A DNA stretch of 64,000 nucleotides from Amnibacterium kyonggiense (GCF_004364555.1 NZ_SOAM01000001.1:930001-994000), one strand, 5' to 3'; shown: positions 1 to 64,000, numbered from the stretch's first letter. The notes: generated from the sequence alone by a model not told the origin. Numbers and translations: made by a program.

Positions 1-41
1 CCGGAGCGTCCCGTCGGGCGCTGGTGGTTCGGCGGCTGAGA

Positions 42-872
42 TCAGCCGATCGGCTGCAGCCCCGCGACCCGCAGCAGGTCGAGACGGGACGCGTCCTCCG
101 AGTCGGGTGCGACCGTGTAGACGACGATCCGCAGGTCGCTGCCTGGCGCGGTCAGGACGTCGCAGTCCACGGTGATCGGGCCGACCGCGGTGCCCGTCGC
201 GGTCTTGCGGCTCGACCGGTGTCGGGCGACGTGCGCCTCGCCCCACCGCTGCTCGAACTCGGGCGACGTCGCGCGCAGCCGGCCGATGAGCGCGGCGAGG
301 CGCGGATCCGCGGGGTAGCGACCTGACGCCTCCCGGAGGTCGGCCGCGAGATCGCTCGAGAACTCCGCGTGGTGCGCCGCGTCGAACTCGACGGTGCCGG
401 GGTCGCCGGTGAAGTGCCGCCAGGCGACGTTGCGGTCGAGGCCCCGGCGCCCGCTCGGGTCGCCCGTCAGCGCCGCCCACAGCGGGTTCCAGTCGAGCAC
501 GTCCCAGGCGGCGGACACGACCGCCATCGGGGTGTCCGCGAGTCGGTCCATGATCCGCTGGACGCCGGGCGGGATGTGCTGCGGCACCAGCCCCTCGGCC
601 GGGACGGCCGCGCCGCCGACGCGGTAGAGGTGGTCGCGCTCGGCGTCCGTCAGGCGGAGCGCTCGCGCGAGGGCGCCGAGCAGCTGCGCGGACGGGTGGA
701 GCGCCCGCCCCTGCTCCAGCCGGACGACGTACTCGACGCTCACCCCGGCGAGGGAGGCCAGCTCCTCCCGGCGGAGGCCCGGCGCGCGCCGTCCCGGGCC
801 GGCGGGCAGGCCGACCTCCTCCGGTCGGACGCGGTCGCGCCACGCGCGCAGCACCTCGGCGAACTCCTCCAC
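42..872 (-). CDS. XRE-family transcriptional regulator with MmyB-like ligand domain
   Basis: A DNA-binding repressor or activator of about 276 residues. The N-terminal quarter is a helix-turn-helix of the Xre type, recognisable by RRAPGLRREELASLAGVS followed by EYVVRLEQGRA. The C-terminal two thirds match the MmyB-like ligand-binding domain, with the typical DWNPLWAAL and NVAWRHF segments. The open frame extends further upstream, but I chose the GTG at 872 because homologues begin close to this point and a GACGAT box lies 6 bases upstream (879-884), as in many genes here. It is divergent from the short-chain dehydrogenase at 959, which is the usual arrangement of this regulator family with a target oxidoreductase. 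The effector is unknown. Confidence 0.85.
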   Translation of the reverse strand: MEEFAEVLRAWRDRVRPEEVGLPAGPGRRAPGLRREELASLAGVSVEYVVRLEQGRALHPSAQLLGALARALRLTDAERDHLYRVGGAAVPAEGLVPQHIPPGVQRIMDRLADTPMAVVSAAWDVLDWNPLWAALTGDPSGRRGLDRNVAWRHFTGDPGTVEFDAAHHAEFSSDLAADLREASGRYPADPRLAALIGRLRATSPEFEQRWGEAHVARHRSSRKTATGTAVGPITVDCDVLTAPGSDLRIVVYTVAPDSEDASRLDLLRVAGLQPIG

Positions 873-946
873 GCCTCCATCGTCCCGCGTCCGCGGCGGG
901 CCAGGGTGGTACCGGTGGGGCATAGGGAGCGGACGAGGGCGCCGCG

Positions 947-952
947 CACGCT
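947..952 (+). promoter_or_regulatory. -10 box (CACGCT) for leaderless transcript of the SDR gene
   Basis: The hexamer CACGCT lies exactly 6 bases before the ATG at 959, so the transcript would begin at or next to the start codon. The GGAGG between box and start could instead act as a Shine-Dalgarno sequence if transcription starts further upstream. Confidence 0.4.
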
Positions 953-958
953 GGAGGC

Positions 959-1639
959 ATGACCACGACACTCATCACCGGGGCGAACAAGGGCCTCGGC
1001 CTCGAGACCGTCCGCCGACTCCTCGAAGCGGGCCACACCGTGCACGCCGGCATGCGCGACCCGGCGGCGGGGGACGCCGCGCGGGCGCTCGGCGCTGACG
1101 TCGTCCGCCTGGATGTCACCGACCAGGCGTCGGTGGACGCCGCGATCGCGGGCCTCGACGAGCTCGACGTCCTCGTCAACAACGCCGGCATCATCGGCGG
1201 CGCCGGCTCGGTCGACGAGCTGGACGCCGAGGTGATGCTCCGCACGTTCGACACGAACGTGTTCGGGATCGTGCGGGTGACGCAGGCGGCCCTGCCGCTG
1301 CTGCACCGCTCCGCCGCGCCCGTGATCGTCAACGTGGCGTCGGGTGTGGGCTGGCCGCGGGCGCTCCGGGATCCCCGTCGCGACGAGTTCCCCGTGCACG
1401 CGGTGCCCTACGCGTCGTCGAAGGCGGCCGTGATCACGCTCACCGTGCAGTACGCGAAGGACCTGCCCGGCATGCGGGTGAACGCCTCGGATCCGGGCTA
1501 CACGGCGACCGACCTGAACGGGAACAGCGGGCACCAGACGGTCGCCGAGGGCACGGACGCGACCGTCGCGCTCGCGCTGCTCGGTCCCGACGGCCCGACC
1601 GGGGAGTTCCACGACCGGCACGGCCGCATCGAGTACTGA
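959..1639 (+). CDS. Short-chain dehydrogenase/reductase
   Basis: A 226-residue NAD(P)-dependent oxidoreductase of the classical SDR family. The cofactor motif TGANKGLG is at residues 7-14, the structural NNAG motif near residue 74, and the catalytic Tyr151/Lys155 pair in YASSK. Length is slightly short of the usual 245-250 because the C-terminal substrate loop is reduced. It is divergently transcribed from an XRE regulator with which it shares the promoter region, so regulation by that protein is likely. The substrate cannot be told from sequence; homologues with this NKGLG signature are mostly annotated only as SDR oxidoreductases. Confidence 0.9.
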   Translation: MTTTLITGANKGLGLETVRRLLEAGHTVHAGMRDPAAGDAARALGADVVRLDVTDQASVDAAIAGLDELDVLVNNAGIIGGAGSVDELDAEVMLRTFDTNVFGIVRVTQAALPLLHRSAAPVIVNVASGVGWPRALRDPRRDEFPVHAVPYASSKAAVITLTVQYAKDLPGMRVNASDPGYTATDLNGNSGHQTVAEGTDATVALALLGPDGPTGEFHDRHGRIEY

Positions 1640-1714
1640 GCCGGCACCCGTCGGCAGCAGCCGGCGGGTCCTTCTCCTCTGCTGCTCGAGCGCGACCGCC
1701 GGCACCCTCGTTCC

Positions 1715-2554
1715 GTGTCCGGATCCTCCGCGGAACGCGCGGCCGCGGCCGAGCGCGTCCTCCTCGTCGTCGGCGGGACGGAGGAGGTCGCAGCCGTCGC
1801 GGGATGGGCGGCGAAGCGCGCTGCCCGGCACCCGATGGCGGTGACGCTCGTCGGCATGCCGGACGGCGGTCGCACGGACGGTGCCGAGCGCGCGAGCGAC
1901 CTGCTGCATCAGCAGATGCCCTCGATCCCCGTCGCCGTCCGGCTGCCGCACGGTCCCGTGCGGGCGGCGCTCACGACGGCCGCCGCGGATCAGGACCTCG
2001 TCGTCCTCGGCGCGAGCCGGACGGTGCCGCTGACCCGGGTGCTGCCGTCGTTGCTCGCGATCCGACTCGCCGAATCGCTGCGACGTCCCGTCGTGCTCGT
2101 CCCGCGCAGCGCAGGCGACGACGACGGTCCCGTCCTGGTCGGGGTGGCGGGCGACGGATCGGACGACGACGCGCTCCGCTTCGCGGGGGCGGAGGCCGTC
2201 GCCGCCGCGCGCCCGCTCCGGCTCGTGCACGTCGGCCGGCGTGCGGTGCCGCCCAGGGGCGCCCTCGCGCGGACCGGCGACGAGGAGGACGCCCCGTCGG
2301 ACCCCGCGCGGTCGCTCGATGCGGCGGCCGGCGCGATCCGTCGATCCCGCCCGGCCCTCGGCGTCAGCACGGCGCTCCTCCGGGGCGAGCCCGGCGCCGC
2401 CGTCGTCCGCGCCGGAGCGGACGCCTCCCTCGTCGTGGTCGGCTCGCGCCGGTCGTCCGTGGAGGACCGGGTGCCCGTGCGCTCCGTCGGCCGAGCGCTG
2501 GTCGAGCATCCGCCGTGCCCGATCGCGGTGGTGCCGCCGGCACGGAGGGCATGA
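1715..2554 (+). CDS. Tandem universal stress protein (UspA family)
   Basis: This 279-residue cytoplasmic protein carries two UspA folds in tandem. The first covers roughly residues 12-130, the second residues 135-279. The second ends with the recognisable VVVGSRR and a GRALVEHPPCPIAVVPP tail. The first repeat has the corresponding VVLGASR segment. Proteins of this family bind nucleotides or small ligands and accumulate in stress or slow growth. The GTG start at 1715 is 6 bases after a CACCCT box (1703-1708), suggesting a leaderless message. It stands alone between an SDR gene and a membrane glycosyltransferase. Confidence 0.85.
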   Translation: MSGSSAERAAAAERVLLVVGGTEEVAAVAGWAAKRAARHPMAVTLVGMPDGGRTDGAERASDLLHQQMPSIPVAVRLPHGPVRAALTTAAADQDLVVLGASRTVPLTRVLPSLLAIRLAESLRRPVVLVPRSAGDDDGPVLVGVAGDGSDDDALRFAGAEAVAAARPLRLVHVGRRAVPPRGALARTGDEEDAPSDPARSLDAAAGAIRRSRPALGVSTALLRGEPGAAVVRAGADASLVVVGSRRSSVEDRVPVRSVGRALVEHPPCPIAVVPPARRA

Positions 2555-2711
2555 CGGCTCCGGCCTCCATGGTCCGACGGCGGCGCGGAGGGCCCTTCGG
2601 CCCCTCCGGCGGCGGACGCGAGCCGCGACCATCGTCGCCGTCCCGACCCCGAGGAGCGTCGATGCCCGTCCGAGCAGCACCGTCCGCCCGTCGAGCGGCC
2701 GAGGGGACCCC

Positions 2712-4211
2712 GTGACCCTCGTCTCGGCCTCCCCGGTCGCGCTCGCGCCCGGGACCGGGCGCACGACGACGTGGAGCGCGGCGGTCGTCGCGACGGCGAT
2801 CGGGATCGGCCTGCTCGGCGCGTCGCTGCGCTTCGTCGCCCTCCTGCGGACGGGCGGTCCCCTCGGGATGGGCGGCTACGACGACGGCGTCGACTACGCC
2901 GCGGCGGCAGCGCTGGTGCACGGACGCCTGCCGTACCGGTCCTTCCTCCTGCTCCACCCGCCCGGCGTGGTGCTCGCCGCGGCGCCGTTCGCGGCGATCG
3001 GCTCCGTGTTCGGGGATCGCGTCGGCTTCGTCGCCGCGCGCCTCGCGTTCGAAGCGCTCGGGGGGCTCGGCGCCGCGCTCGCGTTCGTCGCGCTGCGCCG
3101 CTTCGGTCCGACCGCCGCGGTCACGGGCGGGGTCCTGCTCGCCGTGCTGCCGACCGCGGTGTACGCGGAGCGGTCCGTGCTGCTCGAGCCGCTCGGCTCG
3201 ATCGGCGTGCTCCTGGCGATCGTGCTGCTCGGCAGGGGGACCACGCCGGGAGCCGTCTTCGCCGCGGGCGTCGCCGCAGGCTGGGCCGTCGACGTGAAGA
3301 TCTGGTACGTCGTTCCGGCGGTCGTCCTCTGGCTCGCGGGCACGCGGCGGCGGGGCTGGTTCGCGGCGGGGGCCGCCACCGCGGTGCTCGTCGTCTGCGG
3401 CCCGTTCCTCGCCGCCGCGCCCGTCGCGATGGTGCGCGAGGTCGTCCTCGACCAGATGGGCAGAGCGCGGGTGGGACGGGTCTCCCGCCGCATCACGGAG
3501 ATCGTCGGCGCGATCCGGATCGGGCCGATCGACGCGCAGCTGGTCGCGGGCGCGCTGCTCGCGCTCGTCCTCGGTGCGCTGGTGGTGACGGCGCTCACCG
3601 CGGGCGCTCGTGTGTTCGCGCTGCTGCTGGCGGCCGACCTCGTCGTGCTCCTCGCCGCCCCGTCCTGGTTCCCGCACTACGCGGACCTCGCCGCGCCGGC
3701 GATCGCGCTCTGCGTCGGCGTCGCCGCCCAGCGGGCGACGGACCTCCTGCCCGCGGGCGCAGCCCGGCGCTGGGCGGCGGCCGGCCTCGTCGTCGCGATC
3801 GGCGTCGGCGGCACCGTGGCGGCCCTCCGGGCGCCCCGCGGCGGCGAGACGGTGCCGGCGTCCGTGGTCGCCGCAGTCGGGCGCACGTCCGGCTGCGTGG
3901 TCACGGACGATCCGACCCTGCTCGCGATCACCGGCGTGCTGAGTCGGGACCTCGCGGACCCGGACTGCCCGGTCCGGCCGGACGTGACGGGCTGGACCTA
4001 CGACGCCGACCGCGCACCCGTGCCGGGCGTGCCGCGGAAGGCGAATGCGCGGTGGCAGCGCGACGTGCTCGGCTACCTCCTGTCGGGACGGACCGTGATC
4101 GTGGTCCGTCCGGCGACCGGACTGTCCTCCGCGTCCCGCGCCCGCTTGGCCGAGCTGCCCGTCGTCCACGCCACCGGGCCGTGGGTGCTGCGAGCGACCG
4201 GTCGGCCGTGA
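2712..4211 (+). CDS. Membrane glycosyltransferase, GT-C fold (GT39/87-like)
   Basis: A 499-residue polytopic membrane protein with about ten hydrophobic segments. The first extracytoplasmic loop has an acidic YDDGVDY motif followed by LPYRSFLLLHPPG, the arrangement seen in GT-C enzymes that take sugars from polyprenyl-phosphate donors and transfer them outside the membrane. The C-terminal 110 residues are soluble and probably extracytoplasmic. The start is the GTG at 2712, preceded by a GAGGGGA Shine-Dalgarno sequence; the open frame runs further upstream without homology. It overlaps the GtrA-family gene by 4 bases (GTGA), so the two are co-translated. Acceptor and donor are unknown. Confidence 0.75.
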   Translation: MTLVSASPVALAPGTGRTTTWSAAVVATAIGIGLLGASLRFVALLRTGGPLGMGGYDDGVDYAAAAALVHGRLPYRSFLLLHPPGVVLAAAPFAAIGSVFGDRVGFVAARLAFEALGGLGAALAFVALRRFGPTAAVTGGVLLAVLPTAVYAERSVLLEPLGSIGVLLAIVLLGRGTTPGAVFAAGVAAGWAVDVKIWYVVPAVVLWLAGTRRRGWFAAGAATAVLVVCGPFLAAAPVAMVREVVLDQMGRARVGRVSRRITEIVGAIRIGPIDAQLVAGALLALVLGALVVTALTAGARVFALLLAADLVVLLAAPSWFPHYADLAAPAIALCVGVAAQRATDLLPAGAARRWAAAGLVVAIGVGGTVAALRAPRGGETVPASVVAAVGRTSGCVVTDDPTLLAITGVLSRDLADPDCPVRPDVTGWTYDADRAPVPGVPRKANARWQRDVLGYLLSGRTVIVVRPATGLSSASRARLAELPVVHATGPWVLRATGRP

Positions 4212-4675
4212 GCGCCCGCGTGCCTCCGGTGCTGATCCGGCTCGTCCGATTCGCGGCCGTCGGCGGCGTCGGGTTCCTCGTCGACCTGGGCGCGTTCACG
4301 CTGCTCCGACTCGGCCCCCTCTCACCGGAGCACGTCGCGGAGGGTCCGCTCGTCGCGAAGGCGATCTCGACCCTGTGCGCCATCGCGGTGAACTGGGCGG
4401 GCAACCGCTGGTGGGCGTTCCGGCTGCACCGCCGCGACGACGTCGTGCGAGAAGGGATGGCGTTCCTCGTCACCAGCCTCCTCGGCTCGTCGGTCGCCCT
4501 GCTCTGCCTCTGGACGTCGCACGACCTGCTCGGGCTGCGCTCCGCGATCGACGACACGGTGTCCGCGAACGTCGTCGGGCTCGTGCTCGGGTCCGCGGTG
4601 CGCTTCTGGCTCGCGAGCGTCTGGGTGTTCCCCGTGCGCAGGGTGCCGACCGCCGTCGTCCAGCGGGACGGCTGA
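4208..4675 (+). CDS. GtrA family membrane protein
   Basis: This 155-residue protein has four predicted membrane helices and the GtrA/DPMS family pattern: RFAAVGGVGFLVDLGAF at the start and NWAGNRWWAFR between helices 2 and 3. Family members are implicated in moving or presenting polyprenyl-phosphate-linked sugars across the membrane. Its start codon overlaps the stop of the upstream GT-C glycosyltransferase, which supports a joint role in adding a sugar to a wall or membrane glycopolymer. No promoter of its own is visible. Confidence 0.9.
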   Translation: MSARVPPVLIRLVRFAAVGGVGFLVDLGAFTLLRLGPLSPEHVAEGPLVAKAISTLCAIAVNWAGNRWWAFRLHRRDDVVREGMAFLVTSLLGSSVALLCLWTSHDLLGLRSAIDDTVSANVVGLVLGSAVRFWLASVWVFPVRRVPTAVVQRDG

Positions 4676-4755
4676 TGCGCTGTCAGCGGGGGACCGGCGT
4701 CGGGTCACGGCATCGGTGCGGCCGCCGCACCGAGCGCGCGGAGCTCAGCGTCCGG

Positions 4756-4810
4756 TGGTGGAGAGCCCAGGAGTCGAACCCGGCTGGGGCGCCCACGAGC
4801 GCCGCTCCCC
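4756..4810 (-). other. tRNA-like remnant (acceptor stem, one hairpin, T arm, CCA)
   Basis: On the minus strand the segment folds as a miniature tRNA of 55 bases. GGGGAGC (5' end) pairs with GCTCTCC before ACCA at the 3' end. A T arm CCGGG-TTCGACT-CCTGG precedes the 3' strand. Between them sits a single hairpin GGCGC-TCGTGG-GCGCC in place of the D and anticodon arms. It cannot be a normal tRNA because there is no anticodon arm. It could be the 3' end of a tRNA or tmRNA left by an integration event, or a decayed tRNA gene. It lies in about 260 bases without any convincing gene. Confidence 0.35.
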
Positions 4811-4938
4811 TGACGGTCCGACGGTAGCCGCCACCGACGCCCCTCCAGCGCGCTTCCCGCGGGTATCCGGGGCATCGCGGACGACGTGTTCATGTCGCCG
4901 TCAGATCGCCCGCCAGCGGACGGCTCGCCGGGATGCCA

Positions 4939-6132
4939 TCACAGGCGCCAGCGTGCTTCGAGGGCGTGGAAGCCCCACGTGAACGCGAGGTCGGCCATGC
5001 GCCAGTTGTGCGACAGGGCCGACACCCGGTGCTGATGGGTGACCATTCCGGCGGCGGCCGCGTGAGCCGCCATCACGGGCATGACCGGCCCGTACTGGCG
5101 ATCGAGTGCGCCGACGGCGAAGTACGCCTCCTCGTCCGAGTAGGTCCGGTGCGCCATCACCCAGATCGGTCCGGCGTGCTCGTAGGCCCGAGCGTCCCCG
5201 TGGAAGCCGGCGGCGATGCTGTGCTCGAGGGTGCCGCTCAGCGGTGCCCGCTCGCCGGACACGTCGACGAACGACCCGAAGACGTCGGGGTGCTCGGAGG
5301 CGAACTGGATCGAGCAGGTCCCGCCCTCGGAGAATCCGGCGACGGTCCACGTCGTCCGGTCCGTCTCCACCGGCAGATGGCGGAGGACCCAGGCGCGGAC
5401 GTCGTGCATGACGTACGCGGCCACGTGGCCGAGCGGCGAATCGACGCACATCGGATTGCCGGTGAACGAGCCCAGCTGGTCGGGCACCACGACGATCGGC
5501 GCGACGCCGTGATGCCGTGCGGCGATCGCATCCATCATCGGACCGAGATCGCCGTCCCAGACCGGGTCGTACGGGCCGGCGCCCCGGCTCTGACCGGAGA
5601 ACATCACGACCAGCGGCAGCAGCCTCGGCTGCGGCACGAGCGCGGCGGGCGGCAGGTAGATCACCGCCGCACGCGCGGCGTAGTGGGAGACGGTCCCGGG
5701 GATCCGGACCGATCCGACCAGACCGTGCGCAGGCAGCTCGTGCGCCTTCCGGACGACGTCTCCTCGGAGTGCTCGGGGGAAGACGGGGACGTGGACCCGT
5801 GCGATGCGCGCGTAGTCGATGCCGCCGTGCAGAACGGAGGGCCGCCAGGTCGCGGTCGTCACGACCGGGGGAGGGGGGACGCTCGTCGCCGGCGCGGATC
5901 GCGACGTCGCAAGCGCGACCGGCGTTCCGGTCGGCTGCGCGCCGAGCCCGTGGACCCCCACCGAGGCGACGACGGTGACCGCGACGAGCGCCAGCGTCGC
6001 GCCCACGGTGAAGGACGCCGCGAGGCGGCGCCGACGGCGCAGCAGGACGGCGATGAGGGCGACCCCGGCGGCGGCGATGACGACGGCCGCGGCGGCGCCG
6101 ATCCAGGCGGGGAGATGGTGCACGAGCGGCAT
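4939..6132 (-). CDS. Membrane-anchored alpha/beta-hydrolase esterase
   Basis: About 397 residues. Two N-terminal membrane helices (about residues 8-30 and 38-60) are followed by a Pro/Ser-rich spacer and an extracytoplasmic esterase D / mycolyltransferase-like hydrolase domain. The nucleophile elbow GFSEGG is near residue 268 and the catalytic His is probably in SHNWRM near the C-terminus. The ATG at 6132 was chosen because the helices follow directly; an in-frame ATG at 6240 would add 36 unconserved residues and neither has a clear Shine-Dalgarno sequence. Substrate is unknown; acyl or sugar esters of the envelope are plausible. Two Cys (CVDSP, GTCS) could form a disulfide. Confidence 0.75.
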   Translation of the reverse strand: MPLVHHLPAWIGAAAAVVIAAAGVALIAVLLRRRRRLAASFTVGATLALVAVTVVASVGVHGLGAQPTGTPVALATSRSAPATSVPPPPVVTTATWRPSVLHGGIDYARIARVHVPVFPRALRGDVVRKAHELPAHGLVGSVRIPGTVSHYAARAAVIYLPPAALVPQPRLLPLVVMFSGQSRGAGPYDPVWDGDLGPMMDAIAARHHGVAPIVVVPDQLGSFTGNPMCVDSPLGHVAAYVMHDVRAWVLRHLPVETDRTTWTVAGFSEGGTCSIQFASEHPDVFGSFVDVSGERAPLSGTLEHSIAAGFHGDARAYEHAGPIWVMAHRTYSDEEAYFAVGALDRQYGPVMPVMAAHAAAAGMVTHQHRVSALSHNWRMADLAFTWGFHALEARWRL

Positions 6133-6274
6133 GGTTGCAGCAGCGGTGCGCGAAGCCGCACGGTCGCGGCAGCCGCGTTCACGTCGCCGACACGATCCGA
6201 CGCCCCTCGTCGCCGTGTCCGGGATGTCGCGGCTTGACATCCGTGAGTCGCCGGTTTGAGAGGTGGTGGAGGTG

Positions 6275-6649
6275 TCACAGCCCTCCTGCTCCGATGGCGA
6301 TCCCTCCTGCTCCGATGGTGATGAGGTGGTCCCCGATGAGCAGCGCCGCTGTTGCGACGGCGAGGGCTGAGCAGGGTAGCCACCACAGGTATCGGTCGGG
6401 GTGGGGCGCGAGGAGCAGGTTGAGGAACACGAGCACGGTCGCTCCGATGGGGCCGCCCATGATGACGGCGTCGCCGGCTCCGACGAGCGCGGTGCTGCAG
6501 TGGGTGTGGCATCCCGAGATGCGCATGCCGTTGATGCCGGCCAGGAGGGGTGAGCTCAACGCCAGCGTTCCCAGCAGCAGCAAGGCGACGAAGACGACGC
6601 CGCGGTCGAGGCGGAGCAGCGCCGGCCTCCGTTGAGCGCTCGGCTTCAC
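6275..6649 (-). CDS. Small multi-pass membrane protein
   Basis: A 124-residue hydrophobic protein with about four membrane segments and a central CHTHCS motif that could bind metal or form a disulfide. The proposed start is the GTG at 6649 with a GAGAG sequence directly upstream; the start is not certain. It is the last gene of a minus-strand cluster headed by the PadR regulator at 7523. I do not recognise the family. The ending AIGAGGL-type repeats of Gly/Ala/Ile look like a terminal helix. Confidence 0.5.
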   Translation of the reverse strand: MKPSAQRRPALLRLDRGVVFVALLLLGTLALSSPLLAGINGMRISGCHTHCSTALVGAGDAVIMGGPIGATVLVFLNLLLAPHPDRYLWWLPCSALAVATAALLIGDHLITIGAGGIAIGAGGL

Positions 6650-6693
6650 CTCTCGAGTGTCGTCGATCGCGAGTTTCCGGCGGCGAGGCGTGC

Positions 6694-6888
6694 TTAGAAG
6701 CCGCCGGTGAGACCGACGTTCGCGGCGTTCGAGGCAACACCTCGCGCGAGCATCCGGCTTTCGACGTCTTCTGCGTCGTGCTTGTCGGGCGAGTCGAAGT
6801 CGACGGCGCCGTTCGTCTGGTCGAACGGCTTCTCGAAGTCGGTCAGATGCGTCCAGGGCTTCATGCCGGAACTGTGCTTCTGAGTCAT
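6694..6888 (-). CDS. Candidate 64-residue peptide from an internal start
   Basis: The same frame as the preceding entry offers ATG at 6888 preceded by AAGGAACGAAG. The product would be a 64-residue soluble peptide with a charged, Asp-rich front part (DFDSPDKHDAEDVE) and a small, neutral, Gly/Ala/Asn-rich end (ASNAANVGLTGGF). This leader-then-core look resembles ribosomally made peptide precursors, and a small membrane protein gene follows 44 bases downstream, but no modification enzyme is nearby. It is offered as a possibility, not a firm gene. Confidence 0.35.
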   Translation of the reverse strand: MTQKHSSGMKPWTHLTDFEKPFDQTNGAVDFDSPDKHDAEDVESRMLARGVASNAANVGLTGGF

Positions 6889-7176
6889 CTTCGTTCCTTC
6901 GTGACGAATTCGAGGAGCGGGCGCCCCCGCTGCTCGAGGCATGGTGAGGGCTGCGTGGCGCCAGAGCAGGTCGGCGGGGAGACCCCGGAGCGCCCGCAGC
7001 AGAATCGACCGGGAGGCTCGTGCTGCTGAGCCGGACTCGGCGTGCCGCTGTTCCCAGATGTCGGAGACGATCTGCGCGACGCGGTCCTCCGCGATCGACG
7101 GGGGCAGGTCTCGAACGAGAGCTCGGTTCCATCGGAGCACGAGCGAGTCGGCCCAGCCACTGCGACGATCGCTCAT
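6694..7176 (-). CDS. PadR-coupled small protein with a peptide-like C-terminal half
   Basis: 160 residues read in one frame. The first 80 match a small domain that commonly follows PadR regulators in actinobacteria: RDLPPSIAEDRVAQIVSDIW, then RALRGLPADLLWR. The ATG overlaps the PadR stop (ATGA), so translation is coupled. After residue 90 the composition changes to a soluble acidic tail. An internal ATG at 6888 with an AAGGA Shine-Dalgarno sequence could produce the last 64 residues alone (see separate entry). In relatives this domain normally precedes membrane helices, which are absent here, so the C-terminal half may be a replacement or a fused second gene. Confidence 0.65.
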   Translation of the reverse strand: MSDRRSGWADSLVLRWNRALVRDLPPSIAEDRVAQIVSDIWEQRHAESGSAARASRSILLRALRGLPADLLWRHAALTMPRAAGAPAPRIRHEGTKMTQKHSSGMKPWTHLTDFEKPFDQTNGAVDFDSPDKHDAEDVESRMLARGVASNAANVGLTGGF

Positions 7177-7523
7177 GAGGTGCTCGGGCGAAGCGTGGCG
7201 TGGCGCGCCGGGGATGCGTGCTGATCGGAGGCTCGCAGGGCGGCTTCGCCGGCAGTGGTCACCGCGTAGAGCTTCCGGCGCGGGCGCTTCGCCTGCTCGG
7301 CGACCTCCGACTGCTCCCAGACCGCGGTGAGCAGCCCCGCCTCCTGGAGGCGTGCCAGGGCCTTGTAGAGCGTGCCGTGCGCGATGAGGCCGTGCCGCTC
7401 GTTCCGGAGCGAGGCGGCGAGTCCGAATCCGTGGAACTGCTCGCCCTCGTCCCCGAGTCGGAGACCGGCTCGGAGGATGTCCTGCTCCAGGGCTATGAGC
7501 GTCCCTGCTCGTCGTCGAGGCAC
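7173..7523 (-). CDS. PadR family transcriptional regulator
   Basis: About 116 residues of winged-helix PadR type. The diagnostic middle is ERHGLIAHGTLYKALARLQE, the recognition helix and turn, followed by the wing with RRKLYAVTTAGEAAL. The GTG at 7523 gives the usual N-terminus VPRRRAGTLIALEQDIL; an ATG at 7553 is an alternative. Neither has an obvious Shine-Dalgarno sequence. It overlaps the downstream gene by 4 bases and is divergent from the small membrane protein at 7609, so it probably controls itself and both directions. Effector unknown. Confidence 0.85.
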   Translation of the reverse strand: MPRRRAGTLIALEQDILRAGLRLGDEGEQFHGFGLAASLRNERHGLIAHGTLYKALARLQEAGLLTAVWEQSEVAEQAKRPRRKLYAVTTAGEAALRASDQHASPARHATLRPSTS

Positions 7524-7608
7524 GGGCGAAAGAATAGGAAGGTAGGTGCGCATTCCGCAAGGGGAGACTTTGCTGGATACGCTGCCGACCACGATGGAGG
7601 AGGCGGCC

Positions 7609-7875
7609 ATGTCGTTCGAGGTCATGTTCGACATCGGTGTCGTGGTAGTCGCCGCCGGGTTCGTGACGGTGATCGGACTCGTGATCTACCGAGCCGTACG
7701 GTCTGCTCGGGACCCCGAGTACCGCGCTGCTCTGGCGGCGCAGAGTGCGGCAGTACGCACCAGGAGCTCGTCGATCGGGCTGAGCTCGACGATGGGCACG
7801 CAGTACGACCCGGCGTCCGACCCCGGCAACCCCGGCAGTCCGATGTTCCCGGGCAACCCCGGCAACCCGACCTAG
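7609..7875 (+). CDS. Single-pass membrane protein with GNPG-repeat tail
   Basis: An 88-residue protein with one membrane helix (about residues 7-29), a basic stop-transfer segment, then a low-complexity tail containing three DPGNPG/PGNPG repeats. The ATG at 7609 follows a strong GGAGGAGG Shine-Dalgarno sequence; upstream in-frame codons are not supported. It is divergent from the PadR regulator. Function unknown; the shape suggests a short anchored surface or assembly protein. The 200 bases after it contain only a short tandem GAGTC/GCGTC tract and no further gene before tRNA-Arg. Confidence 0.6.
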   Translation: MSFEVMFDIGVVVVAAGFVTVIGLVIYRAVRSARDPEYRAALAAQSAAVRTRSSSIGLSSTMGTQYDPASDPGNPGSPMFPGNPGNPT

Positions 7876-8084
7876 CCAGGCCGAGTCGAGTCGCGTCGCG
7901 TCGCGTGCCTGCTGTCCCGCGAACGTCTGGGCTGATGGAGGACGAGGTCGAGAGCGAGCTGGCTGAGCGCGCCGAAGCCATCCGTCAGGCAGCGGTGCTC
8001 GTCGGCTGCTCGGCTTCCGCGAGCGAGACGCCGCATCCCGAGGGCTGTTTTCTCAGGCTCGGGGTTCGAGAGAGCGATATTTAG

Positions 8085-8156
8085 TGCCCCTGGAGGGACT
8101 CGAACCCCCAACCCTTTCCTTAGGACGGAACTGCTCTTCCATTGAGCTACAGAGGC
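8085..8156 (-). tRNA. tRNA-Arg (anticodon CCU)
   Basis: A complete 72-base cloverleaf on the minus strand. The acceptor stem GCCTCTG pairs with CAGGGGC, the D arm is GCTC/GAGC, the anticodon loop GTCCTAA shows anticodon CCT, and the T arm is GGGGG-TTCGAGT-CCCTC. The discriminator base is A and CCA is not encoded. It decodes AGG, a rare codon in this G+C-rich genome. Confidence 0.92.
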
Positions 8157-8178
8157 CGGCGGAGAGCAGTCTAGGAGG

Positions 8179-8544
8179 ATGGACCCGGAGGACGTCGCCC
8201 GGCTGACCGCGCTCGAGGAGTCGCTGTGGCGGCCCGAGACGCGCTTCGACCACGAGCACCTCGCCCGTGTCTTCGCGGACGACTTCGACGAGTTCGGGCG
8301 GTCGGGCCGGCACTGGTCGCGGGAGGCCTCGATGGCGACGGAGGCCGAGGCGTTCGAGACGCTGCTGCCGCTGCCCCTGCTGCGCATCCGCTCCCTCGGC
8401 CCGGACGCCGCGCTCCTCACCTATCGGAGCGAGACGACCTACCCGGAGAGCGGGGTGACGCTCGTCGCCAACCGCAGCTCGGTCTGGCAGCGGATCGAGG
8501 GGGAGTGGCGCCTCCGCTTCCACCAGGGGACGCCGACGCGCTGA
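8179..8544 (+). CDS. NTF2-like/SnoaL-like (DUF4440) protein
   Basis: A compact 121-residue cone-shaped NTF2-like fold. The N-terminus EDVARLTALEESLWRPETR, the FADDFDEFGRSGR turn and the C-terminal SSVWQRIEGEWRLRFHQGTP are typical for DUF4440. Such proteins are dimeric pocket proteins without a fixed activity. The ATG at 8179 is preceded both by GGAGG and, 6 bases upstream, by CAGTCT (8167-8172). It ends 10 bases from the convergent LuxR gene. Confidence 0.85.
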   Translation: MDPEDVARLTALEESLWRPETRFDHEHLARVFADDFDEFGRSGRHWSREASMATEAEAFETLLPLPLLRIRSLGPDAALLTYRSETTYPESGVTLVANRSSVWQRIEGEWRLRFHQGTPTR

Positions 8545-8554
8545 CGCGCGCGGG

Positions 8555-9124
8555 TCAGGCGGTGGCGCGGGCCCACCGCGCGGCGGCGTCCGCCCGGCTC
8601 CGCGCACCGAGCTTCGAGCGGATGTGCTCCACGTGCTTCTCCACCGTGCGCGCCTCGATGAAGAGGACGTCGGCGATGTCGCGGTTCGTGCGGCCGTCCG
8701 CGACGAGCGCGAGCACCTCCCGCTCCCGGTGCGTCAGCACGGCGAGCGCCGTGACCTGCTCGCGATGCGCGGCGCGGAGGCGCACGTGGTCCGCGGCGGC
8801 GCCCAGCACCGGTCCGACCAGCGCCGCGACCGCGACATCCCGGCCGGAGAACGCCTTCCGCTTCCGGCCCAGGACCAGACCGATCAGCACCTCGCCGCCG
8901 CCCGGGGTGCGGATCGCGAGCCGGTGGTGCAGGCCCGCGGCCTCCCGCTCGCCGCCCGCGGAGCCGACCACGTCCAGGGCGTCGAAGGGGATCAGGTCGC
9001 CGGTCCATCGCCGCACCGCGGTGCCGAGCGCGCGGAGGTCCGGGGCCTCGTGCAGCGCCGGGAGCCCCGCGACGAGTGCGCGCGCATCGAAGGCGGTGAG
9101 CTCTGCGTGGTCGGCGGGTCGCAT
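8555..9124 (-). CDS. LuxR-family regulator with C-terminal HTH
   Basis: About 189 residues. The last 65 form a GerE/LuxR helix-turn-helix: LTHREREVLALVADGRTNRD then TVEKHVEHIRSKLG. The first 115 residues resemble a degenerate GAF-like sensory region and lack the aspartate pocket of a response-regulator receiver, so this is not a classical two-component regulator. The ATG at 9124 was chosen over a longer in-frame extension without conservation. It is divergent from the secreted beta-propeller gene at 9349; the 224 bases between them hold both promoters and no gene. Confidence 0.85.
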   Translation of the reverse strand: MRPADHAELTAFDARALVAGLPALHEAPDLRALGTAVRRWTGDLIPFDALDVVGSAGGEREAAGLHHRLAIRTPGGGEVLIGLVLGRKRKAFSGRDVAVAALVGPVLGAAADHVRLRAAHREQVTALAVLTHREREVLALVADGRTNRDIADVLFIEARTVEKHVEHIRSKLGARSRADAAARWARATA

Positions 9125-9348
9125 CGGTCGGGCGTCCAGACGAGGGGGCGGCGGGTGGCTGGTTGGCGGTTCCGGACCGTACTCCGGCAGTCGCCGGCGG
9201 GCTACCCCCGGACTCCAGGGCACGATCCGTGCACGCCGATGCGGCCCGGACGAATGCGTGTTTTCCCCAATGCGGGCGGTTCGCACGGCGGTGCATCGTG
9301 GCGCTGGGCGTGCCCATCCGACGCCCTCCGACGAGGAAGAAGGAACCA

Positions 9349-10425
9349 GTGTTGAGAATCAGGAGGGCCGCCGCCGTGGCCCTGGTCGCGGGCACCGGGC
9401 TCGCCGCCGTCACCGGGGTCGGCAGTGCCGCCGCCTCGCCGGCCCATCGACCGCACGTCGTGAAGACGCTGCCGGGCGACTACATCGCGCCGCTGCAGTT
9501 CGCCGTCTCGGGCCGCACCGTCGCGGTCGCCGACTCCGGCGCGTCCGCGCTCTACCTCGTCGGGCACCCGAAGCCGATCGCGTTCGGGGGCACGCCGACG
9601 AAGAACCCGGAGGCGAGCGGCGACCTGGCCGGGGTCGACGTCGAGCACGGCCGCATCGGCTACACGCAGAGCAACGCGGACCACACGGACACCCGCTTCA
9701 CCGTGCTGCACCACGGCAAGAAGGTGCTGCAGGTGAGCCTCTCCAGGTACGAGAAGCACCACAACCCGGACGGGCGCATCACGTACGGCTTCACCGACCC
9801 GTCGAAGGTGTCCGACACGTGCCGCGAGCAGATGAAGACCGCGGGACTGGACGTCGTCTACCGGGGGCAGGTCGACTCGCACCCGTACGCGGTCGCCGGG
9901 CTCCGCGACGGCTCCTGGCTGGTGGCCGACGCTGGCGGCAACGACATCCTCCGGATCTCGCAGCGGGGCCACGTGTCGACCGTCGCCGTGCTGCCGCCGC
10001 AGACCGTGACGATCGGCTCCGAGCTCGCGGGACGGTTCGGCGTCACGGCCTGCATCGGGCTCCGCTACCGCTTCGAGGCCGTCCCCACGGATGTCGAGGT
10101 GTCGAAGGGCGGGATCTGGGCGACGACCCTGCCCGGCGGCGCGGGTGGGCTCGGCAGCGTGTACCGGGTCGGCTGGAGCGGCTGGACGCACCGCGTCGCG
10201 ACGGGCTTCGCCGAGGCGACGAACCTCGCCGTCTCGCCGTCCGGCCGCATCTACGTCGTGCAGCTCGGCCAGGGCGTCTTCACGCCGACGAAGCACGGCC
10301 CGAAGCTCGTCGCGGCGCTGCCCGGCGCAGCGGCGGTCGAGTGGGCGAACGGGCGGCTGTACGCCTCCACGGCGCCCGCGGTGACCGGCGGGACCGGTCC
10401 GGGGCACGTCGTCGTCCTCAAGTGA
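9349..10425 (+). CDS. Secreted ScyD/ScyE family beta-propeller protein
   Basis: A 358-residue exported protein. A Sec signal peptide (RIRRAAAVALVAGTGLAAVTG, cut after ...AAASPA) is followed by a propeller-like domain with repeating blade motifs such as GLRDGSWLVADAGGNDILRI and NLAVSPSGRIYVVQLGQG, the pattern of the ScyD/ScyE family. Actinobacterial members are extracellular and of unknown function; scytonemin synthesis is known only for the cyanobacterial ones. Two Cys (SDTCRE, TACIG) may pair. The GTG at 9349 has AAGGAA upstream. A strong terminator follows directly. Confidence 0.85.
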   Translation: MLRIRRAAAVALVAGTGLAAVTGVGSAAASPAHRPHVVKTLPGDYIAPLQFAVSGRTVAVADSGASALYLVGHPKPIAFGGTPTKNPEASGDLAGVDVEHGRIGYTQSNADHTDTRFTVLHHGKKVLQVSLSRYEKHHNPDGRITYGFTDPSKVSDTCREQMKTAGLDVVYRGQVDSHPYAVAGLRDGSWLVADAGGNDILRISQRGHVSTVAVLPPQTVTIGSELAGRFGVTACIGLRYRFEAVPTDVEVSKGGIWATTLPGGAGGLGSVYRVGWSGWTHRVATGFAEATNLAVSPSGRIYVVQLGQGVFTPTKHGPKLVAALPGAAAVEWANGRLYASTAPAVTGGTGPGHVVVLK

Positions 10426-10430
10426 ATCGG

Positions 10431-10478
10431 CGGCCGCGGGGCGGGGATCGGACAGTCTCCCCGCCCCGCGGCCGTTCC
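10431..10478 (+). terminator. Rho-independent terminator of the ScyD-like gene
   Basis: A perfect 17-base G+C-rich stem (arms 10431-10447 and 10458-10474) with a 10-base loop lies 5 bases after the stop codon. It is followed by only a weak T tract, as usual in this group. Confidence 0.8.
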
Positions 10479-10528
10479 GGGCTCGCGCCACGCCGAGCGG
10501 CAGCCGCGGTGCGGTGGAAGCCCCGACT

Positions 10529-10534
10529 TACAGT
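10529..10534 (+). promoter_or_regulatory. -10 box (TACAGT) for leaderless helicase-like gene
   Basis: TACAGT is followed by 6 bases and then the GTG at 10541. This decides the start in favour of 10541 over the GTG at 10514, which lies upstream of the box. Confidence 0.55.
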
Positions 10535-10540
10535 GGCGGC

Positions 10541-13500
10541 GTGCTGCACACGGGTGAGACCGAGGAGAAGACGGAGACCGCTCCGACTCGCCTCGTGACC
10601 GGCGCAGGGGGCGGGTCGACGCCCGGTGCGATCAGCACCGGCGACACCCGCTACACGCCGGTCAACGGCGCGGTCGGCGCCTGGGAGCGCTGGCGCGACG
10701 AGCTGCTCCACGTCGGCGGGGTGTCGCCGCTCATCCGGTTCGAGGACTCGGTCCGCACCCGGATCGAGCTGTCCACGACGCACCCGTCCGGCCTCGCCCA
10801 GTTCATCACCGGTAAGACGACGCTGCTGTCGAACCTGATCCGGGACGACATCGCCTTCCGCACGGCCAGCGCCGCGGCGTCCACGCTCACCGCGAAGGCC
10901 GTCGAGCTCGCGGCGACCCGCGGGTTCGACACCATGCACCTCGCGATCGGGCTCGCGGAGTGGCGGTTCGAGAAGCAGGACTTCCGCGGGCCCGTGCTCC
11001 TCCGCCCGCTCGCGATCCGCCGCTACGGCCGCGACTTCGAGCTGCGGCTGAAGGGTGCCCTGCAGCTGAACCCCGGGCTCGTCACGGCGATGCGGGAGCA
11101 GTTCGACATCGAGCTCGATCCGGACGCCTTCGTCGCGCTGGCACTCTCGGCCGGGGCCTTCAAGCCGCAGCCCGTGATCGACCGGCTGCGCGAGCTGACG
11201 AGCCACCTCCAGCGGTTCAGCGTGCAGCCGCGCCTGCTCATCTCCTCCTTCGGCGAGATCGGGCCCGCGCTGCTCGCCGACGCGCAGGACCTGTCGCACC
11301 CCGTCATCGACGCGGTGGCCGGCAACCCGACGGCGATGGCGCGCATCACGGGCGCGGTCGACCGCGTGGACGTCATCCCGCAGGACCAGCGGCCCCCGAC
11401 GCTCGACGGCGCGCTGCTGGACGCGGACCCGGAGCAGGAGGACGCCGTCGCGGAGATCGCGGCCGGGCACCACCTCGCCGTCCACGCGCTGCCCGGCACC
11501 GGCGCGACGCAGACGATCGTCAACGCGATCGGCGCCCTCGTCGCCCAGCACAAGCGCGTGCTCGTCGTCAGCCCCCGCCATGCGACGCTGCGCGCGGTGT
11601 CGACGCGGCTCGCCGACATCGGCCTGCCGGGCCTGACGGCGTCCGCGCGCTCCGTGCGGCGCGACCTCATCCACGCGATCTCGCGCAACGAGAAGGCGGA
11701 GGCCGCCGAGACGGGCGAGGTGGACGAGGCGCTCATCCGCCTCCGCTCCGTGCTGCTCGACTACCGCGCGGCGCTCGGCCGCCGCGACCCGGTGTTGCGC
11801 GTCAGCGTGCTCGACGCGCTGGGGGAGCTCTCGCGGCTCGCTCTGCTGCCGAGCCCGCCCGCGACGACCGCCCGCCTGTCGACGCGCGCCATGGAGGCGC
11901 TCGCGATGGATCGCGGCGCGGTGCAGGAGGACCTGCTGCGCGCCGCCGCGCTCGGCGAGTTCCGGGTCGGACCGATGGACTCGCCCTGGTACGGCTCGAC
12001 CTTCGCCGACGGCCAGAGCGCCGCGCAGGCGCACCAGCTCGCGAAGCGGCTCCACGCCACGGAGGTCCCGCGGCTGCTCGAGCGCGCCGACGCCCTCATC
12101 GCGGGCTCGCGCTTCCGGCCGTTCGGCACGATCCAGGAGCTCGGGGTCTACCTGAAGCTGCTGCTCGACGTCCGCGAGACGCTCGACAAGTTCCAGCCGG
12201 CCGTGTTCGACCGGTCGCTCGGCGAGCTGATCATCGCGACCGGCCCGCGCCGAGACTCCCGCGAGATGTCGAGCGTGAACCGCCGGCGCCTGAAGCGGCT
12301 CGCGAAGGAGTACCTCCGGCCGGGCGTGCACGTCGCCGACCTCAACGACTGGCTGCAGCGCATCCAGCAGCAGCGGGTGCTGTACCAGCGCTTCGTGTCC
12401 GGCGGCATGACGCCGGACGTGCCCGCCGGCATCACCGACGTGTGGACCGAGTACCAGGCCGTCGCCGCGGACCTCGCCGCCCTGGACGAACCGCTCGGGC
12501 TCGCCGGCACCCCCGACTCGCTGCTGCAGGAGCCGATCGACAACGTCGGCGACCGCCTCGCGGCGCTCGCCGCGGACTCGGACGTGCTCGAGAACCTCCA
12601 GGACCGGCAGACCGTGATGGCGCGGCTGAAGGCGCAGGACCTGGCGCCGCTGCTGGAGGACCTCGCGGGCCGGCACGTGCCGCCGGAGCGGGTCGGCGCC
12701 GAGCTCGAGCTCGCGTGGTGGAAGAGCGTCCTGGAGCGCCTCCTCGCCGACGACCCGGCCCTCCTCGGCGCCAACACGACGGTGCTCGACCGGCTCGAGC
12801 AGGACTTCCGCCTCGTCGACGAGGCGCACGCCGGCGCGAACGCCAAGCGGCTCGCCTGGCAGCTCGCGGACTCGTGGCGGCTCGCACTCGCGGACCGGGG
12901 CGCGGAGGCGGAGGCCCTCCGCGCGCTCCTGCAGGCGAAGGTCGACGACGTCTCGGTGCTGCACCGGGAGGCGCCGCACCTGATCAAGCTGCTCGCGCCC
13001 GTGTGGCTCGCGTCGCCCTACGAGGTCCACGCGCTCGGCGAGGTGACGTTCGACACCGTCTTCGTCGTCGACGCGGGAGCGCTGAGCTTCGCGGAGGGGC
13101 TCGGGGCGGTCCGGCGGGCGAAGCAGGTCGTCGTCTTCGGCGACCCCGTCACGCAGACGCCGATGCCGTTCGACATCGCGATCCGCGAGACCGAGCACGA
13201 GCCGGAGACGCAGAGGCGCCTCGACGACCGGCACGCGGACAGCGTCTTCTCCCGGCTCGCCGCCCTCGTCCCGTCGGTCGAGCTCACCACGAGCTACCGG
13301 GCCGGCGGCGAGGACCTCGCCGAGCTCGTGAACCGGCGCTTCTACGACGGCCGCATCGAGAGCGTGCCCTGGGCCGGCACCTTCCTCGGGCACGGCAGCC
13401 TCGTGCTCGACTACGTCGACAACGGCCATGGCCTGCCCGACGCGGAGAGCGGCACGGTCGAGGCCGTCGAGGCCGAGGTGCAGCGGGTCGTCGAGCGCGT

Positions 13501-14287
13501 GCTCGATCACGCGTCGAGCCGGCCGCGCGAGTCGCTGATGGTGATCTCCGGCAGCGCGAAGCATGCGATCCGGGTGCAGCAGGCCGTGATGAAGGCGCTG
13601 GTGCGCCGCGGCGACGTCACCGAGTTCTTCACGCGCGACCAGGCGGAGCCGTTCATCGTCGTGACGCTCGCGGAGGCCGTCGGACACAGCCGCGACCGGG
13701 TCATCCTGTCGGTCGGCTTCGGGCGGACCCCGCACGGCCGCACGCTGTCGCAGCTCGGGCCGCTCGCGCGTCCGGGCGGGGAGCGGCTGCTTGCGGCCGC
13801 GGTGACGCGGGCGCGCCGGTCGCTCGCCATCGTGTCCTGCTTCCGGCCGGACGACCTCGACGGCGACCGCATGCCGCCCGGCGTGCTCGCCCTCCGTCGA
13901 CTCCTCGCCGACGCCGAGGGGCGGATCGAGGCCGACGTCATCGACGACGACCGCGACGCGATGCTCGTCGACCTCGCCCGGCGCCTCCGCGCCCTCGGCA
14001 TGAAGGCGGCGCTCGGCTACCACGGGAAGCTCGGGCTCGTCGCGTCGTACGGCGCGCGGGCGATCACCGTCGAGACCGACGCGGCGCTGCAGGGCACGAG
14101 CCTGCGGCAGGGCCTCCGGCTGCGGCCCGAGACCCTGAAGCGGCTGGGCTGGCACTACCTCCGCGTCCACAGCTTCGACCTGTTCAGCGACCCGGACGCG
14201 ATCGCCGGCCGGATCGCGATCGCGCTCGGCGCGCGCGAGCCGTCGCCGCTCACGACGACGCTGCCGGTGATCGAGGTCCGCCCCTGA
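10541..14287 (+). CDS. Helicase-like protein, SF1 Upf1/DUF4011-REase_MTES_1575 architecture, degenerate motifs
   Basis: A 1248-residue protein with the layout of large actinobacterial SF1 helicases that end in a restriction-endonuclease-like domain. The catalytic residues are missing throughout. The Walker A loop reads LPGTGATQT (317-325), with Ala322 where Lys is required. Walker B reads VFVVDAGA, with Ala845 replacing Glu. The sensor GDPKQL-type motif is GDPVTQTP, and the QGDERD motif is VGHSRD. The C-terminal nuclease domain keeps VETDA and the LGWHYLRVHSFDLF tail, but the usual IDLA aspartate is replaced (LGLVAS). The frame is intact over 3.7 kb, so it is a maintained pseudoenzyme rather than a decaying gene. 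A 61-codon gene follows with overlap. Confidence 0.8.
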   Translation: MLHTGETEEKTETAPTRLVTGAGGGSTPGAISTGDTRYTPVNGAVGAWERWRDELLHVGGVSPLIRFEDSVRTRIELSTTHPSGLAQFITGKTTLLSNLIRDDIAFRTASAAASTLTAKAVELAATRGFDTMHLAIGLAEWRFEKQDFRGPVLLRPLAIRRYGRDFELRLKGALQLNPGLVTAMREQFDIELDPDAFVALALSAGAFKPQPVIDRLRELTSHLQRFSVQPRLLISSFGEIGPALLADAQDLSHPVIDAVAGNPTAMARITGAVDRVDVIPQDQRPPTLDGALLDADPEQEDAVAEIAAGHHLAVHALPGTGATQTIVNAIGALVAQHKRVLVVSPRHATLRAVSTRLADIGLPGLTASARSVRRDLIHAISRNEKAEAAETGEVDEALIRLRSVLLDYRAALGRRDPVLRVSVLDALGELSRLALLPSPPATTARLSTRAMEALAMDRGAVQEDLLRAAALGEFRVGPMDSPWYGSTFADGQSAAQAHQLAKRLHATEVPRLLERADALIAGSRFRPFGTIQELGVYLKLLLDVRETLDKFQPAVFDRSLGELIIATGPRRDSREMSSVNRRRLKRLAKEYLRPGVHVADLNDWLQRIQQQRVLYQRFVSGGMTPDVPAGITDVWTEYQAVAADLAALDEPLGLAGTPDSLLQEPIDNVGDRLAALAADSDVLENLQDRQTVMARLKAQDLAPLLEDLAGRHVPPERVGAELELAWWKSVLERLLADDPALLGANTTVLDRLEQDFRLVDEAHAGANAKRLAWQLADSWRLALADRGAEAEALRALLQAKVDDVSVLHREAPHLIKLLAPVWLASPYEVHALGEVTFDTVFVVDAGALSFAEGLGAVRRAKQVVVFGDPVTQTPMPFDIAIRETEHEPETQRRLDDRHADSVFSRLAALVPSVELTTSYRAGGEDLAELVNRRFYDGRIESVPWAGTFLGHGSLVLDYVDNGHGLPDAESGTVEAVEAEVQRVVERVLDHASSRPRESLMVISGSAKHAIRVQQAVMKALVRRGDVTEFFTRDQAEPFIVVTLAEAVGHSRDRVILSVGFGRTPHGRTLSQLGPLARPGGERLLAAAVTRARRSLAIVSCFRPDDLDGDRMPPGVLALRRLLADAEGRIEADVIDDDRDAMLVDLARRLRALGMKAALGYHGKLGLVASYGARAITVETDAALQGTSLRQGLRLRPETLKRLGWHYLRVHSFDLFSDPDAIAGRIAIALGAREPSPLTTTLPVIEVRP

Positions 14288-14469
14288 GCGAGCCACGCCG
14301 TCGGCACCGCCGTGTCCGGACCGAGCCGGTCCCGGGTTCCGATCCGACCCCGTCGTCGGGGGAGCGCGCGGCGGAGGACGAGCCGTCCTCCTGGGGCGAC
14401 GCCGCGCCGAGCCCGGACAGCGCGAACGACGCCCGCCTGAAGGCGGACAAGCCGCCCCACTGGGGCTGA
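14284..14469 (+). CDS. Small basic/acidic protein ending in PPHWG, CTG start
   Basis: A 61-residue protein: basic N-terminus (SEPRRRHRRVR), Pro/Ser/Glu-rich middle, and a C-terminus NDARLKADKPPHWG that I recognise as a recurrent ending of small Microbacteriaceae proteins. No ATG, GTG or TTG occurs in frame before the homologous part; the only candidate is CTG at 14284, which overlaps the helicase stop as CTGA in the same way GTGA overlaps do elsewhere here. Function unknown. The gene is short enough to be missed by automatic callers because of its start. Confidence 0.5.
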   Translation: MSEPRRRHRRVRTEPVPGSDPTPSSGERAAEDEPSSWGDAAPSPDSANDARLKADKPPHWG

Positions 14470-14475
14470 GCACCT

Positions 14476-14547
14476 CGCTGCGGGGGCTCCGCGCGGCTGA
14501 TGGGGCGGCGCGCACCGCCCCGGCAGCCGCGGGGAGCCCCCGCAGCG
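14476..14547. terminator. Bidirectional nested hairpin between helicase operon and mscL
   Basis: Perfect 15-base outer arms (14476-14490 and 14533-14547) enclose two further complementary pairs (around 14493-14499/14524-14530 and 14502-14508/14515-14521). It sits between two convergent genes and would terminate both. Confidence 0.7.
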
Positions 14548-14558
14548 GAGTGGGTCGG

Positions 14559-14996
14559 TCAGTCCTGGTTCAGGATGCGCTTGTCGCCGACCCGCTGCTG
14601 GCCCTCGAGGAGGTCGCGGATCTGCGCGAGCAGGTCCAGCTCCGTCGGGGGAGCGGGCGTGTCGGAGACGGGCTCGGCGGGCTTCTGGAACGCGCGCTTC
14701 AGGAGCGCGTTCATCGGGACGACGAACACGAAGTAGACGACCAGGGCGGTGATGAGGAACGTGATCACCGCCGCGAGGACGGCGCCGAACTTCAGCTCCG
14801 CGACCCCGGAGGTCAGCGGGATCCTGACGATGCCCGTCGCCGCCAGGTCCTTCGCGTTGAAGAGCGCGCCGATCAGCGGCGTGAAGATGTTCGTGACCAC
14901 CGCTCCGACGATCGCCGTGAACGCTGCTCCGATCACCACCGCGACCGCGAGGTCCATGACGTTGCCGCGGAGGATGAACTCTTTGAAACCCTTCAT
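14559..14996 (-). CDS. mscL: Large-conductance mechanosensitive channel MscL
   Basis: 145 residues, the normal family size. It opens under membrane tension and releases solutes during hypo-osmotic shock, as a homopentamer in the cytoplasmic membrane. The N-terminal amphipathic helix and pore helix read MKGFKEFILRGNVMDLAVAV, with the second helix at about residues 70-95 and a C-terminal bundle helix LDLLAQIRDLL. A TAGACA box lies 6 bases before the ATG, so the message may be leaderless. It is transcribed away from fmdB in the same direction. Confidence 0.97.
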   Translation of the reverse strand: MKGFKEFILRGNVMDLAVAVVIGAAFTAIVGAVVTNIFTPLIGALFNAKDLAATGIVRIPLTSGVAELKFGAVLAAVITFLITALVVYFVFVVPMNALLKRAFQKPAEPVSDTPAPPTELDLLAQIRDLLEGQQRVGDKRILNQD

Positions 14997-15039
14997 GCGC
15001 CCTGTCTAGCAGCGGCGCGTTCCCGGCAGGGGACGGAGT

Positions 15040-15360
15040 TCAAGCGGAGGACGAGGACGACCCGGAGGACGCGCTCGACGAGGCCGCCGGCTTCGCCGCG
15101 CCGGCGTCGGACTTCGCGGCCGCCGGCTTCGCGGAGTCGCCCTTCGACTCGGCCGGCTTCGCGGCCGCGCCGTCGCCCGACCCCGCGCGGGAGTCCGTGC
15201 GGTAGAAGCCGGAGCCGTTGAAGGTCACACCGATCGACCCGTACTGCTTCCGGAGGGCGCCGCCGCAGACCGGGCACTCGGTGAGGGGCGCGTCGCTGAA
15301 CTCCTGGTGCACCTCGAGCGGGGTGCCGCAGTCGCGGCACTTGTAGGCGTACACGGGCAT
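15040..15360 (-). CDS. FmdB family zinc-ribbon protein
   Basis: A 106-residue protein. Residues 1-45 form a zinc ribbon with two CxxC pairs, CRDCG and CPVCGG, in the FmdB/CxxC_CxxC_SSSS arrangement. The rest is a low-complexity Ala/Lys/Ser tail ending in a serine run. Homologues are linked to formamidase expression in methylotrophs, but the role in actinobacteria is unknown. It starts 6 bases after the cyclo-ligase stop and is probably co-transcribed with it. Confidence 0.9.
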   Translation of the reverse strand: MPVYAYKCRDCGTPLEVHQEFSDAPLTECPVCGGALRKQYGSIGVTFNGSGFYRTDSRAGSGDGAAAKPAESKGDSAKPAAAKSDAGAAKPAASSSASSGSSSSSA

Positions 15361-15366
15361 GGGCGG

Positions 15367-15978
15367 TCAGATCCTCCGTCGGCGGGCGGAGCGGGTGGAG
15401 AACTCCACGGTCCTCGTCGGGGTCACGACGCCGTCGATGGCCTGGTCGTGCCGTTCTCTCGGCACCTCGTCCACCAGCTCGGAGTCGAAGAGTACCCCGT
15501 ACACCGGCGGGCACCGCTCCATCGACCCGAGCGTCTTGTCGTAGTAGCCGCGTCCCCAGCCGAGGCGCATCCCGGACCGGTCGACGGAGGCCGCGGGGAC
15601 GACGATCAGGTCGACGTCGTTGATCGCGATCGGGCCGAGCAGCTCGCCGACGGGCTCGGGCGTCCCGGCGAGGCCGGTCACCTCCTCCTCGTCGTCCGTG
15701 GCGGTCGTCCAGTCGAGCAGCCCGTCGGTGCGGGTGATGGGGAACAGCACCCGGATGCCGGCGTCCCGCGCCCAGTTCACGAACGGCCGCGTGTCCGGCT
15801 CGTCGGTCGCGGACAGGTAGCAGGAGACCGATCGTGCGCCGACCTGCCGGGTCAGCGCGATGAGGTGCTCGGTGATCCCGGCGGCCGCTGCGGCGCGCTC
15901 GTCGCGGGTGAGATTCCGGCGCCGCTCGCGCAGCTCGGCGCGGAGTGCCCGTTTCTGGGGTGCGAGATCGCCCGTCAT
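15367..15978 (-). CDS. 5-formyltetrahydrofolate cyclo-ligase
   Basis: 203 residues, the usual length. It converts 5-formyl-THF and ATP to 5,10-methenyl-THF, recycling folate in the cytosol. The N-terminal KRALRAELRERRRNL segment contributes the nucleotide-binding Lys/Arg residues and the family signature RLGWGRGYYDK is near residue 140. The start is supported by a TAGAAT box exactly 6 bases upstream (15985-15990). It is divergent from galU with only 39 bases between the two start codons and is followed by fmdB. Confidence 0.93.
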   Translation of the reverse strand: MTGDLAPQKRALRAELRERRRNLTRDERAAAAAGITEHLIALTRQVGARSVSCYLSATDEPDTRPFVNWARDAGIRVLFPITRTDGLLDWTTATDDEEEVTGLAGTPEPVGELLGPIAINDVDLIVVPAASVDRSGMRLGWGRGYYDKTLGSMERCPPVYGVLFDSELVDEVPRERHDQAIDGVVTPTRTVEFSTRSARRRRI

Positions 15979-15984
15979 GGCCCG

Positions 15985-15990
15985 ATTCTA
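15985..15990 (-). promoter_or_regulatory. -10 box (TAGAAT), leaderless cyclo-ligase transcript
   Basis: TAGAAT followed by CGGGCC and the ATG. This is one of the best matches to the TANNNT-N6-start pattern in the window. Confidence 0.65.
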
Positions 15991-16005
15991 GGAAGAGCGT
16001 CCGGA

Positions 16006-16011
16006 TAGCCT
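16006..16011 (+). promoter_or_regulatory. -10 box (TAGCCT), leaderless galU transcript
   Basis: TAGCCT, 6 bases, then the galU ATG at 16018. The divergent -10 boxes of galU and the cyclo-ligase gene are only 15 bases apart, so both promoters share the same short region. Confidence 0.6.
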
Positions 16012-16017
16012 GAGCCC

Positions 16018-16908
16018 ATGGCGTACCACATCACCAAGGCCGTGATCCCGGCCGCCGGTCTCGGGACCCGCTTCCTGCCGGCGACGAAGGCGATGCCCAA
16101 GGAGATGCTCCCCGTCGTCGACAAGCCGGCCATCCAGTACGTGGTGGAGGAGGCCGTCGCCGCGGGCCTCAACGACGTGCTCATGGTGACCGGGCGGAAC
16201 AAGTACGCGCTCGAGAACCATTTCGACCGCGTCTACGAGCTCGAGGCGACGCTCGAGAACAAGGGCGACCACGCGAAGCTCCAGCGCGTCCGCGAGTCGA
16301 CGAACATCGCCGACATCCACTACTTCCGCCAGGGCGACCCGCGCGGACTCGGCCACGCGGTCCTCCAGGCGCGCATGCACGTCGGGCACGAGCCCTTCGC
16401 GGTCCTGCTCGGCGACGACCTGATCGACGAGCGCGACCCGCTGCTGAAGCGCATGATCGAGGAGTCGAGCAAGCGCAACGCCTCCGTCGTCGCCCTGCTC
16501 GAGGTGGACCCCGACCAGATCCACCTCTACGGCGCCGCGAAGGTCGAGGCGACCGACGAGGACGACGTCGTGCGCATCACCGGCCTCGTCGAGAAGCCGT
16601 CCAAGGAGACCGCGCCCTCCAACTACGCGATCATCGGCCGCTACGTCCTGAAGCCGGAGATCTTCCCGATCCTCGAGCACACGGCCCCCGGCAAGGGCGG
16701 CGAGATCCAGCTCACGGACGCGCTCGAGGAGATGGCCGGCGCCACCTGGACGGGCGGCGTCTACGGCGTCGTCTTCCGCGGCCGCCGCTACGACACCGGC
16801 GACAAGATCGACTACATCAAGGCGATCGTGCAGCTCGCCTCCGAGCGCGACGACCTGGGGCCCGAGCTGCGGCCCTGGCTCGCCGAGTTCGTCGCCGGCC
16901 TCGACTGA
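16018..16908 (+). CDS. galU: UTP-glucose-1-phosphate uridylyltransferase
   Basis: A 296-residue enzyme making UDP-glucose from UTP and glucose-1-phosphate, the precursor of cell-envelope sugars and galactose metabolism. The nucleotide-binding signature VIPAAGLGTRFLPATKAMPK lies near the N-terminus, with LLGDDLIDE and the substrate motif EKPS further on, and the C-terminal RRYDTGDKIDY. The length and all motifs are standard. A GNAT gene starts 5 bases downstream and is likely in the same transcript. Confidence 0.96.
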   Translation: MAYHITKAVIPAAGLGTRFLPATKAMPKEMLPVVDKPAIQYVVEEAVAAGLNDVLMVTGRNKYALENHFDRVYELEATLENKGDHAKLQRVRESTNIADIHYFRQGDPRGLGHAVLQARMHVGHEPFAVLLGDDLIDERDPLLKRMIEESSKRNASVVALLEVDPDQIHLYGAAKVEATDEDDVVRITGLVEKPSKETAPSNYAIIGRYVLKPEIFPILEHTAPGKGGEIQLTDALEEMAGATWTGGVYGVVFRGRRYDTGDKIDYIKAIVQLASERDDLGPELRPWLAEFVAGLD

Positions 16909-16912
16909 GCCG

Positions 16913-17560
16913 GTGGTCGTGCCCGTCCCCACCCTGCGCTCCGGCAGGGTCGGCATCCGTCCCATCCGCCTCCGCGACGCCCGCGCCATGGAGCGCGAGC
17001 TCGTGGAGGGGCGCGGCTGGATGCGCGAGTGGGAGGCGACGAGCCCGCGCGGCTCGATCGGCTTCGACACCCGCTCGAGCATCCGCGCGCTGCAGCAGAA
17101 CGCCCGCACCGGGCAGGGGCTGCCGTTCGTCATCGAGGTCGACGGGGAGCTCGCCGGCCAGCTGAACGTGACGTCGATCGCGTACGGCTCGCTGTCGTCC
17201 GGGACGATCGGCTACTGGATCGCGGAGCGCTTCGCCGGCATCGGCGCGACCCCGACCGCGGTCGCGCTCGCGACGGACCACTGCTTCCAGGCGCTCGGGC
17301 TGCACCGGATGGAGATCTGCATCCGGCCCGAGAACGCGAAGTCGCTGCGGGTCGTCGAGAAGCTCGGCTTCCGCTACGAGGGGCTCAAGCGTCGCTACAT
17401 CCACATCAACGGCGACTGGCGGGACCACTTCTGCTTCGGTCTCGTGACCGAGGAGGTGCCGGAGGGCGTCCTCCGGCGCTGGCAGGACGGGCGCGCGCCG
17501 CAGCGCGCCGCGGACGTGCCGGAGGCGGACCGCCGCCTCGCGGCGACGCCCTTCCCCTGA
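16913..17560 (+). CDS. GNAT N-acetyltransferase, RimJ/RimL type
   Basis: 215 residues of the GNAT fold, RimJ/RimL subgroup, which acetylates protein N-termini or other amines using acetyl-CoA. The acetyl-CoA-binding strand-helix is IGYWIAERFAGIGATPTAVA, followed by the HRMEICIRPENAKSLRVVEK segment characteristic of the subgroup. The gene follows galU by 5 bases; this pairing is common in the family Microbacteriaceae. Start may be GTG 16913 or GTG 16919. Confidence 0.88.
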   Translation: MVVPVPTLRSGRVGIRPIRLRDARAMERELVEGRGWMREWEATSPRGSIGFDTRSSIRALQQNARTGQGLPFVIEVDGELAGQLNVTSIAYGSLSSGTIGYWIAERFAGIGATPTAVALATDHCFQALGLHRMEICIRPENAKSLRVVEKLGFRYEGLKRRYIHINGDWRDHFCFGLVTEEVPEGVLRRWQDGRAPQRAADVPEADRRLAATPFP

Positions 17561-17634
17561 CGCCCGGTCTGGGGTGGTGACGCCCGCCCGCGACACGCCG
17601 CCCGCGCCTGCGGGGCGTGCTACGGCCGCGGCCC

Positions 17635-17640
17635 TACGGT
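17635..17640 (+). promoter_or_regulatory. -10 box (TACGGT), leaderless transcript
   Basis: TACGGT, 6 bases, ATG at 17647. It separates this gene transcriptionally from galU-GNAT and fixes its start. Confidence 0.55.
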
Positions 17641-17646
17641 CATGCC

Positions 17647-18543
17647 ATGGCAGGCCTGGGTGGCGGCGCGATCATCGCTTTCGCGGCCGTGCTGTGGCTG
17701 CTCTACCTCACGCCCACCTGGCTGCGCCGCCGCGAGTACGTCCGGACCGAGCGCACCGCCGTCCGGCTGCAGCAGACCCTCCGCGTGCTCGCGGAGACGG
17801 CCGAGGTGCCGGAGGAGGTCCGCGCGGAGGTGTCCGCGCGGAGCATCGCCGAGCAGCACCGGGCGCTGCGCGAGTCCGCCCGCCGCGCCGAGACCGTCGC
17901 GCGCCCCCGTGAAGCGAAGGCGGAGCGCAAGCTCGCCCGGTCCGGGAACGGGCCGCGGGAGCCGCGCCGCCGGGCCGTCGCCGTCTCGGACATCGCCGCC
18001 GCGCGCCTGCGCCGCTCGCGCGTCCTCGCGACGAACATCCTGGTCGTCGGCATCACGCTCGCGGGCTGGGGCGTCTCGGACGTCAGCGCGGGCGGCGGCT
18101 GGGAGTTCCTCGCAGCCGGGATCGTGGTCGCGCTCCTCGCGGTCGCCCTGCTGCAGCGCGCCTCCACCGTCGCCGCCGCGCACCGGGCCGTCTCCGCGGT
18201 CGACCAGGCGGTCGTCGTGCCGGAGGAGACCCGCAGCTTCTCCGAGTGGCAGGAGGCGGAGCCCTCCCGCCCCACGTGGACCCCGGTGCCGCTGCCGAAG
18301 CCGCGCTACCTCGAGCAGCAGAAGGCCGTCGCGCCGACCCCGCCGGTGCGCGACGACGTGGCGATCGCCGCGTCGCTCCGCGCGGCGGCGCAGCGGGCGG
18401 ACGACGCGCTCCGCGCCGCGCACGCCTCGCCCGCCGTCGCGGCGCTCGACCGCCGGCCCGTCGATGCGGTGACGGCGATGAACGAGAGCGGCCCGGTCGT
18501 CACCGACCTCGACGGCGTCCTGCGCCGCCGCCGCTCCGCGTAG
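17647..18543 (+). CDS. Conserved membrane protein of unknown function
   Basis: 298 residues. An N-terminal membrane helix (GGGAIIAFAAVLWLLYLTP) is followed by a long charged, probably coiled segment (about 35-115), then two more helices (about 128-172) and a soluble Pro/Ala-rich C-terminus. Basic residues after helix 1 put the coiled region in the cytoplasm. Proteins of this shape next to galU are widespread in Microbacteriaceae under uninformative names. A role in envelope maintenance is conceivable from context only. Confidence 0.7.
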   Translation: MAGLGGGAIIAFAAVLWLLYLTPTWLRRREYVRTERTAVRLQQTLRVLAETAEVPEEVRAEVSARSIAEQHRALRESARRAETVARPREAKAERKLARSGNGPREPRRRAVAVSDIAAARLRRSRVLATNILVVGITLAGWGVSDVSAGGGWEFLAAGIVVALLAVALLQRASTVAAAHRAVSAVDQAVVVPEETRSFSEWQEAEPSRPTWTPVPLPKPRYLEQQKAVAPTPPVRDDVAIAASLRAAAQRADDALRAAHASPAVAALDRRPVDAVTAMNESGPVVTDLDGVLRRRRSA

Positions 18544-18577
18544 GCCGCGCCGCCGCGCGCGCCGAGCGCGAGCACGA

Positions 18578-18629
18578 CAGCAGGAACGAGGCGCTTCAGC
18601 AGGAAGCAGCGCGCCCCTGGTTCCTGCTG
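18578..18629. repeat. CAGCAGGAA intergenic repeat cluster, copy 1
   Basis: Three copies of CAGCAGGAA or its complement (18578-18586, 18597-18605, 18621-18629) in the intergenic region before tRNA-Ala. The 17-base element AGGCGCTTCAGCAGGAA (18589-18605) is found as an exact inverted copy at 20683-20699. The whole 255-base gap 18544-18800 holds no gene. Confidence 0.6.
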
Positions 18630-18800
18630 ATGGTGCTCCTTCCTGCCGACGTGCTCGGTGCAGAGCTCGTGCACGCGCACGGATCCGGCACCGGGCGTCC
18701 ATGCGTCCTTCCGCGGCGGACGCGTCCGCACGATCCTCGGAACCGGCGTGGTCGGGCGAATCGGAGGTGTCGCCAGGTGCTAAGGTCGATGACCGCACCG

Positions 18801-18873
18801 GGGCCCTTGGCGCAGTTGGTAGCGCGTCTCGTTCGCAATGAGAAGGTCAGGGGTTCGAATCCCCTAGGGTCCA
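18801..18873 (+). tRNA. tRNA-Ala (anticodon CGC)
   Basis: A 73-base cloverleaf: acceptor GGGCCCT/AGGGTCC including the G3-U70 pair that identifies alanine tRNAs, D arm GCGC/GCGC, anticodon loop TTCGCAA with CGC at 34-36, and T arm AGGGG-TTCGAAT-CCCCT. CCA is not encoded. It reads GCG, a frequent codon here. Confidence 0.94.
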
Positions 18874-18881
18874 CAGAGAAC

Positions 18882-18926
18882 GGCCCGGTCGGCCGCGGAG
18901 TCGCTCCGCACGCCGACCGGGCCTTC
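18882..18926 (+). terminator. Terminator after tRNA-Ala
   Basis: Perfect 12-base arms (18882-18893 and 18912-18923, GGCCCGGTCGGC and complement) with TTCT following, starting 9 bases after the tRNA. Confidence 0.85.
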
Positions 18927-19089
18927 TGCATGTCGCGGGGCGGATGCGGCGCCCGCGAGCCCGAGTCGTCCGAGCGCTCTGCGGAGCCTCTCCCCGGCGC
19001 GGTTCTCGAACGCCCCGGAGCGCGGTAGGTGAGGGGTCGGGGGCCGCGATCGAGGGCGATCCGGGTCCGCCTGAGTCTGTGATCTCTTC

Positions 19090-19126
19090 GTTCCGTCCCG
19101 TTCCGTTCCGTTCCGGCCCGGTCCGG
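19090..19126. repeat. TTCCG pentamer microsatellite
   Basis: A short run of imperfect (G)TTCCG units ending in CCGGTCCGG. No gene or hairpin of note was seen from 18930 to 19135 apart from this tract. Confidence 0.5.
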
Positions 19127-19135
19127 CGCTGTCCG

Positions 19136-19390
19136 TCAGGAGTTGGTCTCCGCGTCGGTGATCCTGACGTGGAGCTTCTTGCTGGACGAGCTCGTGCTGA
19201 TGACGTTCCGGGCGGGCGAGTACTGCGTCCCGGAGATGTCGATCGTCTCGATCACCGGCCCGTCTTCGCCGCCGGTGATCTCATGCTTGATGGACCCTGT
19301 AGCCGGTCCAGCCACGTCCGTCCCACCACCGTTCCAGCCCGGCGTCGGTCGGATGCGCGTACCGATCAGGCTTCTTCGGCGAGGATTCAT
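19136..19390 (-). CDS. Hypothetical protein, possibly partial
   Basis: A frame of 84 codons from ATG 19390, with AGGA 5 bases upstream and G/C-rich third positions consistent with coding. The product looks like a soluble beta-rich fragment: GWNGGGTDVAGPATGSIKH, then ETIDISGTQYSPARNV and a Ser-rich loop. I do not recognise it. It may be the remaining end of a larger surface or phage-type protein, since upstream sequence in the same frame is not convincing. Confidence 0.35.
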   Translation of the reverse strand: MNPRRRSLIGTRIRPTPGWNGGGTDVAGPATGSIKHEITGGEDGPVIETIDISGTQYSPARNVISTSSSSKKLHVRITDAETNS

Positions 19391-19809
19391 CGGTCCTGAA
19401 CGATGAGAATGCTCAACCATCCTGCTTGCACCGAGTATCGACTCGACCCCGGACGACGTGCCGATGAAATCCCTTGCGCGCATCTGACGGATGACGCGTC
19501 GGTCGAGGACGCTGCGCGCGAGACTCGCTGCTCCGGCTCTTCGTCGGCGGGTGAGGGGCGGAGGGGCCTCATTGGACGCGTCCACTTCGTCCCATCGATG
19601 CCGTGCCGACGATGCCGGGGGCGGATGGATGCCGATCGCTATCGCTTTTGGTCCCGCGCCGGGTGAATTCCAACCTTCTCCGCAGCGCTTCGGAGGGCTT
19701 GCCGCAAAAAGATGTCCGAATTCGCTTGCATTCCGTGTACAGTTCTTTTCACCGAGAATTGCTCGGGCCCATTCGGACTACCCGCTTCACACAGGAGAAC
19801 CACACACCC

Positions 19810-20154
19810 ATGGCGCAGAAGTACATCGTGCAGCTCGTCGACGACCTCACGCAGCAGCCGATCGAGGACGGATCCGGCGAGAGCGTGCGCTTCTCGCTCG
19901 ACGGCGTCAGCTACACCATCGATCTCACGACCGATCACGCGGAGGAGTTCCGCTCCGCGCTCTCCCCGTATGTCAACGCGGCCCGCAAGGCCGACGTCGC
20001 CGTCCGGGCGAAGGGCTCGTCCTCCTCGGCGCCGCGCGAGCCGAAGGGCGACCTGAAGGCGATCCGCGAGTGGGCGAACGCGAACGGATTCACCGTCTCG
20101 TCGCGCGGCCGAATCCCGGCCGAGGTGCAGACGGCCTACAACGCCGCGAACTGA
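19810..20154 (+). CDS. lsr2: Lsr2 nucleoid-associated xenogeneic silencer
   Basis: 114 residues, normal for Lsr2. The N-terminal dimerisation domain starts AQKYIVQLVDDL and contains VRFSLDGVSYTIDLT. The C-terminal DNA-binding domain contains the minor-groove hook SSRGRIPAEV followed by QTAYNAA. Lsr2 bridges A+T-rich DNA and silences acquired genes, the actinobacterial counterpart of H-NS. The start is set by homology; AGGAG lies 12 bases upstream, rather far. The 170 bases before it are visibly richer in A+T than the surroundings, compatible with self-binding. Confidence 0.96.
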   Translation: MAQKYIVQLVDDLTQQPIEDGSGESVRFSLDGVSYTIDLTTDHAEEFRSALSPYVNAARKADVAVRAKGSSSSAPREPKGDLKAIREWANANGFTVSSRGRIPAEVQTAYNAAN

Positions 20155-20167
20155 TACTCGTCGGGCG

Positions 20168-20200
20168 AACGGGGTGGGAGCGTCGTGCTCCCACCCCGTT
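20168..20200 (+). terminator. Terminator of lsr2
   Basis: A perfect 14-base stem (20168-20181 and 20187-20200) with a 5-base loop, 13 bases after the lsr2 stop. Confidence 0.85.
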
Positions 20201-20217
20201 CGTGCTTTCCGGGTCCT

Positions 20218-20223
20218 TATCCT
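20218..20223 (+). promoter_or_regulatory. -10 box (TATCCT), leaderless transcript
   Basis: TATCCT, 6 bases, ATG at 20230. It chooses this start over an in-frame ATG upstream at 20185 that would read through the lsr2 terminator. Confidence 0.55.
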
Positions 20224-20229
20224 GGACCG

Positions 20230-20652
20230 ATGATCTCGCGCCCGCTCGCCCTCCGTCTCCGTGAAGCCGGGCTCGTGTGGCGACCGGCCACCGGCGACCG
20301 ATTCCAATTCCTGACCCAGGACATGGAGTCGACCGGAACGGAGGCGTTCACCGTCAGCGACATGACGATCGAGGCGCACGCCTATACGACCGGCACGGTG
20401 CTCGGATTCAACGGGACCACCGAATGGGCGCTCGATTCCATCGCCATCGAGGACGCGCTCTGGTTCCCTCGGGAGGACCAATTGCGAGAGGCCCTGAAAG
20501 GCACGTTCCAGCGGCTCGAACGCGATGACGAGGCCGACGGCTGGCGAGTCGTGTGCACCTTTCGCGGCGAATCCATGACGCATCTCGCGGACACCCCGGA
20601 GGACGCCTACGCGATGGCCGTCCTCGCCGAGGTGGAGGCCTCCGCGGTCTGA
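20230..20652 (+). CDS. Conserved hypothetical protein downstream of lsr2
   Basis: 140 residues, soluble, without signal or membrane segment. The conserved core appears to be FTVSDMTIEAH and GFNGTTEWALDSI followed by LWFPREDQLREAL. Homologues in Microbacteriaceae are sometimes labelled as a pilus assembly protein CpaE, which nothing in this sequence supports (there is no receiver or ParA domain). Function unknown. Two segments use less G+C-extreme codons than neighbours (for example CGATTCCAATTC). Confidence 0.7.
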   Translation: MISRPLALRLREAGLVWRPATGDRFQFLTQDMESTGTEAFTVSDMTIEAHAYTTGTVLGFNGTTEWALDSIAIEDALWFPREDQLREALKGTFQRLERDDEADGWRVVCTFRGESMTHLADTPEDAYAMAVLAEVEASAV

Positions 20653-20658
20653 GCGCGT

Positions 20659-20732
20659 CAGCAGGAAGGAAGCGGTCCGCGATTCCTGCTGAAGCGCCTG
20701 GTTCCTGCTGAAGGGCTCGAGGATTCCTGCTG
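20659..20732. repeat. CAGCAGGAA intergenic repeat cluster, copy 2
   Basis: Four occurrences of CAGCAGGAA or TTCCTGCTG (20659, 20683, 20702, 20724) between two convergent genes. The element at 20683-20699 is the exact inverse of 18589-18605. Confidence 0.65.
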
Positions 20733-20758
20733 TCGCGCTCCTGGGCGCGCGGGGCGGG

Positions 20759-21979
20759 TCAGCCGGCCGAGGGCGGCAGGGGGATCGGTGCCGTGTCGGG
20801 CACCGGGCCCGCGTTGCGCCCCTTCAGGTCGGGGAACACCCGGATGCCCGCCGCGGCCGCGAGCGCGGAGAGCACCGCGAGCAGCGCTCCGCAGGCGAAC
20901 GCGATCGGGGCGCCGAAGTGGTCGAGCGCCTGCCCCGCCAGCGCGGCGCCGAGGGCCACGCCCACGAGCTGGCCCGTGTTCGTCCAGCCGTACGCCTCCG
21001 CCGTGTCGCTGAAGCGCACCGAGCTGGAGACGATCGCGGAGATCATGCCGAGGGCGGGCGCCAAGCCGAAGCCGGAGATCACGAGGGCGGTCGTCAGACC
21101 CCAGAAGCCGGGGAGGAAGGGCGTCAGCGCCGCCCCGGCCGCGACGAGCGTCAGGCGCAGGGCGAGCGACCACGGCCGCATCGCGAGCCGCCCGAGCACG
21201 AAGCCGCCGGCGAGGGAGGCGAGCGACCAGATCGCGAGCACGACGCCGCTCGTCGGGTCCTTCTCGCCGAACGCGCCGGCCACGCTCGCCTCGATGGCCG
21301 CGCAGGAGGCGATGACGAGGAAGCCGACCAGGGTCATCAGCGCGACCTGCGGGCGCAGCAGCACGACGCCGAAGCGGCGCTTGCTGCGCGGGATGCGGAC
21401 GCGCCCCACCTCGCGCGACGCTGCGAACCAGGCGCCGCCGCCGATGAGCAGCACCGCGGAGACGAGCAGGGCGACCGTCGTGCTCACCCCGGTGGCGAGG
21501 AAGGTGACGAGCACCGGCCCGCCGATCCAGATCAGCTCCTGCAGCGAGGCGTCCAGCGAGAAGAGCTGGCCGAGCAGCGAGGCGGGCACGAGCTTCGGGT
21601 AGATCGTGCGCACGGCCGAGGTGATGGGCGGGAAGGTGAGGCCGGCCGCGAGCGCCAGCCCGACGATCCCGGCGGGCGGCAGGTCGAACAGGGCGATCGC
21701 GGCGATCGCGGCCGCGCAGCAGACGGTCGTGACGACGATGACCGGCCGGATGCCGAGTCGGCCCATCAGGCGGCCCGTCGCCGGGCCCGCCACGGCCTGG
21801 CCGATGCTGAGCGCGGCGAGCACGACGCCGGCGGTCCCGTACGACCCGGTGCGGCCCTCCACGTGGAAGAGCAGGCCGAGCGAGAGCATCCCGGACGGGA
21901 AGCGCGCGGTCAGCTGCGCGGCGATGATGCGCAGCACCCCGCGGGCGCGCACCAGGTCCCCGAATCCGCTCCCGCTCAC
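20759..21979 (-). CDS. MFS transporter
   Basis: 406 residues with twelve predicted membrane helices, major facilitator superfamily. The loop 2-3 motif reads GPATGRLMGRLGIRP. The GTG at 21979 is preceded by GGAGGGG and, slightly further, by a TACGCT box (21989-21994), so this start is better than the longer in-frame ATG at 22129. Substrate unknown; sequence style resembles drug or metabolite exporters. The C-terminus ends in a short Pro-rich tail. Confidence 0.88.
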   Translation of the reverse strand: MSGSGFGDLVRARGVLRIIAAQLTARFPSGMLSLGLLFHVEGRTGSYGTAGVVLAALSIGQAVAGPATGRLMGRLGIRPVIVVTTVCCAAAIAAIALFDLPPAGIVGLALAAGLTFPPITSAVRTIYPKLVPASLLGQLFSLDASLQELIWIGGPVLVTFLATGVSTTVALLVSAVLLIGGGAWFAASREVGRVRIPRSKRRFGVVLLRPQVALMTLVGFLVIASCAAIEASVAGAFGEKDPTSGVVLAIWSLASLAGGFVLGRLAMRPWSLALRLTLVAAGAALTPFLPGFWGLTTALVISGFGLAPALGMISAIVSSSVRFSDTAEAYGWTNTGQLVGVALGAALAGQALDHFGAPIAFACGALLAVLSALAAAAGIRVFPDLKGRNAGPVPDTAPIPLPPSAG

Positions 21980-22170
21980 AGCCCCTCCAGCGTAGGGGAG
22001 GGGTTCGTCGGAGCCCGACGAGCGGGCTGCGGAAGCGCTGGTGGCACCGCGTGTCGGGTCGCCTCCGACGCCTCCGGCGGTGTCGGTGGCCGCCCCTACC
22101 CTCTCCCCAGGGTCGGCCCGTTTCTCCACAGGCCGGCGGTATCACCTGTGGAGGACACGCCGGTGAAATC

Positions 22171-22220
22171 CACAACATCTTGGGTTGCGATCCGCCAGGC
22201 GCCCCGACATATAGTGGTCC
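22171..22220 (+). promoter_or_regulatory. Two putative NrdR boxes upstream of the RNR operon
   Basis: CACAACATCTTGGG (22171-22184) and GACATATAGTGG (22206-22217) each resemble the NrdR repressor box ACACWATATATWGTGT, and their centres are about 33 bases apart, three helical turns, as in known NrdR-regulated promoters. The repressor gene itself is not in the window. Confidence 0.6.
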
Positions 22221-22277
22221 CCCGGTTGCGGGGGGAGTGCCGACCGGCACGCATCACACCCTCAGGAGGAGGCGTTC

Positions 22278-24782
22278 ATGGGCATCACGGTGGTCAAGCG
22301 GGACGGGACGCGTGAGCCGTACGACGCGAACAAGATCAACCTCGCGATCGAGCACGCGAGCGCCGGCCTCGACCCGAACATCACGTGGGTCACGCAGATC
22401 GCCTCCGAGCTCGAGCTCACGCTGTTCGACGGCATCACGACGCAGCAGCTCGACGAGGCGGTCATCCAGGTCGCGCTCCAGAACGTCAAGGACGACCCGG
22501 CGTTCGACACGGTCGCCGCGCGCCTGCTGCTGAAGACCATCTACAAGCGCGTGCTCGGCGACTACGCCGACGACGCGCAGGTCGCCGACCTGCACCGCCA
22601 GCACTTCCGCCGCTCGGTCGAGCGCGGCGTCGCCGAGCAGCTCCTCGACCCGCGGCTGCTCTCGATGTTCGACCTCGACCGCCTCGCCGCGGCGCTCGAC
22701 CCGTCGCACGACGAGCTGCTGAAGTACATCGGCGTCGTCACGCTGAACAACCGCTACGGCATCAAGGCCCGCAACGGTGAGCCGCTCGAGGTGCCGCAGT
22801 ACTTCTGGATGCGCATCGCGATGGGCCTGTCCCTGAACGAGGCCGACCCGACCACCGCCGCGCTCGGCTTCTACGCGAAGATGTCGCGCCTCGACTACCT
22901 CGCCGCGGGCTCGACGCTCGTCAACGCGGGCACGGCCTACCCGCAGCTCTCCAACTGCTTCGTCCTCGAGATGCAGGACGACATCGAGCACATCGCGAAG
23001 ACCACCCGCGACGTGATGTGGCTCACGAAGGGCACGGGCGGCATCGGCCTCTCGGTCACGAAGCTGCGCGCCCAGGGCTCGCCGATCCGGTCGAACAACA
23101 CGACCTCCACCGGCCCGATCCCGTTCATGCACACGATCGACTCGATCCTCCGCGCGGTCTCCCGCGGCGGCAAGAAGTTCGGCGCCCTCTGCTTCTACAT
23201 GGAGAACTGGCACCTCGACTTCCCCGAGTTCCTCGACCTGCGCCAGAACTCCGGCGACCCGTACCGCCGCACCCGCACCGCGAACACCGCGGTCTGGATC
23301 TCCGACGAGTTCATGAAGCGCGTCCAGAACGACGACGCCTGGTACCTGTTCGACCCGCTGGAGGTCGCCGACCTCAACGAGCTGACCGGCAAGGCGTTCT
23401 CCGACCGCTACGCGCACTACGTCGCGGAGGCGGAGGCGGGCCGGCTGCGCGCGTTCAAGCGCATCGGCGCCCGTGAGCAGTTCAAGGCGATCCTCATGGC
23501 GCTGCAGACCACGAGCCACCCGTGGCTGACGTGGAAGGACACGATCAACAACCGGGCGCTGAACAACAACACCGGCACGATCCACTCCTCGAACCTCTGC
23601 ACCGAGATCACGCTGCCGCAGGACCGCGACAACGTCTCCGTCTGCAACCTGGCCTCCATCAACCTCTCCCGCCACCTCGTGACGGACGAGCACGGGAAGC
23701 TCGGCTTCGACTGGGAGCAGATCCACGCCAGCGCGAAGAGCGCGATCCGCCAGCTCGACAACCTGATCGACATCACGATCTCCTCCGTCGACGAGGCGGA
23801 CCACTCGAACGAGCAGAACCGCGCGGTCGGCCTCGGCGTCATGGGCTTCACGGACGTCGTCGAGCGCCTCGGCTTCTCGTACGAGAGCGAGGAGGCGTAC
23901 GCGCTCATCGACGAGGTCATGGAGCACGTCTCCTACGCTGCGATCGAGGAGTCGGTCGACCTCGCTCAGGAGCGGGGCGCCTACCCGAACTTCCAGGGCT
24001 CGCGCTGGAGCCAGGGGATGGTGCCGTTCGACACGATCGCGATCACCGAGGCGGAGCGCGGTGTGCCCGTGCAGGTCGACCGCACCATGCGGCTCGACTG
24101 GGACGCGCTCCGCGAGCGGGTCAAGGGCGGGATGCGCAACGCGACGCTGATGGCGATCGCGCCGACGGCCTCCATCGGCCTCGTCGCCGGCACCACGCCG
24201 GGCCTCGACCCGCAGTTCTCGCAGATCTTCAGCCGCGCCACCTCCTCGGGCAAGTTCCTCGAGGTGAACCGCAACCTGGTCTCGACGCTGCAGGACGCCG
24301 GCCTCTGGGAGCGGGTGCGGGAGGCGATCCTGCGCAGCCAGGGCGACATCCAGCACATCGCGGAGATCCCCGACGAGATCAAGGCCACGTTCAAGACGAG
24401 CTTCCAGCTGTCGCCGTACGCCTTCCTCGAGGTCGCGGCCCGGGCGCAGAAGTGGATCGACCAGGCGATCAGCCGCAACATGTACCTCGAGACGCGCGAT
24501 CTCGGCGAGATGATGTCGATCTACTCCGCCGCCTGGGAGCGCGGGGTCAAGACGACGTACTACCTGCACATGAAGCCGCGGCACACCGCCGAGCAGTCGA
24601 CCGTGCGGGTGAACAAGGCCGAGACGATCGATTCGGGCGCGGGGGCTGCGTCCGGACGTCGTGGTTTCGGAGCCGCCGCGCCGCAGCCTGCGGCAGCGGC
24701 ACCCGCAGGACCCGCACGTCGTGGGTTCGGCGGTCTCGGATCGCCGGTGCGGGGTACCGGCGCTGACAACAAGGGGGAGTGA
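22278..24782 (+). CDS. nrdA: Ribonucleotide reductase alpha subunit (catalytic)
   Basis: 834 residues. It reduces ribonucleotides to deoxyribonucleotides with the beta subunit encoded downstream. An ATP-cone occupies about residues 1-95. The catalytic triad is visible: Cys227 in SNCFVLEM, Cys441/Glu443 with Asn439 in SNLCTEI, and Cys456 in SVCNLASINL. The radical-transfer Tyr pair is at 761-762 in TTYYLHMK. A flexible linker with two RRGFG repeats follows, but the frame stops at TGA 24780 before the expected redox CxxC. That tail is present in the same frame as the next small ORF. The start has AGGAGGAGG upstream. Confidence 0.95.
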   Translation: MGITVVKRDGTREPYDANKINLAIEHASAGLDPNITWVTQIASELELTLFDGITTQQLDEAVIQVALQNVKDDPAFDTVAARLLLKTIYKRVLGDYADDAQVADLHRQHFRRSVERGVAEQLLDPRLLSMFDLDRLAAALDPSHDELLKYIGVVTLNNRYGIKARNGEPLEVPQYFWMRIAMGLSLNEADPTTAALGFYAKMSRLDYLAAGSTLVNAGTAYPQLSNCFVLEMQDDIEHIAKTTRDVMWLTKGTGGIGLSVTKLRAQGSPIRSNNTTSTGPIPFMHTIDSILRAVSRGGKKFGALCFYMENWHLDFPEFLDLRQNSGDPYRRTRTANTAVWISDEFMKRVQNDDAWYLFDPLEVADLNELTGKAFSDRYAHYVAEAEAGRLRAFKRIGAREQFKAILMALQTTSHPWLTWKDTINNRALNNNTGTIHSSNLCTEITLPQDRDNVSVCNLASINLSRHLVTDEHGKLGFDWEQIHASAKSAIRQLDNLIDITISSVDEADHSNEQNRAVGLGVMGFTDVVERLGFSYESEEAYALIDEVMEHVSYAAIEESVDLAQERGAYPNFQGSRWSQGMVPFDTIAITEAERGVPVQVDRTMRLDWDALRERVKGGMRNATLMAIAPTASIGLVAGTTPGLDPQFSQIFSRATSSGKFLEVNRNLVSTLQDAGLWERVREAILRSQGDIQHIAEIPDEIKATFKTSFQLSPYAFLEVAARAQKWIDQAISRNMYLETRDLGEMMSIYSAAWERGVKTTYYLHMKPRHTAEQSTVRVNKAETIDSGAGAASGRRGFGAAAPQPAAAAPAGPARRGFGGLGSPVRGTGADNKGE

Positions 24783-24785
24783 GTC

Positions 24786-24872
24786 ATGTTCGAGAACGAC
24801 ACCGACCAGGTGGACGGCTACTGGGTTCCGATGGACCCGATGGACCTGCTGCAGTGCGACTCCTGCCAGTAG
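24786..24872 (+). CDS. Detached C-terminal redox tail of RNR alpha (28 residues, CDSCQ end)
   Basis: ATG 24786 opens a 28-codon frame ending WVPMDPMDLLQCDSCQ. A terminal CxxC swivelling tail is what class I alpha subunits need to re-reduce their active-site disulfide. It lies in the same reading frame as nrdA, two codons after its TGA. It also has its own ideal signal: GGGGGAG with 6 bases to the ATG, overlapping the nrdA stop. It is therefore either a separately translated tail acting in trans, or the end of a full-length product made by stop-codon readthrough. A simple nonsense mutation or sequencing error is less likely given the placed ribosome site but cannot be excluded. Confidence 0.7.
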   Translation: MFENDTDQVDGYWVPMDPMDLLQCDSCQ

Positions 24873-24956
24873 GCAGCACGCATTGAGCGCGGTGCCGCCG
24901 CCCGTCCGGGCGGCGGCACCGAACACACGGAAGAGGAAGAGGAGAGGGAAGAAGCG

Positions 24957-25949
24957 ATGGGCATTCTCGGCACCGGGATCCAGGAGGGTCTGCTGCTGAA
25001 GCCGGTCCGGTACCAGTGGGCGATGGACCTGTACGAGCAGGCGGTCGCGAACACGTGGTTCCCGAACGAGATCCAGCTCGGCGAGGACATCGCGGACTTC
25101 AAGCGCATGACCGACGAGGAGCGGCACGCCGTGACGTTCCTCATGAGCTACTTCAACCCGAGCGAGCTGCTCGTCAACAAGGCGCTCGCCTTCGGCGTCT
25201 ACCCCTACGTCAACGCTCCCGAGGCGCACCTCTACCTCGCGAAGCAGATGTGGGAGGAGGCGAACCACTGCATGTCGTTCGAGTACGTCCTCGAGACGTT
25301 CCCGATCGACCGCGACGAGGCGTACAACTCCCACGTCGACATCCCGTCGATGGCCGCGAAGGAGCAGTTCGAGGTCGAGTTCATCCGGCGCATGTCGGAG
25401 CAGACGCTCGACATCACGACGACCGAGGGCAAGCGTGACTTCGTGCGGAACCTCGTCGCCTACAACGTGATCCTCGAGGGCATCTGGTTCTACTCGGGCT
25501 TCATGGTGGCGCTGTCGTTCCGGCAGCGGAACCTGCTCCGCAACTTCGGCTCGCTCGTCGACTGGATCGTCCGCGACGAGTCGCTGCACCTGAAGTTCGG
25601 GATCAACCTGATCCTCACGGTGCTCGAGGAGAACGAGGACCTCCAGACGCCGGAGTTCGCGGAGGAGATCCGCCAGATGATCCTGAACGCCGTCGAGATG
25701 GAGGAGCAGTACAACCGCGATCTGCTCCCCGGCGGCATCCTCGGCCTCAACGCGAACTACATCAACCAGTACGTCAAGTACCTGGCCGACCGCCGGCTCG
25801 AGGAGCTCGGCTTCGAGGCCGAGTACAAGGTCTCGAACCCGGCGAAGTGGATGGCGACGGCGAACGACACGCTGCAGCTCGTCAACTTCTTCGAGTCGAC
25901 GAACACCTCGTACGAGTCGAACGCGCAGGCCACCGTCTCGGCCAAGTAG
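24957..25949 (+). CDS. nrdB: Ribonucleotide reductase beta subunit, class Ic-like (Mn/Fe type)
   Basis: 330 residues, ferritin-like metallo-cofactor subunit. The ligands are Glu70, Glu101, His104, Glu174, Glu208 and His211. The residue that carries the tyrosyl radical in class Ia (E. coli Tyr122) is Phe108 in EANHCMSFEY, and the first ligand is Glu instead of Asp. The spacing equals that of the Chlamydia trachomatis class Ic enzyme (89, 120, 123, 127, 193, 227, 230) with a constant offset of 19, and Tyr110 matches its relay Tyr129. This predicts a Mn(IV)/Fe(III) cofactor. The Shine-Dalgarno region is a GAGGAGAGGGAAG purine tract. Start GIL after ATG is family-typical. Confidence 0.95.
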   Translation: MGILGTGIQEGLLLKPVRYQWAMDLYEQAVANTWFPNEIQLGEDIADFKRMTDEERHAVTFLMSYFNPSELLVNKALAFGVYPYVNAPEAHLYLAKQMWEEANHCMSFEYVLETFPIDRDEAYNSHVDIPSMAAKEQFEVEFIRRMSEQTLDITTTEGKRDFVRNLVAYNVILEGIWFYSGFMVALSFRQRNLLRNFGSLVDWIVRDESLHLKFGINLILTVLEENEDLQTPEFAEEIRQMILNAVEMEEQYNRDLLPGGILGLNANYINQYVKYLADRRLEELGFEAEYKVSNPAKWMATANDTLQLVNFFESTNTSYESNAQATVSAK

Positions 25950-26011
25950 ACCGTTCCCGGATGCGCCGGTCACCGCCCCTCCCGAGGGCGGCGGCCGGCG
26001 CATCGTCGTCC

Positions 26012-26071
26012 CCGGGCGTGATGTCGCGATCCGGGCCGTCGAGGACGCCCGGCCTGCGACATCACGCCCGG
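26012..26071. repeat. 16-base-arm palindrome between nrdB and MFS gene
   Basis: Perfect arms 26012-26027 and 26056-26071 with an inner CCGGGC/GCCCGG pair. It lies between convergent genes and may act as a bidirectional terminator. Confidence 0.7.
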
Positions 26072-26085
26072 CGATGCGCCTCGAG

Positions 26086-27414
26086 TCAGCGCGCGAGGTC
26101 GGGCGGCGCGGTGCGGCGGGCGATCAGGAGGACGCCGAGGCCGAGCAGCGCGGCGAGCCCGAACGCCCCGACGAACTCGCCGTCCGGTGCGAAGGCCGTG
26201 ACCACGCCGACGACGGTGAGCGCGAGCCCGTTGCCGAAGCCGTCGGCGATCTGCAGCGCCGCGCTGTTGCGGCCGCGCTCCGCCGGCACCGACAGGGCGA
26301 GGGTCATCGTGCTGAGCCGCGGGTAGGCGGTCCCGATCCCGAGGCCGGCGCAGAGCCAGCCGACGACGACCACCGCGATGAGCGCCGTCCACGTGCCGAC
26401 GCCCACGAGCGCGGCGCCCGAGAAGAAGGCGACGGAGCCGAGGCCGATGGCGCGGTGGTCGGACAGCCGGCCCGCGAAGCGGCTCTGCAGCTCCGATCCC
26501 GTCGCCCAGGACACCGCGCCCACGGTCGTGATCGCACCGGCGACGACCGGCGTGATGTCGCGCAGCGCGATCAGCGAGTACGGCAGGTAGGCGTCCGCCG
26601 CCGCGAACCCGGCGCTGAACAGGCCGCGTACGAGGATGACCGCCGGGAGGCCAGCGGCGGCGACGAGCGCGCCTCGCGGCAGCAGCGGCCGGAGGGCGAC
26701 CACGGCCACGACCGCGGCGAGGACGGCCAGCGCGGTGCCGACCGCCGGCACGTCGAGCAGCGGCCGCATGGCGAGCAGCGCGGTGGCGGCGACGGCGGAC
26801 CAGCCGATGCGCGCCCTCGGCAGGGCGGCGCCGGTGCCCGGCATCGCCTGCGCGCGGAGCTGCGGCAGCAGCAGCGCGGTCGCGGCGGCGACGAGCGGGA
26901 CGATGCCGACGAAGACCCAGTGCCAGGAGAGGACCGTCGCCACGGCGCCCGCGGCGAACGGGCCGACGAGCGACGGCAGCACCCACGCGGCGGCGAGGAG
27001 GGCGAAGACGCGCGGGTGCAGGGTCTCCGGGTACACGCGGGCCACGAGCACGTACAGCGCGGTGCCGATCGCGCCGGCGCCGAGGCCCTGCAGCGCGCGG
27101 CCGGCGATGAGCACCGGCATCGTCAGCGCGGTGCCGGAGACGAGCAGGCCGACGGCGAAGACGGCGACGCCCGCGAGCAGCGGCCGTTTCGGGCCGGCCC
27201 GGTCGCTCCAGGCGCCGGCGACGACGTTGGCGATGACGCCCGCCGCAGCGAACGCGGAGAAGGTGAGCGCGTAGAGCGGCTGGCCGTCGAGGTCCCGCGC
27301 GGCGAGCGGCATCGCGGTCGTCACGGCGAGCGCCTCGAAGGCGATGAGGAAGCCGAGCGCGAAGACCCCGACGGTGGCGACTCGGAAGCGCGGGGAGAAG
27401 GCGCCGTCGCTCAC
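26086..27414 (-). CDS. MFS transporter (EmrB/DHA-like)
   Basis: 442 residues with about fourteen hydrophobic segments. Typical motifs are GAWSDRAGPKRPLL in loop 2-3 and RALQGLGAGAIGTALYVLVA in helix 4 to 5. The family exports drugs or metabolites by proton exchange. The start GTG 27414 is fixed by a TACGCT box 6 bases upstream (27421-27426). It is divergent from the alpha/beta-hydrolase at 27478, with 63 bases between starts. Confidence 0.88.
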   Translation of the reverse strand: MSDGAFSPRFRVATVGVFALGFLIAFEALAVTTAMPLAARDLDGQPLYALTFSAFAAAGVIANVVAGAWSDRAGPKRPLLAGVAVFAVGLLVSGTALTMPVLIAGRALQGLGAGAIGTALYVLVARVYPETLHPRVFALLAAAWVLPSLVGPFAAGAVATVLSWHWVFVGIVPLVAAATALLLPQLRAQAMPGTGAALPRARIGWSAVAATALLAMRPLLDVPAVGTALAVLAAVVAVVALRPLLPRGALVAAAGLPAVILVRGLFSAGFAAADAYLPYSLIALRDITPVVAGAITTVGAVSWATGSELQSRFAGRLSDHRAIGLGSVAFFSGAALVGVGTWTALIAVVVVGWLCAGLGIGTAYPRLSTMTLALSVPAERGRNSAALQIADGFGNGLALTVVGVVTAFAPDGEFVGAFGLAALLGLGVLLIARRTAPPDLAR

Positions 27415-27420
27415 CGCTCG

Positions 27421-27426
27421 AGCGTA
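27421..27426 (-). promoter_or_regulatory. -10 box (TACGCT), leaderless MFS transcript
   Basis: TACGCT, 6 bases, GTG. The same hexamer at the same spacing drives the divergent gene from 27466-27471. Confidence 0.55.
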
Positions 27427-27465
27427 GGGAACCGCGGATGGGCGGACTCGCAGGGACGCCGCTCC

Positions 27466-27471
27466 TACGCT
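27466..27471 (+). promoter_or_regulatory. -10 box (TACGCT), leaderless hydrolase transcript
   Basis: TACGCT, CGACGC, ATG at 27478. Confidence 0.55.
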
Positions 27472-27477
27472 CGACGC

Positions 27478-28230
27478 ATGCCGCGCCGCCCGGACCCGGA
27501 CCGGCTCGAGCTCGCGGGCCGCACGATGCTGCGCCACCGCTTCGGGCCGCGCGACGGCCGGCCGTTCGTGCTCATCCACGGGATCGGGTGCGGGCTCGAC
27601 TACTGGCTCCGCCTCGTGCCGGTGCTCGCGGCGCACGGACCCGTCCACGTCGTCGAGCTGCCGGGATTCGGGCGCGCGCCGAAGCCCGCGCGGGCCCTCG
27701 CCATCGAGGAGCTCGCGGACCACGTGGTCGACCTGCTCGAGTCGATCGGGCGCCCGGTGGTGCTCGTCGGGCAGTCGATGGGCACCCAGGTCGTGCTCGA
27801 GGCGGCCCTCCGCGTCCCGGACCGGATCGACCGCCTGGTCGCCATCGGGGCGGTGACGGACGACGCGGAGCGGACTGCGGCGCTGCAGGGGCTCCGCCTC
27901 CTGCAGGACGTGCTGTCGGAGACGCCCGGCGCGAACGTCGCCGTCTTCAGGGACTACCTCCGCTGCGGGCCGCGGCGCTACCTGGCGACGCTGCCGTCGA
28001 TGCTCGGATACGACACGGAGGCCGCGACGGCGGCCGTCACCGTGCCGACGCTGCTCGTGCGGGGCGCCGGGGACCCGATCTGCCGTCGGCCCTGGGCTCG
28101 GCGCCTCGCCGCGCGGCTCGGCGTCGGCGGCCTCGTCGAGATCCCCGGCGCGGTCCACAACGCGCAGCACACCCATCCGCGCGCCGTGGCGTCGGCGATC
28201 CTGAGCGCGCCGCTGGAGCCGCGCCCGTGA
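27478..28230 (+). CDS. Alpha/beta-fold hydrolase
   Basis: 250 residues, cytoplasmic. The oxyanion motif HGIGCG is near residue 35, the nucleophile elbow is VGQSMG near residue 100, the acid is probably in GAGDPICR and the His in GAVHNAQH. Esterase or lyase of unspecified substrate. It overlaps the next hydrolase gene by 4 bases, forming a two-gene operon of two related hydrolases. Confidence 0.87.
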   Translation: MPRRPDPDRLELAGRTMLRHRFGPRDGRPFVLIHGIGCGLDYWLRLVPVLAAHGPVHVVELPGFGRAPKPARALAIEELADHVVDLLESIGRPVVLVGQSMGTQVVLEAALRVPDRIDRLVAIGAVTDDAERTAALQGLRLLQDVLSETPGANVAVFRDYLRCGPRRYLATLPSMLGYDTEAATAAVTVPTLLVRGAGDPICRRPWARRLAARLGVGGLVEIPGAVHNAQHTHPRAVASAILSAPLEPRP

Positions 28231-28898
28231 GGGCGGGGACCGTCGCGCGCTGGTGGGCGCTCGACTACGCGGCGGCGGTGCGGTGGCAGGTCGGACCGCT
28301 CCTGCAGCACCACGACCCGGCCGACTACCTCACCGGCGCGCTGCGCCCGGTCGTCGTGCTGCCCGGCATCTGGGAGACGTGGCGCTTCCTCCTGCCCCTC
28401 GTCGAGCGCCTCCACCGCGCAGGTCACCCCGTGCACGCCGTGACCGCGCTGCGGGCGAACGGTGCGACCGTCGACTCGAGCGCGGACGTCGTCGCGGGCT
28501 ACCTCGACGACCGCGACCTGACGGACGCGCTCGTCGTCGCCCACAGCAAGGGCGGCCTGATCGGCAAGCAGCTGATGCTGCGCCCCGACTCGGGGCCGCG
28601 GATCGCGCGGATGCTCGCGATCTCGACCCCGTTCTCGGGCTCCGCCTACGCCCCCTACCTCCCGCTGCCGAGCCTGCGCGCCTTCTCGCCGAACGACCCG
28701 ACGACGCTGAGGCTCGCCGCGGACCGCAGCGTCAACGCGCGCATCGAGTCGGTGTGGGCGGCCTTCGACCCGCACATCCCCGGAGGATCCGAGCTGCCCG
28801 GTGCCGTCAACCTGCGGATCGAGGACGGCGGCCACTTCCGCATCCTCCGGAACCCGGAGGTGCTCGCCGAGGTCGACCGCTTCGCCGCCCAGCCCTGA
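28227..28898 (+). CDS. Lipase-like alpha/beta hydrolase
   Basis: 223 residues. The sequence VVLPGIWETWRFLLPLVERL and the nucleophile elbow AHSKGGLIGKQL mark a lipase/PGAP1-like hydrolase; the usual first Gly of GxSxG is Ala. The catalytic His is likely in DGGHFRIL near the C-terminus. The GTG start overlaps the stop of the preceding hydrolase (GTGA), so the two are translationally coupled. No signal peptide. Confidence 0.82.
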   Translation: MRAGTVARWWALDYAAAVRWQVGPLLQHHDPADYLTGALRPVVVLPGIWETWRFLLPLVERLHRAGHPVHAVTALRANGATVDSSADVVAGYLDDRDLTDALVVAHSKGGLIGKQLMLRPDSGPRIARMLAISTPFSGSAYAPYLPLPSLRAFSPNDPTTLRLAADRSVNARIESVWAAFDPHIPGGSELPGAVNLRIEDGGHFRILRNPEVLAEVDRFAAQP

Positions 28899-28926
28899 GC
28901 GTCCGCCCGCCTGCACCGCGTCCCTC

Positions 28927-28955
28927 TTGCATCCGGCCGCGCGGAGGCGCACGAT
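28927..28955 (+). promoter_or_regulatory. Promoter with -35 TTGCAT and -10 CACGAT
   Basis: The two hexamers are separated by exactly 17 bases. This is one of few conventional two-box promoters readable by eye here, and it precedes a tiny ORF with a Shine-Dalgarno sequence and terminator. Confidence 0.55.
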
Positions 28956-28976
28956 CAGCACGAGGAGGTGATGCGC

Positions 28977-29033
28977 ATGGCGGACTCATCCATGAACATC
29001 GGCGCGCCTTCCACCTCGGTCGTCTCGGTCTGA
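28977..29033 (+). CDS. Tiny ORF (18 residues) with complete expression signals
   Basis: ATG 28977 with GAGGAGG 8 bases upstream encodes MADSSMNIGAPSTSVVSV and stops at 29033. A promoter lies directly upstream and a strong hairpin terminator directly downstream, so this is a self-contained transcription unit of about 150 bases. It may encode a small protein, or the unit may be a small regulatory RNA with a leader ORF. No relative is known to me. Confidence 0.45.
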   Translation: MADSSMNIGAPSTSVVSV

Positions 29034-29065
29034 CGATCGATCGAGCGGGGCAGGCCGCGCGTCGA

Positions 29066-29108
29066 GCCGGGCCGCGAACCATCTGGGGGAGCGGCCCGGC
29101 CTTCTTCT
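29066..29108 (+). terminator. Terminator of the tiny-ORF unit
   Basis: Perfect 10-base arms GCCGGGCCGC (29066-29075) and its complement (29091-29100) followed by CTTCTTCT. Confidence 0.8.
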
Positions 29109-29123
29109 CGTGAGGGGGACCGG

Positions 29124-29651
29124 ATGCGGGCGGTGGTGCTGCTCCGCGGCGTGAACGTCGGCGGCGTGCGGTTCGCGATGCGCGATCTCTCGGACGCCCT
29201 GGAGCGAGCGGGGTTCCGCGACGTGCGCACGGTGCTCGCGAGCGGCAACGTGCTCGTCACCACCGAGCTCGAGGAGCCGGCCGAGGTCGCGGACGCGGTC
29301 TCCGCCGTGATCCGGGAGCGGTTCGGCCTCGACGTCGCTGCGATCGGCACCGGTCTCGAGGTCGTGCGGCGGGCCGTCGACGAGTACCCGTTCCCGCGAT
29401 CGGCCGAGCGCCACGCCTACGTGGTGCTCGGGGACGACGACGCGGCGCTCGCCGACCTCGTGGACGTGGCGGCGGAGGTCGACTCCGCCGAGGAGCGCGT
29501 CCGCCCGGGAGACGGCGTCGTCTACTGGGAGGTGCCGAAGGGACGGACCCTCGACAGCCCCTTCGGCAAGCGCTTCGGCCGGTGGCAGAAGGCCGGCACG
29601 GTGACCACCCGGAACATCAACACCCTCGAGAAGATCCTCGCCGCCGGCTGA
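29124..29651 (+). CDS. DUF1697 family protein
   Basis: 175 residues, the standard DUF1697 length. The N-terminal signature VVLLRGVNVGGVRFAMRDL, the TVLASGNVLV strand and the C-terminal TTRNINTLEKIL are characteristic. Cytoplasmic protein of unknown function, found mostly in actinobacteria and firmicutes. Shine-Dalgarno GAGGGGG lies 5 bases before the ATG. Confidence 0.92.
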   Translation: MRAVVLLRGVNVGGVRFAMRDLSDALERAGFRDVRTVLASGNVLVTTELEEPAEVADAVSAVIRERFGLDVAAIGTGLEVVRRAVDEYPFPRSAERHAYVVLGDDDAALADLVDVAAEVDSAEERVRPGDGVVYWEVPKGRTLDSPFGKRFGRWQKAGTVTTRNINTLEKILAAG

Positions 29652-29673
29652 CCGCCTCCGCCATGCTGGAGGC

Positions 29674-30324
29674 GTGGAGGAGGACCGGGGTCGCAGCGCC
29701 GAGCGGCTCATCACCTTCGTCGACGCCGTCGTGGCGATCGCGGTCACGCTGCTCGCTCTGCCGCTCGCCGACATCCCCGGCGAGGTCGCGTCCCGAGGCG
29801 GCGGCCTCGACCGCATCCTCGAGGAGGGCGCGCTGCCGCTGGGCGCCTTCGCGCTGAGCTTCTTCGTCATCGCGCGCCTCTGGTGGGGGCACCACCGAAT
29901 CTTCGCGCACGTGGTCCGCTGGGACGCGGTCGTGGTGTGGACGACGATCGTCTGGCTGTTCACGATCGTGCTGCTCGCGCCGGCGACCGCGCTCACCCGT
30001 CAGCTCGACCCGGACCCCGGACCGCCCGATCCGTACGCGAACGCCGGCGCGGTCGCGATCTACATCGGCGTGATGGCGGCGAGCAGCTGGCTGCTGACCG
30101 CGCTCGCCCGGCACGTGCAGCGCACGCCGTCCCTGACGGACGGCCACGACACGGAGGCGGGGGACCGCCTCTTCAACTCCGTCGAGACCTCGATCTCCTT
30201 CACCATCGCGCTGGTCGTCGGCACCGCGGTGCCCGCGATCAACTACTTCGCCCTGCTGTCCCTCGTCGTCACCGGGCAGATCGGGCGCCTCCTGCGGCGA
30301 CGTCGGCATCGGCGGGCTCGCTGA
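29674..30324 (+). CDS. TMEM175-family potassium channel-like protein (DUF1211)
   Basis: 216 residues with six predicted helices. The first helix carries the family signature RLITFVDAVVAIAVTLLALP. In most bacterial TMEM175 proteins the selectivity motif is RxxxFSD; here it is F-V-D. Helix 3-4 and the C-terminal basic tail fit the family. These form tetrameric K+-permeable channels. The GTG start follows a CATGCT box by 6 bases (29662-29667), implying a leaderless message. The 177-base gap after it shows nothing clear. Confidence 0.82.
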   Translation: MEEDRGRSAERLITFVDAVVAIAVTLLALPLADIPGEVASRGGGLDRILEEGALPLGAFALSFFVIARLWWGHHRIFAHVVRWDAVVVWTTIVWLFTIVLLAPATALTRQLDPDPGPPDPYANAGAVAIYIGVMAASSWLLTALARHVQRTPSLTDGHDTEAGDRLFNSVETSISFTIALVVGTAVPAINYFALLSLVVTGQIGRLLRRRRHRRAR

Positions 30325-30501
30325 ACATCCGGTGACGCTCGTTGCCGGTGTCGGAGGTCGATGGAATGCTGGAGACCTCACCGAGGTTCACGACCCGGTG
30401 ACCCGTCGGGGGTCGGTGCCGTCCGCTCCGCCCCTGTCGTCCCGGCTCCGCCCTGCGGAGCCCGTCAAGGACGCCGCCCCCGAGCCCTCCCGGAGGTCCC
30501 C

Positions 30502-31983
30502 GTGACCGAGACCATCGACCGCACCTCGTCCGCAGCCGCGGGCGGGCCCGAGCGACTCAGCAGGAGCGACGCCACCGCGATCGGCGTCCTGCTCGTCTCC
30601 GCCTTCGTCATCGTGCTGAACGAGACGATCATGAGCGTCGCCATCCCGGTGCTGATCAAGGACCTGCACGTCGACAAGAGCACCGGTCAGTGGCTGTCGA
30701 CCGCGTTCATCCTGACGATGGCGGTCGTCATCCCGGTCAGCGGCTTCCTGATCCAGCGGACCACGACCCGGATGCTGTTCGGCATCGCGCTCGGCTCGTT
30801 CGTCGCGGGCACGCTGCTCGCCGCGCTGTCGCCGTCCTTCTCGGTGCTGCTCGTCGCCCGCGTCATCCAGGGCGTCGGTGCGGCGATCATCACCCCGCTG
30901 CTCATGACGACGGTGATGACGATCGTCCCCGAGTCCCGGCGCGGCGCCATGATGGGCAACATCTCGATCGTGATCTCGGTCGCGCCCGCGATCGGCCCGA
31001 CGGTGTCCGGCCTGATCCTGAGCGTGCTCGCCTGGCCGTTCATCTTCTGGTGCATCCTGCCGATCGCCGTGGCCGGGCTGGTCATCGGGCTCCGCCTGAT
31101 CCCGAACCTCGGCGAGCCTCGGCACGTGCCGATCGACTGGATCTCCATCCCGCTCTCCGCGATCGGGTTCGGCGGCCTCGTCTACGGCCTCAACGAGGTC
31201 GGCGTCGGCGCCTCCTCGAAGGCCGGCATCAGCCTGGTCGCCGTCAGTGCGCCGGTGCTCATCGGCGCCGTCTCGCTGACGCTGTTCCTGTTCCGGCAGC
31301 GCGTGCTGCAGCGGGGCGACAACGCGCTGCTCGACCTCCGCGTGTTCCGGTCCCGGGTCTTCACGGCCTCCGTCGTGTCGGGCTCGCTCGCGTTCCTCGG
31401 TCTGCTCGGCAGCGCGATCCTGCTGCCGATCTACCTGCAGCAGGTACTCGGGCTCACCCCGCTCCAGACCGGTCTCCTCGTCCTCCCCGGCGGGCTGCTG
31501 ATGGGGCTGCTCGGTCCGGTGGTCGGGCGGCTCTACGACCGCTTCGGTCCGCGTCCGCTGCTGATCCCGGGCCTGGCGATCGCGATGGTCGCGCTGATCC
31601 TGCTCGGCACGACGCTCACCGAGACCAGTGCGGCGTGGCAGGTGCTGCTCTGCCACATGCTGCTGAGCCTCGGTCTCGCCACGGTGCTGCCGTCCGTCTT
31701 CACCGCGGGCCTGTCCGCGGTGCCGTCCCGGTTCACCTCCTACGGGAGCGCGATCTTCGCGACCGTCCAGCAGGTCGGCGGCGCGGCGGGCACGGCCCTC
31801 GCGGTCACGCTGCTCGCCATCGGCGCGTCAGGGTTCAGCGGCGCCGGCGGTGCAGGTGCGGCGGAGGCGGCGGGCACGCGGCTCGCCTTCCTCGTGAGCG
31901 CGGGCGTTTTCGTCGTCGCGATCGCCGTCGGGACGCTCGTCAAGAGCGTGCCGTCCGAGGGGCCGCGACCCGTCGCGCACTGA
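30502..31983 (+). CDS. MDR family MFS transporter (DHA2)
   Basis: 493 residues with fourteen membrane helices, drug:H+ antiporter family 2. Motif C-like GPTVSGLIL and loop motif RVIQGVGAAIITPLLMTTVM are present, with the family-typical NETIMSVAIPVLIKDL in helix 1. The GTG at 30502 has GGAGGTC just upstream; the frame upstream is not conserved. No regulator is adjacent. The substrate is not predictable. Confidence 0.92.
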   Translation: MTETIDRTSSAAAGGPERLSRSDATAIGVLLVSAFVIVLNETIMSVAIPVLIKDLHVDKSTGQWLSTAFILTMAVVIPVSGFLIQRTTTRMLFGIALGSFVAGTLLAALSPSFSVLLVARVIQGVGAAIITPLLMTTVMTIVPESRRGAMMGNISIVISVAPAIGPTVSGLILSVLAWPFIFWCILPIAVAGLVIGLRLIPNLGEPRHVPIDWISIPLSAIGFGGLVYGLNEVGVGASSKAGISLVAVSAPVLIGAVSLTLFLFRQRVLQRGDNALLDLRVFRSRVFTASVVSGSLAFLGLLGSAILLPIYLQQVLGLTPLQTGLLVLPGGLLMGLLGPVVGRLYDRFGPRPLLIPGLAIAMVALILLGTTLTETSAAWQVLLCHMLLSLGLATVLPSVFTAGLSAVPSRFTSYGSAIFATVQQVGGAAGTALAVTLLAIGASGFSGAGGAGAAEAAGTRLAFLVSAGVFVVAIAVGTLVKSVPSEGPRPVAH

Positions 31984-32123
31984 GCGCCGGGCCCGTCGTC
32001 GACGATCGGCGGCGGGCCCGCTCGCGCGGCGGTCCGACGGCACGCGCGAACCCCGGCACGGCAACCCGTGCAGCCCCCAGGTCGGGCACCGCTTCTCGCA
32101 TCATCATGGGCGCAGGAGGTGCC

Positions 32124-33278
32124 GTGGATCACAACCCGTCCACCGCCCGCTCCTCGCGACTCGCGATGCAGCGGCTGCACCACAGCGGTGCCCGGCCGGT
32201 GCGCGTGCTCCTCATCGGCGACCGCGCGCACCTGTTCTCCGCCGTCGACGGCTCGACCGTGGCCGAGCGGGCCGCGGATCGGATGTGGCTCAGCACGCAG
32301 CACGGGGTCGACCTCGACGTGCTCACCGACCTCGCCCCCGTCCTGCACGCGGTGCAAGGCGTCTTCCGCACCTGGCGCCTGTGGCGGTACGACGTCGTGC
32401 TCGTCGCCCTCGGCGAGGGCCTCGACGCCGGGCGTCGACCCCGCACCCTCTCGCGAGTCGGCGATTTGCTGACCGAGGTGCTCGAGGACGCGGCCGCCGC
32501 GACCGACGTCGTCGTGGTCGGGCCGCCGGTGACCGCGCCCGATCGCAGCCGGCACGCGGCGGCGCCCGAGGACCGGCTCCGAGCCGTGGTGGGTCGGCTG
32601 GGGTCCGTCCGCGTCCGCTTCCGCGCGGTCGACCGCGGCGGCGACGAGCTGGCGCGCGCCCGGGCGTGGGCGACCGCGCTCGGCGAGGAGGTCGCCGCAT
32701 CGGTGACGCGGCTGGACGGCGCCCCCGCCGAGGCGACCGCGGAGGCCCTCCGGCAGCGCCCCGATCCGGAGGCGCAGCGCCAGCACGCGCTCGACGAGCT
32801 GCGCATCGTGGGGCGGCCGCCGGAGCCGCGGCTCGACGACCTCGTCGAGCTGGCGCGGGCGGCGTTCGGCACGGCGTCCGCGGAGATCAACTTCATCGAC
32901 CACGACCGGCAGTGGAAGATGGCCGTCGCCGGCGCGGAGCGGGGCGAGAACCCGCGCGCCCACTCGTTCTGCACCGTCACGATCCAGCGCGCGACGCCCT
33001 TGGTGGTGAGCGACGCGATGACCGACCCGGTGCTGCGCGAGAGCCCGTTGGCGCAGGGCGAGCATCCCATCCGGTTCTACGCGGCGCACCCGATCGAGTC
33101 GACCGACGGCTACCGGATCGGGTCGTTCTGCATCTACGACCCGGAGCCGCGGGACGTCAGCGGCCTGGACCTGTCGGTGCTGCGGGACCTCGCGCTGCTC
33201 GCCCAGGCGGAGATCACCGGGGCGGACGCGGCGCCGACCGGTGTCGCGCCCGCATTGGCGACCGCGCGGTCCGCCTGA
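32124..33278 (+). CDS. SGNH-like plus GAF domain protein
   Basis: About 384 residues. The first 170 look like a degenerate SGNH-hydrolase core: VRVLLIGDRAHL stands where GDS is expected and DVVLVALGEGLD where GxND is expected, so catalysis is doubtful. The last 150 residues are a GAF domain (TASAEINFIDHDRQWKMAV, AHSFCTVTI, FYAAHPIESTDGYRIGSFCI) of the type that senses small ligands or redox state, with one Cys in SFCT. Start is GTG 32124 after AGGAGGT; ATG 32106 is an alternative. Function unknown, likely sensory. Confidence 0.7.
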   Translation: MDHNPSTARSSRLAMQRLHHSGARPVRVLLIGDRAHLFSAVDGSTVAERAADRMWLSTQHGVDLDVLTDLAPVLHAVQGVFRTWRLWRYDVVLVALGEGLDAGRRPRTLSRVGDLLTEVLEDAAAATDVVVVGPPVTAPDRSRHAAAPEDRLRAVVGRLGSVRVRFRAVDRGGDELARARAWATALGEEVAASVTRLDGAPAEATAEALRQRPDPEAQRQHALDELRIVGRPPEPRLDDLVELARAAFGTASAEINFIDHDRQWKMAVAGAERGENPRAHSFCTVTIQRATPLVVSDAMTDPVLRESPLAQGEHPIRFYAAHPIESTDGYRIGSFCIYDPEPRDVSGLDLSVLRDLALLAQAEITGADAAPTGVAPALATARSA

Positions 33279-33290
33279 CACGATCGACGG

Positions 33291-34109
33291 GTGCTCGTCG
33301 ACGCCTCCGAGGTCCAGGCCCTGCTCGGCGATCCGCGGCTGGTGCTGCTCGACGTGCGGTGGCGCCTCGACGTCCCCGACGGCCGGCCGGCGTACCGGGA
33401 GGGCCACCTGCCGTCGGGCGTGTACGTGGACCTCGAGCGGGAGCTCGCCGGACCGGCGTCGGCCGCGGGCGGTCGTCATCCGCTGCCGGATCCCGCAGCG
33501 CTGCAGGCTGCCGCCCGGCGGTGGGGCGTCCGGTCCGACAGCGTCGTGGTCGCGTACGACGACCTCGGCGGGATGTCGGCGGCGCGGGCGTGGTGGCTCC
33601 TCCGCGACGCCGGCGTCGACGTGCGGGTGCTCGACGGCGGCCTCGCGGCATGGCGGCGGGCCGGCCTGCCGCTCGAGACGGGCGACGCGACGCCGGAGCC
33701 GGGCGACGTCCTCCTGCACCCGGGCGCGCTGCCGGTGATCGACGCCGACGCCGCGGCCGCGTTCCGGGGGACGCTGCTCGACGCGCGCGCCGGCGAGCGG
33801 TACCGCGGGGAGGTCGAGCCGGTCGACCCGCGCGCCGGGCACATCCCGGGCGCGGTCAGCGCGCCGACCGCGGGCAACCTGGACGCTGACGGCCGCTTCC
33901 TGCCGCCGGAGGCGCTGCGCGAGCGGTTCCACTCGCTCGGGGTCGACCTCGACGGCCCGGTCGCGGCGTACTGCGGGTCCGGCATCACTGCCTCCCACGA
34001 GCTGCTCGCCCTCGCGGTCGCCGGCGTCGACGGCGCGCTCTACCCGGGCTCGTGGAGCGCCTGGTCGAGCGACCCGGGTCGCCCCGCCGCGACGGGCCCG
34101 TTGCCGTGA
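33291..34109 (+). CDS. Sulfurtransferase (tandem rhodanese, SseA type)
   Basis: 272 residues forming two rhodanese domains. The N-terminal one is structural; the C-terminal one has the catalytic loop YCGSGITA with Cys228. It transfers sulfane sulfur from thiosulfate or 3-mercaptopyruvate to a thiophile. The CGSGVTA-like loop fits 3-mercaptopyruvate sulfurtransferases best. GTG start at 33291 is 6 bases after CACGAT (33279-33284). The stop overlaps the next GNAT gene. Confidence 0.93.
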   Translation: MLVDASEVQALLGDPRLVLLDVRWRLDVPDGRPAYREGHLPSGVYVDLERELAGPASAAGGRHPLPDPAALQAAARRWGVRSDSVVVAYDDLGGMSAARAWWLLRDAGVDVRVLDGGLAAWRRAGLPLETGDATPEPGDVLLHPGALPVIDADAAAAFRGTLLDARAGERYRGEVEPVDPRAGHIPGAVSAPTAGNLDADGRFLPPEALRERFHSLGVDLDGPVAAYCGSGITASHELLALAVAGVDGALYPGSWSAWSSDPGRPAATGPLP

Positions 34110-34663
34110 CGGAGCAGGTCGTCCTCCGGGATGACGACCCTCGCGCACCCGTCCTGCTCTCGGAGGGGTACCGGCTTGCCCATCGGTCGTGGGGAGCGCG
34201 CCTGCGGCGACCCGACGTCGCGGCCCTGCGAGCGCTGGCCGGCGACGCCGCCGAGCTCGGCTCGGAGCACGACCCGGGCATCGCAGCCCTCGAGTCGGCG
34301 GTCCGGGAGGACTACCCGGGCGGTCCGGCGACGGCGCCGGACCTCCACGACATCGCGTCGCTCGCAGCCCTCCGCCGCGAAGGAACCCGGTTCTTCGGCG
34401 TCGTCAAGGGCGGGGAGGTCGCCGCCGTATCGGCGATCCGCCGGAACGGCGACCGAGCGGAGACCGACTTCACCGCTGTCGCGCGAGCCCACCGTCGGCG
34501 GGGGCTCGCGGAGTCGGTCAAGGCCGCGTCGGTGCTCGCGCTGCTCGCCGACGGCGCGGTCGTCTTCGGCACGGGCGGCGCCGAGGAGAACGCCGCGAGC
34601 CTCGCGATGAACGCCCGGCTCGGCTACGTCGTCACGGAGCGCTGGCTCACCCTCGTGCGGTGA
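34106..34663 (+). CDS. GNAT acetyltransferase
   Basis: 185 residues. The fold is suggested by the strand TDFTAVARAHRRRGLAESVK, where RRRGLA replaces the usual QxxGxG/A acetyl-CoA loop, and by a C-terminal NARLGYVVTERW. Substrate unknown. The start GTG overlaps the stop of the rhodanese gene by 4 bases, so expression is coupled; a functional link to sulfur metabolism is possible but not shown. Confidence 0.78.
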   Translation: MTEQVVLRDDDPRAPVLLSEGYRLAHRSWGARLRRPDVAALRALAGDAAELGSEHDPGIAALESAVREDYPGGPATAPDLHDIASLAALRREGTRFFGVVKGGEVAAVSAIRRNGDRAETDFTAVARAHRRRGLAESVKAASVLALLADGAVVFGTGGAEENAASLAMNARLGYVVTERWLTLVR

Positions 34664-34673
34664 TCCCGGACTG

Positions 34674-34716
34674 CTGCGGCTGATGTCCGAACCGCATCAG
34701 TCCGGAACCGCCGCAG
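34674..34716. repeat. Nested intergenic inverted repeat (CTGCGG/TGATG)
   Basis: CTGCGG...CCGCAG and, inside, TGATG...CATCA, located between convergent GNAT and hrpA genes. The motif set recurs at 60596-60665. Confidence 0.45.
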
Positions 34717-34734
34717 GAGGCGATGCGAGCTGCG

Positions 34735-37700
34735 CTACGCGAGGGCCTTGCGGATGCGCTGCACCGAGACCGGCTCGGCCGTCGGCAGGTGCTGCGCGAA
34801 GAGACTCAGCCGGAGCTCCTCGAGCAGCCAGCGCGCGTGGACGAGCTCCGGCCGGAGCCCGGGACGCAGCGGCAGGGTGCCGCCGGCCGCGAGGTAGAGG
34901 CCCTGCGCCGTCTGCGCCTCGGTCATCCAGACGCGGTCGCGGTTCGCCTGCTCGGGGAGCCGCTCGACGCGGTGCACGACGCCCGCCGCGTACACGGCGA
35001 TGCGGGGCAGCCGGTCCGCGCCGTCGATGCGCACGAAGCCCGGGTGGATCAGCGCGTCGAGCTGCGCGCGGGCGTCGGTCAGCGCCGGCACGAGCGCCAG
35101 GCTCGTCGCCTGCCGGATCGCCCGGTCGGCGTCCCGCGCGCCCGCGAGCGCCGCCGCGGCCGCGCCGACGACGCGGAACAGGTCGTCGACGACCGAGGCG
35201 GCGAGGGCCTCCCGCATGCGGTCGAACGCGGCCCGGTCCCACGCGACGCCGTCCGGGTCGTGCCGCAGCTGCACGCGGTCGATCACCGCGTCGAGGCAGT
35301 CCTGGAACAGGGCGTCCGTGCTGCGGTACGGGCTCGCGCCGAGCGCCAGCTTCTCCGCGCCGGTGAGGTGCTCGCGGACGTACGCGGCGGGGGAGGGCGT
35401 CGCGAGCGCGAGGAGCCGGTGCACGCCCGCCCGTGTGGAGGCGACCTGCTCCTCCGGCGTCGCGAGCAGCCGCACGTCGACCGCCGCGCCGGTGTCGACG
35501 AGGGCCGGGTACGCACGGACGACCCCGCCGGCGGCCCTCGTGTCGAGCACCCGCGGCAGCGCGTCGAGGTCCCAGGTCGTCATGCCCGTCCGCTCGATCG
35601 GCGCCGATCCGGGCGCGGGGCGGGCGACGACGCGGGCCGCCGAGGAGCGCGCCCGGTCCGCGAAGCGCTGCTGCAGCGCCGCGAGGTCCGTGCTGCGGCC
35701 GAGCTCCTGCGGCGCCCCGCGTCGCCCGCGCGGCGCGTCGGTCACCGCGAATGCAGGACGGAGGTGCGCCGGGAGGCGGGACAGGTCGAAGTCCGCGGGC
35801 GCGACCGCGACCCCGGCGCCCCGGCGGACGACCGGCGCGAGCGCGTCGACGAGCGGGCCCGGGTCCGCCCCCGTCTCCGGTCCGGGGGGCAGCTCGGGCA
35901 GCAGCCGCCGCGCCCAGTCCGCCGCCGGGACGACGTGCCGGCGGATCGGCTTCGGGAGCGTGCGGAGCAGTGCGGTGACGAGCTCCTCCCGGAACCCCGG
36001 CACGAGCCAGTCGAATCCGGCGGGGGAGAGCCCGGCGAGCAGCGGCAGCGGGACCTTCACGGTCACGCCGTCGTCGGCGGCGCCCGGCGCGAACCGGTAC
36101 CCGAGCCGGAGCCGCTGGTCGCCCTGCTGCCAGGTCGGCGGGTAGTCCCGCTCGTCGATCTCGGCCTCGTCCTCCTCCTCGATGAGGTCGGACCGGCGCA
36201 TGGTGAGGAGGTCGGGCGCCTCCTGCCGCCTCTCCCGCCACCAGCGCTCGAAGCGGCGCACGTCCGTGACATCGGCCGGGACGCGGTCGTCGTAGAAGTC
36301 GACGATCCGCTGGTCGTCGACGGGGCGGCTGCGGGTGCGCTCCGCCTCCTCGTCGAGCTCCGCGCGGAGGCGGCGGTTGGCCCGGTCGAACTCCGACGGC
36401 GCCCCGGGAGGCGGCGTCCACTCGCCGCCGAGCAGCGCGTGCTCGAGGAACAGGTCGCGGGCGTGCGCCGGGTTCAGCCGCGCGTACTGGATGCGACGCT
36501 TCTCGACGATGGGGACGCCGAACAGGGTGACGCGTTCGTCGGCGACCGCGGCGCCCTGGCGCTGCTCCCACCGCGGTTCGCCGTAGGTGCGCTTGACGAG
36601 GTCCCCGGCGATCGGCTCCGCCCACGCGGGGTCGATCGCCGCGTTCATCCGGGCGAAGAGGCGGGAGGTCTCGACGAGCTCGGCGGACATCAGCGCCCGC
36701 GGCGGGCGCTTCGCGAGCGAGGAGCCGGGGAACACGACGAACCGCAGCTGGCGGGCGCCGAGGAACTCGTTCGCGCCACGCCGCGGCGTCGGCCGCCCGT
36801 CGCGGCCCTTCGCGGGCTGCCCGGTGCGACGCTGTCCTGAGGCACTCGAAGGGTCGTCGCGGATGCCGATCTGCGACAGCAGGCCCGCGAGGAGGCTCTT
36901 GTGGATCGCGTCGCCGGGGACGCTCGCGCGCGTCGCCGCGGCGTCGCCCTCCGGCTTCGGGGGGCGCGGCGCAGCCTCGACCTGCAGCCCGACGTCCCGC
37001 GCGATGCCGGTCAGCTGCCGGACGAGGTCCTGCCACTCCCGGATCCGGACGAAGTTGAGGAACTCCGACCGGCACCGCCGGCGGAACGCGGAGGACGACA
37101 GGTCGGGCTGCTGCTCCTCGAGGTGGTTCCAGAGGTTCAGCAGCCCGAGCAGGTCGCTGGTCGGATCGGCGAAGCGCGCGTGGAGCTGGTCCGCCTGCGC
37201 CCGCTGCTCGGCGGGCCGCTCGCGCGGGTCCTGCACGGTGAGCCCGGCGACGATCACGATCACCTCGCGGGTGACGCCGTGCCGCTTCGACTCGAGCAGC
37301 ATGCGGCCGAACCGGGGATCGATCGGGACCCGCGCCAGGTCGCGGCCGGTGCGGGTGAGGGAGGCGGGCCGCCCGCCGCGCGCCTCCTGCACCGCGCCGA
37401 GCTCGCGGAGGAGGTCGAGGCCCGCGCGGACGCCCCGGGAGTCGGGCGGGGTCAGGAACGGGAACGCCTCGATCTCGCCGAGCCCGAGCGACAGCATCTG
37501 AAGGATGACCGCCGCGAGGTTCGTGCGCAGGATCTCGGGGTCGGTGTACTCGGGGCGCTTCCCGTAGTCCTCCTCCGAGTACAGCCGGATCGCGACGCCC
37601 GCGCTCGTGCGCCCGGCGCGGCCGGAGCGCTGGTTCGCGGAGGCCTGCGAGATCGCCTCGATCGGCAGCCGCTGCACCTTCGCCCGCGCGGAGTAGCGGG

Positions 37701-38688
37701 AGATGCGCGCGGTCCCGCCGTCGATCACCGCCCGGATGCCGGGGACGGTGAGGCTCGTCTCCGCGACGTTCGTGGCGAGGACGATGCGCCGGTCGAGCCC
37801 GGGCGTGCGGCTGCGTTCGAACACGCGGTGCTGCTCGGCCGCGGACAGCCGGCCGTAAAGGGGGAGGACCTCGGTCGGTCGCGTCCGGCCGGCGTAGCGG
37901 CCGGTCAGCACGTCGGCGACGTCGCGGATCTCGCTCTCGCCGGAGAGGAAGACGAGCACGTCGCCGCCGGGCAGGTCGCGTTCGAGCTCGTCGAGCGCCT
38001 CCTGGATCCCGGTCGCGAGGTCGCGGTCCTCCGTGGTCCCGACGTCGGGATCGTCTTCGTCGTCGCCGGCGTCCTCGACCACGAGCGGGCGGTACCGGAC
38101 CTCGACGGGATAGGTGCGGCCGGACACCTCGACGATCGGCGCGGGCTTCCCGTCCGCGGCCGCGAAGTGCTCCGCGAAGCGCTCGACGTCGATCGTCGCC
38201 GACGTGACGATCACCTTGAGGTCGGGGCGGCGGGGGAGCAGCCGCTTCAGGTAGCCGAGGAGGAAGTCGATGTTGAGGCTGCGCTCGTGCGCCTCGTCGA
38301 GCACGATCGTGTCGTAGCGGCGCAGCTCGCGGTCGCGGCGGATCTCCGCGAGCAGGATGCCGTCGGTCATCAGCCGGATCCGGGTGTCCGGGCCGGACGT
38401 GTCCGTGAACCGGACCGAGTAGCCGACGAGGCCGCCGAGCGGCACGTCCAGCTCCTCCGCGATCCGCTCCGCGATCGTGCGTGCGGCGATGCGCCGCGGC
38501 TGCGTGTGCGCGATGGAGGTCCGCCCGAGTTCGAGCGCGATCTTCGGCAGCTGCGTCGTCTTGCCGGAGCCGGTCTCGCCCGCGACGATCACGACCTGGT
38601 GGTCGCGAATCGTCGCCGCGATCTCCTCCCGGACGACGCTGACGGGCAGCTCGGGCGGATAGGTGATCTCGGGGACGACGACAGACAT
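34735..38688 (-). CDS. hrpA: ATP-dependent RNA helicase HrpA
   Basis: 1317 residues, full-length DEAH/RHA helicase. Walker A GETGSGKT is at residues 37-44, DEAH at 131-134, then the QRSGRAGRTSAGVAIRLY motif VI, the HA2 and OB domains, and the long DUF3418 C-terminus typical of HrpA. It remodels RNA or ribosome complexes in the cytoplasm. The start ATG 38688 gives the family N-terminus; an in-frame ATG 48 bases upstream would run into the hairpin at 38703. A CACAAT box sits 9 bases before the ATG. Confidence 0.95.
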   Translation of the reverse strand: MSVVVPEITYPPELPVSVVREEIAATIRDHQVVIVAGETGSGKTTQLPKIALELGRTSIAHTQPRRIAARTIAERIAEELDVPLGGLVGYSVRFTDTSGPDTRIRLMTDGILLAEIRRDRELRRYDTIVLDEAHERSLNIDFLLGYLKRLLPRRPDLKVIVTSATIDVERFAEHFAAADGKPAPIVEVSGRTYPVEVRYRPLVVEDAGDDEDDPDVGTTEDRDLATGIQEALDELERDLPGGDVLVFLSGESEIRDVADVLTGRYAGRTRPTEVLPLYGRLSAAEQHRVFERSRTPGLDRRIVLATNVAETSLTVPGIRAVIDGGTARISRYSARAKVQRLPIEAISQASANQRSGRAGRTSAGVAIRLYSEEDYGKRPEYTDPEILRTNLAAVILQMLSLGLGEIEAFPFLTPPDSRGVRAGLDLLRELGAVQEARGGRPASLTRTGRDLARVPIDPRFGRMLLESKRHGVTREVIVIVAGLTVQDPRERPAEQRAQADQLHARFADPTSDLLGLLNLWNHLEEQQPDLSSSAFRRRCRSEFLNFVRIREWQDLVRQLTGIARDVGLQVEAAPRPPKPEGDAAATRASVPGDAIHKSLLAGLLSQIGIRDDPSSASGQRRTGQPAKGRDGRPTPRRGANEFLGARQLRFVVFPGSSLAKRPPRALMSAELVETSRLFARMNAAIDPAWAEPIAGDLVKRTYGEPRWEQRQGAAVADERVTLFGVPIVEKRRIQYARLNPAHARDLFLEHALLGGEWTPPPGAPSEFDRANRRLRAELDEEAERTRSRPVDDQRIVDFYDDRVPADVTDVRRFERWWRERRQEAPDLLTMRRSDLIEEEDEAEIDERDYPPTWQQGDQRLRLGYRFAPGAADDGVTVKVPLPLLAGLSPAGFDWLVPGFREELVTALLRTLPKPIRRHVVPAADWARRLLPELPPGPETGADPGPLVDALAPVVRRGAGVAVAPADFDLSRLPAHLRPAFAVTDAPRGRRGAPQELGRSTDLAALQQRFADRARSSAARVVARPAPGSAPIERTGMTTWDLDALPRVLDTRAAGGVVRAYPALVDTGAAVDVRLLATPEEQVASTRAGVHRLLALATPSPAAYVREHLTGAEKLALGASPYRSTDALFQDCLDAVIDRVQLRHDPDGVAWDRAAFDRMREALAASVVDDLFRVVGAAAAALAGARDADRAIRQATSLALVPALTDARAQLDALIHPGFVRIDGADRLPRIAVYAAGVVHRVERLPEQANRDRVWMTEAQTAQGLYLAAGGTLPLRPGLRPELVHARWLLEELRLSLFAQHLPTAEPVSVQRIRKALA

Positions 38689-38702
38689 GGGCAGTCCATT
38701 GT

Positions 38703-38740
38703 GAAGGTGTTCGCGGGCCCGGGGGTCCGCGGACACCTTC
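38703..38740 (-). terminator. Hairpin between OYE gene and hrpA
   Basis: GAAGGTGT (38703-38710) pairs with ACACCTTC (38733-38740), with an inner CGG/CCG extension. It follows the OYE stop on the minus strand and precedes hrpA, so it may be a terminator or attenuator. Confidence 0.55.
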
Positions 38741-38746
38741 GCGGGA

Positions 38747-39841
38747 TCAGGCGCGGACGGCCGCGTGGCGGGGCTTCGCCCGCCGGTACTGGACCGGCCA
38801 GGCGACGTCGACGCCGAGCTCGGCGGCCCAGGCCTGCGGCAGGTGCGGGTTGCGGAGGAGCGGCCGAGCGAGCATGACCGCGTCCGCGCGGCCCTCCGCG
38901 ACGATCGCCTCCGCCTGCTCGGCGTCGTGGATCAGGCCCACCGCGTTCACGGGCATCCCGGTCGCGGTCCGGACGGCCGTCGCGAGCGGCACCTGGTAGC
39001 CGGGGCCGACGGGGATCTTCGCGTCACCGACGACGCCGCCGCTCGAGACGTCGAACCAGTCCGCGCCCGCCTCGGCCGCCCAGCCGGCCACGGTGTCGGT
39101 GTCCTCGATCGTCCAGCCGCCGTCGACCCAGTCCGTGCCGGAGAAGCGGACGAGCAGCGGCACGTCCTCCCCGATCGCGTCGCGGACCGCCCGCACGACG
39201 TCGAGCAGGAGGCGGGCGCGGCGCTCGAGCGAGCCGCCCCACGCGTCCGTGCGGTGGTTCGCGAGGGGGGAGAGGAACTGGTGGATGAGGTAGCCGTGCG
39301 CGGCGTGCAGCTCGATCGCGTCGAAGCCCGCGCCCACCGCACGCCGCGCGCCGGCGGCGAAGTCGGCGACGACGCCCGCGATGCCGGCCTCGTCGAGCGC
39401 GACCGGCGCGGCGTACCCGGCGAACGGGACCGCCGACGGCGCGACGGTCGTCCAGCCGCCGTCCTCGAGCGACTGCGAGCCGTGCCCCCTCCACTCCGGG
39501 AGGGTCGACGCCTTGCGGCCGGCGTGTGCAAGCTGGACGGCAGCGACCGCGCCGCGGGCGTGCACGAAGTCGACGATCCGGGCGAGCGCGTCCCGCTGCT
39601 CGTCGTTCCAGATCCCGAGGTCCCAGGCCGAGATGCGGCCCTCCGGGCTGACCGCCGTCGCCTCCGTCATCACGAGGCCCGCGCCGCCCTGCGCGAGCGC
39701 GCCGAGATGGACGAGGTGCCAGTCGGTCGGCATGCCGTCCCGCGCGTCCGCCGAGTACTGGCACATCGGCGAGACCCATACGCGGTTCGGCACCGTGAGG
39801 GAGCGGAGGCGGACGGGCTGGAACAGGGCAGCGTCGGTCAC
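38747..39841 (-). CDS. NADH:flavin oxidoreductase, old yellow enzyme (YqjM-like)
   Basis: 364 residues, FMN-dependent TIM barrel that reduces activated alkenes with NAD(P)H. YqjM-subgroup marks are the SPMCQYSA motif with its redox-tuning Cys, HLGALAQGGAGLVMTEAT, the active-site His pair in ELHAAHGYLIHQFLSP, and the C-terminal ARPLLRNP phosphate-binding segment. The start is uncertain: GTG 39841 fits homologues, while GTG 39868 and ATG 39856 are possible. It is followed by hrpA on the same strand. Confidence 0.9.
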   Translation of the reverse strand: MTDAALFQPVRLRSLTVPNRVWVSPMCQYSADARDGMPTDWHLVHLGALAQGGAGLVMTEATAVSPEGRISAWDLGIWNDEQRDALARIVDFVHARGAVAAVQLAHAGRKASTLPEWRGHGSQSLEDGGWTTVAPSAVPFAGYAAPVALDEAGIAGVVADFAAGARRAVGAGFDAIELHAAHGYLIHQFLSPLANHRTDAWGGSLERRARLLLDVVRAVRDAIGEDVPLLVRFSGTDWVDGGWTIEDTDTVAGWAAEAGADWFDVSSGGVVGDAKIPVGPGYQVPLATAVRTATGMPVNAVGLIHDAEQAEAIVAEGRADAVMLARPLLRNPHLPQAWAAELGVDVAWPVQYRRAKPRHAAVRA

Positions 39842-39974
39842 TCGAGGTCCGACCATCCGCGGGTGCACGCTATTCCCCGGTCCTTACACCGCTCCGATCA
39901 GGCATGGAGATCGCATTCAGCTTTTATGCAGCCAGATCCGAGACAGTGTGGGCGTCTTGGAAAGGACGGAAACC

Positions 39975-40244
39975 GTGAGCATCATCATCTTCCTCGTCAT
40001 CGGCCTCATCGCCGGCCTCATCGCCCGTGCGGTCGTGCCCGGCCGCCAGAGCATGGGGATCATCGCGACGCTCATCCTGGGCGTCGTCGGCTCCTTCGTC
40101 GGCGGCCTCATCCTGTCGTTCCTGCCGGGCGGTGAGCCGTTCCCGTCGTTCAACGCCGCGGGCCTGATCGGTTCGATCATCGGCGCGATCGTCGTTCTGC
40201 TGATCTACATCGCGGTTCGTCGCCGCTCCGGCCGCACGGCCTGA
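39975..40244 (+). CDS. GlsB/YeaQ/YmgE family stress-response membrane protein
   Basis: 89 residues, three membrane helices, with the signature GLIAGLIARAVVPGRQSMG and the glycine-rich ILGVVGSFVGG. Transglycosylase-associated-protein family, induced by stress in several bacteria. The GTG start has AAAGGA upstream. The preceding intergenic region (39869-39974) is less G+C-rich and probably carries an inducible promoter that I could not define. Confidence 0.93.
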   Translation: MSIIIFLVIGLIAGLIARAVVPGRQSMGIIATLILGVVGSFVGGLILSFLPGGEPFPSFNAAGLIGSIIGAIVVLLIYIAVRRRSGRTA

Positions 40245-40255
40245 GCCCGACCACA

Positions 40256-40287
40256 GAAGGACCCCGTCAGCGATGACGGGGTCCTTC
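40256..40287 (+). terminator. Terminator of the GlsB-family gene
   Basis: Perfect 14-base arms, GAAGGACCCCGTCA and its complement, around a 4-base GCGA loop. Confidence 0.88.
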
Positions 40288-40363
40288 GTCGTTCCCGGGA
40301 GGAGCGGTCTCCCGCCGCCGCCGCGGCCAGGGCCTTCGGATCCGCGACCGGTAGACCTGGAGC

Positions 40364-40561
40364 ATGAGCAACAGCATGCCGCAGGGCCCGGGCCCGCAGT
40401 TCGGTTCGAACCCCGACGCCTCGCCGGTCGACGAGACCGAGGCGGTCCAGGAGGCGATGGACGAGGAGTCGGCCGAGTTGAGCGCGGAGGGCGACGACGG
40501 CGTCATCGACATCAGTGAGGCCGAGGGCCCCGACGTCTCGGGCGGCGACGACGTCGGCTGA
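40364..40561 (+). CDS. Small acidic hypothetical protein
   Basis: 65 residues, strongly acidic (Asp/Glu-rich after residue 18), no hydrophobic core, probably disordered. N-terminus [20 protein letters not shown] is likely conserved among relatives. ATG 40364 lies 6 bases after TAGACC (40352-40357), which argues that it is expressed from a leaderless transcript. Function unknown. Confidence 0.6.
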
Positions 40562-40599
40562 GCGGGCCTCGGACGCCGGCACGGGCGGGGACCGCGCGC

Positions 40600-42432
40600 A
40601 TGGGTGACCGGCTCCGCGACGCGGTGAGCCCGTACCTCCGCTCGCACGCGGCGAACCCCGTCGACTGGTTCCCGTGGGGCGAGGAGGCGTTCGCGGTCGC
40701 CCGCCGGCGCGACGTGCCCGTGCTCGTCTCGATCGGGTACGCGACCTGCCACTGGTGCCACGTGATGGCGCGCGAGAGCTTCAGCGATCCCGACCTGGCG
40801 GCGCGGCTGAACGCGGGCTTCGTCGCGATCAAGGTGGACCGGGAGGAGCACCCGGAGGTCGACGCGGCGTGCCTCGCGGCCGCCGGGGCGTTCACCCCGA
40901 ACCTCGGCTGGCCGCTCAACGTCTTCATGACGCCCGAGGGCCGGGTCTTCCACGCCGGCACGTACTCGCCGCCGCGCCCCGCCGCCGGACACCCGTCGTT
41001 CCGGCAGGTGCTCGACGCCGTGGCGGAGGCGTGGACGGACCGGCGCGGGGAGGTGGAGTCTTCCGCGGCCGCACTGACCGCGGCGCTTCGGGAGGCCGCC
41101 GCCTCGGCCCCCGCGGTGTCGCCGCTCACGGCGGACGGCCTGGCCCGCGTGGTGGACGAGCTGGTCGCCTACGAGGACCGGCAGCACGGCGGCTTCGGCG
41201 GCGCACCGAAGTTCCCGGTCGCGCCGCTGCTGCTCGGGACGCTAGGGCTGGGCCGCTCCGACCTGGTCGACGCCGACCGGCGCGAGCGCGTGCGCGGCGT
41301 CGCGGAGCGGGCGCTCGCCGCGATCCGCGACGGCGGCCTCCGCGACCCGGTCGAGGGCGGCTTCTTCCGCTACGCCGTGCGTCGCGACTGGACGGAGCCC
41401 CACTTCGAGCGGATGCTGACCGACAACGCCCTTCTGCTCCGCGCGTACGCCGCGATCGGCGACCGGGACACCGCCGCCGGCGTGGTCGCCTTCCTCAGGG
41501 ACGTCCTCCGGCGCCCCGGCGGCGCGTTCGGGTCGGCGCAGGACTCCGAGAGCGACGTCGACGGGGTGCGGAGCGAAGGCGGCTACTACGCCCTCGACGC
41601 CGCCGGGCGTGCGCGGCAGCCGGCGCCGGCCGTCGACGCGAAGGTGCTGAGCGGGTGGAACGGCCTCGCGATCGGCGCGCTCGCGGACGCCGGCACGCGT
41701 TTCCGCGAGCCCGGCTGGGTCACCCTCGCCGTGGAGGCCGCGGAAGCGGTCCTCGCCTTCCAGGTGCGCGACGGGGTGCTGCTCCGCGCGAGCCTCGACG
41801 GGCGGCCCTCCGACGCGGTCGCGACGCTGGAGGACCACGGCGGCCTCGCCGCCGGCCTGCTCGAGGTCGCGCTCGCCTCGGGACGCGTCGACCTGGCGAT
41901 CGAGGCGCGGCGCCTCGTCGACGCCTGCCTCGTGGACGGCCGGTTCGCGGCGCCCGCCGCGGATCCGGTGCTCAGCGCGCTCGGGGTGCCGGGCGGGTCG
42001 GACGTGAGCGAGGGCGCGGCGCCGTCCGGGCCGACCGCGATCGCGTCCGCCGCGTGGACCCTGCACCTCCTGACCGCCGACCCGGCGTACCGGGATGCGG
42101 CGGCGGCGACCGTCGCGCCGCTCGCCGCCGCGGCGCTCGACCGCCCGATCGGGTACGGGGCCGCGCTCGCCCTCGGCGTCGCGATGGCCGAGCCCGTCCG
42201 GCAGGTCGTCGTCGTCACGACGGGGGAGCGCGACGCGACGCTCGCCTCGGCGGCGCGGGCCCTACCAACCTCCGTCACCGCGGTGCTCGACGCCCCGGCC
42301 GCCGCGGCCTTCGCCGCCGCGGGCTTCGAGCTGTTCGAGGGCCGGACCCCCGTCGGCGGTCGGGGCGCGGCCTACGTGTGCGAGGACTTCGTCTGCCGGC
42401 TCCCGGTGACCGAGGCCGCCGCGCTCGCCTGA
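40600..42432 (+). CDS. DUF255 thioredoxin-fold protein (YyaL/SSP411 family)
   Basis: 610 residues. The N-terminal thioredoxin-like domain has the redox motif [15 protein letters not shown] and [18 protein letters not shown]. The remainder is an (alpha/alpha)6 barrel as in N-acylglucosamine epimerase-like proteins, with [29 protein letters not shown] and [12 protein letters not shown]. Cytoplasmic; activity unknown despite wide conservation. It is slightly shorter than the usual 650-700 residues in the barrel part. An aldo/keto reductase gene follows in the same direction. Confidence 0.93.
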
Positions 42433-42467
42433 GACCGACTCGGAGGCGCGGCTGGGAGGCTGTGCCG

Positions 42468-43295
42468 ATGCCCGACATCCCCGTCCTCACCGGCCACGAC
42501 GGCGCGCGCGTCCCCGCCATCGGTCTCGGCACCTACGACCTGCGCGGCGCCGACGGGGTGCGCCAGGTGCGCACCGCCATCGACGCCGGCTACCGCCTGC
42601 TCGACACCGCCTTCAACTACGACAACGAGGGCGTGGTCGGGCGGGCGATCGCCGAGTCCGGCGTGCCGCGTGCGGAGTTCGTCTACTCGACGAAGCTGCC
42701 GGGCCGGTACCACCGGCACGACCTCGCGCGGAAGGCGATCGAGGAGAGCCTGTACCGCAGCGGGCTCGACCGCCTCGACCTCGTGCTGATCCACTGGCCG
42801 AACCCGCAGCGCGGGCTCTACGCGGAGGCGTGGCGCGCCCTCGTCGAGGCCCGCGCCGACGGGCTCGTCTCGATGATCGGCGTCTCCAACTTCCTGCCGG
42901 AGCACCTCGACCGGGTCATCGGCGACACCGGCGTCACGCCGGTGCTCAACCAGATCCTCGTGAACCCGTACACGCCGCACGACGCGTGGCGGGCCGCGAA
43001 CGCCGAGCGCGGGATCCTCACCGAGGGGTACACGCCGCTCGGCAAGGGCAGCGACCTCGCGGACGACCCGGTCGTCACCGCGATCGCCGCCGACCACGGG
43101 GTGAGCGCCTCGCGCCTGCTGCTCGCCTGGTCCGTCGCGATCGGCGTGATCCCCCTCCCGAAGTCCGGGAACGCCGCCCGCCAGGCCGAGAACCTCGACG
43201 TGTTCGGCATCGAGCTGACCGACGACGAGCTCGGCCGGCTGGCATCGCTGTCCCGCGGCGGCGGGGCCGACCCCGACACGCACGAGGAGCTCTGA
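42468..43295 (+). CDS. Aldo/keto reductase
   Basis: 275 residues, NADPH-dependent TIM barrel. The catalytic tetrad is Asp46, Tyr51, Lys76 and His109 (LLDTAFNY, STKLP, LIHWP). The cofactor-binding loop is VIPLPKSGNAARQAENLDVF. Family 5-like 2,5-diketo-gluconate reductases are the nearest style, but the substrate is open. GGGAGGC is upstream of the ATG. Its stop overlaps a 27-codon ORF by one base. Confidence 0.93.
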   Translation: MPDIPVLTGHDGARVPAIGLGTYDLRGADGVRQVRTAIDAGYRLLDTAFNYDNEGVVGRAIAESGVPRAEFVYSTKLPGRYHRHDLARKAIEESLYRSGLDRLDLVLIHWPNPQRGLYAEAWRALVEARADGLVSMIGVSNFLPEHLDRVIGDTGVTPVLNQILVNPYTPHDAWRAANAERGILTEGYTPLGKGSDLADDPVVTAIAADHGVSASRLLLAWSVAIGVIPLPKSGNAARQAENLDVFGIELTDDELGRLASLSRGGGADPDTHEEL

Positions 43296-43378
43296 TGGCG
43301 CAGGCGGACGGTCTCGACGAGGCGCACGCGAGGTGGCGCCGCTCGCTGACGGACCGGGGCAACGACCCGCTCAAGTGA
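43295..43378 (+). CDS. 27-residue ORF coupled to the aldo/keto reductase
   Basis: ATG 43295 shares its A with the TGA of the reductase. The product is a charged helix with [21 protein letters not shown] at its end. Third-position G/C and the stop/start overlap indicate a real coupled gene. Function unknown; possibly an accessory subunit. Confidence 0.5.
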
Positions 43379-43583
43379 CGCGGCGCGCAGGTCGAGTGCA
43401 GTCGCGCGGGCCCGGATGCGCGCATCTGCGCGCATCGCGGCGCTCGACGCTGAGAGGACGCCCGGCGCGCCTTCCGAGCCGGCGACACCCGGACCTAGCG
43501 TCCGGGACGTGACCCCTGCCCGGGGGTCGTGCGGGCGTCGCCGTGGGTGCGCCCGCCCCATGACGACAGAGAAGACGTCACCC

Positions 43584-44534
43584 ATGTTCGGAAAGCAGTT
43601 CCTCGGCCAGGTCGTCGAGCGGAGCGCGGAGACCGCCGTCGACCGCCGCAAGCTCCTCACGATGGCGGGCATCGCCGGCGCCGGTGCCGGCGCGGCGGTC
43701 CTCGGTTCCTCCGCAGCGGCGACGGCCGCCCCGGCGCACTGGGGCAACGGTCCCGTCAACGACGGCTCGATCCTCAACTTCGCGCTCAACCTCGAGTACC
43801 TCGAGGCCGAGTTCTACCTCCGCGCCGTCACCGGGGAGGGCCTCCCCGACGGCTACACCACCGGGAAGTGCGATCGCGGCCGGGTCCGGGGCGGGCACAA
43901 GGTGCCGTTCCGGACGAAGGCGATCAAGAACTACGCCCGCGAGATCGCGATGGACGAGAAGGACCACGTGGCCTTCCTCCGGAGCGCGCTGGGGAACGCG
44001 AAGGTCTCACGGCCGTCGATCGATCTGCAGACCAGCTTCACCGCGGCCGCGACCGCAGCCGGCGTGATCAAGAAGGGGCAGACCTTCGATCCGTTCGCGA
44101 GCGAGACGAACTTCCTGCTCGGGGCGTTCCTGTTCGAGGACGTCGGCGTCACCGCCTACAAGGGCGCAGCGCCGCTCATCACGAACAAGACCTACCTGGA
44201 CGCCGCGGCCGGCATCCTCGCGGTCGAGGCGTACCACGCCGGCATCGTCCGCACGACGCTCTACGCGGAGGGCTTCCTCGACCCGAGCCTCTACGGCACG
44301 GTGAACAAGCTCTCGGACGCCCGCGATCTGCTCGACGGCCCGGGCGACGACGACCAGGGCATCGGCGACCGGGACCGTGCCAACCTGGTCCCGACGGACC
44401 GGAACAGCATCGCGTACAGCCGCACGCCGGGCGCGGTGCTCGACATCGTCTACCTCAACCTGTCCGGGAAGCCGGTCGACAAGGGCGGCTTCTACCCGCA
44501 CGGCGTCAACGGCGCCATCCACGTCAGCGCCTGA
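43584..44534 (+). CDS. Tat-exported ferritin-like domain protein
   Basis: 316 residues. A twin-arginine signal ([20 protein letters not shown]) with cut after ATAAPA exports a folded protein. The mature part is a ferritin-like four-helix bundle of the desiccation-related type; di-metal ligands can be placed in [24 protein letters not shown], and [10 protein letters not shown]. Start may be ATG 43584 or ATG 43560; the former has GAGAAG upstream. Possible role in oxidative or desiccation stress. No gene lies in the 180 bases before it. Confidence 0.85.
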
Positions 44535-44542
44535 CCGCGCAC

Positions 44543-44578
44543 GAAGGGCCCCGTCGACCGACGTCGGCGGGGCCCTTC
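44543..44578 (+). terminator. Terminator of the ferritin-like gene
   Basis: Arms GAAGGGCCCCGTCGAC (44543-44558) and GTCGGCGGGGCCCTTC (44563-44578), with two mismatches or wobble positions, loop CGAC. Confidence 0.85.
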
Positions 44579-44582
44579 CGCA

Positions 44583-44675
44583 TCAGGCGAACGCGTGCTC
44601 CTGCGCGTCGCGCATCCGATGGACCAGGACGAAGCCGGCCGCGACGATGAGCAGACGGACGATGAGGCGCTTCAT
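44583..44675 (-). CDS. 30-residue membrane peptide
   Basis: ATG 44675 opens a 30-codon frame: basic N-terminus MKRLIVR, one membrane helix LLIVAAGFVLV, then HRMRDAQEHAFA. A TAGCGT box stands exactly 6 bases upstream (44682-44687), the local leaderless pattern. Similar tiny single-span proteins occur in related genera. Function unknown. Confidence 0.55.
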   Translation of the reverse strand: MKRLIVRLLIVAAGFVLVHRMRDAQEHAFA

Positions 44676-44681
44676 GCCTCG

Positions 44682-44687
44682 ACGCTA
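44682..44687 (-). promoter_or_regulatory. -10 box (TAGCGT) for the 30-residue membrane peptide
   Basis: TAGCGT, 6 bases, ATG. Its presence is the main reason to accept such a short gene. Confidence 0.5.
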
Positions 44688-44731
44688 ACCCCGCCCTCCT
44701 CCGCCGCCCGCAGCGAACCGCGCTTCGGACG

Positions 44732-44780
44732 GGTTCACGGATGGGGAGATCGGTGCTCCGGATCTCCGTATCCGTGAACC
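44732..44780. repeat. Inverted repeat downstream of pspA-like gene
   Basis: Outer arms GGTTCACGGAT (44732-44742) and complement (44770-44780), inner arms GGAGATC (44745-44751) and GATCTCC (44761-44767). Probably the terminator of the TPM-PspA operon. Confidence 0.6.
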
Positions 44781-44790
44781 AGGGCGGCGG

Positions 44791-45537
44791 CTACTGCTGG
44801 TCGCGGTGGGGCGTCGCCGTCAGCTCGACGGGCTGCTTCAGAGCGGCGAGGCGCGCCTCGATCTCCGACTGCGTGCCGAGGTCCTCGAGGCTCTCGAACT
44901 GCTTGTCGAGGCTGGAGGAGGCCAGCTCCTGCTGCCCCATGACCTTCGCCTCCTCGCGGCGGACCTTCTCGTCGAAGCGGCCGAGCTCGCTGGTCGGGTC
45001 CTGGATGTCGATCGACTTCATCGCGCCGAGCACCTGCGACTGCGCCGCCGCGGTCTTCGAGCGGGCGACGAGCTCGTTCCGCTTCGACCGCAGCTGGTCG
45101 AGCTTCAGGTGCATGCCGTTCAGGCCCTCCTTCAGCTTGTCGACCACCTCGGTTTGGCTGGCGATGGTCGGCTCCGCGTCCTTCGCCTCCTTCTCGCTCT
45201 GCAGCTGCTTGCCGATCGCGACCTTGGCGAGGTTGTCGAACTTGTCCGCGTCGGCGGTGTTCCCGGCGGAGCGGAGCTCGTCGGCCTTCGACGAGGCTGC
45301 GAGCGCCTTCCGACCCCAGTCGGCGGCCGCGTCGACGTCCTCCTTGTGGTCCTGCTCGAGCATGCGCAGGTTGCCGATCGTCACCGCGACGGCGTCCTCC
45401 GCCTCCGCGATCGAGTTCGTGTAGTCGCGGACCAGCTGGTCCAGCATCTTCTCCGGGTCCTCGGCCTGGTCGATCAGCGAGTTGATGTTCGCGCGGACGA
45501 GGGTCGAGATGCGGCCGAAGATCGATTGCTTCACCAT
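44791..45537 (-). CDS. pspA: PspA/IM30 family protein
   Basis: 248 residues, almost entirely coiled coil, with the family start SIFGRISTLVRANINSLIDQ and AEDPEKMLDQLVRDY. PspA-type proteins bind stressed cytoplasmic membrane from inside and limit proton leakage. AAGGAG 6 bases before the ATG confirms the start. The gene follows the TPM-domain protein by 55 bases on the same strand, a pair conserved in actinobacteria. Confidence 0.95.
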   Translation of the reverse strand: MVKQSIFGRISTLVRANINSLIDQAEDPEKMLDQLVRDYTNSIAEAEDAVAVTIGNLRMLEQDHKEDVDAAADWGRKALAASSKADELRSAGNTADADKFDNLAKVAIGKQLQSEKEAKDAEPTIASQTEVVDKLKEGLNGMHLKLDQLRSKRNELVARSKTAAAQSQVLGAMKSIDIQDPTSELGRFDEKVRREEAKVMGQQELASSSLDKQFESLEDLGTQSEIEARLAALKQPVELTATPHRDQQ

Positions 45538-45592
45538 GGGGTTCTCCTTGTTCCTGTTCGTTCGTGGATCTGGTGGGTCGAGACCCGGCGGG

Positions 45593-47632
45593 TCAGAACG
45601 AGCCGCCGCCCCCGCCGCTGAAGCCACCGCCGCCGCCCCCGCCGAAGGAGCCGCCGCCTCCGCCGCCGAAGCCTCCTCCGCCGCCGAAGCCGCCGCCACC
45701 CCAGCCGCCTCCGCCCCAGCCGCTCGAATGGCCGCCGCCGGAGAGGATGCCGCCGAGGATGCCGCCGAGCACCGCGCCGCCGAAGGCGCCGTTGCCGCCG
45801 CCGCCGTACCCGCCACCGCCCCAGCCGCCGCCGCTGCGGAAGTCGTCGATGTCCCGCTGCGCGAGGTCGGCCGCGTCGTGGGCGAGGGCGAGGGCGTGCT
45901 GGGCCGAGCCGAGGGCGTCGACCGGGTCGCTCTGCTGCAGCGCGTTCGCCCGGTCGAGCTCGCGCTGCGCCTCGCTCAGCCGGGTGCGGGCCTCGCTGCC
46001 GACGCCGCCGCGCCGGTTCTCGATGTAGCGCCGTGCGTCGCGGACGGCCTGATCGGCGCTGTCGATCGCGCGGGGCAGCGTCGCGACCGCGCGCGACAGC
46101 CGCTGCTGCTGATCCCGGATCGGCGCCATCGCCCGCTCGAGCCGACCGTTCGCCTGCTCGACCGTCACCAGGCCGGCCGGAGGCGCCTGCAGGTCGGCGG
46201 TCTCGATCGCGGCGCGGGCCGCCGCGACGGCGGCGGACAGCTCCTTGTCGCGCGACCCCGCGCGCTCCGCCTCGGCGATGTCGTTCCGGGTGTCGTCGAC
46301 CGCGGCGTCGAGCTGCCGCTTCACGGTCATGAACTCGGTCGGCGCCGAGACGATGCCGTCGAGCAGCACGCCCGCCTGCGCGAGCGCCTGCTGCGCGCTC
46401 CGGAGTGCGACCGCGCCGCCGCCGGTGCTCGTCGAGCCCGCCGTGCCGGCGTCGGCGAGCGCCTGCGTCGAGAGCGTCAGCAGATCCTGCGCCTGCTGGA
46501 GGTCGTCCGCGGCACCGTGCACGGCGTCCTCGCCGAACCGCGTGCGGATGACGTCGAGCGCCTTCGACGCCTCCGCCGCGCGGGCAGTCAGGCGCTGCTG
46601 CTCCTGCGACGCCGCGGGGACCGCGGAGGGCAGCTGCTGCTCGAGCTTCCGCAGGTCGTCGAAGGCGGACTGCTGCGCCTGCAGCGTCTGCTCAGCCTCC
46701 TCGCAGAGCGCGATGATCCGCTCGGTCATCTCGCGCTGCTGCTGCGGCGTCTCCGGGACGTCGTCGTCGAGCTGCTGCCGGATCGTGAACGCGTCCCGCG
46801 CGCGCTGCTTGGCGGTCGCGAGCGCCTCCGCGAACGGCTTCGCGGCCTGGTCGCCGAACTCCGCGGTCGCGAAGCCGAGCTCCTGCTCGCTCGTCGTCAG
46901 GTCGTCGTCGAGGGCGACGAGCGCACGGCTCGAGCGGCGGTCGAGCTCCTTCTGGTCGACGGGCGGCGGCCCCACGGGAGCCGCGGTGCCGTCGCCGGCG
47001 CCGACCGCGGCCGGCTGGCGCATGCGTCGCCGGATCACGACGACCACGATCACGATCACGACGATCAGCGCGATGAACAGGAAGATCGTCAGGGCGCCGC
47101 TGCCGCCGCTCGATGAGGAGCCCTGGGACGTGCCGTCGCCCGACGAGCCGCCCGCCTGCTGCTGCGCCTGGCGGAGCCCGTCCGCGAACGCCTCCACGCC
47201 GCCGGCCCAGTCGTTCTGCTTGAACCGTGGTACGAGGTCGTCGGAGGCGACCTGGTCGAGCTCGCTGCGATCGAGCGCGAAGTCGTTCGAGCGGGCGATC
47301 CCGAAGTTGCGGTCCTGCGTCGCGACCGCGAGCACGACGACGTCGTTGGAGGAGTCGCCGTTCTGGGCCGTGTCGACGGCCCACTGCTGCCGGTCCGACG
47401 GGTCGGTGAAGGTCTTCACGAAGACGACGCGGAGGTCCGAGCCGGTCGCGTTGTCGTAGGACTCGATGGCGTCCCGGACGGTCGTCTCCTGCGCGGACGA
47501 GAGGACGTCCGCCTGATCGACGAGCTGCTGCGATCCCAGGTCGACGGGCGGCTCCGCCCACGCCGCCGAGGCGCCTCCGAGCGTCAGCGCCGCCGCGACG
47601 GCGAGGCCGAGGGTCACGCGGTGCAGTCGCAT
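45593..47632 (-). CDS. TPM domain membrane protein with glycine-rich tail
   Basis: 679 residues. A Sec signal (MRLHRVTLGLAVAAALTLGG) leads into an extracytoplasmic TPM domain (about 30-165: VDQADVLSSAQE, VVFVKTFTD). A membrane helix (ALTIFLFIALIVVIVIVVVV) follows. The cytoplasmic part is a long Gln/Ala-rich coiled coil, ending in an extreme Gly/Phe/Ser tail of about 75 residues. Shine-Dalgarno AGGAGGA is present. TPM proteins pair with PspA in envelope stress; the coiled coil probably contacts PspA. The glycine tail is unusually long and may self-assemble. Confidence 0.9.
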   Translation of the reverse strand: MRLHRVTLGLAVAAALTLGGASAAWAEPPVDLGSQQLVDQADVLSSAQETTVRDAIESYDNATGSDLRVVFVKTFTDPSDRQQWAVDTAQNGDSSNDVVVLAVATQDRNFGIARSNDFALDRSELDQVASDDLVPRFKQNDWAGGVEAFADGLRQAQQQAGGSSGDGTSQGSSSSGGSGALTIFLFIALIVVIVIVVVVIRRRMRQPAAVGAGDGTAAPVGPPPVDQKELDRRSSRALVALDDDLTTSEQELGFATAEFGDQAAKPFAEALATAKQRARDAFTIRQQLDDDVPETPQQQREMTERIIALCEEAEQTLQAQQSAFDDLRKLEQQLPSAVPAASQEQQRLTARAAEASKALDVIRTRFGEDAVHGAADDLQQAQDLLTLSTQALADAGTAGSTSTGGGAVALRSAQQALAQAGVLLDGIVSAPTEFMTVKRQLDAAVDDTRNDIAEAERAGSRDKELSAAVAAARAAIETADLQAPPAGLVTVEQANGRLERAMAPIRDQQQRLSRAVATLPRAIDSADQAVRDARRYIENRRGGVGSEARTRLSEAQRELDRANALQQSDPVDALGSAQHALALAHDAADLAQRDIDDFRSGGGWGGGGYGGGGNGAFGGAVLGGILGGILSGGGHSSGWGGGGWGGGGFGGGGGFGGGGGGSFGGGGGGGFSGGGGGSF

Positions 47633-47745
47633 CCGTCCTCCTGGACCCGGGATCGTAGTGGCCGCCTCCGCACGGTCGATGTGCTCACCGCATGAACAGG
47701 ATGAGTGCGGCCGGGATGGCAGGATCGGGCCGACGAGGAGGTCGT

Positions 47746-49095
47746 ATGGGGTTCCCCGAGGGATTCGTGTTCGGCAGTGCAACGGCGTCGTACCAGATCG
47801 AGGGCGCGGTCGACGAGGACGGCAGGCGGCCGTCGATCTGGGACGTGTTCAGCCGCACTCCGGGGAGGACGGTCGGCGGCGACACCGGCGACGTGGCCGA
47901 CGACCACTACCACCGGTGGGAGGCGGACCTCGACCTGATGACGACGCTCGGGCTGCACGCCTACCGCTTCTCCGTCGCGTGGCCGCGGGTCGTGCCGGAG
48001 GGGCGCGGCGCGGTCAACCGGAAGGGCCTCGACTTCTACTCGCGGCTCGTCGACGGGCTGCTCGACCGCGGCATCACCCCGGTCGCGACGCTGTACCACT
48101 GGGACCTGCCGCAGGTGCTCGAGGACGAGGGCGGATGGCGCGAGCGCTCCACCGCGGAGGCGTTCGCGACCTACGCGGGCGCGGTCGCGGAGGCGCTCGG
48201 CGACCGCGTCGACACCTGGACGACGCTGAACGAGCCGTGGTGCGCGGCGTTCCTCGGCTACGGCGCCGGCGTCCACGCGCCGGGCGCGACCGACCCGGTC
48301 GCCGCGCTCCGGGCGGCGCATCACCTGAACCTCGCGCACGGGCTCGCCGCGCAGGCGATCCGCGCGCAGCTGCCGGACGCGAAGCTCTCCGTGACGCTGA
48401 ACCTCCACGTGTTCCGACCGGAGGGCCCGACCGGGCCGGAGGCCGCCCGCCGGCTCGACGCGGTCGGCAACCGCATCTGGCTCGGGCCGATGCTCGAGGG
48501 CGCCTACCCGGCCGACCTGCTCGAGGACACGGCCGCGCTGACCGACTGGTCGTTCGTGCAGGACGGCGACCTCGAGGCGATCCGCCAGCCGATCGACGTG
48601 CTCGGCGTGAACTACTACTCGACCTCTCACGTGCGGCTGCACGAGGGACCCGTCGAGCCCGCGCCGAGCCCGTGGTCCGGCGCGGACGTCGTCGAGATCC
48701 TGCCGCCCGAGGGGCCGCTGACCGACATGGGGTGGAACATCGACCCCGCCGGGCTCACCGACCTCCTGGTCTCGCTGCACGAGCGCTACCCGGACCTGCC
48801 GCTCATGGTGACCGAGAACGGCGCCGCGTTCCCCGACGTCGTCGAGGACGGGGCCGTGCACGACGCCGACCGGATCGACTACCTCCGGCGGCACTTCGCG
48901 GCGGCGCAGGACGCGATCGAGGCCGGCGTCGACCTCCGCGGCTACTTCGTCTGGTCGCTGCTCGACAACTTCGAGTGGGCGCTCGGCTACTCGAAGCGCT
49001 TCGGGATCGTGTGGGTCGACTACGCGACCCAGGAGCGGCTGCCGAAGGACAGCGCCCGCTGGTACGCGGACGTCATCCGCACCGGCGACCTCTGA
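47746..49095 (+). CDS. Beta-glucosidase, glycoside hydrolase family 1
   Basis: 449 residues, complete GH1 (alpha/beta)8 barrel without signal peptide, so intracellular. N-terminal signature [15 protein letters not shown], acid/base Glu163 in TLNEP, nucleophile Glu357 in VTENGAAF, and aglycone-site [13 protein letters not shown] near the end. It hydrolyses beta-linked disaccharides or aryl glucosides. ATG 47746 has GAGGAGG upstream. No sugar transporter is adjacent. It is divergent from the TPM gene. Confidence 0.96.
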
Positions 49096-49106
49096 CCTCC
49101 CCGAAC

Positions 49107-49161
49107 TTGCTCACGCTTCTTGCCGCGCGACTCGGATCGCGGCGGCAAGAAGCGTGAGCAA
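49107..49161. repeat. Large palindrome, copy 1 (20-base arms)
   Basis: Perfect arms 49107-49126 and 49142-49161 with a 15-base loop. The arm begins TTGCTCACGCTTCTTGCC. The same arms occur at 50095-50155. Confidence 0.85.
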
Positions 49162-49219
49162 AGTGCGGGTTGTGGAGAACTCGAGGCGAGGAACGGGCCC
49201 GGTCGGCACCATGCCTGCC

Positions 49220-50095
49220 ATGGCCGAACCGAGATCCCTCCCCGACGACCTCGAGGGCAGGGCCTTCAGTCGCGACGACGCGGAGCGCGCAGGGCTGCGT
49301 CCCGGCCGCCTGCGCCGGCGGGACATCCGGCGGCCCTTCCACGGCGTGCAGATCGTGGGCTCGTTCGGAACGCTCCGCGAGCGCTGCACGGCGTACCGGG
49401 TGCGGATGAAGCCCGGCCAGGCCTTCAGCCACCAGACGTTGGTGCTGCTGCAGGGGCTGCCGCTCGCGCGGGCGTTCGAGGAGGAGCTCGACCTCCACGT
49501 CTCGGTCGTGATGCCGGGGCGAGCGCCGACGACGCGCGGTGTCGTCGGGCACCGCATCCGCATCGCCCCGCCGGTCGTCGATCTCGGCGGCCTGCCCGTC
49601 GTCCGGATGGACGAGGCGTGGGCGCAGATGGCCCCGCTGCTGGCGGTCGACGAGCTGATCGTGCTCGGCGACGCCGTGCTTTGGCGCGAACACGAGCTGC
49701 TCGAGGCGATGCGGGCTGCCGCCGAGACGCCCTAGCGTCCGGGGCGTGAGCGCCTCGGACGCGCGCTCCGCGAGATCCGGCGCGGCGCGGCGAGCCCGGG
49801 GGAGACCCGCACCCGGCTGCTGCTCGTGCGGGCCGGGATCCCGGAGCCGGAACTGAACGCGGAGGTCCACCTGCCCGGCGGGATCGTGCACCCGGACATG
49901 GTGTGGCGGGAGCGCCTCGTCGCCGTCGAGTACGAGGGGGACGGCCACCGCGACCGCGAGCAGTTCGTCTACGACGTCGGACGCTACGAGCGCATGCAGG
50001 CCGCCGGGTGGACGGTCGTGCGCGTCCTGCCCGACGACCTCCGCGGCGCGCTGGCCGAGCAGCTCATCCGTCGCGTCCGCTCCCTCCTTCTCTGA
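49220..50095 (+). pseudogene. DUF559/endonuclease-like gene interrupted by one in-frame TAG
   Basis: One frame spans 49220-50095 except for a TAG at 49733-49735. The first part (172 codons) is the regulator-like front of actinobacterial DUF559 proteins (DDAERAGLRPGRLRRRDIRR, AFSHQTLVLLQGL, LDLHVSV). After the stop, the frame continues as RPGRERLGRALREIRRG and then the Vsr/REase-like core VAVEYEGDGHRDREQF, YERMQAAGWTVVRVLPDDL. Homologues are continuous across this point, so CAG to TAG is the likely change. A shorter second gene from ATG 49889 or GTG 49742 is possible. The gene lies exactly between two large palindromes. Confidence 0.75.
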
Positions 50096-50155
50096 CTTTG
50101 CTCACGCTTCTTGCCGCCTGCAGCCAGCACGGGCGGCAAGAAGCGTGAGCAAAGT
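50095..50155. repeat. Large palindrome, copy 2 (24-base arms)
   Basis: Perfect arms 50095-50118 and 50132-50155, loop 13 bases. The first base is the last base of the DUF559 stop codon; the second arm ends at the NUDIX gene. It contains the complete arm of copy 1. Confidence 0.88.
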
Positions 50156-50569
50156 TCAGGGGGTGGGGCGGGGGAGGAGGAGGCGGGCCAGCGGGGCCAG
50201 GCGGGCGCCGAGAGCCTCCGCCTCGGACGGGGTGCACCAGCGGAGCTCCTCGATCTCCGCGTGCGGCTCGATCGCGTCCGCGACGCCGGCGGTGAGCGGC
50301 AGGCGGAAGACCTCCGCCTCGAGCCGGTGACCCGGCTCGTTCGCCGCGTCGGTGACGAACGGGCCGAGGGGCTCCAGGGCGGTCTCGGGCACGTCGAGCC
50401 CGAGCTCCTCCGACAGCTCACGGACGAGCGCGCCGCGCGGGGTCTCACCCGCCTCCGGCTTGCCGCCCGCCTGCATGAACCGGTCGGTGCCGCGCTTGCG
50501 GACCAGGAGCTGGCGCCCCGACGGATCGGTCACGAGCGCCGCGACGACCCGGACGACGAGGTCGGTCAC
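50156..50569 (-). CDS. NUDIX hydrolase
   Basis: 137 residues. The NUDIX box is complete: GGKPEAGETPRGALVRELSE followed by ELGL, giving the GX5EX7REUXEEXGU pattern for hydrolysis of nucleoside diphosphate derivatives. Substrate could be an oxidised nucleotide or other pyrophosphate. The GTG start overlaps the stop of the LOG gene (GTGA), so both are co-translated; both act on nucleotides. Confidence 0.93.
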   Translation of the reverse strand: MTDLVVRVVAALVTDPSGRQLLVRKRGTDRFMQAGGKPEAGETPRGALVRELSEELGLDVPETALEPLGPFVTDAANEPGHRLEAEVFRLPLTAGVADAIEPHAEIEELRWCTPSEAEALGARLAPLARLLLPRPTP

Positions 50570-51120
50570 GCGTCCTCGAGGGCGGCGAGGAGCGGCTCGA
50601 GGGAGGACTCGAAGCGGATCATCGCGGCGCCCCGGTCGGAGAGGAAGCCCTCGCCGACCATGTGCGCGACGAGCTCCCGCATCGGCGACCAGTACCCGAG
50701 CACGTCGAGGAACCCGCACGGCTTGGAGTGGTAGCCGAGCATCGCCCACGACCACTGCTCGACGATCTCCTCGAGGGTGCCCGCGCCGCCCGGCAGCGCG
50801 ACGAAGACGTCCGCGAGCTCGGCCATCATCGCCTTCCGCTCCGCCATGGTCTGCACGACGTGGAGCTCGGCCAGGTCCGGGTGCGCGAGCTCCGGCCCGA
50901 TGAGCGCCTCAGGGATCACCCCGACGACGGTGCCGCCCGCGCCGAGCGCGCCGTTCGCCACCGCGCCCATCAGTCCGGTCCCGCCGCCGCCGTAGACGAC
51001 GGTGATCCCGCGCTCCGCGAGGGTGCGCCCCACCTCGGACGCCGCCTCGAGGTGCCTCGGGTCGACGCCGTCCCGCGCGCCGCAGAACACCGCCACCGCC
51101 CTGATCGCTCGTTCCGTCAC
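50566..51120 (-). CDS. LOG family (TIGR00730) nucleotide 5'-monophosphate phosphoribohydrolase
   Basis: 184 residues. The conserved motif PGGAGTLEEIVEQWSW, with VYGGGGTGLMGAVANGAL and MAERKAMM, identifies the LOG/lysine-decarboxylase-like family, which releases base and ribose-5-phosphate from nucleotides and in some bacteria activates cytokinins. GTG 51120 is 7 bases after TACGAT (51128-51133); ATG 51129 overlaps that box and is less likely. Divergent from the MFS gene at 51187. Confidence 0.93.
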   Translation of the reverse strand: MTERAIRAVAVFCGARDGVDPRHLEAASEVGRTLAERGITVVYGGGGTGLMGAVANGALGAGGTVVGVIPEALIGPELAHPDLAELHVVQTMAERKAMMAELADVFVALPGGAGTLEEIVEQWSWAMLGYHSKPCGFLDVLGYWSPMRELVAHMVGEGFLSDRGAAMIRFESSLEPLLAALEDA

Positions 51121-51186
51121 GCGGCGCATCGTAGGCGAGGGATGTTTCGCAGCCCGCTCGTCGGTGGGCGCTGGAAGGCTGGTGCG

Positions 51187-52401
51187 GTGGCGGGCAGGCG
51201 GGCGGAGGCGGTCTACCTCGCGGGCGCCATCCCGGTCCGGCTCGTCACGAACGGCGCCGGCGTCGCCCTGGCGCTCGCCGCGGCGACCCGCCTCGACAGC
51301 GTCGCGATCGGCGGGGTGCTGATCGCCGTGCTGAACGCGCCGAGCGTCGTCGCGGCGCCCGTCATCGGCGCCCTCACCGACGCGGTCGGCTCGCCGAAGC
51401 GCTTCATGCTCGGCGCGAGCGTCGTGCTCGCCGCCGCGCTCGTGACCGCCGCCTTCGTCGGCGCGGTCCCGCTCCCGCTCGTGATCCTCGGACTGCTCGC
51501 GGGCGGCTGCGTCGTGCCGGTGTTCATCGGCGGCCTCTCCGCCTGGGTGGACGAGGCGATGCCGGGCGACCACGCCCGCGGCTTCGCGGTCGACGCCCTG
51601 AGCTACAACCTCGCGGGCATCGCCGGGCCGGCCGTCGTCGCCGGCATGAGCGCGCTGCTGACCGCCACCGGGGCGCTGCTCGCGCTCGCCGCGGTGATGG
51701 TCGCGGGCGGCCTCCTCCTCCAGGTGCTGCCGATCGCCGGCCGGGGCGGCGCCGCGGATCCGCGGTCGCTCGCCCGGGGCGTCGCGCGCGCGACGCGCCA
51801 CCTCGTCACCCACGGGCCGCTCGCCCGCGTCGTGCTCGCGGGCGCGGTCGTGCAGCTCGGCGCAGGGATGATGCCCGTCGTCGCCGTGCTCGTCGCGGTC
51901 CACCGCGGGCTCGCCGAGAGCGCGGGAGGGCTCCTGCTCACCGCCTTCTCGATCGGCGGCGTCACGGGCGCACTGCTCGTCGCCGTGCCCGCGATCACCC
52001 GCCGGGTCGCCGCGGTGCGGCCGCGGCTGATGATGGCGGTCAGCTTCACGGCGACCGGCGTGCTGACGCTGCTCGCGGCCGTGAGCCCCTCCTTCGCCCT
52101 GACGGCGGTCGCGCTCGCGCTGTCCGGGCTGCCGGACGCGACCGGTGTCGCCGCCATGCTGCGGCTGCGGCAGGAGGAGAGCCCCGCGGACGTGCGCGCG
52201 CAGGTCTTCGTGGTCGCGGCCGGCACCCGGGCGGTGACCGCGGCGATCGGCGCCGCCGTCGCCGGAGCGGTCGCCGGGCTCGACCCGTCGCTGCTGCTCG
52301 GGCTCGTCGCGGTGCCGTGGCTGACGGCCGCGCCGATCCTGCTCGCCCGCTTCCGCCGCCCGCGCGCCGACGCGGCGGAGGCGCCTACGCCGGCCGGATG
52401 A
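51187..52401 (+). CDS. MFS transporter
   Basis: 404 residues, twelve membrane helices, typical helix 1 start and the LTDAVGSPKRFMLGASV loop motif A variant. Substrate unknown. The GTG is 6 bases after AAGGCT (51175-51180). Its C-terminal 17 bases overlap the end of the convergent DUF4395 gene. Confidence 0.85.
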   Translation: MAGRRAEAVYLAGAIPVRLVTNGAGVALALAAATRLDSVAIGGVLIAVLNAPSVVAAPVIGALTDAVGSPKRFMLGASVVLAAALVTAAFVGAVPLPLVILGLLAGGCVVPVFIGGLSAWVDEAMPGDHARGFAVDALSYNLAGIAGPAVVAGMSALLTATGALLALAAVMVAGGLLLQVLPIAGRGGAADPRSLARGVARATRHLVTHGPLARVVLAGAVVQLGAGMMPVVAVLVAVHRGLAESAGGLLLTAFSIGGVTGALLVAVPAITRRVAAVRPRLMMAVSFTATGVLTLLAAVSPSFALTAVALALSGLPDATGVAAMLRLRQEESPADVRAQVFVVAAGTRAVTAAIGAAVAGAVAGLDPSLLLGLVAVPWLTAAPILLARFRRPRADAAEAPTPAG

Positions 52402-52840
52402 CCCGGGCGCGGAGCAGCAGCACGTACAGCCGGCAGCCGAGGCAGTACCCGAACACCGAGTTGAGGAACGCGGCGACGAACGCCATCGCCGCGAACACCG
52501 CGAGCCCGGCCGGCAGGCCGAACGCGCCGAGTGCGACGCCGACGAGCGTGATGACGAACCCGACGCCCTGGGCGAAGGTCGGCGGCGCAGCGTCCTCCAG
52601 CTCCGTCGGCGGCTGCAGGCGCGGGCGGATCAGCGCGCGGAACAGGCGCCCGGAGGGGTGCCGCTCGATCCCGGCGAACGCGCCCCAGGCGAAGAGGGCG
52701 CAGATCGCGGCGAGCAGCACGGTCGCGACGACACCCGCGCCGACGAGGGCGAGGAAGACGTCGACGAGCAGCAGGACCGCGGTGATGCCGGCGCCGAAGC
52801 GCGGGCCGCGCGGGTCGATGCGGGCGCGGTCAGCGGACAT
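52385..52840 (-). CDS. DUF4395 membrane protein
   Basis: 151 residues with four membrane helices. The family hallmark GYCLGCRLY near the C-terminus supplies a CxxC, suggesting a membrane redox function. Its first 11 bases overlap the end of the thioredoxin-like gene, a conserved pair in actinobacteria, so the two proteins probably exchange electrons. The 3' end overlaps the convergent MFS gene by 17 bases. Confidence 0.92.
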   Translation of the reverse strand: MSADRARIDPRGPRFGAGITAVLLLVDVFLALVGAGVVATVLLAAICALFAWGAFAGIERHPSGRLFRALIRPRLQPPTELEDAAPPTFAQGVGFVITLVGVALGAFGLPAGLAVFAAMAFVAAFLNSVFGYCLGCRLYVLLLRARVIRPA

Positions 52841-53267
52841 GGTCGCCTCCGAGGACGGTCGTGAGCTCACGGTCGAGGGCGTCCCGCCGCGGCGCGCCGC
52901 CGATGCGGGCGCGGACCCGGTGGCCGCCGTCGACGAGCAGGGTGGTCGGGGTCTGGAGGACGCCGAACCGGTCCGCAACGTCGGGTCGCCGGGTGAGGTC
53001 CACCTCGACGTGCACGACGCCCTCGTGCCCGTCGGCCACGGCGCGGAGCAGCCGCGCCGTCCCCGGGCACTGCGCGCAGGTCGGCGTGGAGAACTGGACG
53101 AGCGTCGCGCGGGCGCCGAGCGGCGCCTCCGCTCCGAGGTCGGCGGCGGTGACGCGATCGCCGGAGGCGGTCCGGAGCCGCCCCGCACCGGCCCGGTGCA
53201 GCAGGCCGAGCGCGGTGGCGAGCACGACGAGTGCGGCCAGGGCGGCGAGCGCGAGCAGCGGAGACAT
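52830..53267 (-). CDS. Membrane-anchored thioredoxin-like protein
   Basis: 145 residues. An N-terminal membrane helix (LLALAALAALVVLATALGLL) anchors a thioredoxin domain outside the membrane, with active site CAQC in FSTPTCAQCPGTARLL and the cis-proline in QTPTTLLVDGG. Likely reduces or transfers disulfides in the envelope with the DUF4395 protein. ATG 53267 is 6 bases after TATGGT (53274-53279), a good leaderless promoter. Confidence 0.9.
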   Translation of the reverse strand: MSPLLALAALAALVVLATALGLLHRAGAGRLRTASGDRVTAADLGAEAPLGARATLVQFSTPTCAQCPGTARLLRAVADGHEGVVHVEVDLTRRPDVADRFGVLQTPTTLLVDGGHRVRARIGGAPRRDALDRELTTVLGGDHVR

Positions 53268-53273
53268 CCCGGC

Positions 53274-53279
53274 ACCATA
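53274..53279 (-). promoter_or_regulatory. -10 box (TATGGT), leaderless thioredoxin-DUF4395 transcript
   Basis: TATGGT, 6 bases, ATG at 53267. Confidence 0.6.
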
Positions 53280-53403
53280 CGGACGCGAGCGCCGGACCCG
53301 GCGTCGTGTGACGGCGGATGACGCGGAGGCCGGCGCTGCATCGTGCGGTGGGGGCCGGGCCGCGTGCAGCGCGCGTCGCCGGACGCCGGGCAGGATCGGG
53401 GCC

Positions 53404-54345
53404 GTGCTGCACCTGGCGCTCGTGCTCCCGTCCGACCGCTCCCGACCGGCGCTCGAGGAGCTGCGGGCGCACGAGGGCGTCGCGTCCCTGCGACACCTGC
53501 CGGGGGCCGCGGTCGACCCGCGGGGCGACGTCATCGAGGCGGACGTCGCGCGCGAGTCGGCGGACGAGCTGATCGACCGCCTCCGCCACCACTGCACCGC
53601 GCTCGGGGGCACGATCACCGTCACGGAGATCGCCGTCGCGATCGGCGACCGCATCGAGCGGGCCGAGCGCGCCGCGCCGGGCGAGGGCGTCGACGCGGTG
53701 CTCTGGGACCAGCTCGCCGAGCGGACGGGGGAGGACGCGCGGCTCTCGGCGACCTTCCTCGTGTTCCTGATCGCGGCAACGCTGATCTCGGCGGTCGGCA
53801 TCCTCACCGACAGCGAGGTGCTCGTCGTGGGCGGCATGGTCCTCGGCCCCGAGTTCGGGCCGCTCGCGTTCATCGCCCTGTCGATCGTCCGGCGGCGACC
53901 ACGGCAGCTGCTGCGCGGCGCCGTGCCCCTCCTCGTCGGCTTCCCCGTCGCGATCGCCGCCACCGCCGGGGTCGTCGCGCTGATCCGGGCGACGTTCGGG
54001 CTGCCGGCCGGCTACCTGGACGGGAACCGGCCCCTCACCTCGTTCATCTCGCACCCCGACCAGTTCAGCGTCATCGTGGCGCTGATCGCCGGCGTCGCGG
54101 GCGTCGTCTCGCTGACGAGCTCCCGCTCCGGCGCGCTCGTCGGCGTGTTCATCAGCGTCACCACCATCCCGGCTGCGGCGAACATCGGCGCCGCGCTCGT
54201 CACCGGGCGCCTCGACGAGGCGGGCGGCGCCGCGGTGCAGCTCGGCGTCAACATCGGGTGCCTGCTCGTCGCGGCGGTCGTCACGCTGGTCGTCCAGCGG
54301 GCAGCGCGGTCCCGGCGCCGGCGGCGGGAGGCGCGCGGACGCTGA
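53404..54345 (+). CDS. DUF389 family membrane protein
   Basis: 313 residues. A soluble alpha/beta domain (about 1-105) precedes six membrane helices. The family core GILTDSEVLVVGGMVLGPEF is present, as is the ISVTTIPAAANIGAA segment. Function unknown; widespread TIGR00341/DUF389 family. GTG 53404 is 7 bases after CAGGAT (53391-53396). Confidence 0.92.
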   Translation: MLHLALVLPSDRSRPALEELRAHEGVASLRHLPGAAVDPRGDVIEADVARESADELIDRLRHHCTALGGTITVTEIAVAIGDRIERAERAAPGEGVDAVLWDQLAERTGEDARLSATFLVFLIAATLISAVGILTDSEVLVVGGMVLGPEFGPLAFIALSIVRRRPRQLLRGAVPLLVGFPVAIAATAGVVALIRATFGLPAGYLDGNRPLTSFISHPDQFSVIVALIAGVAGVVSLTSSRSGALVGVFISVTTIPAAANIGAALVTGRLDEAGGAAVQLGVNIGCLLVAAVVTLVVQRAARSRRRRREARGR

Positions 54346-54367
54346 CGGTCGTGGCAGGGTCGCAGGC

Positions 54368-56035
54368 ATGGATGCCGATGTCGTCATCGTCGGCGGCGGC
54401 CTCGCGGGGCTCGTCGCAGCGACCGAGCTGACCGCCGCGGGGCGCCGCGTCGCGCTCGTCGAGCAGGAGAACGCCGGGAACCTCGGCGGCCAGGCGTTCT
54501 GGTCGTTCGGCGGGCTGTTCCTCGTCGACAGCCCCGAGCAGCGGCGGTGGGGCATCCGCGACTCGGCGGAGCTGGCCTGGCAGGACTGGCGCGGCAGCGC
54601 GCAGTGGGACCGCCTCGACGACGAGGACCGGTGGGCCGCGGCATGGGGCGAGGCGTACGTCGCCTTCGCGGCCGGGGAGAAACGGGCCTGGCTGCAGCAG
54701 CACGGCGTCCGCTTCACCCCGCTCGTCGGGTGGGCGGAGCGCGGCAACGGCCGCGCGGGCGGCCACGGGAACTCCGTGCCGCGATTCCACCTGCCGTGGG
54801 GGACCGGCACCGGCGTCTCGGGACCCTTCGCCGCGAAGGCGCGCGCGGCTGCCGCTGCCGGGCTGCTCGACCTCCGGTTCCGGCACCGCGTCGACGGGCT
54901 CGTGGTCGAGGGCGGGGCGGTCGTCGGCGTGCGCGGCGCCGTGCTCGCGCCGGACGAGGCCCCGCGCGGCGTCGCCTCCAACCGCGACGTCGTCGGCGAC
55001 TTCGAGCTCCGCGCGCAGGCGGTGGTGCTCGCGTCCGGCGGGATCGGCGCGGACCACGACCTCGTGCGCGCGATGTGGCCGGAGCGGCTCGGCCGGCCGC
55101 CGCGCCGCATGCTCACCGGCGTCCCCGCGCACGTCGACGGCCGCGGGATCGGCATCGCGGAGGCGTCCGGCGCCCGCGTCGTGAACAAGGACCGGATGTG
55201 GCACTACACGGAGGGCGTCGCGAACTGGGACCCGATCTGGGCCGGGCACGGCATCCGGATCCTGCCCGGGCCGTCGTCGATGTGGTTCGACGCGCTCGGC
55301 CGGCGCCTGCCGGCGCCCGGGCTGCCGGGGCACGACACGCTCGGCACGCTGCGGCTCCTCCGCACCGACCCCGACATCGCCGCGTTCGACCACTCCTGGT
55401 TCGTCGCCTCGCAGAAGGTCGTGGAGAAGGAGTTCGCGCTCTCCGGCTCGGAGCAGAACCCGGACCTCACGAACCACGACTGGCCGCTGCTGCTCCGGTC
55501 GCGCCTCGGTCGCGGCCCGACGCCGGCGGTCGCCGCGTTCGAGCGGCACGGCCCGGACTTCGTCGTCGCCGACCGGCTCGGCGACCTCGTCGCGGGCATG
55601 AACCGGATCGCCCCGGAGGCGCCGCTGGAGCTCGCCGCGATCGAGCGACAGATCCGGGAGCGCGACGCCGAGCTCGCGAATCCGTTCACGAAGGACGCGC
55701 AGCTGCAGAGCATCCACAACGCCCGCCGCGCGCGGAGCGACCGCTTCACCCGCGTCGCGACCCCGCACCGCCTTCTCGACCCGGCCGCGGGGCCGCTCGT
55801 CGCGGTGAAGCTCCACGTCATCACCCGGAAGACGCTCGGCGGCGTCCAGACCGACCTCGACGGGCGGGCGATCGGCGCGGACGGGGCGCCGCTGCCCGGG
55901 CTGTGGGCCGCGGGGGAGGCCGCCGGGTTCGGCGGCGGCGGTGCGCACGGCTACAACGCGCTCGAGGGGACCTTCCTCGGCGGCTGCCTCTTCACCGGCC
56001 GCGTGGTGGGGCGCTCGCTCGCGGCCGCGCTGTAG
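54368..56035 (+). CDS. FAD-binding dehydrogenase (fumarate reductase/KsdD-like)
   Basis: 555 residues. The dinucleotide fold DADVVIVGGGLAGLVAATEL is at the start, followed by EQENAGNLGGQAFWS and, near the end, the second FAD motif LPGLWAAGEAAGFGGGGAHG. It belongs to the FAD-binding dehydrogenase subgroup (PRK12834-like) related to 3-ketosteroid dehydrogenases and fumarate reductases. Substrate is not determined. ATG 54368 lies 7 bases after CAGGGT (54355-54360). The following 180 bases hold only the TetR promoter and operator. Confidence 0.92.
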   Translation: MDADVVIVGGGLAGLVAATELTAAGRRVALVEQENAGNLGGQAFWSFGGLFLVDSPEQRRWGIRDSAELAWQDWRGSAQWDRLDDEDRWAAAWGEAYVAFAAGEKRAWLQQHGVRFTPLVGWAERGNGRAGGHGNSVPRFHLPWGTGTGVSGPFAAKARAAAAAGLLDLRFRHRVDGLVVEGGAVVGVRGAVLAPDEAPRGVASNRDVVGDFELRAQAVVLASGGIGADHDLVRAMWPERLGRPPRRMLTGVPAHVDGRGIGIAEASGARVVNKDRMWHYTEGVANWDPIWAGHGIRILPGPSSMWFDALGRRLPAPGLPGHDTLGTLRLLRTDPDIAAFDHSWFVASQKVVEKEFALSGSEQNPDLTNHDWPLLLRSRLGRGPTPAVAAFERHGPDFVVADRLGDLVAGMNRIAPEAPLELAAIERQIRERDAELANPFTKDAQLQSIHNARRARSDRFTRVATPHRLLDPAAGPLVAVKLHVITRKTLGGVQTDLDGRAIGADGAPLPGLWAAGEAAGFGGGGAHGYNALEGTFLGGCLFTGRVVGRSLAAAL

Positions 56036-56164
56036 CGCTCTGCTGCCCGTCCGGCACCACTGCACGGGCATGGTCTCGAGGCTCGCTTCGCTCGCACCTC
56101 GACCGGCGGGGGACGTGGGGCGGACGCGCCGCTGCGCGCTCTCGACCCGCGGCGGCCGGAGCGC

Positions 56165-56197
56165 TACTGTGCGCGGAGTTGGACGCTCGTCCAACTC
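56165..56197 (+). promoter_or_regulatory. TetR promoter with 22-base palindromic operator
   Basis: TACTGT (56165-56170) is a likely -10. Immediately after it lies a perfect palindrome, GAGTTGGAC-GCTC-GTCCAACTC (56176-56197), covering the transcription start. It is the evident operator for the TetR protein encoded at 56216 and hence for the whole four-gene operon. Confidence 0.75.
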
Positions 56198-56215
56198 CCG
56201 GCTCGGAGGTGCGCG

Positions 56216-56809
56216 GTGCAGCGGATCGCGGTGGAGGACCGGCGGGCGGCGCTGCTCGCCGCGGCGGTCCGCGTGATCGCCCGCGGCGGCATGGCGCGCG
56301 CCTCGACCCGCGCGATCGCGGCCGAGGCCGGCATGCCGACCGCGAGCTTCCACTACGTCTTCACGTCGCACGCGGCGATGGTGGAGGAGCTGGTCGCCGC
56401 GATCCTCGCCGCGCAGTCGGTGGCGGTCGCGGGCTCCGTCGCCGAGGCGGGCTCCCTCCGCGAGTTCGTGGGAGGCGCCCTCCAGGGCTGGCTCGACCGC
56501 GCCGCCGAGGACCCGGAGGTCGAGGTGGCGCTGCACGAGATCGTCGCCTGGTCCCGCTCCTCCGCGGAGCTGCGCCGGCTCGCGGAGCGGGTCTACGACG
56601 GCTACGCGGGCTCGATCGGCGCGTTCGTGCGCGCCGCGGAGGAGCGGTTCGCGGTGCGCTGGGCCGTGCCGCGGGAGGACGTCGCCCGCTTCGTGCTGGT
56701 GATCACCGACGGCGTCGCGGCGCGCTGGCTCGTCGACCGCGACGACGCGGCCGCTCGGCGCTCGCTGGCGACGGGCGCGGGCGCCGTGCTCGGACTGGTC
56801 GAGGCGTGA
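56216..56809 (+). CDS. TetR/AcrR family repressor
   Basis: 197 residues. The N-terminal HTH is ASTRAIAAEAGMPTASFHYV, residues about 25-50. The C-terminal ligand domain is helical. It heads an operon in which each gene overlaps the next by 4 bases, and a perfect palindrome lies just upstream, so it represses itself and the three enzymes/transporter after it. The start GTG 56216 is short of a strong Shine-Dalgarno sequence (GGAGG is 9 bases upstream). Confidence 0.93.
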   Translation: MQRIAVEDRRAALLAAAVRVIARGGMARASTRAIAAEAGMPTASFHYVFTSHAAMVEELVAAILAAQSVAVAGSVAEAGSLREFVGGALQGWLDRAAEDPEVEVALHEIVAWSRSSAELRRLAERVYDGYAGSIGAFVRAAEERFAVRWAVPREDVARFVLVITDGVAARWLVDRDDAAARRSLATGAGAVLGLVEA

Positions 56810-58041
56810 CCGTCGTCGAGCCCGCGGTCCGCGTCGGCGCGCGCTGGATCGGCGGCTTCGCCGTCGCCTGGCTGGGCGTCTGGCTCGCGCAGCTCACGGT
56901 CATCCAGCTGCTGCTGCCCGCCCAGGTCGCGGGCACGACCGGCGAGCACGGCTTCGTCGACACGATCATGCGGTTCGGCTGGGTGTCCGCGGCGGCCGGC
57001 GTCGCCGCGCTCATCGCCTTCCCGGTCGTCGGCGCGCTGTCGGACGCGACGGTCTCGCGGTTCGGCCGCCGCCGCCCCTGGATCGCGGTCGGCACCGCCC
57101 TGTTCGCCGCGGGGCTGCTGCTGCTCGGCCTGCAGACGTCGGTCGTCGGGATCGCGCTCGCCTGGTGCGTCGCCCTCGCGGGGTTCGCCGCGGTGTCCTC
57201 CGCGCTGACCGCGCTCATCGCCGATCAGGTGCCGGTCGAGCAGCGCGGCGTCGTGTCGGCCTTCGTCTCCGTGCCGCAGGCGGCGGGCACGATCCTCGGC
57301 CTGCTGCTCGTCGAGGCGCTGGCGCTGTCCCGGGCCGGCTCGTACGCCCTCGTCGCGCTCGTGCTCGTGGTCCTCGTGGTGCCGCTGCTCCTCCGCATAC
57401 CGGACGCGCCCGCGTCGGCGCCCGCCGCGCGACCCGGGATCCGGCAGATGACGGCCTCCCTCTGGATCGACCCGCGCACGCACCCCGACTTCGCGTGGAC
57501 GCTGACGGGGCGCCTGCTCGTGAACCTCGGCAACGCGCTCGGCACGAGCCTCCTGCTGTACTGGCTCGCGGACGGGCTCGGGGACCCGCACGCGGAGGAC
57601 GACCTCATCCCGCTCGTGCTCGTCTACCTCGTCGCCCTGGTCGTCGCGAGCCTCGTCGCCGGCCGGGCCAGCGACCGCACCGGGCGCCGCCGCGCCTTCG
57701 TGGGCGCCGCCGCCGCGCTGCAGGCGGTCGCGGGGCTGCTGCTCGCGCTCGTGCCGTCCTACGGCACGACGCTCGTCGGCGGCGCGCTGCTCGGCGCGGG
57801 CTACGGCGTGTTCCTCGCGGTCGACCAGGCGCTCGCGACGCAGGTGCTGCCCGATCCGCAGGACCGCGGGAAGGATCTCGGGATCATGAACGTCGCCCTC
57901 GCGGTGCCGCAGGCCTTCGGGCCCATCGTCGGCGCCGCCCTCATCGTCGCGTCCGGCGGCTTCGGCGCGCTCTTCGTCGGCGCCGGGGTGCTCTCCGCGC
58001 TCGGCGCGGTGTCGGTCTCGCGCGTGCGGGGCGTCGCGTGA
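56806..58041 (+). CDS. MFS transporter (GPH/sugar-symporter-like)
   Basis: 411 residues, twelve helices. Motif DATVSRFGRRRPWIAVGTAL in loop 2-3 is typical of the glycoside-pentoside-hexuronide-like branch of MFS. It overlaps the TetR gene and the following PLP enzyme by 4 bases each. It is likely to import or export the substrate of the two enzymes encoded downstream. Confidence 0.88.
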   Translation: MTVVEPAVRVGARWIGGFAVAWLGVWLAQLTVIQLLLPAQVAGTTGEHGFVDTIMRFGWVSAAAGVAALIAFPVVGALSDATVSRFGRRRPWIAVGTALFAAGLLLLGLQTSVVGIALAWCVALAGFAAVSSALTALIADQVPVEQRGVVSAFVSVPQAAGTILGLLLVEALALSRAGSYALVALVLVVLVVPLLLRIPDAPASAPAARPGIRQMTASLWIDPRTHPDFAWTLTGRLLVNLGNALGTSLLLYWLADGLGDPHAEDDLIPLVLVYLVALVVASLVAGRASDRTGRRRAFVGAAAALQAVAGLLLALVPSYGTTLVGGALLGAGYGVFLAVDQALATQVLPDPQDRGKDLGIMNVALAVPQAFGPIVGAALIVASGGFGALFVGAGVLSALGAVSVSRVRGVA

Positions 58042-59261
58042 TCGCGCTGCCGCCGCCGACGGCCACGCCGTGGACGGACCCGACGCGGTTCTGGCCGGGT
58101 GTGCTGGAGGCGACCGCGGGTCTCGACGCCCCGCTCGGCGTGCTCGAGCTCGACGCGCTCGCCTGGAACGCGCACGACCTCGTGCGCCGCGCGAAGGGCA
58201 CGCCGATCCGCCTCGCCTCGAAGTCCCTGCGGGTGCGGGAGGCGATCGAGTCCGTCCTCGCGCTGCCCGGCTGGCACGGCGTGCTCGCCTACTCGCTGCC
58301 GGAGGCCCTGCGCCTCGTCGCTGCCGGGATCGACGACGTCGTGCTCGGCTACCCGGTCGTCGACCGCGCCGCGCTCGCGGCGCTCGCCGCGGACGAGGAG
58401 GCGGCCGCGCGGATCACCCTGATGATCGACGCGGTGGCGCAGCTCGACCTCGTCGACGCGGCCGTGGCGCCGGCCTCCCGCCCGCCGCTGCGGGTCGCGC
58501 TCGACCTCGACATGAGCATCGACCTCCCCGTCCTCGGGCACCTCGGCGTGCGGCGCTCGCCGCTGCGGGACGCGGCGGCCGCGATCGCGCTCGGCCGGCA
58601 CGTCGCCGCGCGGCCGGGGTTCCGGCTCGTCGGGCTGATGGGGTACGAGGCGCAGATGGCCGGGGTCGTGGACCGCTACGGCGCGAACCGCGCCTACGAG
58701 CGGATCATCGCCGGGGTGAAGCGCCGCTCCGCCGAGGTCGCGTTCGCGCGGCGGGAGGCCGCCGTGGCGGGCCTCCGTCAGCTGACCGATCTCGAGTTCG
58801 TGAACGGCGGCGGGACGGGCTCGATCGAGGCGACGATCGGCGACTCCTCCGTCACCGAGGTCACCGCCGGGAGCGGGCTGTTCGGCGGCCACCTGTTCGA
58901 CCGGTACCGGACGTTCCGCCCCGCGCCGGCCGCCTCCTTCGTCCTGTCGGTGGTCCGCGTGCCGAGCGCGGGCGTCGCGACGCTCGAGGGCGGCGGCTGG
59001 ATCGCCTCCGGGCCCGTCGGACCGGACCGGCGGCCGCTGCCGGTCTGGCCGCGGGGCCTCGACTACGAGCCGCGCGAGCAGGCGGGCGAGGTGCAGACGC
59101 CGGTCCGCGGCGGTCGCCTCGCGGTCGGCGACCGGGTCGTGCTCCGGCACACGAAGTCGGGGGAGCCCGCCGAGCGGCTCGCGGCGTACCGTCTGGTGCG
59201 GTCCGGCGCGCTCGTGGGGGAGTGGCCGACCTACCGCGGCGAGGGGGCGACGTACTCGTGA
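58038..59261 (+). CDS. PLP-dependent amino acid deaminase/aldolase (D-threonine aldolase/DSD fold)
   Basis: 407 residues, alanine-racemase-like N-terminal barrel. The PLP lysine is Lys62 in RLASKSLR. Other family marks are GLMGYEAQMAG and FVNGGGTGSIE, which position phosphate and metal. Family members act on D-amino acids with a beta-hydroxyl or on related substrates. The C-terminal domain ends with RLAAYRLVRSGALVGEWPTY. It lies between a transporter and a sugar-lactone oxidase, a pairing seen in other actinobacteria; the true substrate is unknown. Confidence 0.88.
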   Translation: MIALPPPTATPWTDPTRFWPGVLEATAGLDAPLGVLELDALAWNAHDLVRRAKGTPIRLASKSLRVREAIESVLALPGWHGVLAYSLPEALRLVAAGIDDVVLGYPVVDRAALAALAADEEAAARITLMIDAVAQLDLVDAAVAPASRPPLRVALDLDMSIDLPVLGHLGVRRSPLRDAAAAIALGRHVAARPGFRLVGLMGYEAQMAGVVDRYGANRAYERIIAGVKRRSAEVAFARREAAVAGLRQLTDLEFVNGGGTGSIEATIGDSSVTEVTAGSGLFGGHLFDRYRTFRPAPAASFVLSVVRVPSAGVATLEGGGWIASGPVGPDRRPLPVWPRGLDYEPREQAGEVQTPVRGGRLAVGDRVVLRHTKSGEPAERLAAYRLVRSGALVGEWPTYRGEGATYS

Positions 59262-60565
59262 CCGGGCGGACCTGGACGAACTGGGGCAGGACGAGCCGCT
59301 CGACCCCGGCCCGCGTCGTGCGGCCGCGCAGCGCGGAGGCCGTCGCGCGCGCCCTCCGCGACGCGTCCGCGGACGGCCTCGCCGTGCGGCCCGTCGGCGC
59401 GGCGCACAGCTTCACCGCGCTCGCGCGGACCGAGGGCGTGCTGCTCGAGACGACGGGCCTCGCCGGCCTCCGGAGCATCGACCGCGACCGGGGCCGGATC
59501 ACGGTCGGCGGCGGCACGACGATCGCGGCCGTCGCCCGCATCGCGGGCCGGTTCGGGCTCGCGTTCCAGAACCTCGGGGACATCGACCACCAGACGATCG
59601 CGGGCGCGATCGGCACCGGCACCCACGGCACCGGCGGCGCCTTCGGCCCGATCGCCTCGCAGGTCGTCGGGCTGCGGCTCGTCACGCCCGCGGGCGAGGT
59701 GCTCGACCTGGGCGAGGACGATCCGCTGCTGCTGGCGGCCCGGGTGTCCCTCGGCGCGCTCGGCGTCGTCACCGCCGTCACCCTGCAGCTCGCACCCGCG
59801 TTCGGCCTCGCGGCCGATGAGCGGGCCGAGCCCCTCCGGCCGGTCGTGGAGGGCTTCGCCGACCGGGTCGCCGCGGCGGACCACTTCGAGTTCTACTGGT
59901 TCCCCGGCACCGAGCTGGCGCTGACGAAGACGAACACCCGCATCCCGCTCGACGAGGTCGGCCCGCAGGGCTCCCGGCTGCAGCGGCTGATCGACGACGA
60001 GGTCCTCGCGAACGGGCTCTTCGAGCTCACGTGCCGGCTCGGCCGGCGCGCACCGCTGCTCGTGCCGACGATCAACCGCATCGCCAGCCGCACCGTCGCG
60101 GAGCGCTCGTACGCCGCGCCGTCCCACGCGGTCTTCACGTCGCCGCGGCGGGTGCGGTTCGCGGAGACGGAGTGGGGCGTGCCGCTCGAGGCGCTGCCGG
60201 AGGCCTTCGAGGCGTTCCGGTCCGCGGTCCGGCGCAGCGGCCTCCGGATCTCGTTCCCGGTCGAGGTCCGCGCGGTGGCCGCGGACGAGTCGGCCTGGCT
60301 CAGCACCTCGTACGCGCGGCCGACCGCCTACATCGCCGCGCACTGCTACCACCGCGACGTGCGGCGGGAGTACCTCCGCATCGCCGAGCGGGTGTTCCGC
60401 GGGTTCGACGGGCGGCCGCACTGGGGCAAGCTGCACACCCGCGACGCGGCCGACCTGCGCGGCCGCTACCCGCGGTTCGACGACTTCCTCGCCGTGCGGC
60501 GCCGTCTCGACCCGGGCGGGCTCCTCCGGAACCCGCACCTGGACCGGGTGCTCGGACTGCCCTGA
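59258..60565 (+). CDS. D-arabinono-1,4-lactone oxidase family protein
   Basis: 435 residues. The N-terminal FAD-binding PCMH domain has AVRPVGAAHSFT and the FAD loop GAIGTGTHGTG; the C-terminal ALO domain ends in HWGKLHTRDAADL, the conserved HWxK motif, where Lys contributes to catalysis. It oxidises aldonolactones or polyols with O2 or another acceptor. Translation is coupled to the PLP enzyme (GTGA). Together with it, this suggests breakdown of a sugar-like or hydroxylated amino compound. Confidence 0.93.
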   Translation: MTGRTWTNWGRTSRSTPARVVRPRSAEAVARALRDASADGLAVRPVGAAHSFTALARTEGVLLETTGLAGLRSIDRDRGRITVGGGTTIAAVARIAGRFGLAFQNLGDIDHQTIAGAIGTGTHGTGGAFGPIASQVVGLRLVTPAGEVLDLGEDDPLLLAARVSLGALGVVTAVTLQLAPAFGLAADERAEPLRPVVEGFADRVAAADHFEFYWFPGTELALTKTNTRIPLDEVGPQGSRLQRLIDDEVLANGLFELTCRLGRRAPLLVPTINRIASRTVAERSYAAPSHAVFTSPRRVRFAETEWGVPLEALPEAFEAFRSAVRRSGLRISFPVEVRAVAADESAWLSTSYARPTAYIAAHCYHRDVRREYLRIAERVFRGFDGRPHWGKLHTRDAADLRGRYPRFDDFLAVRRRLDPGGLLRNPHLDRVLGLP

Positions 60566-60595
60566 GGCGGGGGTCCGGGCAGGCGCCTCGGAGTG

Positions 60596-60648
60596 CGCTG
60601 ATGCGGCCGGAACGTGCTGATGCTGCTCGGCGGGGGACCGCATCAGCG
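60596..60648. repeat. Intergenic inverted repeat with 11-base arms
   Basis: CGCTGATGCGG (60596-60606) and its complement (60638-60648). Further CTGATG and GCCGCAGGAG copies recall the element at 34674-34716. It is located between convergent genes and may terminate both. Confidence 0.6.
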
Positions 60649-60683
60649 CGTTCGAGCCGCAGGAGCCGGCCCCCGAGCGAGGA

Positions 60684-61625
60684 TCACGGGACGAGGACGA
60701 TCCGGTCGTCGGTCCGCGCGGTCCACGCCGCGGTCACGTCGCGGAGCGGCACGGCGCGTGTCGGGACGTCGTAGCCGCCGCGCATGATCTCGGCCGCGAG
60801 CGCGGGCAGCTCCGCCACGATGGCGCGCGGCGACACCGACCCCTGCCCGCTGCCGACGAGGCGGAGATCGGTCGCGCGCAGCGCGGCGGACGGGATGGGC
60901 GACTCCAGGCCGCCCGTGGAGCCGATCTCGACCCAGTGCAGGGGTCGGCCGTCGTCCTCCCGCGCCGGCACGATCCCGCGCAGGGCCGCCGCGGTCGCGT
61001 CGCCCCAGACGTAGTCGAGCACGACGTCGAGCGACCTGCCGGCCTCCGCGAATCCGGCCGCTGCGCCGTCGCCGAGCTCGATCAGCGCGTCCGCGCCGAG
61101 GGCGGGCAGCGTCGCGAGCTTCCGGACGTCGCGCCCGGCGGCCGTCACATGGGAGGCTCCCAGTCGCTTGGCGAGCTGCACCGCGAGCCGTCCGGCGCTC
61201 CCCGTCGCGCCGAGCACGAGGACGCGCGCGCCGGCGGGCAGGGCGATGCGCTGCGTCAGCGCCATCCACGACGACATCGCGGGGTTCATCGCGGCGGCGA
61301 TGCGCACCGGGTCGACGCCCTCCGGCAGCACCGCGCTGCGTCGGGGGTCGATGACGACCTGCTCGGCCATCGCGCCGTCGCGGGTGTCCGGCAGCACGAA
61401 GTACCGGAGGGCGCCGTCCGGCGCGCGGCCGACGCCGTCGACGCCCGGGACGAGCGGCAGCTCGTCGGTGCTCGTGTAGTGCGAGCCGGCCGCCTGCGAG
61501 CGCACGCGCGGATGGATCGCCGAGGCGACCAGGTCGACGAGCACCCCGTCCGGCCGGGCGGCGGGGGCGGGGATCTCGCGGAAGGCGGGCGGACGGTCGA
61601 ACGACTCGACGACGGCGGCGTGCAT
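60684..61625 (-). CDS. MDR-family NAD(P)H quinone oxidoreductase-like protein
   Basis: 313 residues, zinc-free medium-chain dehydrogenase/reductase. The cofactor motif VLVLGATGSAGRLAVQLAKR is near the middle; the GroES-like domain is N-terminal, and no Cys/His zinc ligands are seen. ATG 61625 has GGAGAGG upstream. It is divergent from a MarR regulator 60 bases away, which probably controls it in response to a quinone or electrophile. Confidence 0.9.
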   Translation of the reverse strand: MHAAVVESFDRPPAFREIPAPAARPDGVLVDLVASAIHPRVRSQAAGSHYTSTDELPLVPGVDGVGRAPDGALRYFVLPDTRDGAMAEQVVIDPRRSAVLPEGVDPVRIAAAMNPAMSSWMALTQRIALPAGARVLVLGATGSAGRLAVQLAKRLGASHVTAAGRDVRKLATLPALGADALIELGDGAAAGFAEAGRSLDVVLDYVWGDATAAALRGIVPAREDDGRPLHWVEIGSTGGLESPIPSAALRATDLRLVGSGQGSVSPRAIVAELPALAAEIMRGGYDVPTRAVPLRDVTAAWTARTDDRIVLVP

Positions 61626-61642
61626 GGCGGGTCCTCTCCGGA

Positions 61643-61680
61643 TATGATTGGGAACACGAACCAAAGGAGTTTGGAGTACC
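61643..61680. promoter_or_regulatory. MarR promoter and palindromes
   Basis: TATGAT (61643-61648) is a consensus -10 for marR. Downstream is the perfect palindrome CCAAA-GGAG-TTTGG (61661-61674), whose centre is the marR Shine-Dalgarno sequence, plus flanking TTGG/CCAA pairs (61649 onward and 61671-61682). They form a plausible MarR operator that could block transcription and ribosome access. Confidence 0.55.
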
Positions 61681-61684
61681 AACG

Positions 61685-62110
61685 GTGTCAATCGACCCGG
61701 AGGACCTGGCGCTCCGCGACGCGCTCGTCAGGAGCTCGTTCGAGGTCATGGGGCGGCTGTCCCGCCTCGCCGCGGAGGAGGGCATGTCGCTGACGCAGCT
61801 GCGGGTGCTCGGCGTCCTCCGCGACCGCCGACCCCGGATGGCCGAGCTCGCGCAGGGGCTCGGCCTCGACCGGTCGAGCGTGACCGGCCTGATCGACCGC
61901 GCTCAGGCGAAGGGGCTCGTCGAGCGCGTCGCAGAGGAGGGCGACGGGCGCGGCGTCCGGGTGGTCCTCACCGCGGAGGGGCAGCGGGTCGCCGCGCTGC
62001 TCGCCGACCGCGTCTCGGAGCTGCTCGCGGACGCGGTCGCGCCGCTGTCGCCGGCGATGAAGCGATCGCTTCGCGAGGGGCTCGAGGCCACCTTCGTCAG
62101 CGGGTTCTGA
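61685..62110 (+). CDS. MarR family transcriptional regulator
   Basis: 141 residues, winged helix-turn-helix: MSLTQLRVLGVLRDRRPRMA, recognition helix LGLDRSSVTGLIDRAQAKGL and wing with EEGDGRGVRVVLT. Dimeric repressor usually released by phenolic ligands or oxidation; there is no Cys, so ligand binding is more likely. GTG start at 61685 with AAGGAG 15 bases upstream. Divergent target is the quinone-oxidoreductase-like gene. Confidence 0.94.
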   Translation: MSIDPEDLALRDALVRSSFEVMGRLSRLAAEEGMSLTQLRVLGVLRDRRPRMAELAQGLGLDRSSVTGLIDRAQAKGLVERVAEEGDGRGVRVVLTAEGQRVAALLADRVSELLADAVAPLSPAMKRSLREGLEATFVSGF

Positions 62111-62125
62111 CCCCCTCGCGGCCGC

Positions 62126-63310
62126 TCAGCGGAGGCGCGCGGGTGCGGCGAACGCCGCGCCCGCTGCGGCGAGGACCGACGCGCCGAGCACCGCGGCCAT
62201 CGCCCCGCCCGTGCCTGCCGCGCCCGCCAGCGCTCCCGCGATCGCCGTGCCCGCGCCGATCCCGACGCTGAAGGCGCTGATCGCCCAGCCGTTCGCCTCC
62301 GTCAGCGCGGTCGCCGGCGTCGCGGCGGCCGTGATCGCGAAGACCTGCGTCAGCAGCGGCGGCAGGAGGATGCCGGCGAGGAACGCGCCGACGAGCCACA
62401 GCGCCGGCGGCAGGCCGAACGCCGCCGTCGGCAGGTAGAGCACCGCGAGGAGCAGGAGGACGAACCGGAGCGCCCGCTCCGGCGGCGTCCGCAGCGGGAA
62501 CCGCGCGATGAGCAGCGCGCCGACGAGCGCGCCGCCGGCGTTGATCGCGAGCGCCCAGCCGTTCAGCGACGCCGTGCCGCCCAGCGTCGCGAGCCGGGCG
62601 GCGCTGATCGTGAGCACGCCGATCGGGAGGCCGGCGGCGATCTGCACGACGACGAGCGTCCGCACCACCCGGGTGCGGAGGGCGGAGGGGTGCGGGCCGG
62701 TCGCGGGCTCGGCGGCGGCCGGCGAGGGGAGGACGCGGTGGAGGCAGAAGAGCGCGGTGCCCGCGAGCCCGGCGACGGCCATGACGACCACGGCGCCCGC
62801 CGCGCCCAGCCATGCGGCGAACCCGACCGCGAGCAGCGGGCCGAGGATGAAGAGCACCTCCTGCGCCGCGGCGTCCGCGCTGAAGGCCCGAGCGAGCTGG
62901 CGCCCGGGCGCCATGATCCGCGGCCACGCGCTGCGGAGCGTCGGCTCGAGCGGCGGGAAGGCGAAGCCGGCGACCAGGCTGCAGACGAAGGCGGCCGCCG
63001 GTGCGACCGCGACGAGCGCGGCGACGCCGAGCAGCGCGGCCGTCGCGACCGCCGCCGAGCCGAGCAGGACGGCCCGGGGCCGGCGCGAGCGGTCGACGAG
63101 GCGGCCGAGCAGGGGCGTGCCCGCGGTGGAGGCGATCACGTACCCGCCGGTCAGCGCGCCGGCGAACGCGTACCCGCCTCCGCCGTCCACCACGATCCGC
63201 ACGAGCGCGAGCGCGCTCATCGCCTGCGGCAGGCGGCCGAGCAGGGAGGTCGCGAGCAGGGTGGTCGCGACGCCCGCCACCTGCGGACGGGCGGCGACGG
63301 TCTCATCCAC
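62126..63310 (-). CDS. MFS transporter
   Basis: 394 residues, twelve helices, with LLGRLVDRSRRPRAVLLGSA in loop 2-3 and GFAFPPLEPTLRSAWPRIM, similar in type to the MFS at 20759. Substrate unknown. The start GTG 63310 stands 6 bases after CAGGCT (63317-63322). It is convergent with marR (15 bases apart). Confidence 0.88.
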   Translation of the reverse strand: MDETVAARPQVAGVATTLLATSLLGRLPQAMSALALVRIVVDGGGGYAFAGALTGGYVIASTAGTPLLGRLVDRSRRPRAVLLGSAAVATAALLGVAALVAVAPAAAFVCSLVAGFAFPPLEPTLRSAWPRIMAPGRQLARAFSADAAAQEVLFILGPLLAVGFAAWLGAAGAVVVMAVAGLAGTALFCLHRVLPSPAAAEPATGPHPSALRTRVVRTLVVVQIAAGLPIGVLTISAARLATLGGTASLNGWALAINAGGALVGALLIARFPLRTPPERALRFVLLLLAVLYLPTAAFGLPPALWLVGAFLAGILLPPLLTQVFAITAAATPATALTEANGWAISAFSVGIGAGTAIAGALAGAAGTGGAMAAVLGASVLAAAGAAFAAPARLR

Positions 63311-63327
63311 CGTTCGAGCCTGGCAGA

Positions 63328-64000
63328 TCAGGGCACGCGGAGCTCCTGCGGCTCGACGACGACGTCGACGAGCGCGCCGTTCCGCCAGACCGTCATCTCC
63401 ATGCGGCTGCCGATCGCGCGCTCGACCATCTGCCGCGTCACGTCGCCGACCGTCGTGATCGGCGCACCGCCGAGGGAGACGACCACGTCGCCCGCGCGGG
63501 CGCCCGCCGCCGCGGCGGGGCTCCCGTCGATCACGGACGCGACCTGGACGCCGTTCGGGGAGCCGACCCGGGCGGCGATCTCGGGGCGGAGGCGGATCCG
63601 CGCGCCGGCGATCCCGAGCCACGCGCGGCGGACGCGACCCGACGTGCGCAGGGCGTCGACGATCTCCCGGGTCGTCGCCGTGATCGGGACCGCGAGCCCC
63701 AGCCCGACGCCGGCGACCGCGGTGTTCACGCCGACCAGCCGTCCGGCGCTGTCCGCGAGCGCGCCGCCGCTGTTGCCCGGGTTCAGCGCGGCGTCCGTCT
63801 GCACGACCTCGTCGACGACGCGGCCCGCGCGGGTCGGGAGCGAGCGGCCGAGCGCGGAGACGATGCCGGCCGTGACGCTGCCGGCGAGCCCGTGCGGGTT
63901 GCCGAGCGCGACGACGAGCTGCCCGACCCGCAGCCGCGCCGCGTCGCCGAACGGCACGGGCGGCGGGGTTGGGTCGTCGGCGCGCAGCACGGCGAGGTCG
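63328..64000 (-). CDS. HtrA/DegP-like serine protease, N-terminus outside the window
   Basis: The C-terminal 224 residues of an S1C protease with one PDZ domain. The catalytic Asp region DLAVLRADD is at the window edge, the nucleophile is in TDAALNPGNSGGAL, and GLGLAVPI closes the protease domain. The PDZ domain follows (NGVQVASVIDGSPAAAAGAR, GDVVVSLGGAPI). The His and any membrane anchor lie beyond position 64000. Envelope protein quality control. It is 18 bases from the MFS start, same strand. Confidence 0.92.
   Translation of the reverse strand, partial: DLAVLRADDPTPPPVPFGDAARLRVGQLVVALGNPHGLAGSVTAGIVSALGRSLPTRAGRVVDEVVQTDAALNPGNSGGALADSAGRLVGVNTAVAGVGLGLAVPITATTREIVDALRTSGRVRRAWLGIAGARIRLRPEIAARVGSPNGVQVASVIDGSPAAAAGARAGDVVVSLGGAPITTVGDVTRQMVERAIGSRMEMTVWRNGALVDVVVEPQELRVP

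Follow-up and report, generated by a model that had tools for sequence, protein, structure and literature searches.

A candidate pseudohelicase from a helicase–nuclease lineage and its PPHW partner beside mscL in Amnibacterium kyonggiense

A helicase–nuclease-like gene and its small partner

The window, by which we mean the whole stretch of 64,000 nucleotides of Amnibacterium kyonggiense that was analyzed (GCF_004364555.1, NZ_SOAM01000001.1:930001-994000), contains on its plus strand an open frame of 1248 codons plus TGA (Table 1), which is the only copy of this helicase–nuclease gene in the genome. An earlier note on the same DNA had described the frame as free of disruption, and this is so: homologs on the plus strand were found in 60 of the 60 relatives examined, and nearly all relatives of the same family have full-length open frames with no internal stop (39–91% identity). 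The start codon is uncertain, the candidates being GTG at 10514, 10541, or 10595. An antisense frame of 1365 codons (10418-14515, minus strand) spans the whole gene and was rejected as a high-GC artifact because the homologs sit on the plus strand. Upstream lies an ORF on the plus strand (9229-10425; ~398 amino acids) that has no Pfam match and bears a ScyD-like label given by eye only; it is kept within the genus (L003 and L068) and was not detected at the loci of other families.

Table 1. Features at the locus, in window coordinates
Feature	Coordinates	Strand	Evidence
Putative pseudohelicase–pseudonuclease, 1248 aa	10541..14287	+	open frame, homologs, motif alignment, dN/dS, predicted fold
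DUF4011-like N-terminal segment, aa 109-180	10865..11080	+	weak Pfam match (E 6e-4); conservation
Walker A, probably dead, LPGTGATQTI (Lys322 to Ala)	11489..11518	+	alignment
Non-motor middle region, aa 401-780	11741..12880	+	conservation comparison, active versus dead members
Walker B, probably dead, VFVVDAGA (FDEAS in active orthologs)	13058..13081	+	alignment
Altered motif III, FGDPVTQTPM (GDERQLPPT in active orthologs)	13136..13165	+	alignment
Altered motif V, VGHSRDR (QGDERDA in active orthologs), Arg1051-Asp1052 kept	13679..13699	+	alignment
Motif VI, VTRARRS, arginines kept in the window's family	13802..13822	+	alignment
MTES_1575/Vsr-like nuclease domain lacking the first Asp (KLGLVA for RIDLAV)	14000..14218	+	weak Pfam match (E 6e-4); alignment
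Small PPHW protein, 61 aa, ...WGD...NDARLKADKPPHWG, CTG start overlapping the helicase stop (C-TGA)	14284..14469	+	synteny, motif model
mscL, conserved neighbor	14559..14996	-	Pfam PF01741; synteny
FmdB-type zinc-ribbon protein, conserved neighbor	15040..15360	-	Pfam PF09723; synteny
5-formyltetrahydrofolate cyclo-ligase, conserved neighbor	15367..15978	-	Pfam PF01812; synteny
galU-like nucleotidyltransferase, conserved neighbor	16018..16908	+	Pfam PF00483; synteny
RimJ-like acetyltransferase, conserved neighbor	16913..17560	+	Pfam PF13302; synteny

The catalytic motifs were read against those of intact orthologs in an alignment. Where the intact proteins have the Walker A sequence GPPGTGKSQT, the lysine is replaced in the window by alanine (K322A), as the earlier note had claimed; its readings of GDPVTQTP and VGHSRD as altered motifs and of a missing nuclease aspartate were likewise correct. 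The intact orthologs have GDERQLPPT and QGDERD at these two motifs, and in the former Gln871 is lost in the window (Q871T). In the nuclease strands active orthologs keep both RIDLAV and VExDG, the latter of which reads VETDA in the window. The note had also described a Glu-to-Ala change in Walker B, and that motif is indeed altered, but FDEAS aligns with VVDAG as Asp to Val and Glu to Asp. Nor is every catalytic motif degenerated: most are altered, but Gly867-Asp868, Arg920, Arg1051-Asp1052, and the TRARR of motif VI are kept. The protein therefore lacks the residues expected of an active SF1 helicase, namely the Walker A Lys, the Walker B Asp-Glu pair (DE to VD), and the motif III Gln. Its match to the MTES_1575/Vsr-like model (Pfam PF18741) is 20.2 bits, below the gathering cut-off of 38.2, whereas active orthologs score 71 and 121 bits. 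Judged from these alignments, the window's protein is probably catalytically dead both as a helicase and as a nuclease.

The small coupled partner that the earlier note had proposed is a 61-residue ORF that is conserved downstream of the helicase and repeatedly fused to it. It ends in NDARLKADKPPHWG in the window and in NDxRLxxDxPPHW(G) more generally, and the pattern WG[DE]...D-x-[RWE]-L-x(2)-[DE]-x-PPHW was found adjoining or fused to the helicase. A downstream ORF ending in PPH[WHFYM] is present at 58 of 66 loci of the order, as against 0 of 66 in upstream and 0 of 66 in antisense controls. Fusions in frame to the helicase C-terminus occur in members of seven families (f1, f6, f10, f14, f16, f18, and f19), and a dead homolog with the same arrangement is found in a family at the level of the class (f38); no PPHW ORF was detected with the dead protein in family f20 or in genomes G021 and G042. 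When a natural fusion was modeled, the PPHW tail was not docked with confidence (pLDDT about 50–62). The only plausible start of the small ORF in the window is CTG, there being no ATG, GTG, or TTG inside it, and the CTG at the helicase stop (C-TGA) is common to the six congeneric species examined, the window's included; other members of the family have an ATGA or GTGA overlap. A −1 frameshift that would create a fusion in this genus was also considered, but no slippery heptamer is common to the six species, and coupling at CTGA is therefore preferred.

The pair is set in a conserved locus, mscL–fmdB–5-FCL–galU–rimJ. A paper on the M. tuberculosis chaperone Rv0991c, to which the FmdB-type neighbor may be linked, contains no reference to FmdB. 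A class-wide search with a 39-position model recovered the PPHW protein in 102 of 148 genomes, usually adjoining mscL and in many cases without the pseudohelicase (L198–L227). The PPHW protein is older than its association with the pseudohelicase. Against Pfam the small proteins gave no match and against NCBIfam nothing above chance level, and a literature search on PPHW returned unrelated papers only.

Distribution and repeated loss of catalytic residues

Within its order the helicase–nuclease is a core gene that is inherited vertically and is nearly universal. The family profile matches 117 of 119 genomes of the order, the two misses being genomes that are 62% and 92% complete, and the gene is still carried by reduced genomes of 0.8 and 0.9 Mb (G089 and G021); outside the order its occurrence is patchy. 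A gene tree built with the motif columns removed groups almost every family together (24 changes for 24 groups; f3, f8, and f14 do not form clean groups), the pattern that vertical descent would produce.

Scoring of the motifs in some 130 proteins revealed that the P-loop Lys is absent in 16 families of the order, the position of Lys322 being held by A, V, T, G, Q, S, and others, with comparable losses in Walker B, in motif III, and of the nuclease Asp. The altered motifs are fixed across whole families: most members of the window's family, with few exceptions, share a Walker A sequence of the form PGTG[GA]TQT. In family f5, meanwhile, the motifs are intact, and f18 (Dermatophilaceae/Intrasporangiaceae: Terrabacter, Knoellia, Intrasporangium, and Phycicoccus) is a mixture of mostly intact proteins. 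Within f18 a Phycicoccus subclade has lost the P-loop Lys (GTGASQT) and has Glu or Gly in place of the nuclease Asp. We note that the loss is seen in Phycicoccus and relatives at L254–L257, L262, L271, L280, and L282, the close relatives L250 and L252 being intact. Mobilicoccus (L260, L264, and L285) keeps the P-loop Lys and has lost motifs III, IV, and VI, which probably represents a different route to inactivity.

These substitutions bear on whether the protein could be a cryptic enzyme that hydrolyzes NTP or cuts nucleic acid by means of non-canonical residues, much as certain kinases use a relocated lysine. The window's family does keep the P-loop glycines, Gly867-Asp868, Arg920, Arg1051-Asp1052, and the motif VI arginines, as such an enzyme might. 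Residue 322 varies freely, however, as do both acidic positions of Walker B and the motif III Gln, and the motif VI Arg is gone in many members of f3, f4, f9, f10, f14, and f20, so that we regard cryptic activity as unlikely.

On the tree the intact clade of f5 and f18 branches as sister to all other members of the order, with the intact proteins of the outgroup at the root. At least four changes in the state of the Lys are required, and a tree that groups every Lys-less protein into one clade is rejected (delta lnL 333; AU p 0.00014). By parsimony alone, several losses and one loss followed by a re-gain in f5/f18 are both allowed; if the re-gain of a whole active site is taken to be implausible, the catalytic residues appear to have been lost several times independently from an intact ancestor. 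The intact orthologs of the order sit at the same locus and have the PPHW partner, which argues against their recent replacement by transfer. The intact outgroup copies have neither the PPHW partner nor synteny at the locus, and they match PDC-S37, a family considered below, at E 1e-272 or better.

Fold and constraint

An AlphaFold2 model of the window's protein is confident (pLDDT 88.6) and shows an intact SF1B (Upf1-like) fold with two RecA-like domains in an Upf1-like arrangement. Comparison with VIA-align gave Z scores of 20.5 for IGHMBP2, 20.3 for Dna2, and 20.2 for UPF1, matches that cover the helicase motor (~500 residues). The gene product combines an SF1 helicase fold of the Upf1/IGHMBP2 type with a Vsr-like nuclease.

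The fold bears also on whether the protein stands in for a recombination helicase–nuclease as an inactive subunit of a resection complex. RecC and AddB, in which inactive helicase or nuclease folds serve as structural subunits, are precedents for such a role. The best matches of the window's protein, however, are Upf1-like SF1B rather than UvrD/RecB-like, and its own genome has an AdnAB-like pair (two neighboring PDDEXK_1 frames of 1174 and 1147 amino acids), which makes this explanation very unlikely.

What selection acts on differs between intact and dead members. In intact proteins the highest information content is found at the motor motifs (3.4–3.75 bits), whereas dead proteins have no such peak. 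In the latter, residues 81–120, 401–440, and 521–640 come close to the degree of conservation found in intact proteins, and residues 81–120 are among their best-conserved positions. Conservation has thus moved from the motor motifs to non-motor regions, an indication that selection still protects the non-motor body. Within the genus, dN/dS obtained by a simple counting method is 0.12–0.33, which indicates purifying selection that keeps the protein.

Hence it is scarcely credible that the gene is a decaying remnant, whether a pseudogene or a nearly neutral leftover of an active helicase–nuclease, even though the catalytic motifs have been lost in many ways. The earlier note had held that orthologs with a canonical Lys and Glu would mark this copy as simply decaying. 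Such orthologs do exist (Dermatophilaceae and f5), and at the same locus, but they point to repeated loss from an active ancestor and not to decay of the window's copy: besides the low dN/dS and the dead motifs fixed across the whole family, almost all 60 relatives have full-length frames, the gene is present almost throughout the order and is kept in genomes of less than 1 Mb, and the predicted fold is intact. The note's central claim, a conserved pseudohelicase, is supported by the fixed substitutions, the purifying selection, and the fold, which is under selection with its catalytic motifs lost.

Proposed role and comparison with known systems

The protein might also be an inactive anti-phage helicase that serves as a decoy, titrating phage inhibitors, or as a sensor that guards the host. 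The closest described families (PDC-S37, ProA, and Hhe) are anti-phage, and recurrent loss of activity would suit such a role. We nonetheless consider it improbable, because the gene is inherited vertically by almost every genome of the order, in synteny with housekeeping genes, and is not patchily distributed there, because it is present in strongly reduced genomes, and because no active paralog that it could protect was found in the window's genome. The same lack of an active paralog makes it unlikely that the protein regulates one.

Our preferred reading, to which we assign a probability of roughly 0.6, is that the protein is a pseudohelicase derived from a defense-type helicase–nuclease, a core gene in which catalysis has been lost repeatedly and whose product acts as a scaffold tied to the PPHW docking peptide. 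A role as scaffold or regulator is what we infer for the pseudohelicase. The simplest account of its origin is apparently that a defense-type enzyme was domesticated and later became a pseudoenzyme: an active enzyme of the PDC-S37/ProA/Hhe type would have become a core gene and then have undergone several catalytic losses, once recently in Phycicoccus. The resulting pseudohelicase would be a scaffold, present in stoichiometric amounts, that holds on to nucleic acid or to a protein complex with no turnover of ATP, and it would be connected through the PPHW peptide to a partner conserved in actinobacteria. Translational coupling where CTGA overlaps would match the levels of the two chains in the window's genus, and fusion would do so elsewhere. 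More tentatively, we suggest that a class-wide C-terminal docking peptide, not described before, has been wired by one order to a domesticated, repeatedly inactivated anti-phage helicase–nuclease that is now a structural rather than an enzymatic component, forming a new housekeeping complex.

If this is correct, a whole order has adopted a member of a phage-defense enzyme family as a core gene, and its catalysis has been lost repeatedly, the intact ancestral form surviving in close relatives (Terrabacter, Knoellia, and Intrasporangium) and the loss within Phycicoccus being recent. Such proteins would provide a rare natural series of active, recently dead, and long-dead forms in which to study how an enzyme turns into a scaffold. 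The PPHW protein, in turn, is a class-wide and unannotated small protein whose partner may turn out to be one of the core machines of actinobacteria.

Pseudohelicases are already known as a class; an order-wide, repeatedly inactivated helicase–nuclease with a class-wide PPHW partner was not found in our literature search. A bacterial precedent is PriA of Deinococcus radiodurans, whose motifs have degenerated across a lineage and which reportedly has no ATPase or unwinding activity but keeps DNA binding and a contact with DnaB (PMC4504706). PriA belongs to an unrelated helicase family and has no nuclease domain and no peptide partner, and the helicase–nuclease described here, by comparison, has undergone several losses within a single clade. 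In the yeast SSU processome, a large RNP, the helicase-like component Utp25 has been described as a pseudohelicase (PMC9539457), but it is eukaryotic, comes from another helicase family, and lacks a nuclease. UPF1, IGHMBP2, and Dna2 share the motor fold (Z ~20 over ~500 residues), and the active orthologs match them by sequence as well; these enzymes are active, however, whereas the window's protein is without the P-loop Lys, in-register Walker B acids, and the motif III Gln.

Closest of all are PDC-S37, ProA, and Hhe (PADLOC PDLC05009 and PDLC02194; NCBIfam NF058533 and NF042953), candidate or established anti-phage helicase–nucleases that have the same domain order: a DUF4011-like segment, an SF1 helicase, and an MTES_1575/Vsr-like nuclease. 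A literature search for PDC-S37 found no paper. The window's protein matches PDC-S37 at E 1e-97 and active orthologs do so at 1e-241 or better; against the curated equivalog cut-offs for ProA and Hhe the window's protein falls short, with 302 bits where 1500 are needed and 157 where 2000 are needed. The patchy, mobile, defense-island distribution of ProA- and Hhe-like systems is not seen here either, the gene having conserved synteny across its order. The window's protein has the architecture of these systems but, unlike them, has lost its catalytic motifs; its gene, rather than being a patchy defense gene, belongs to the vertically inherited core, lies next to mscL, and has the PPHW partner.
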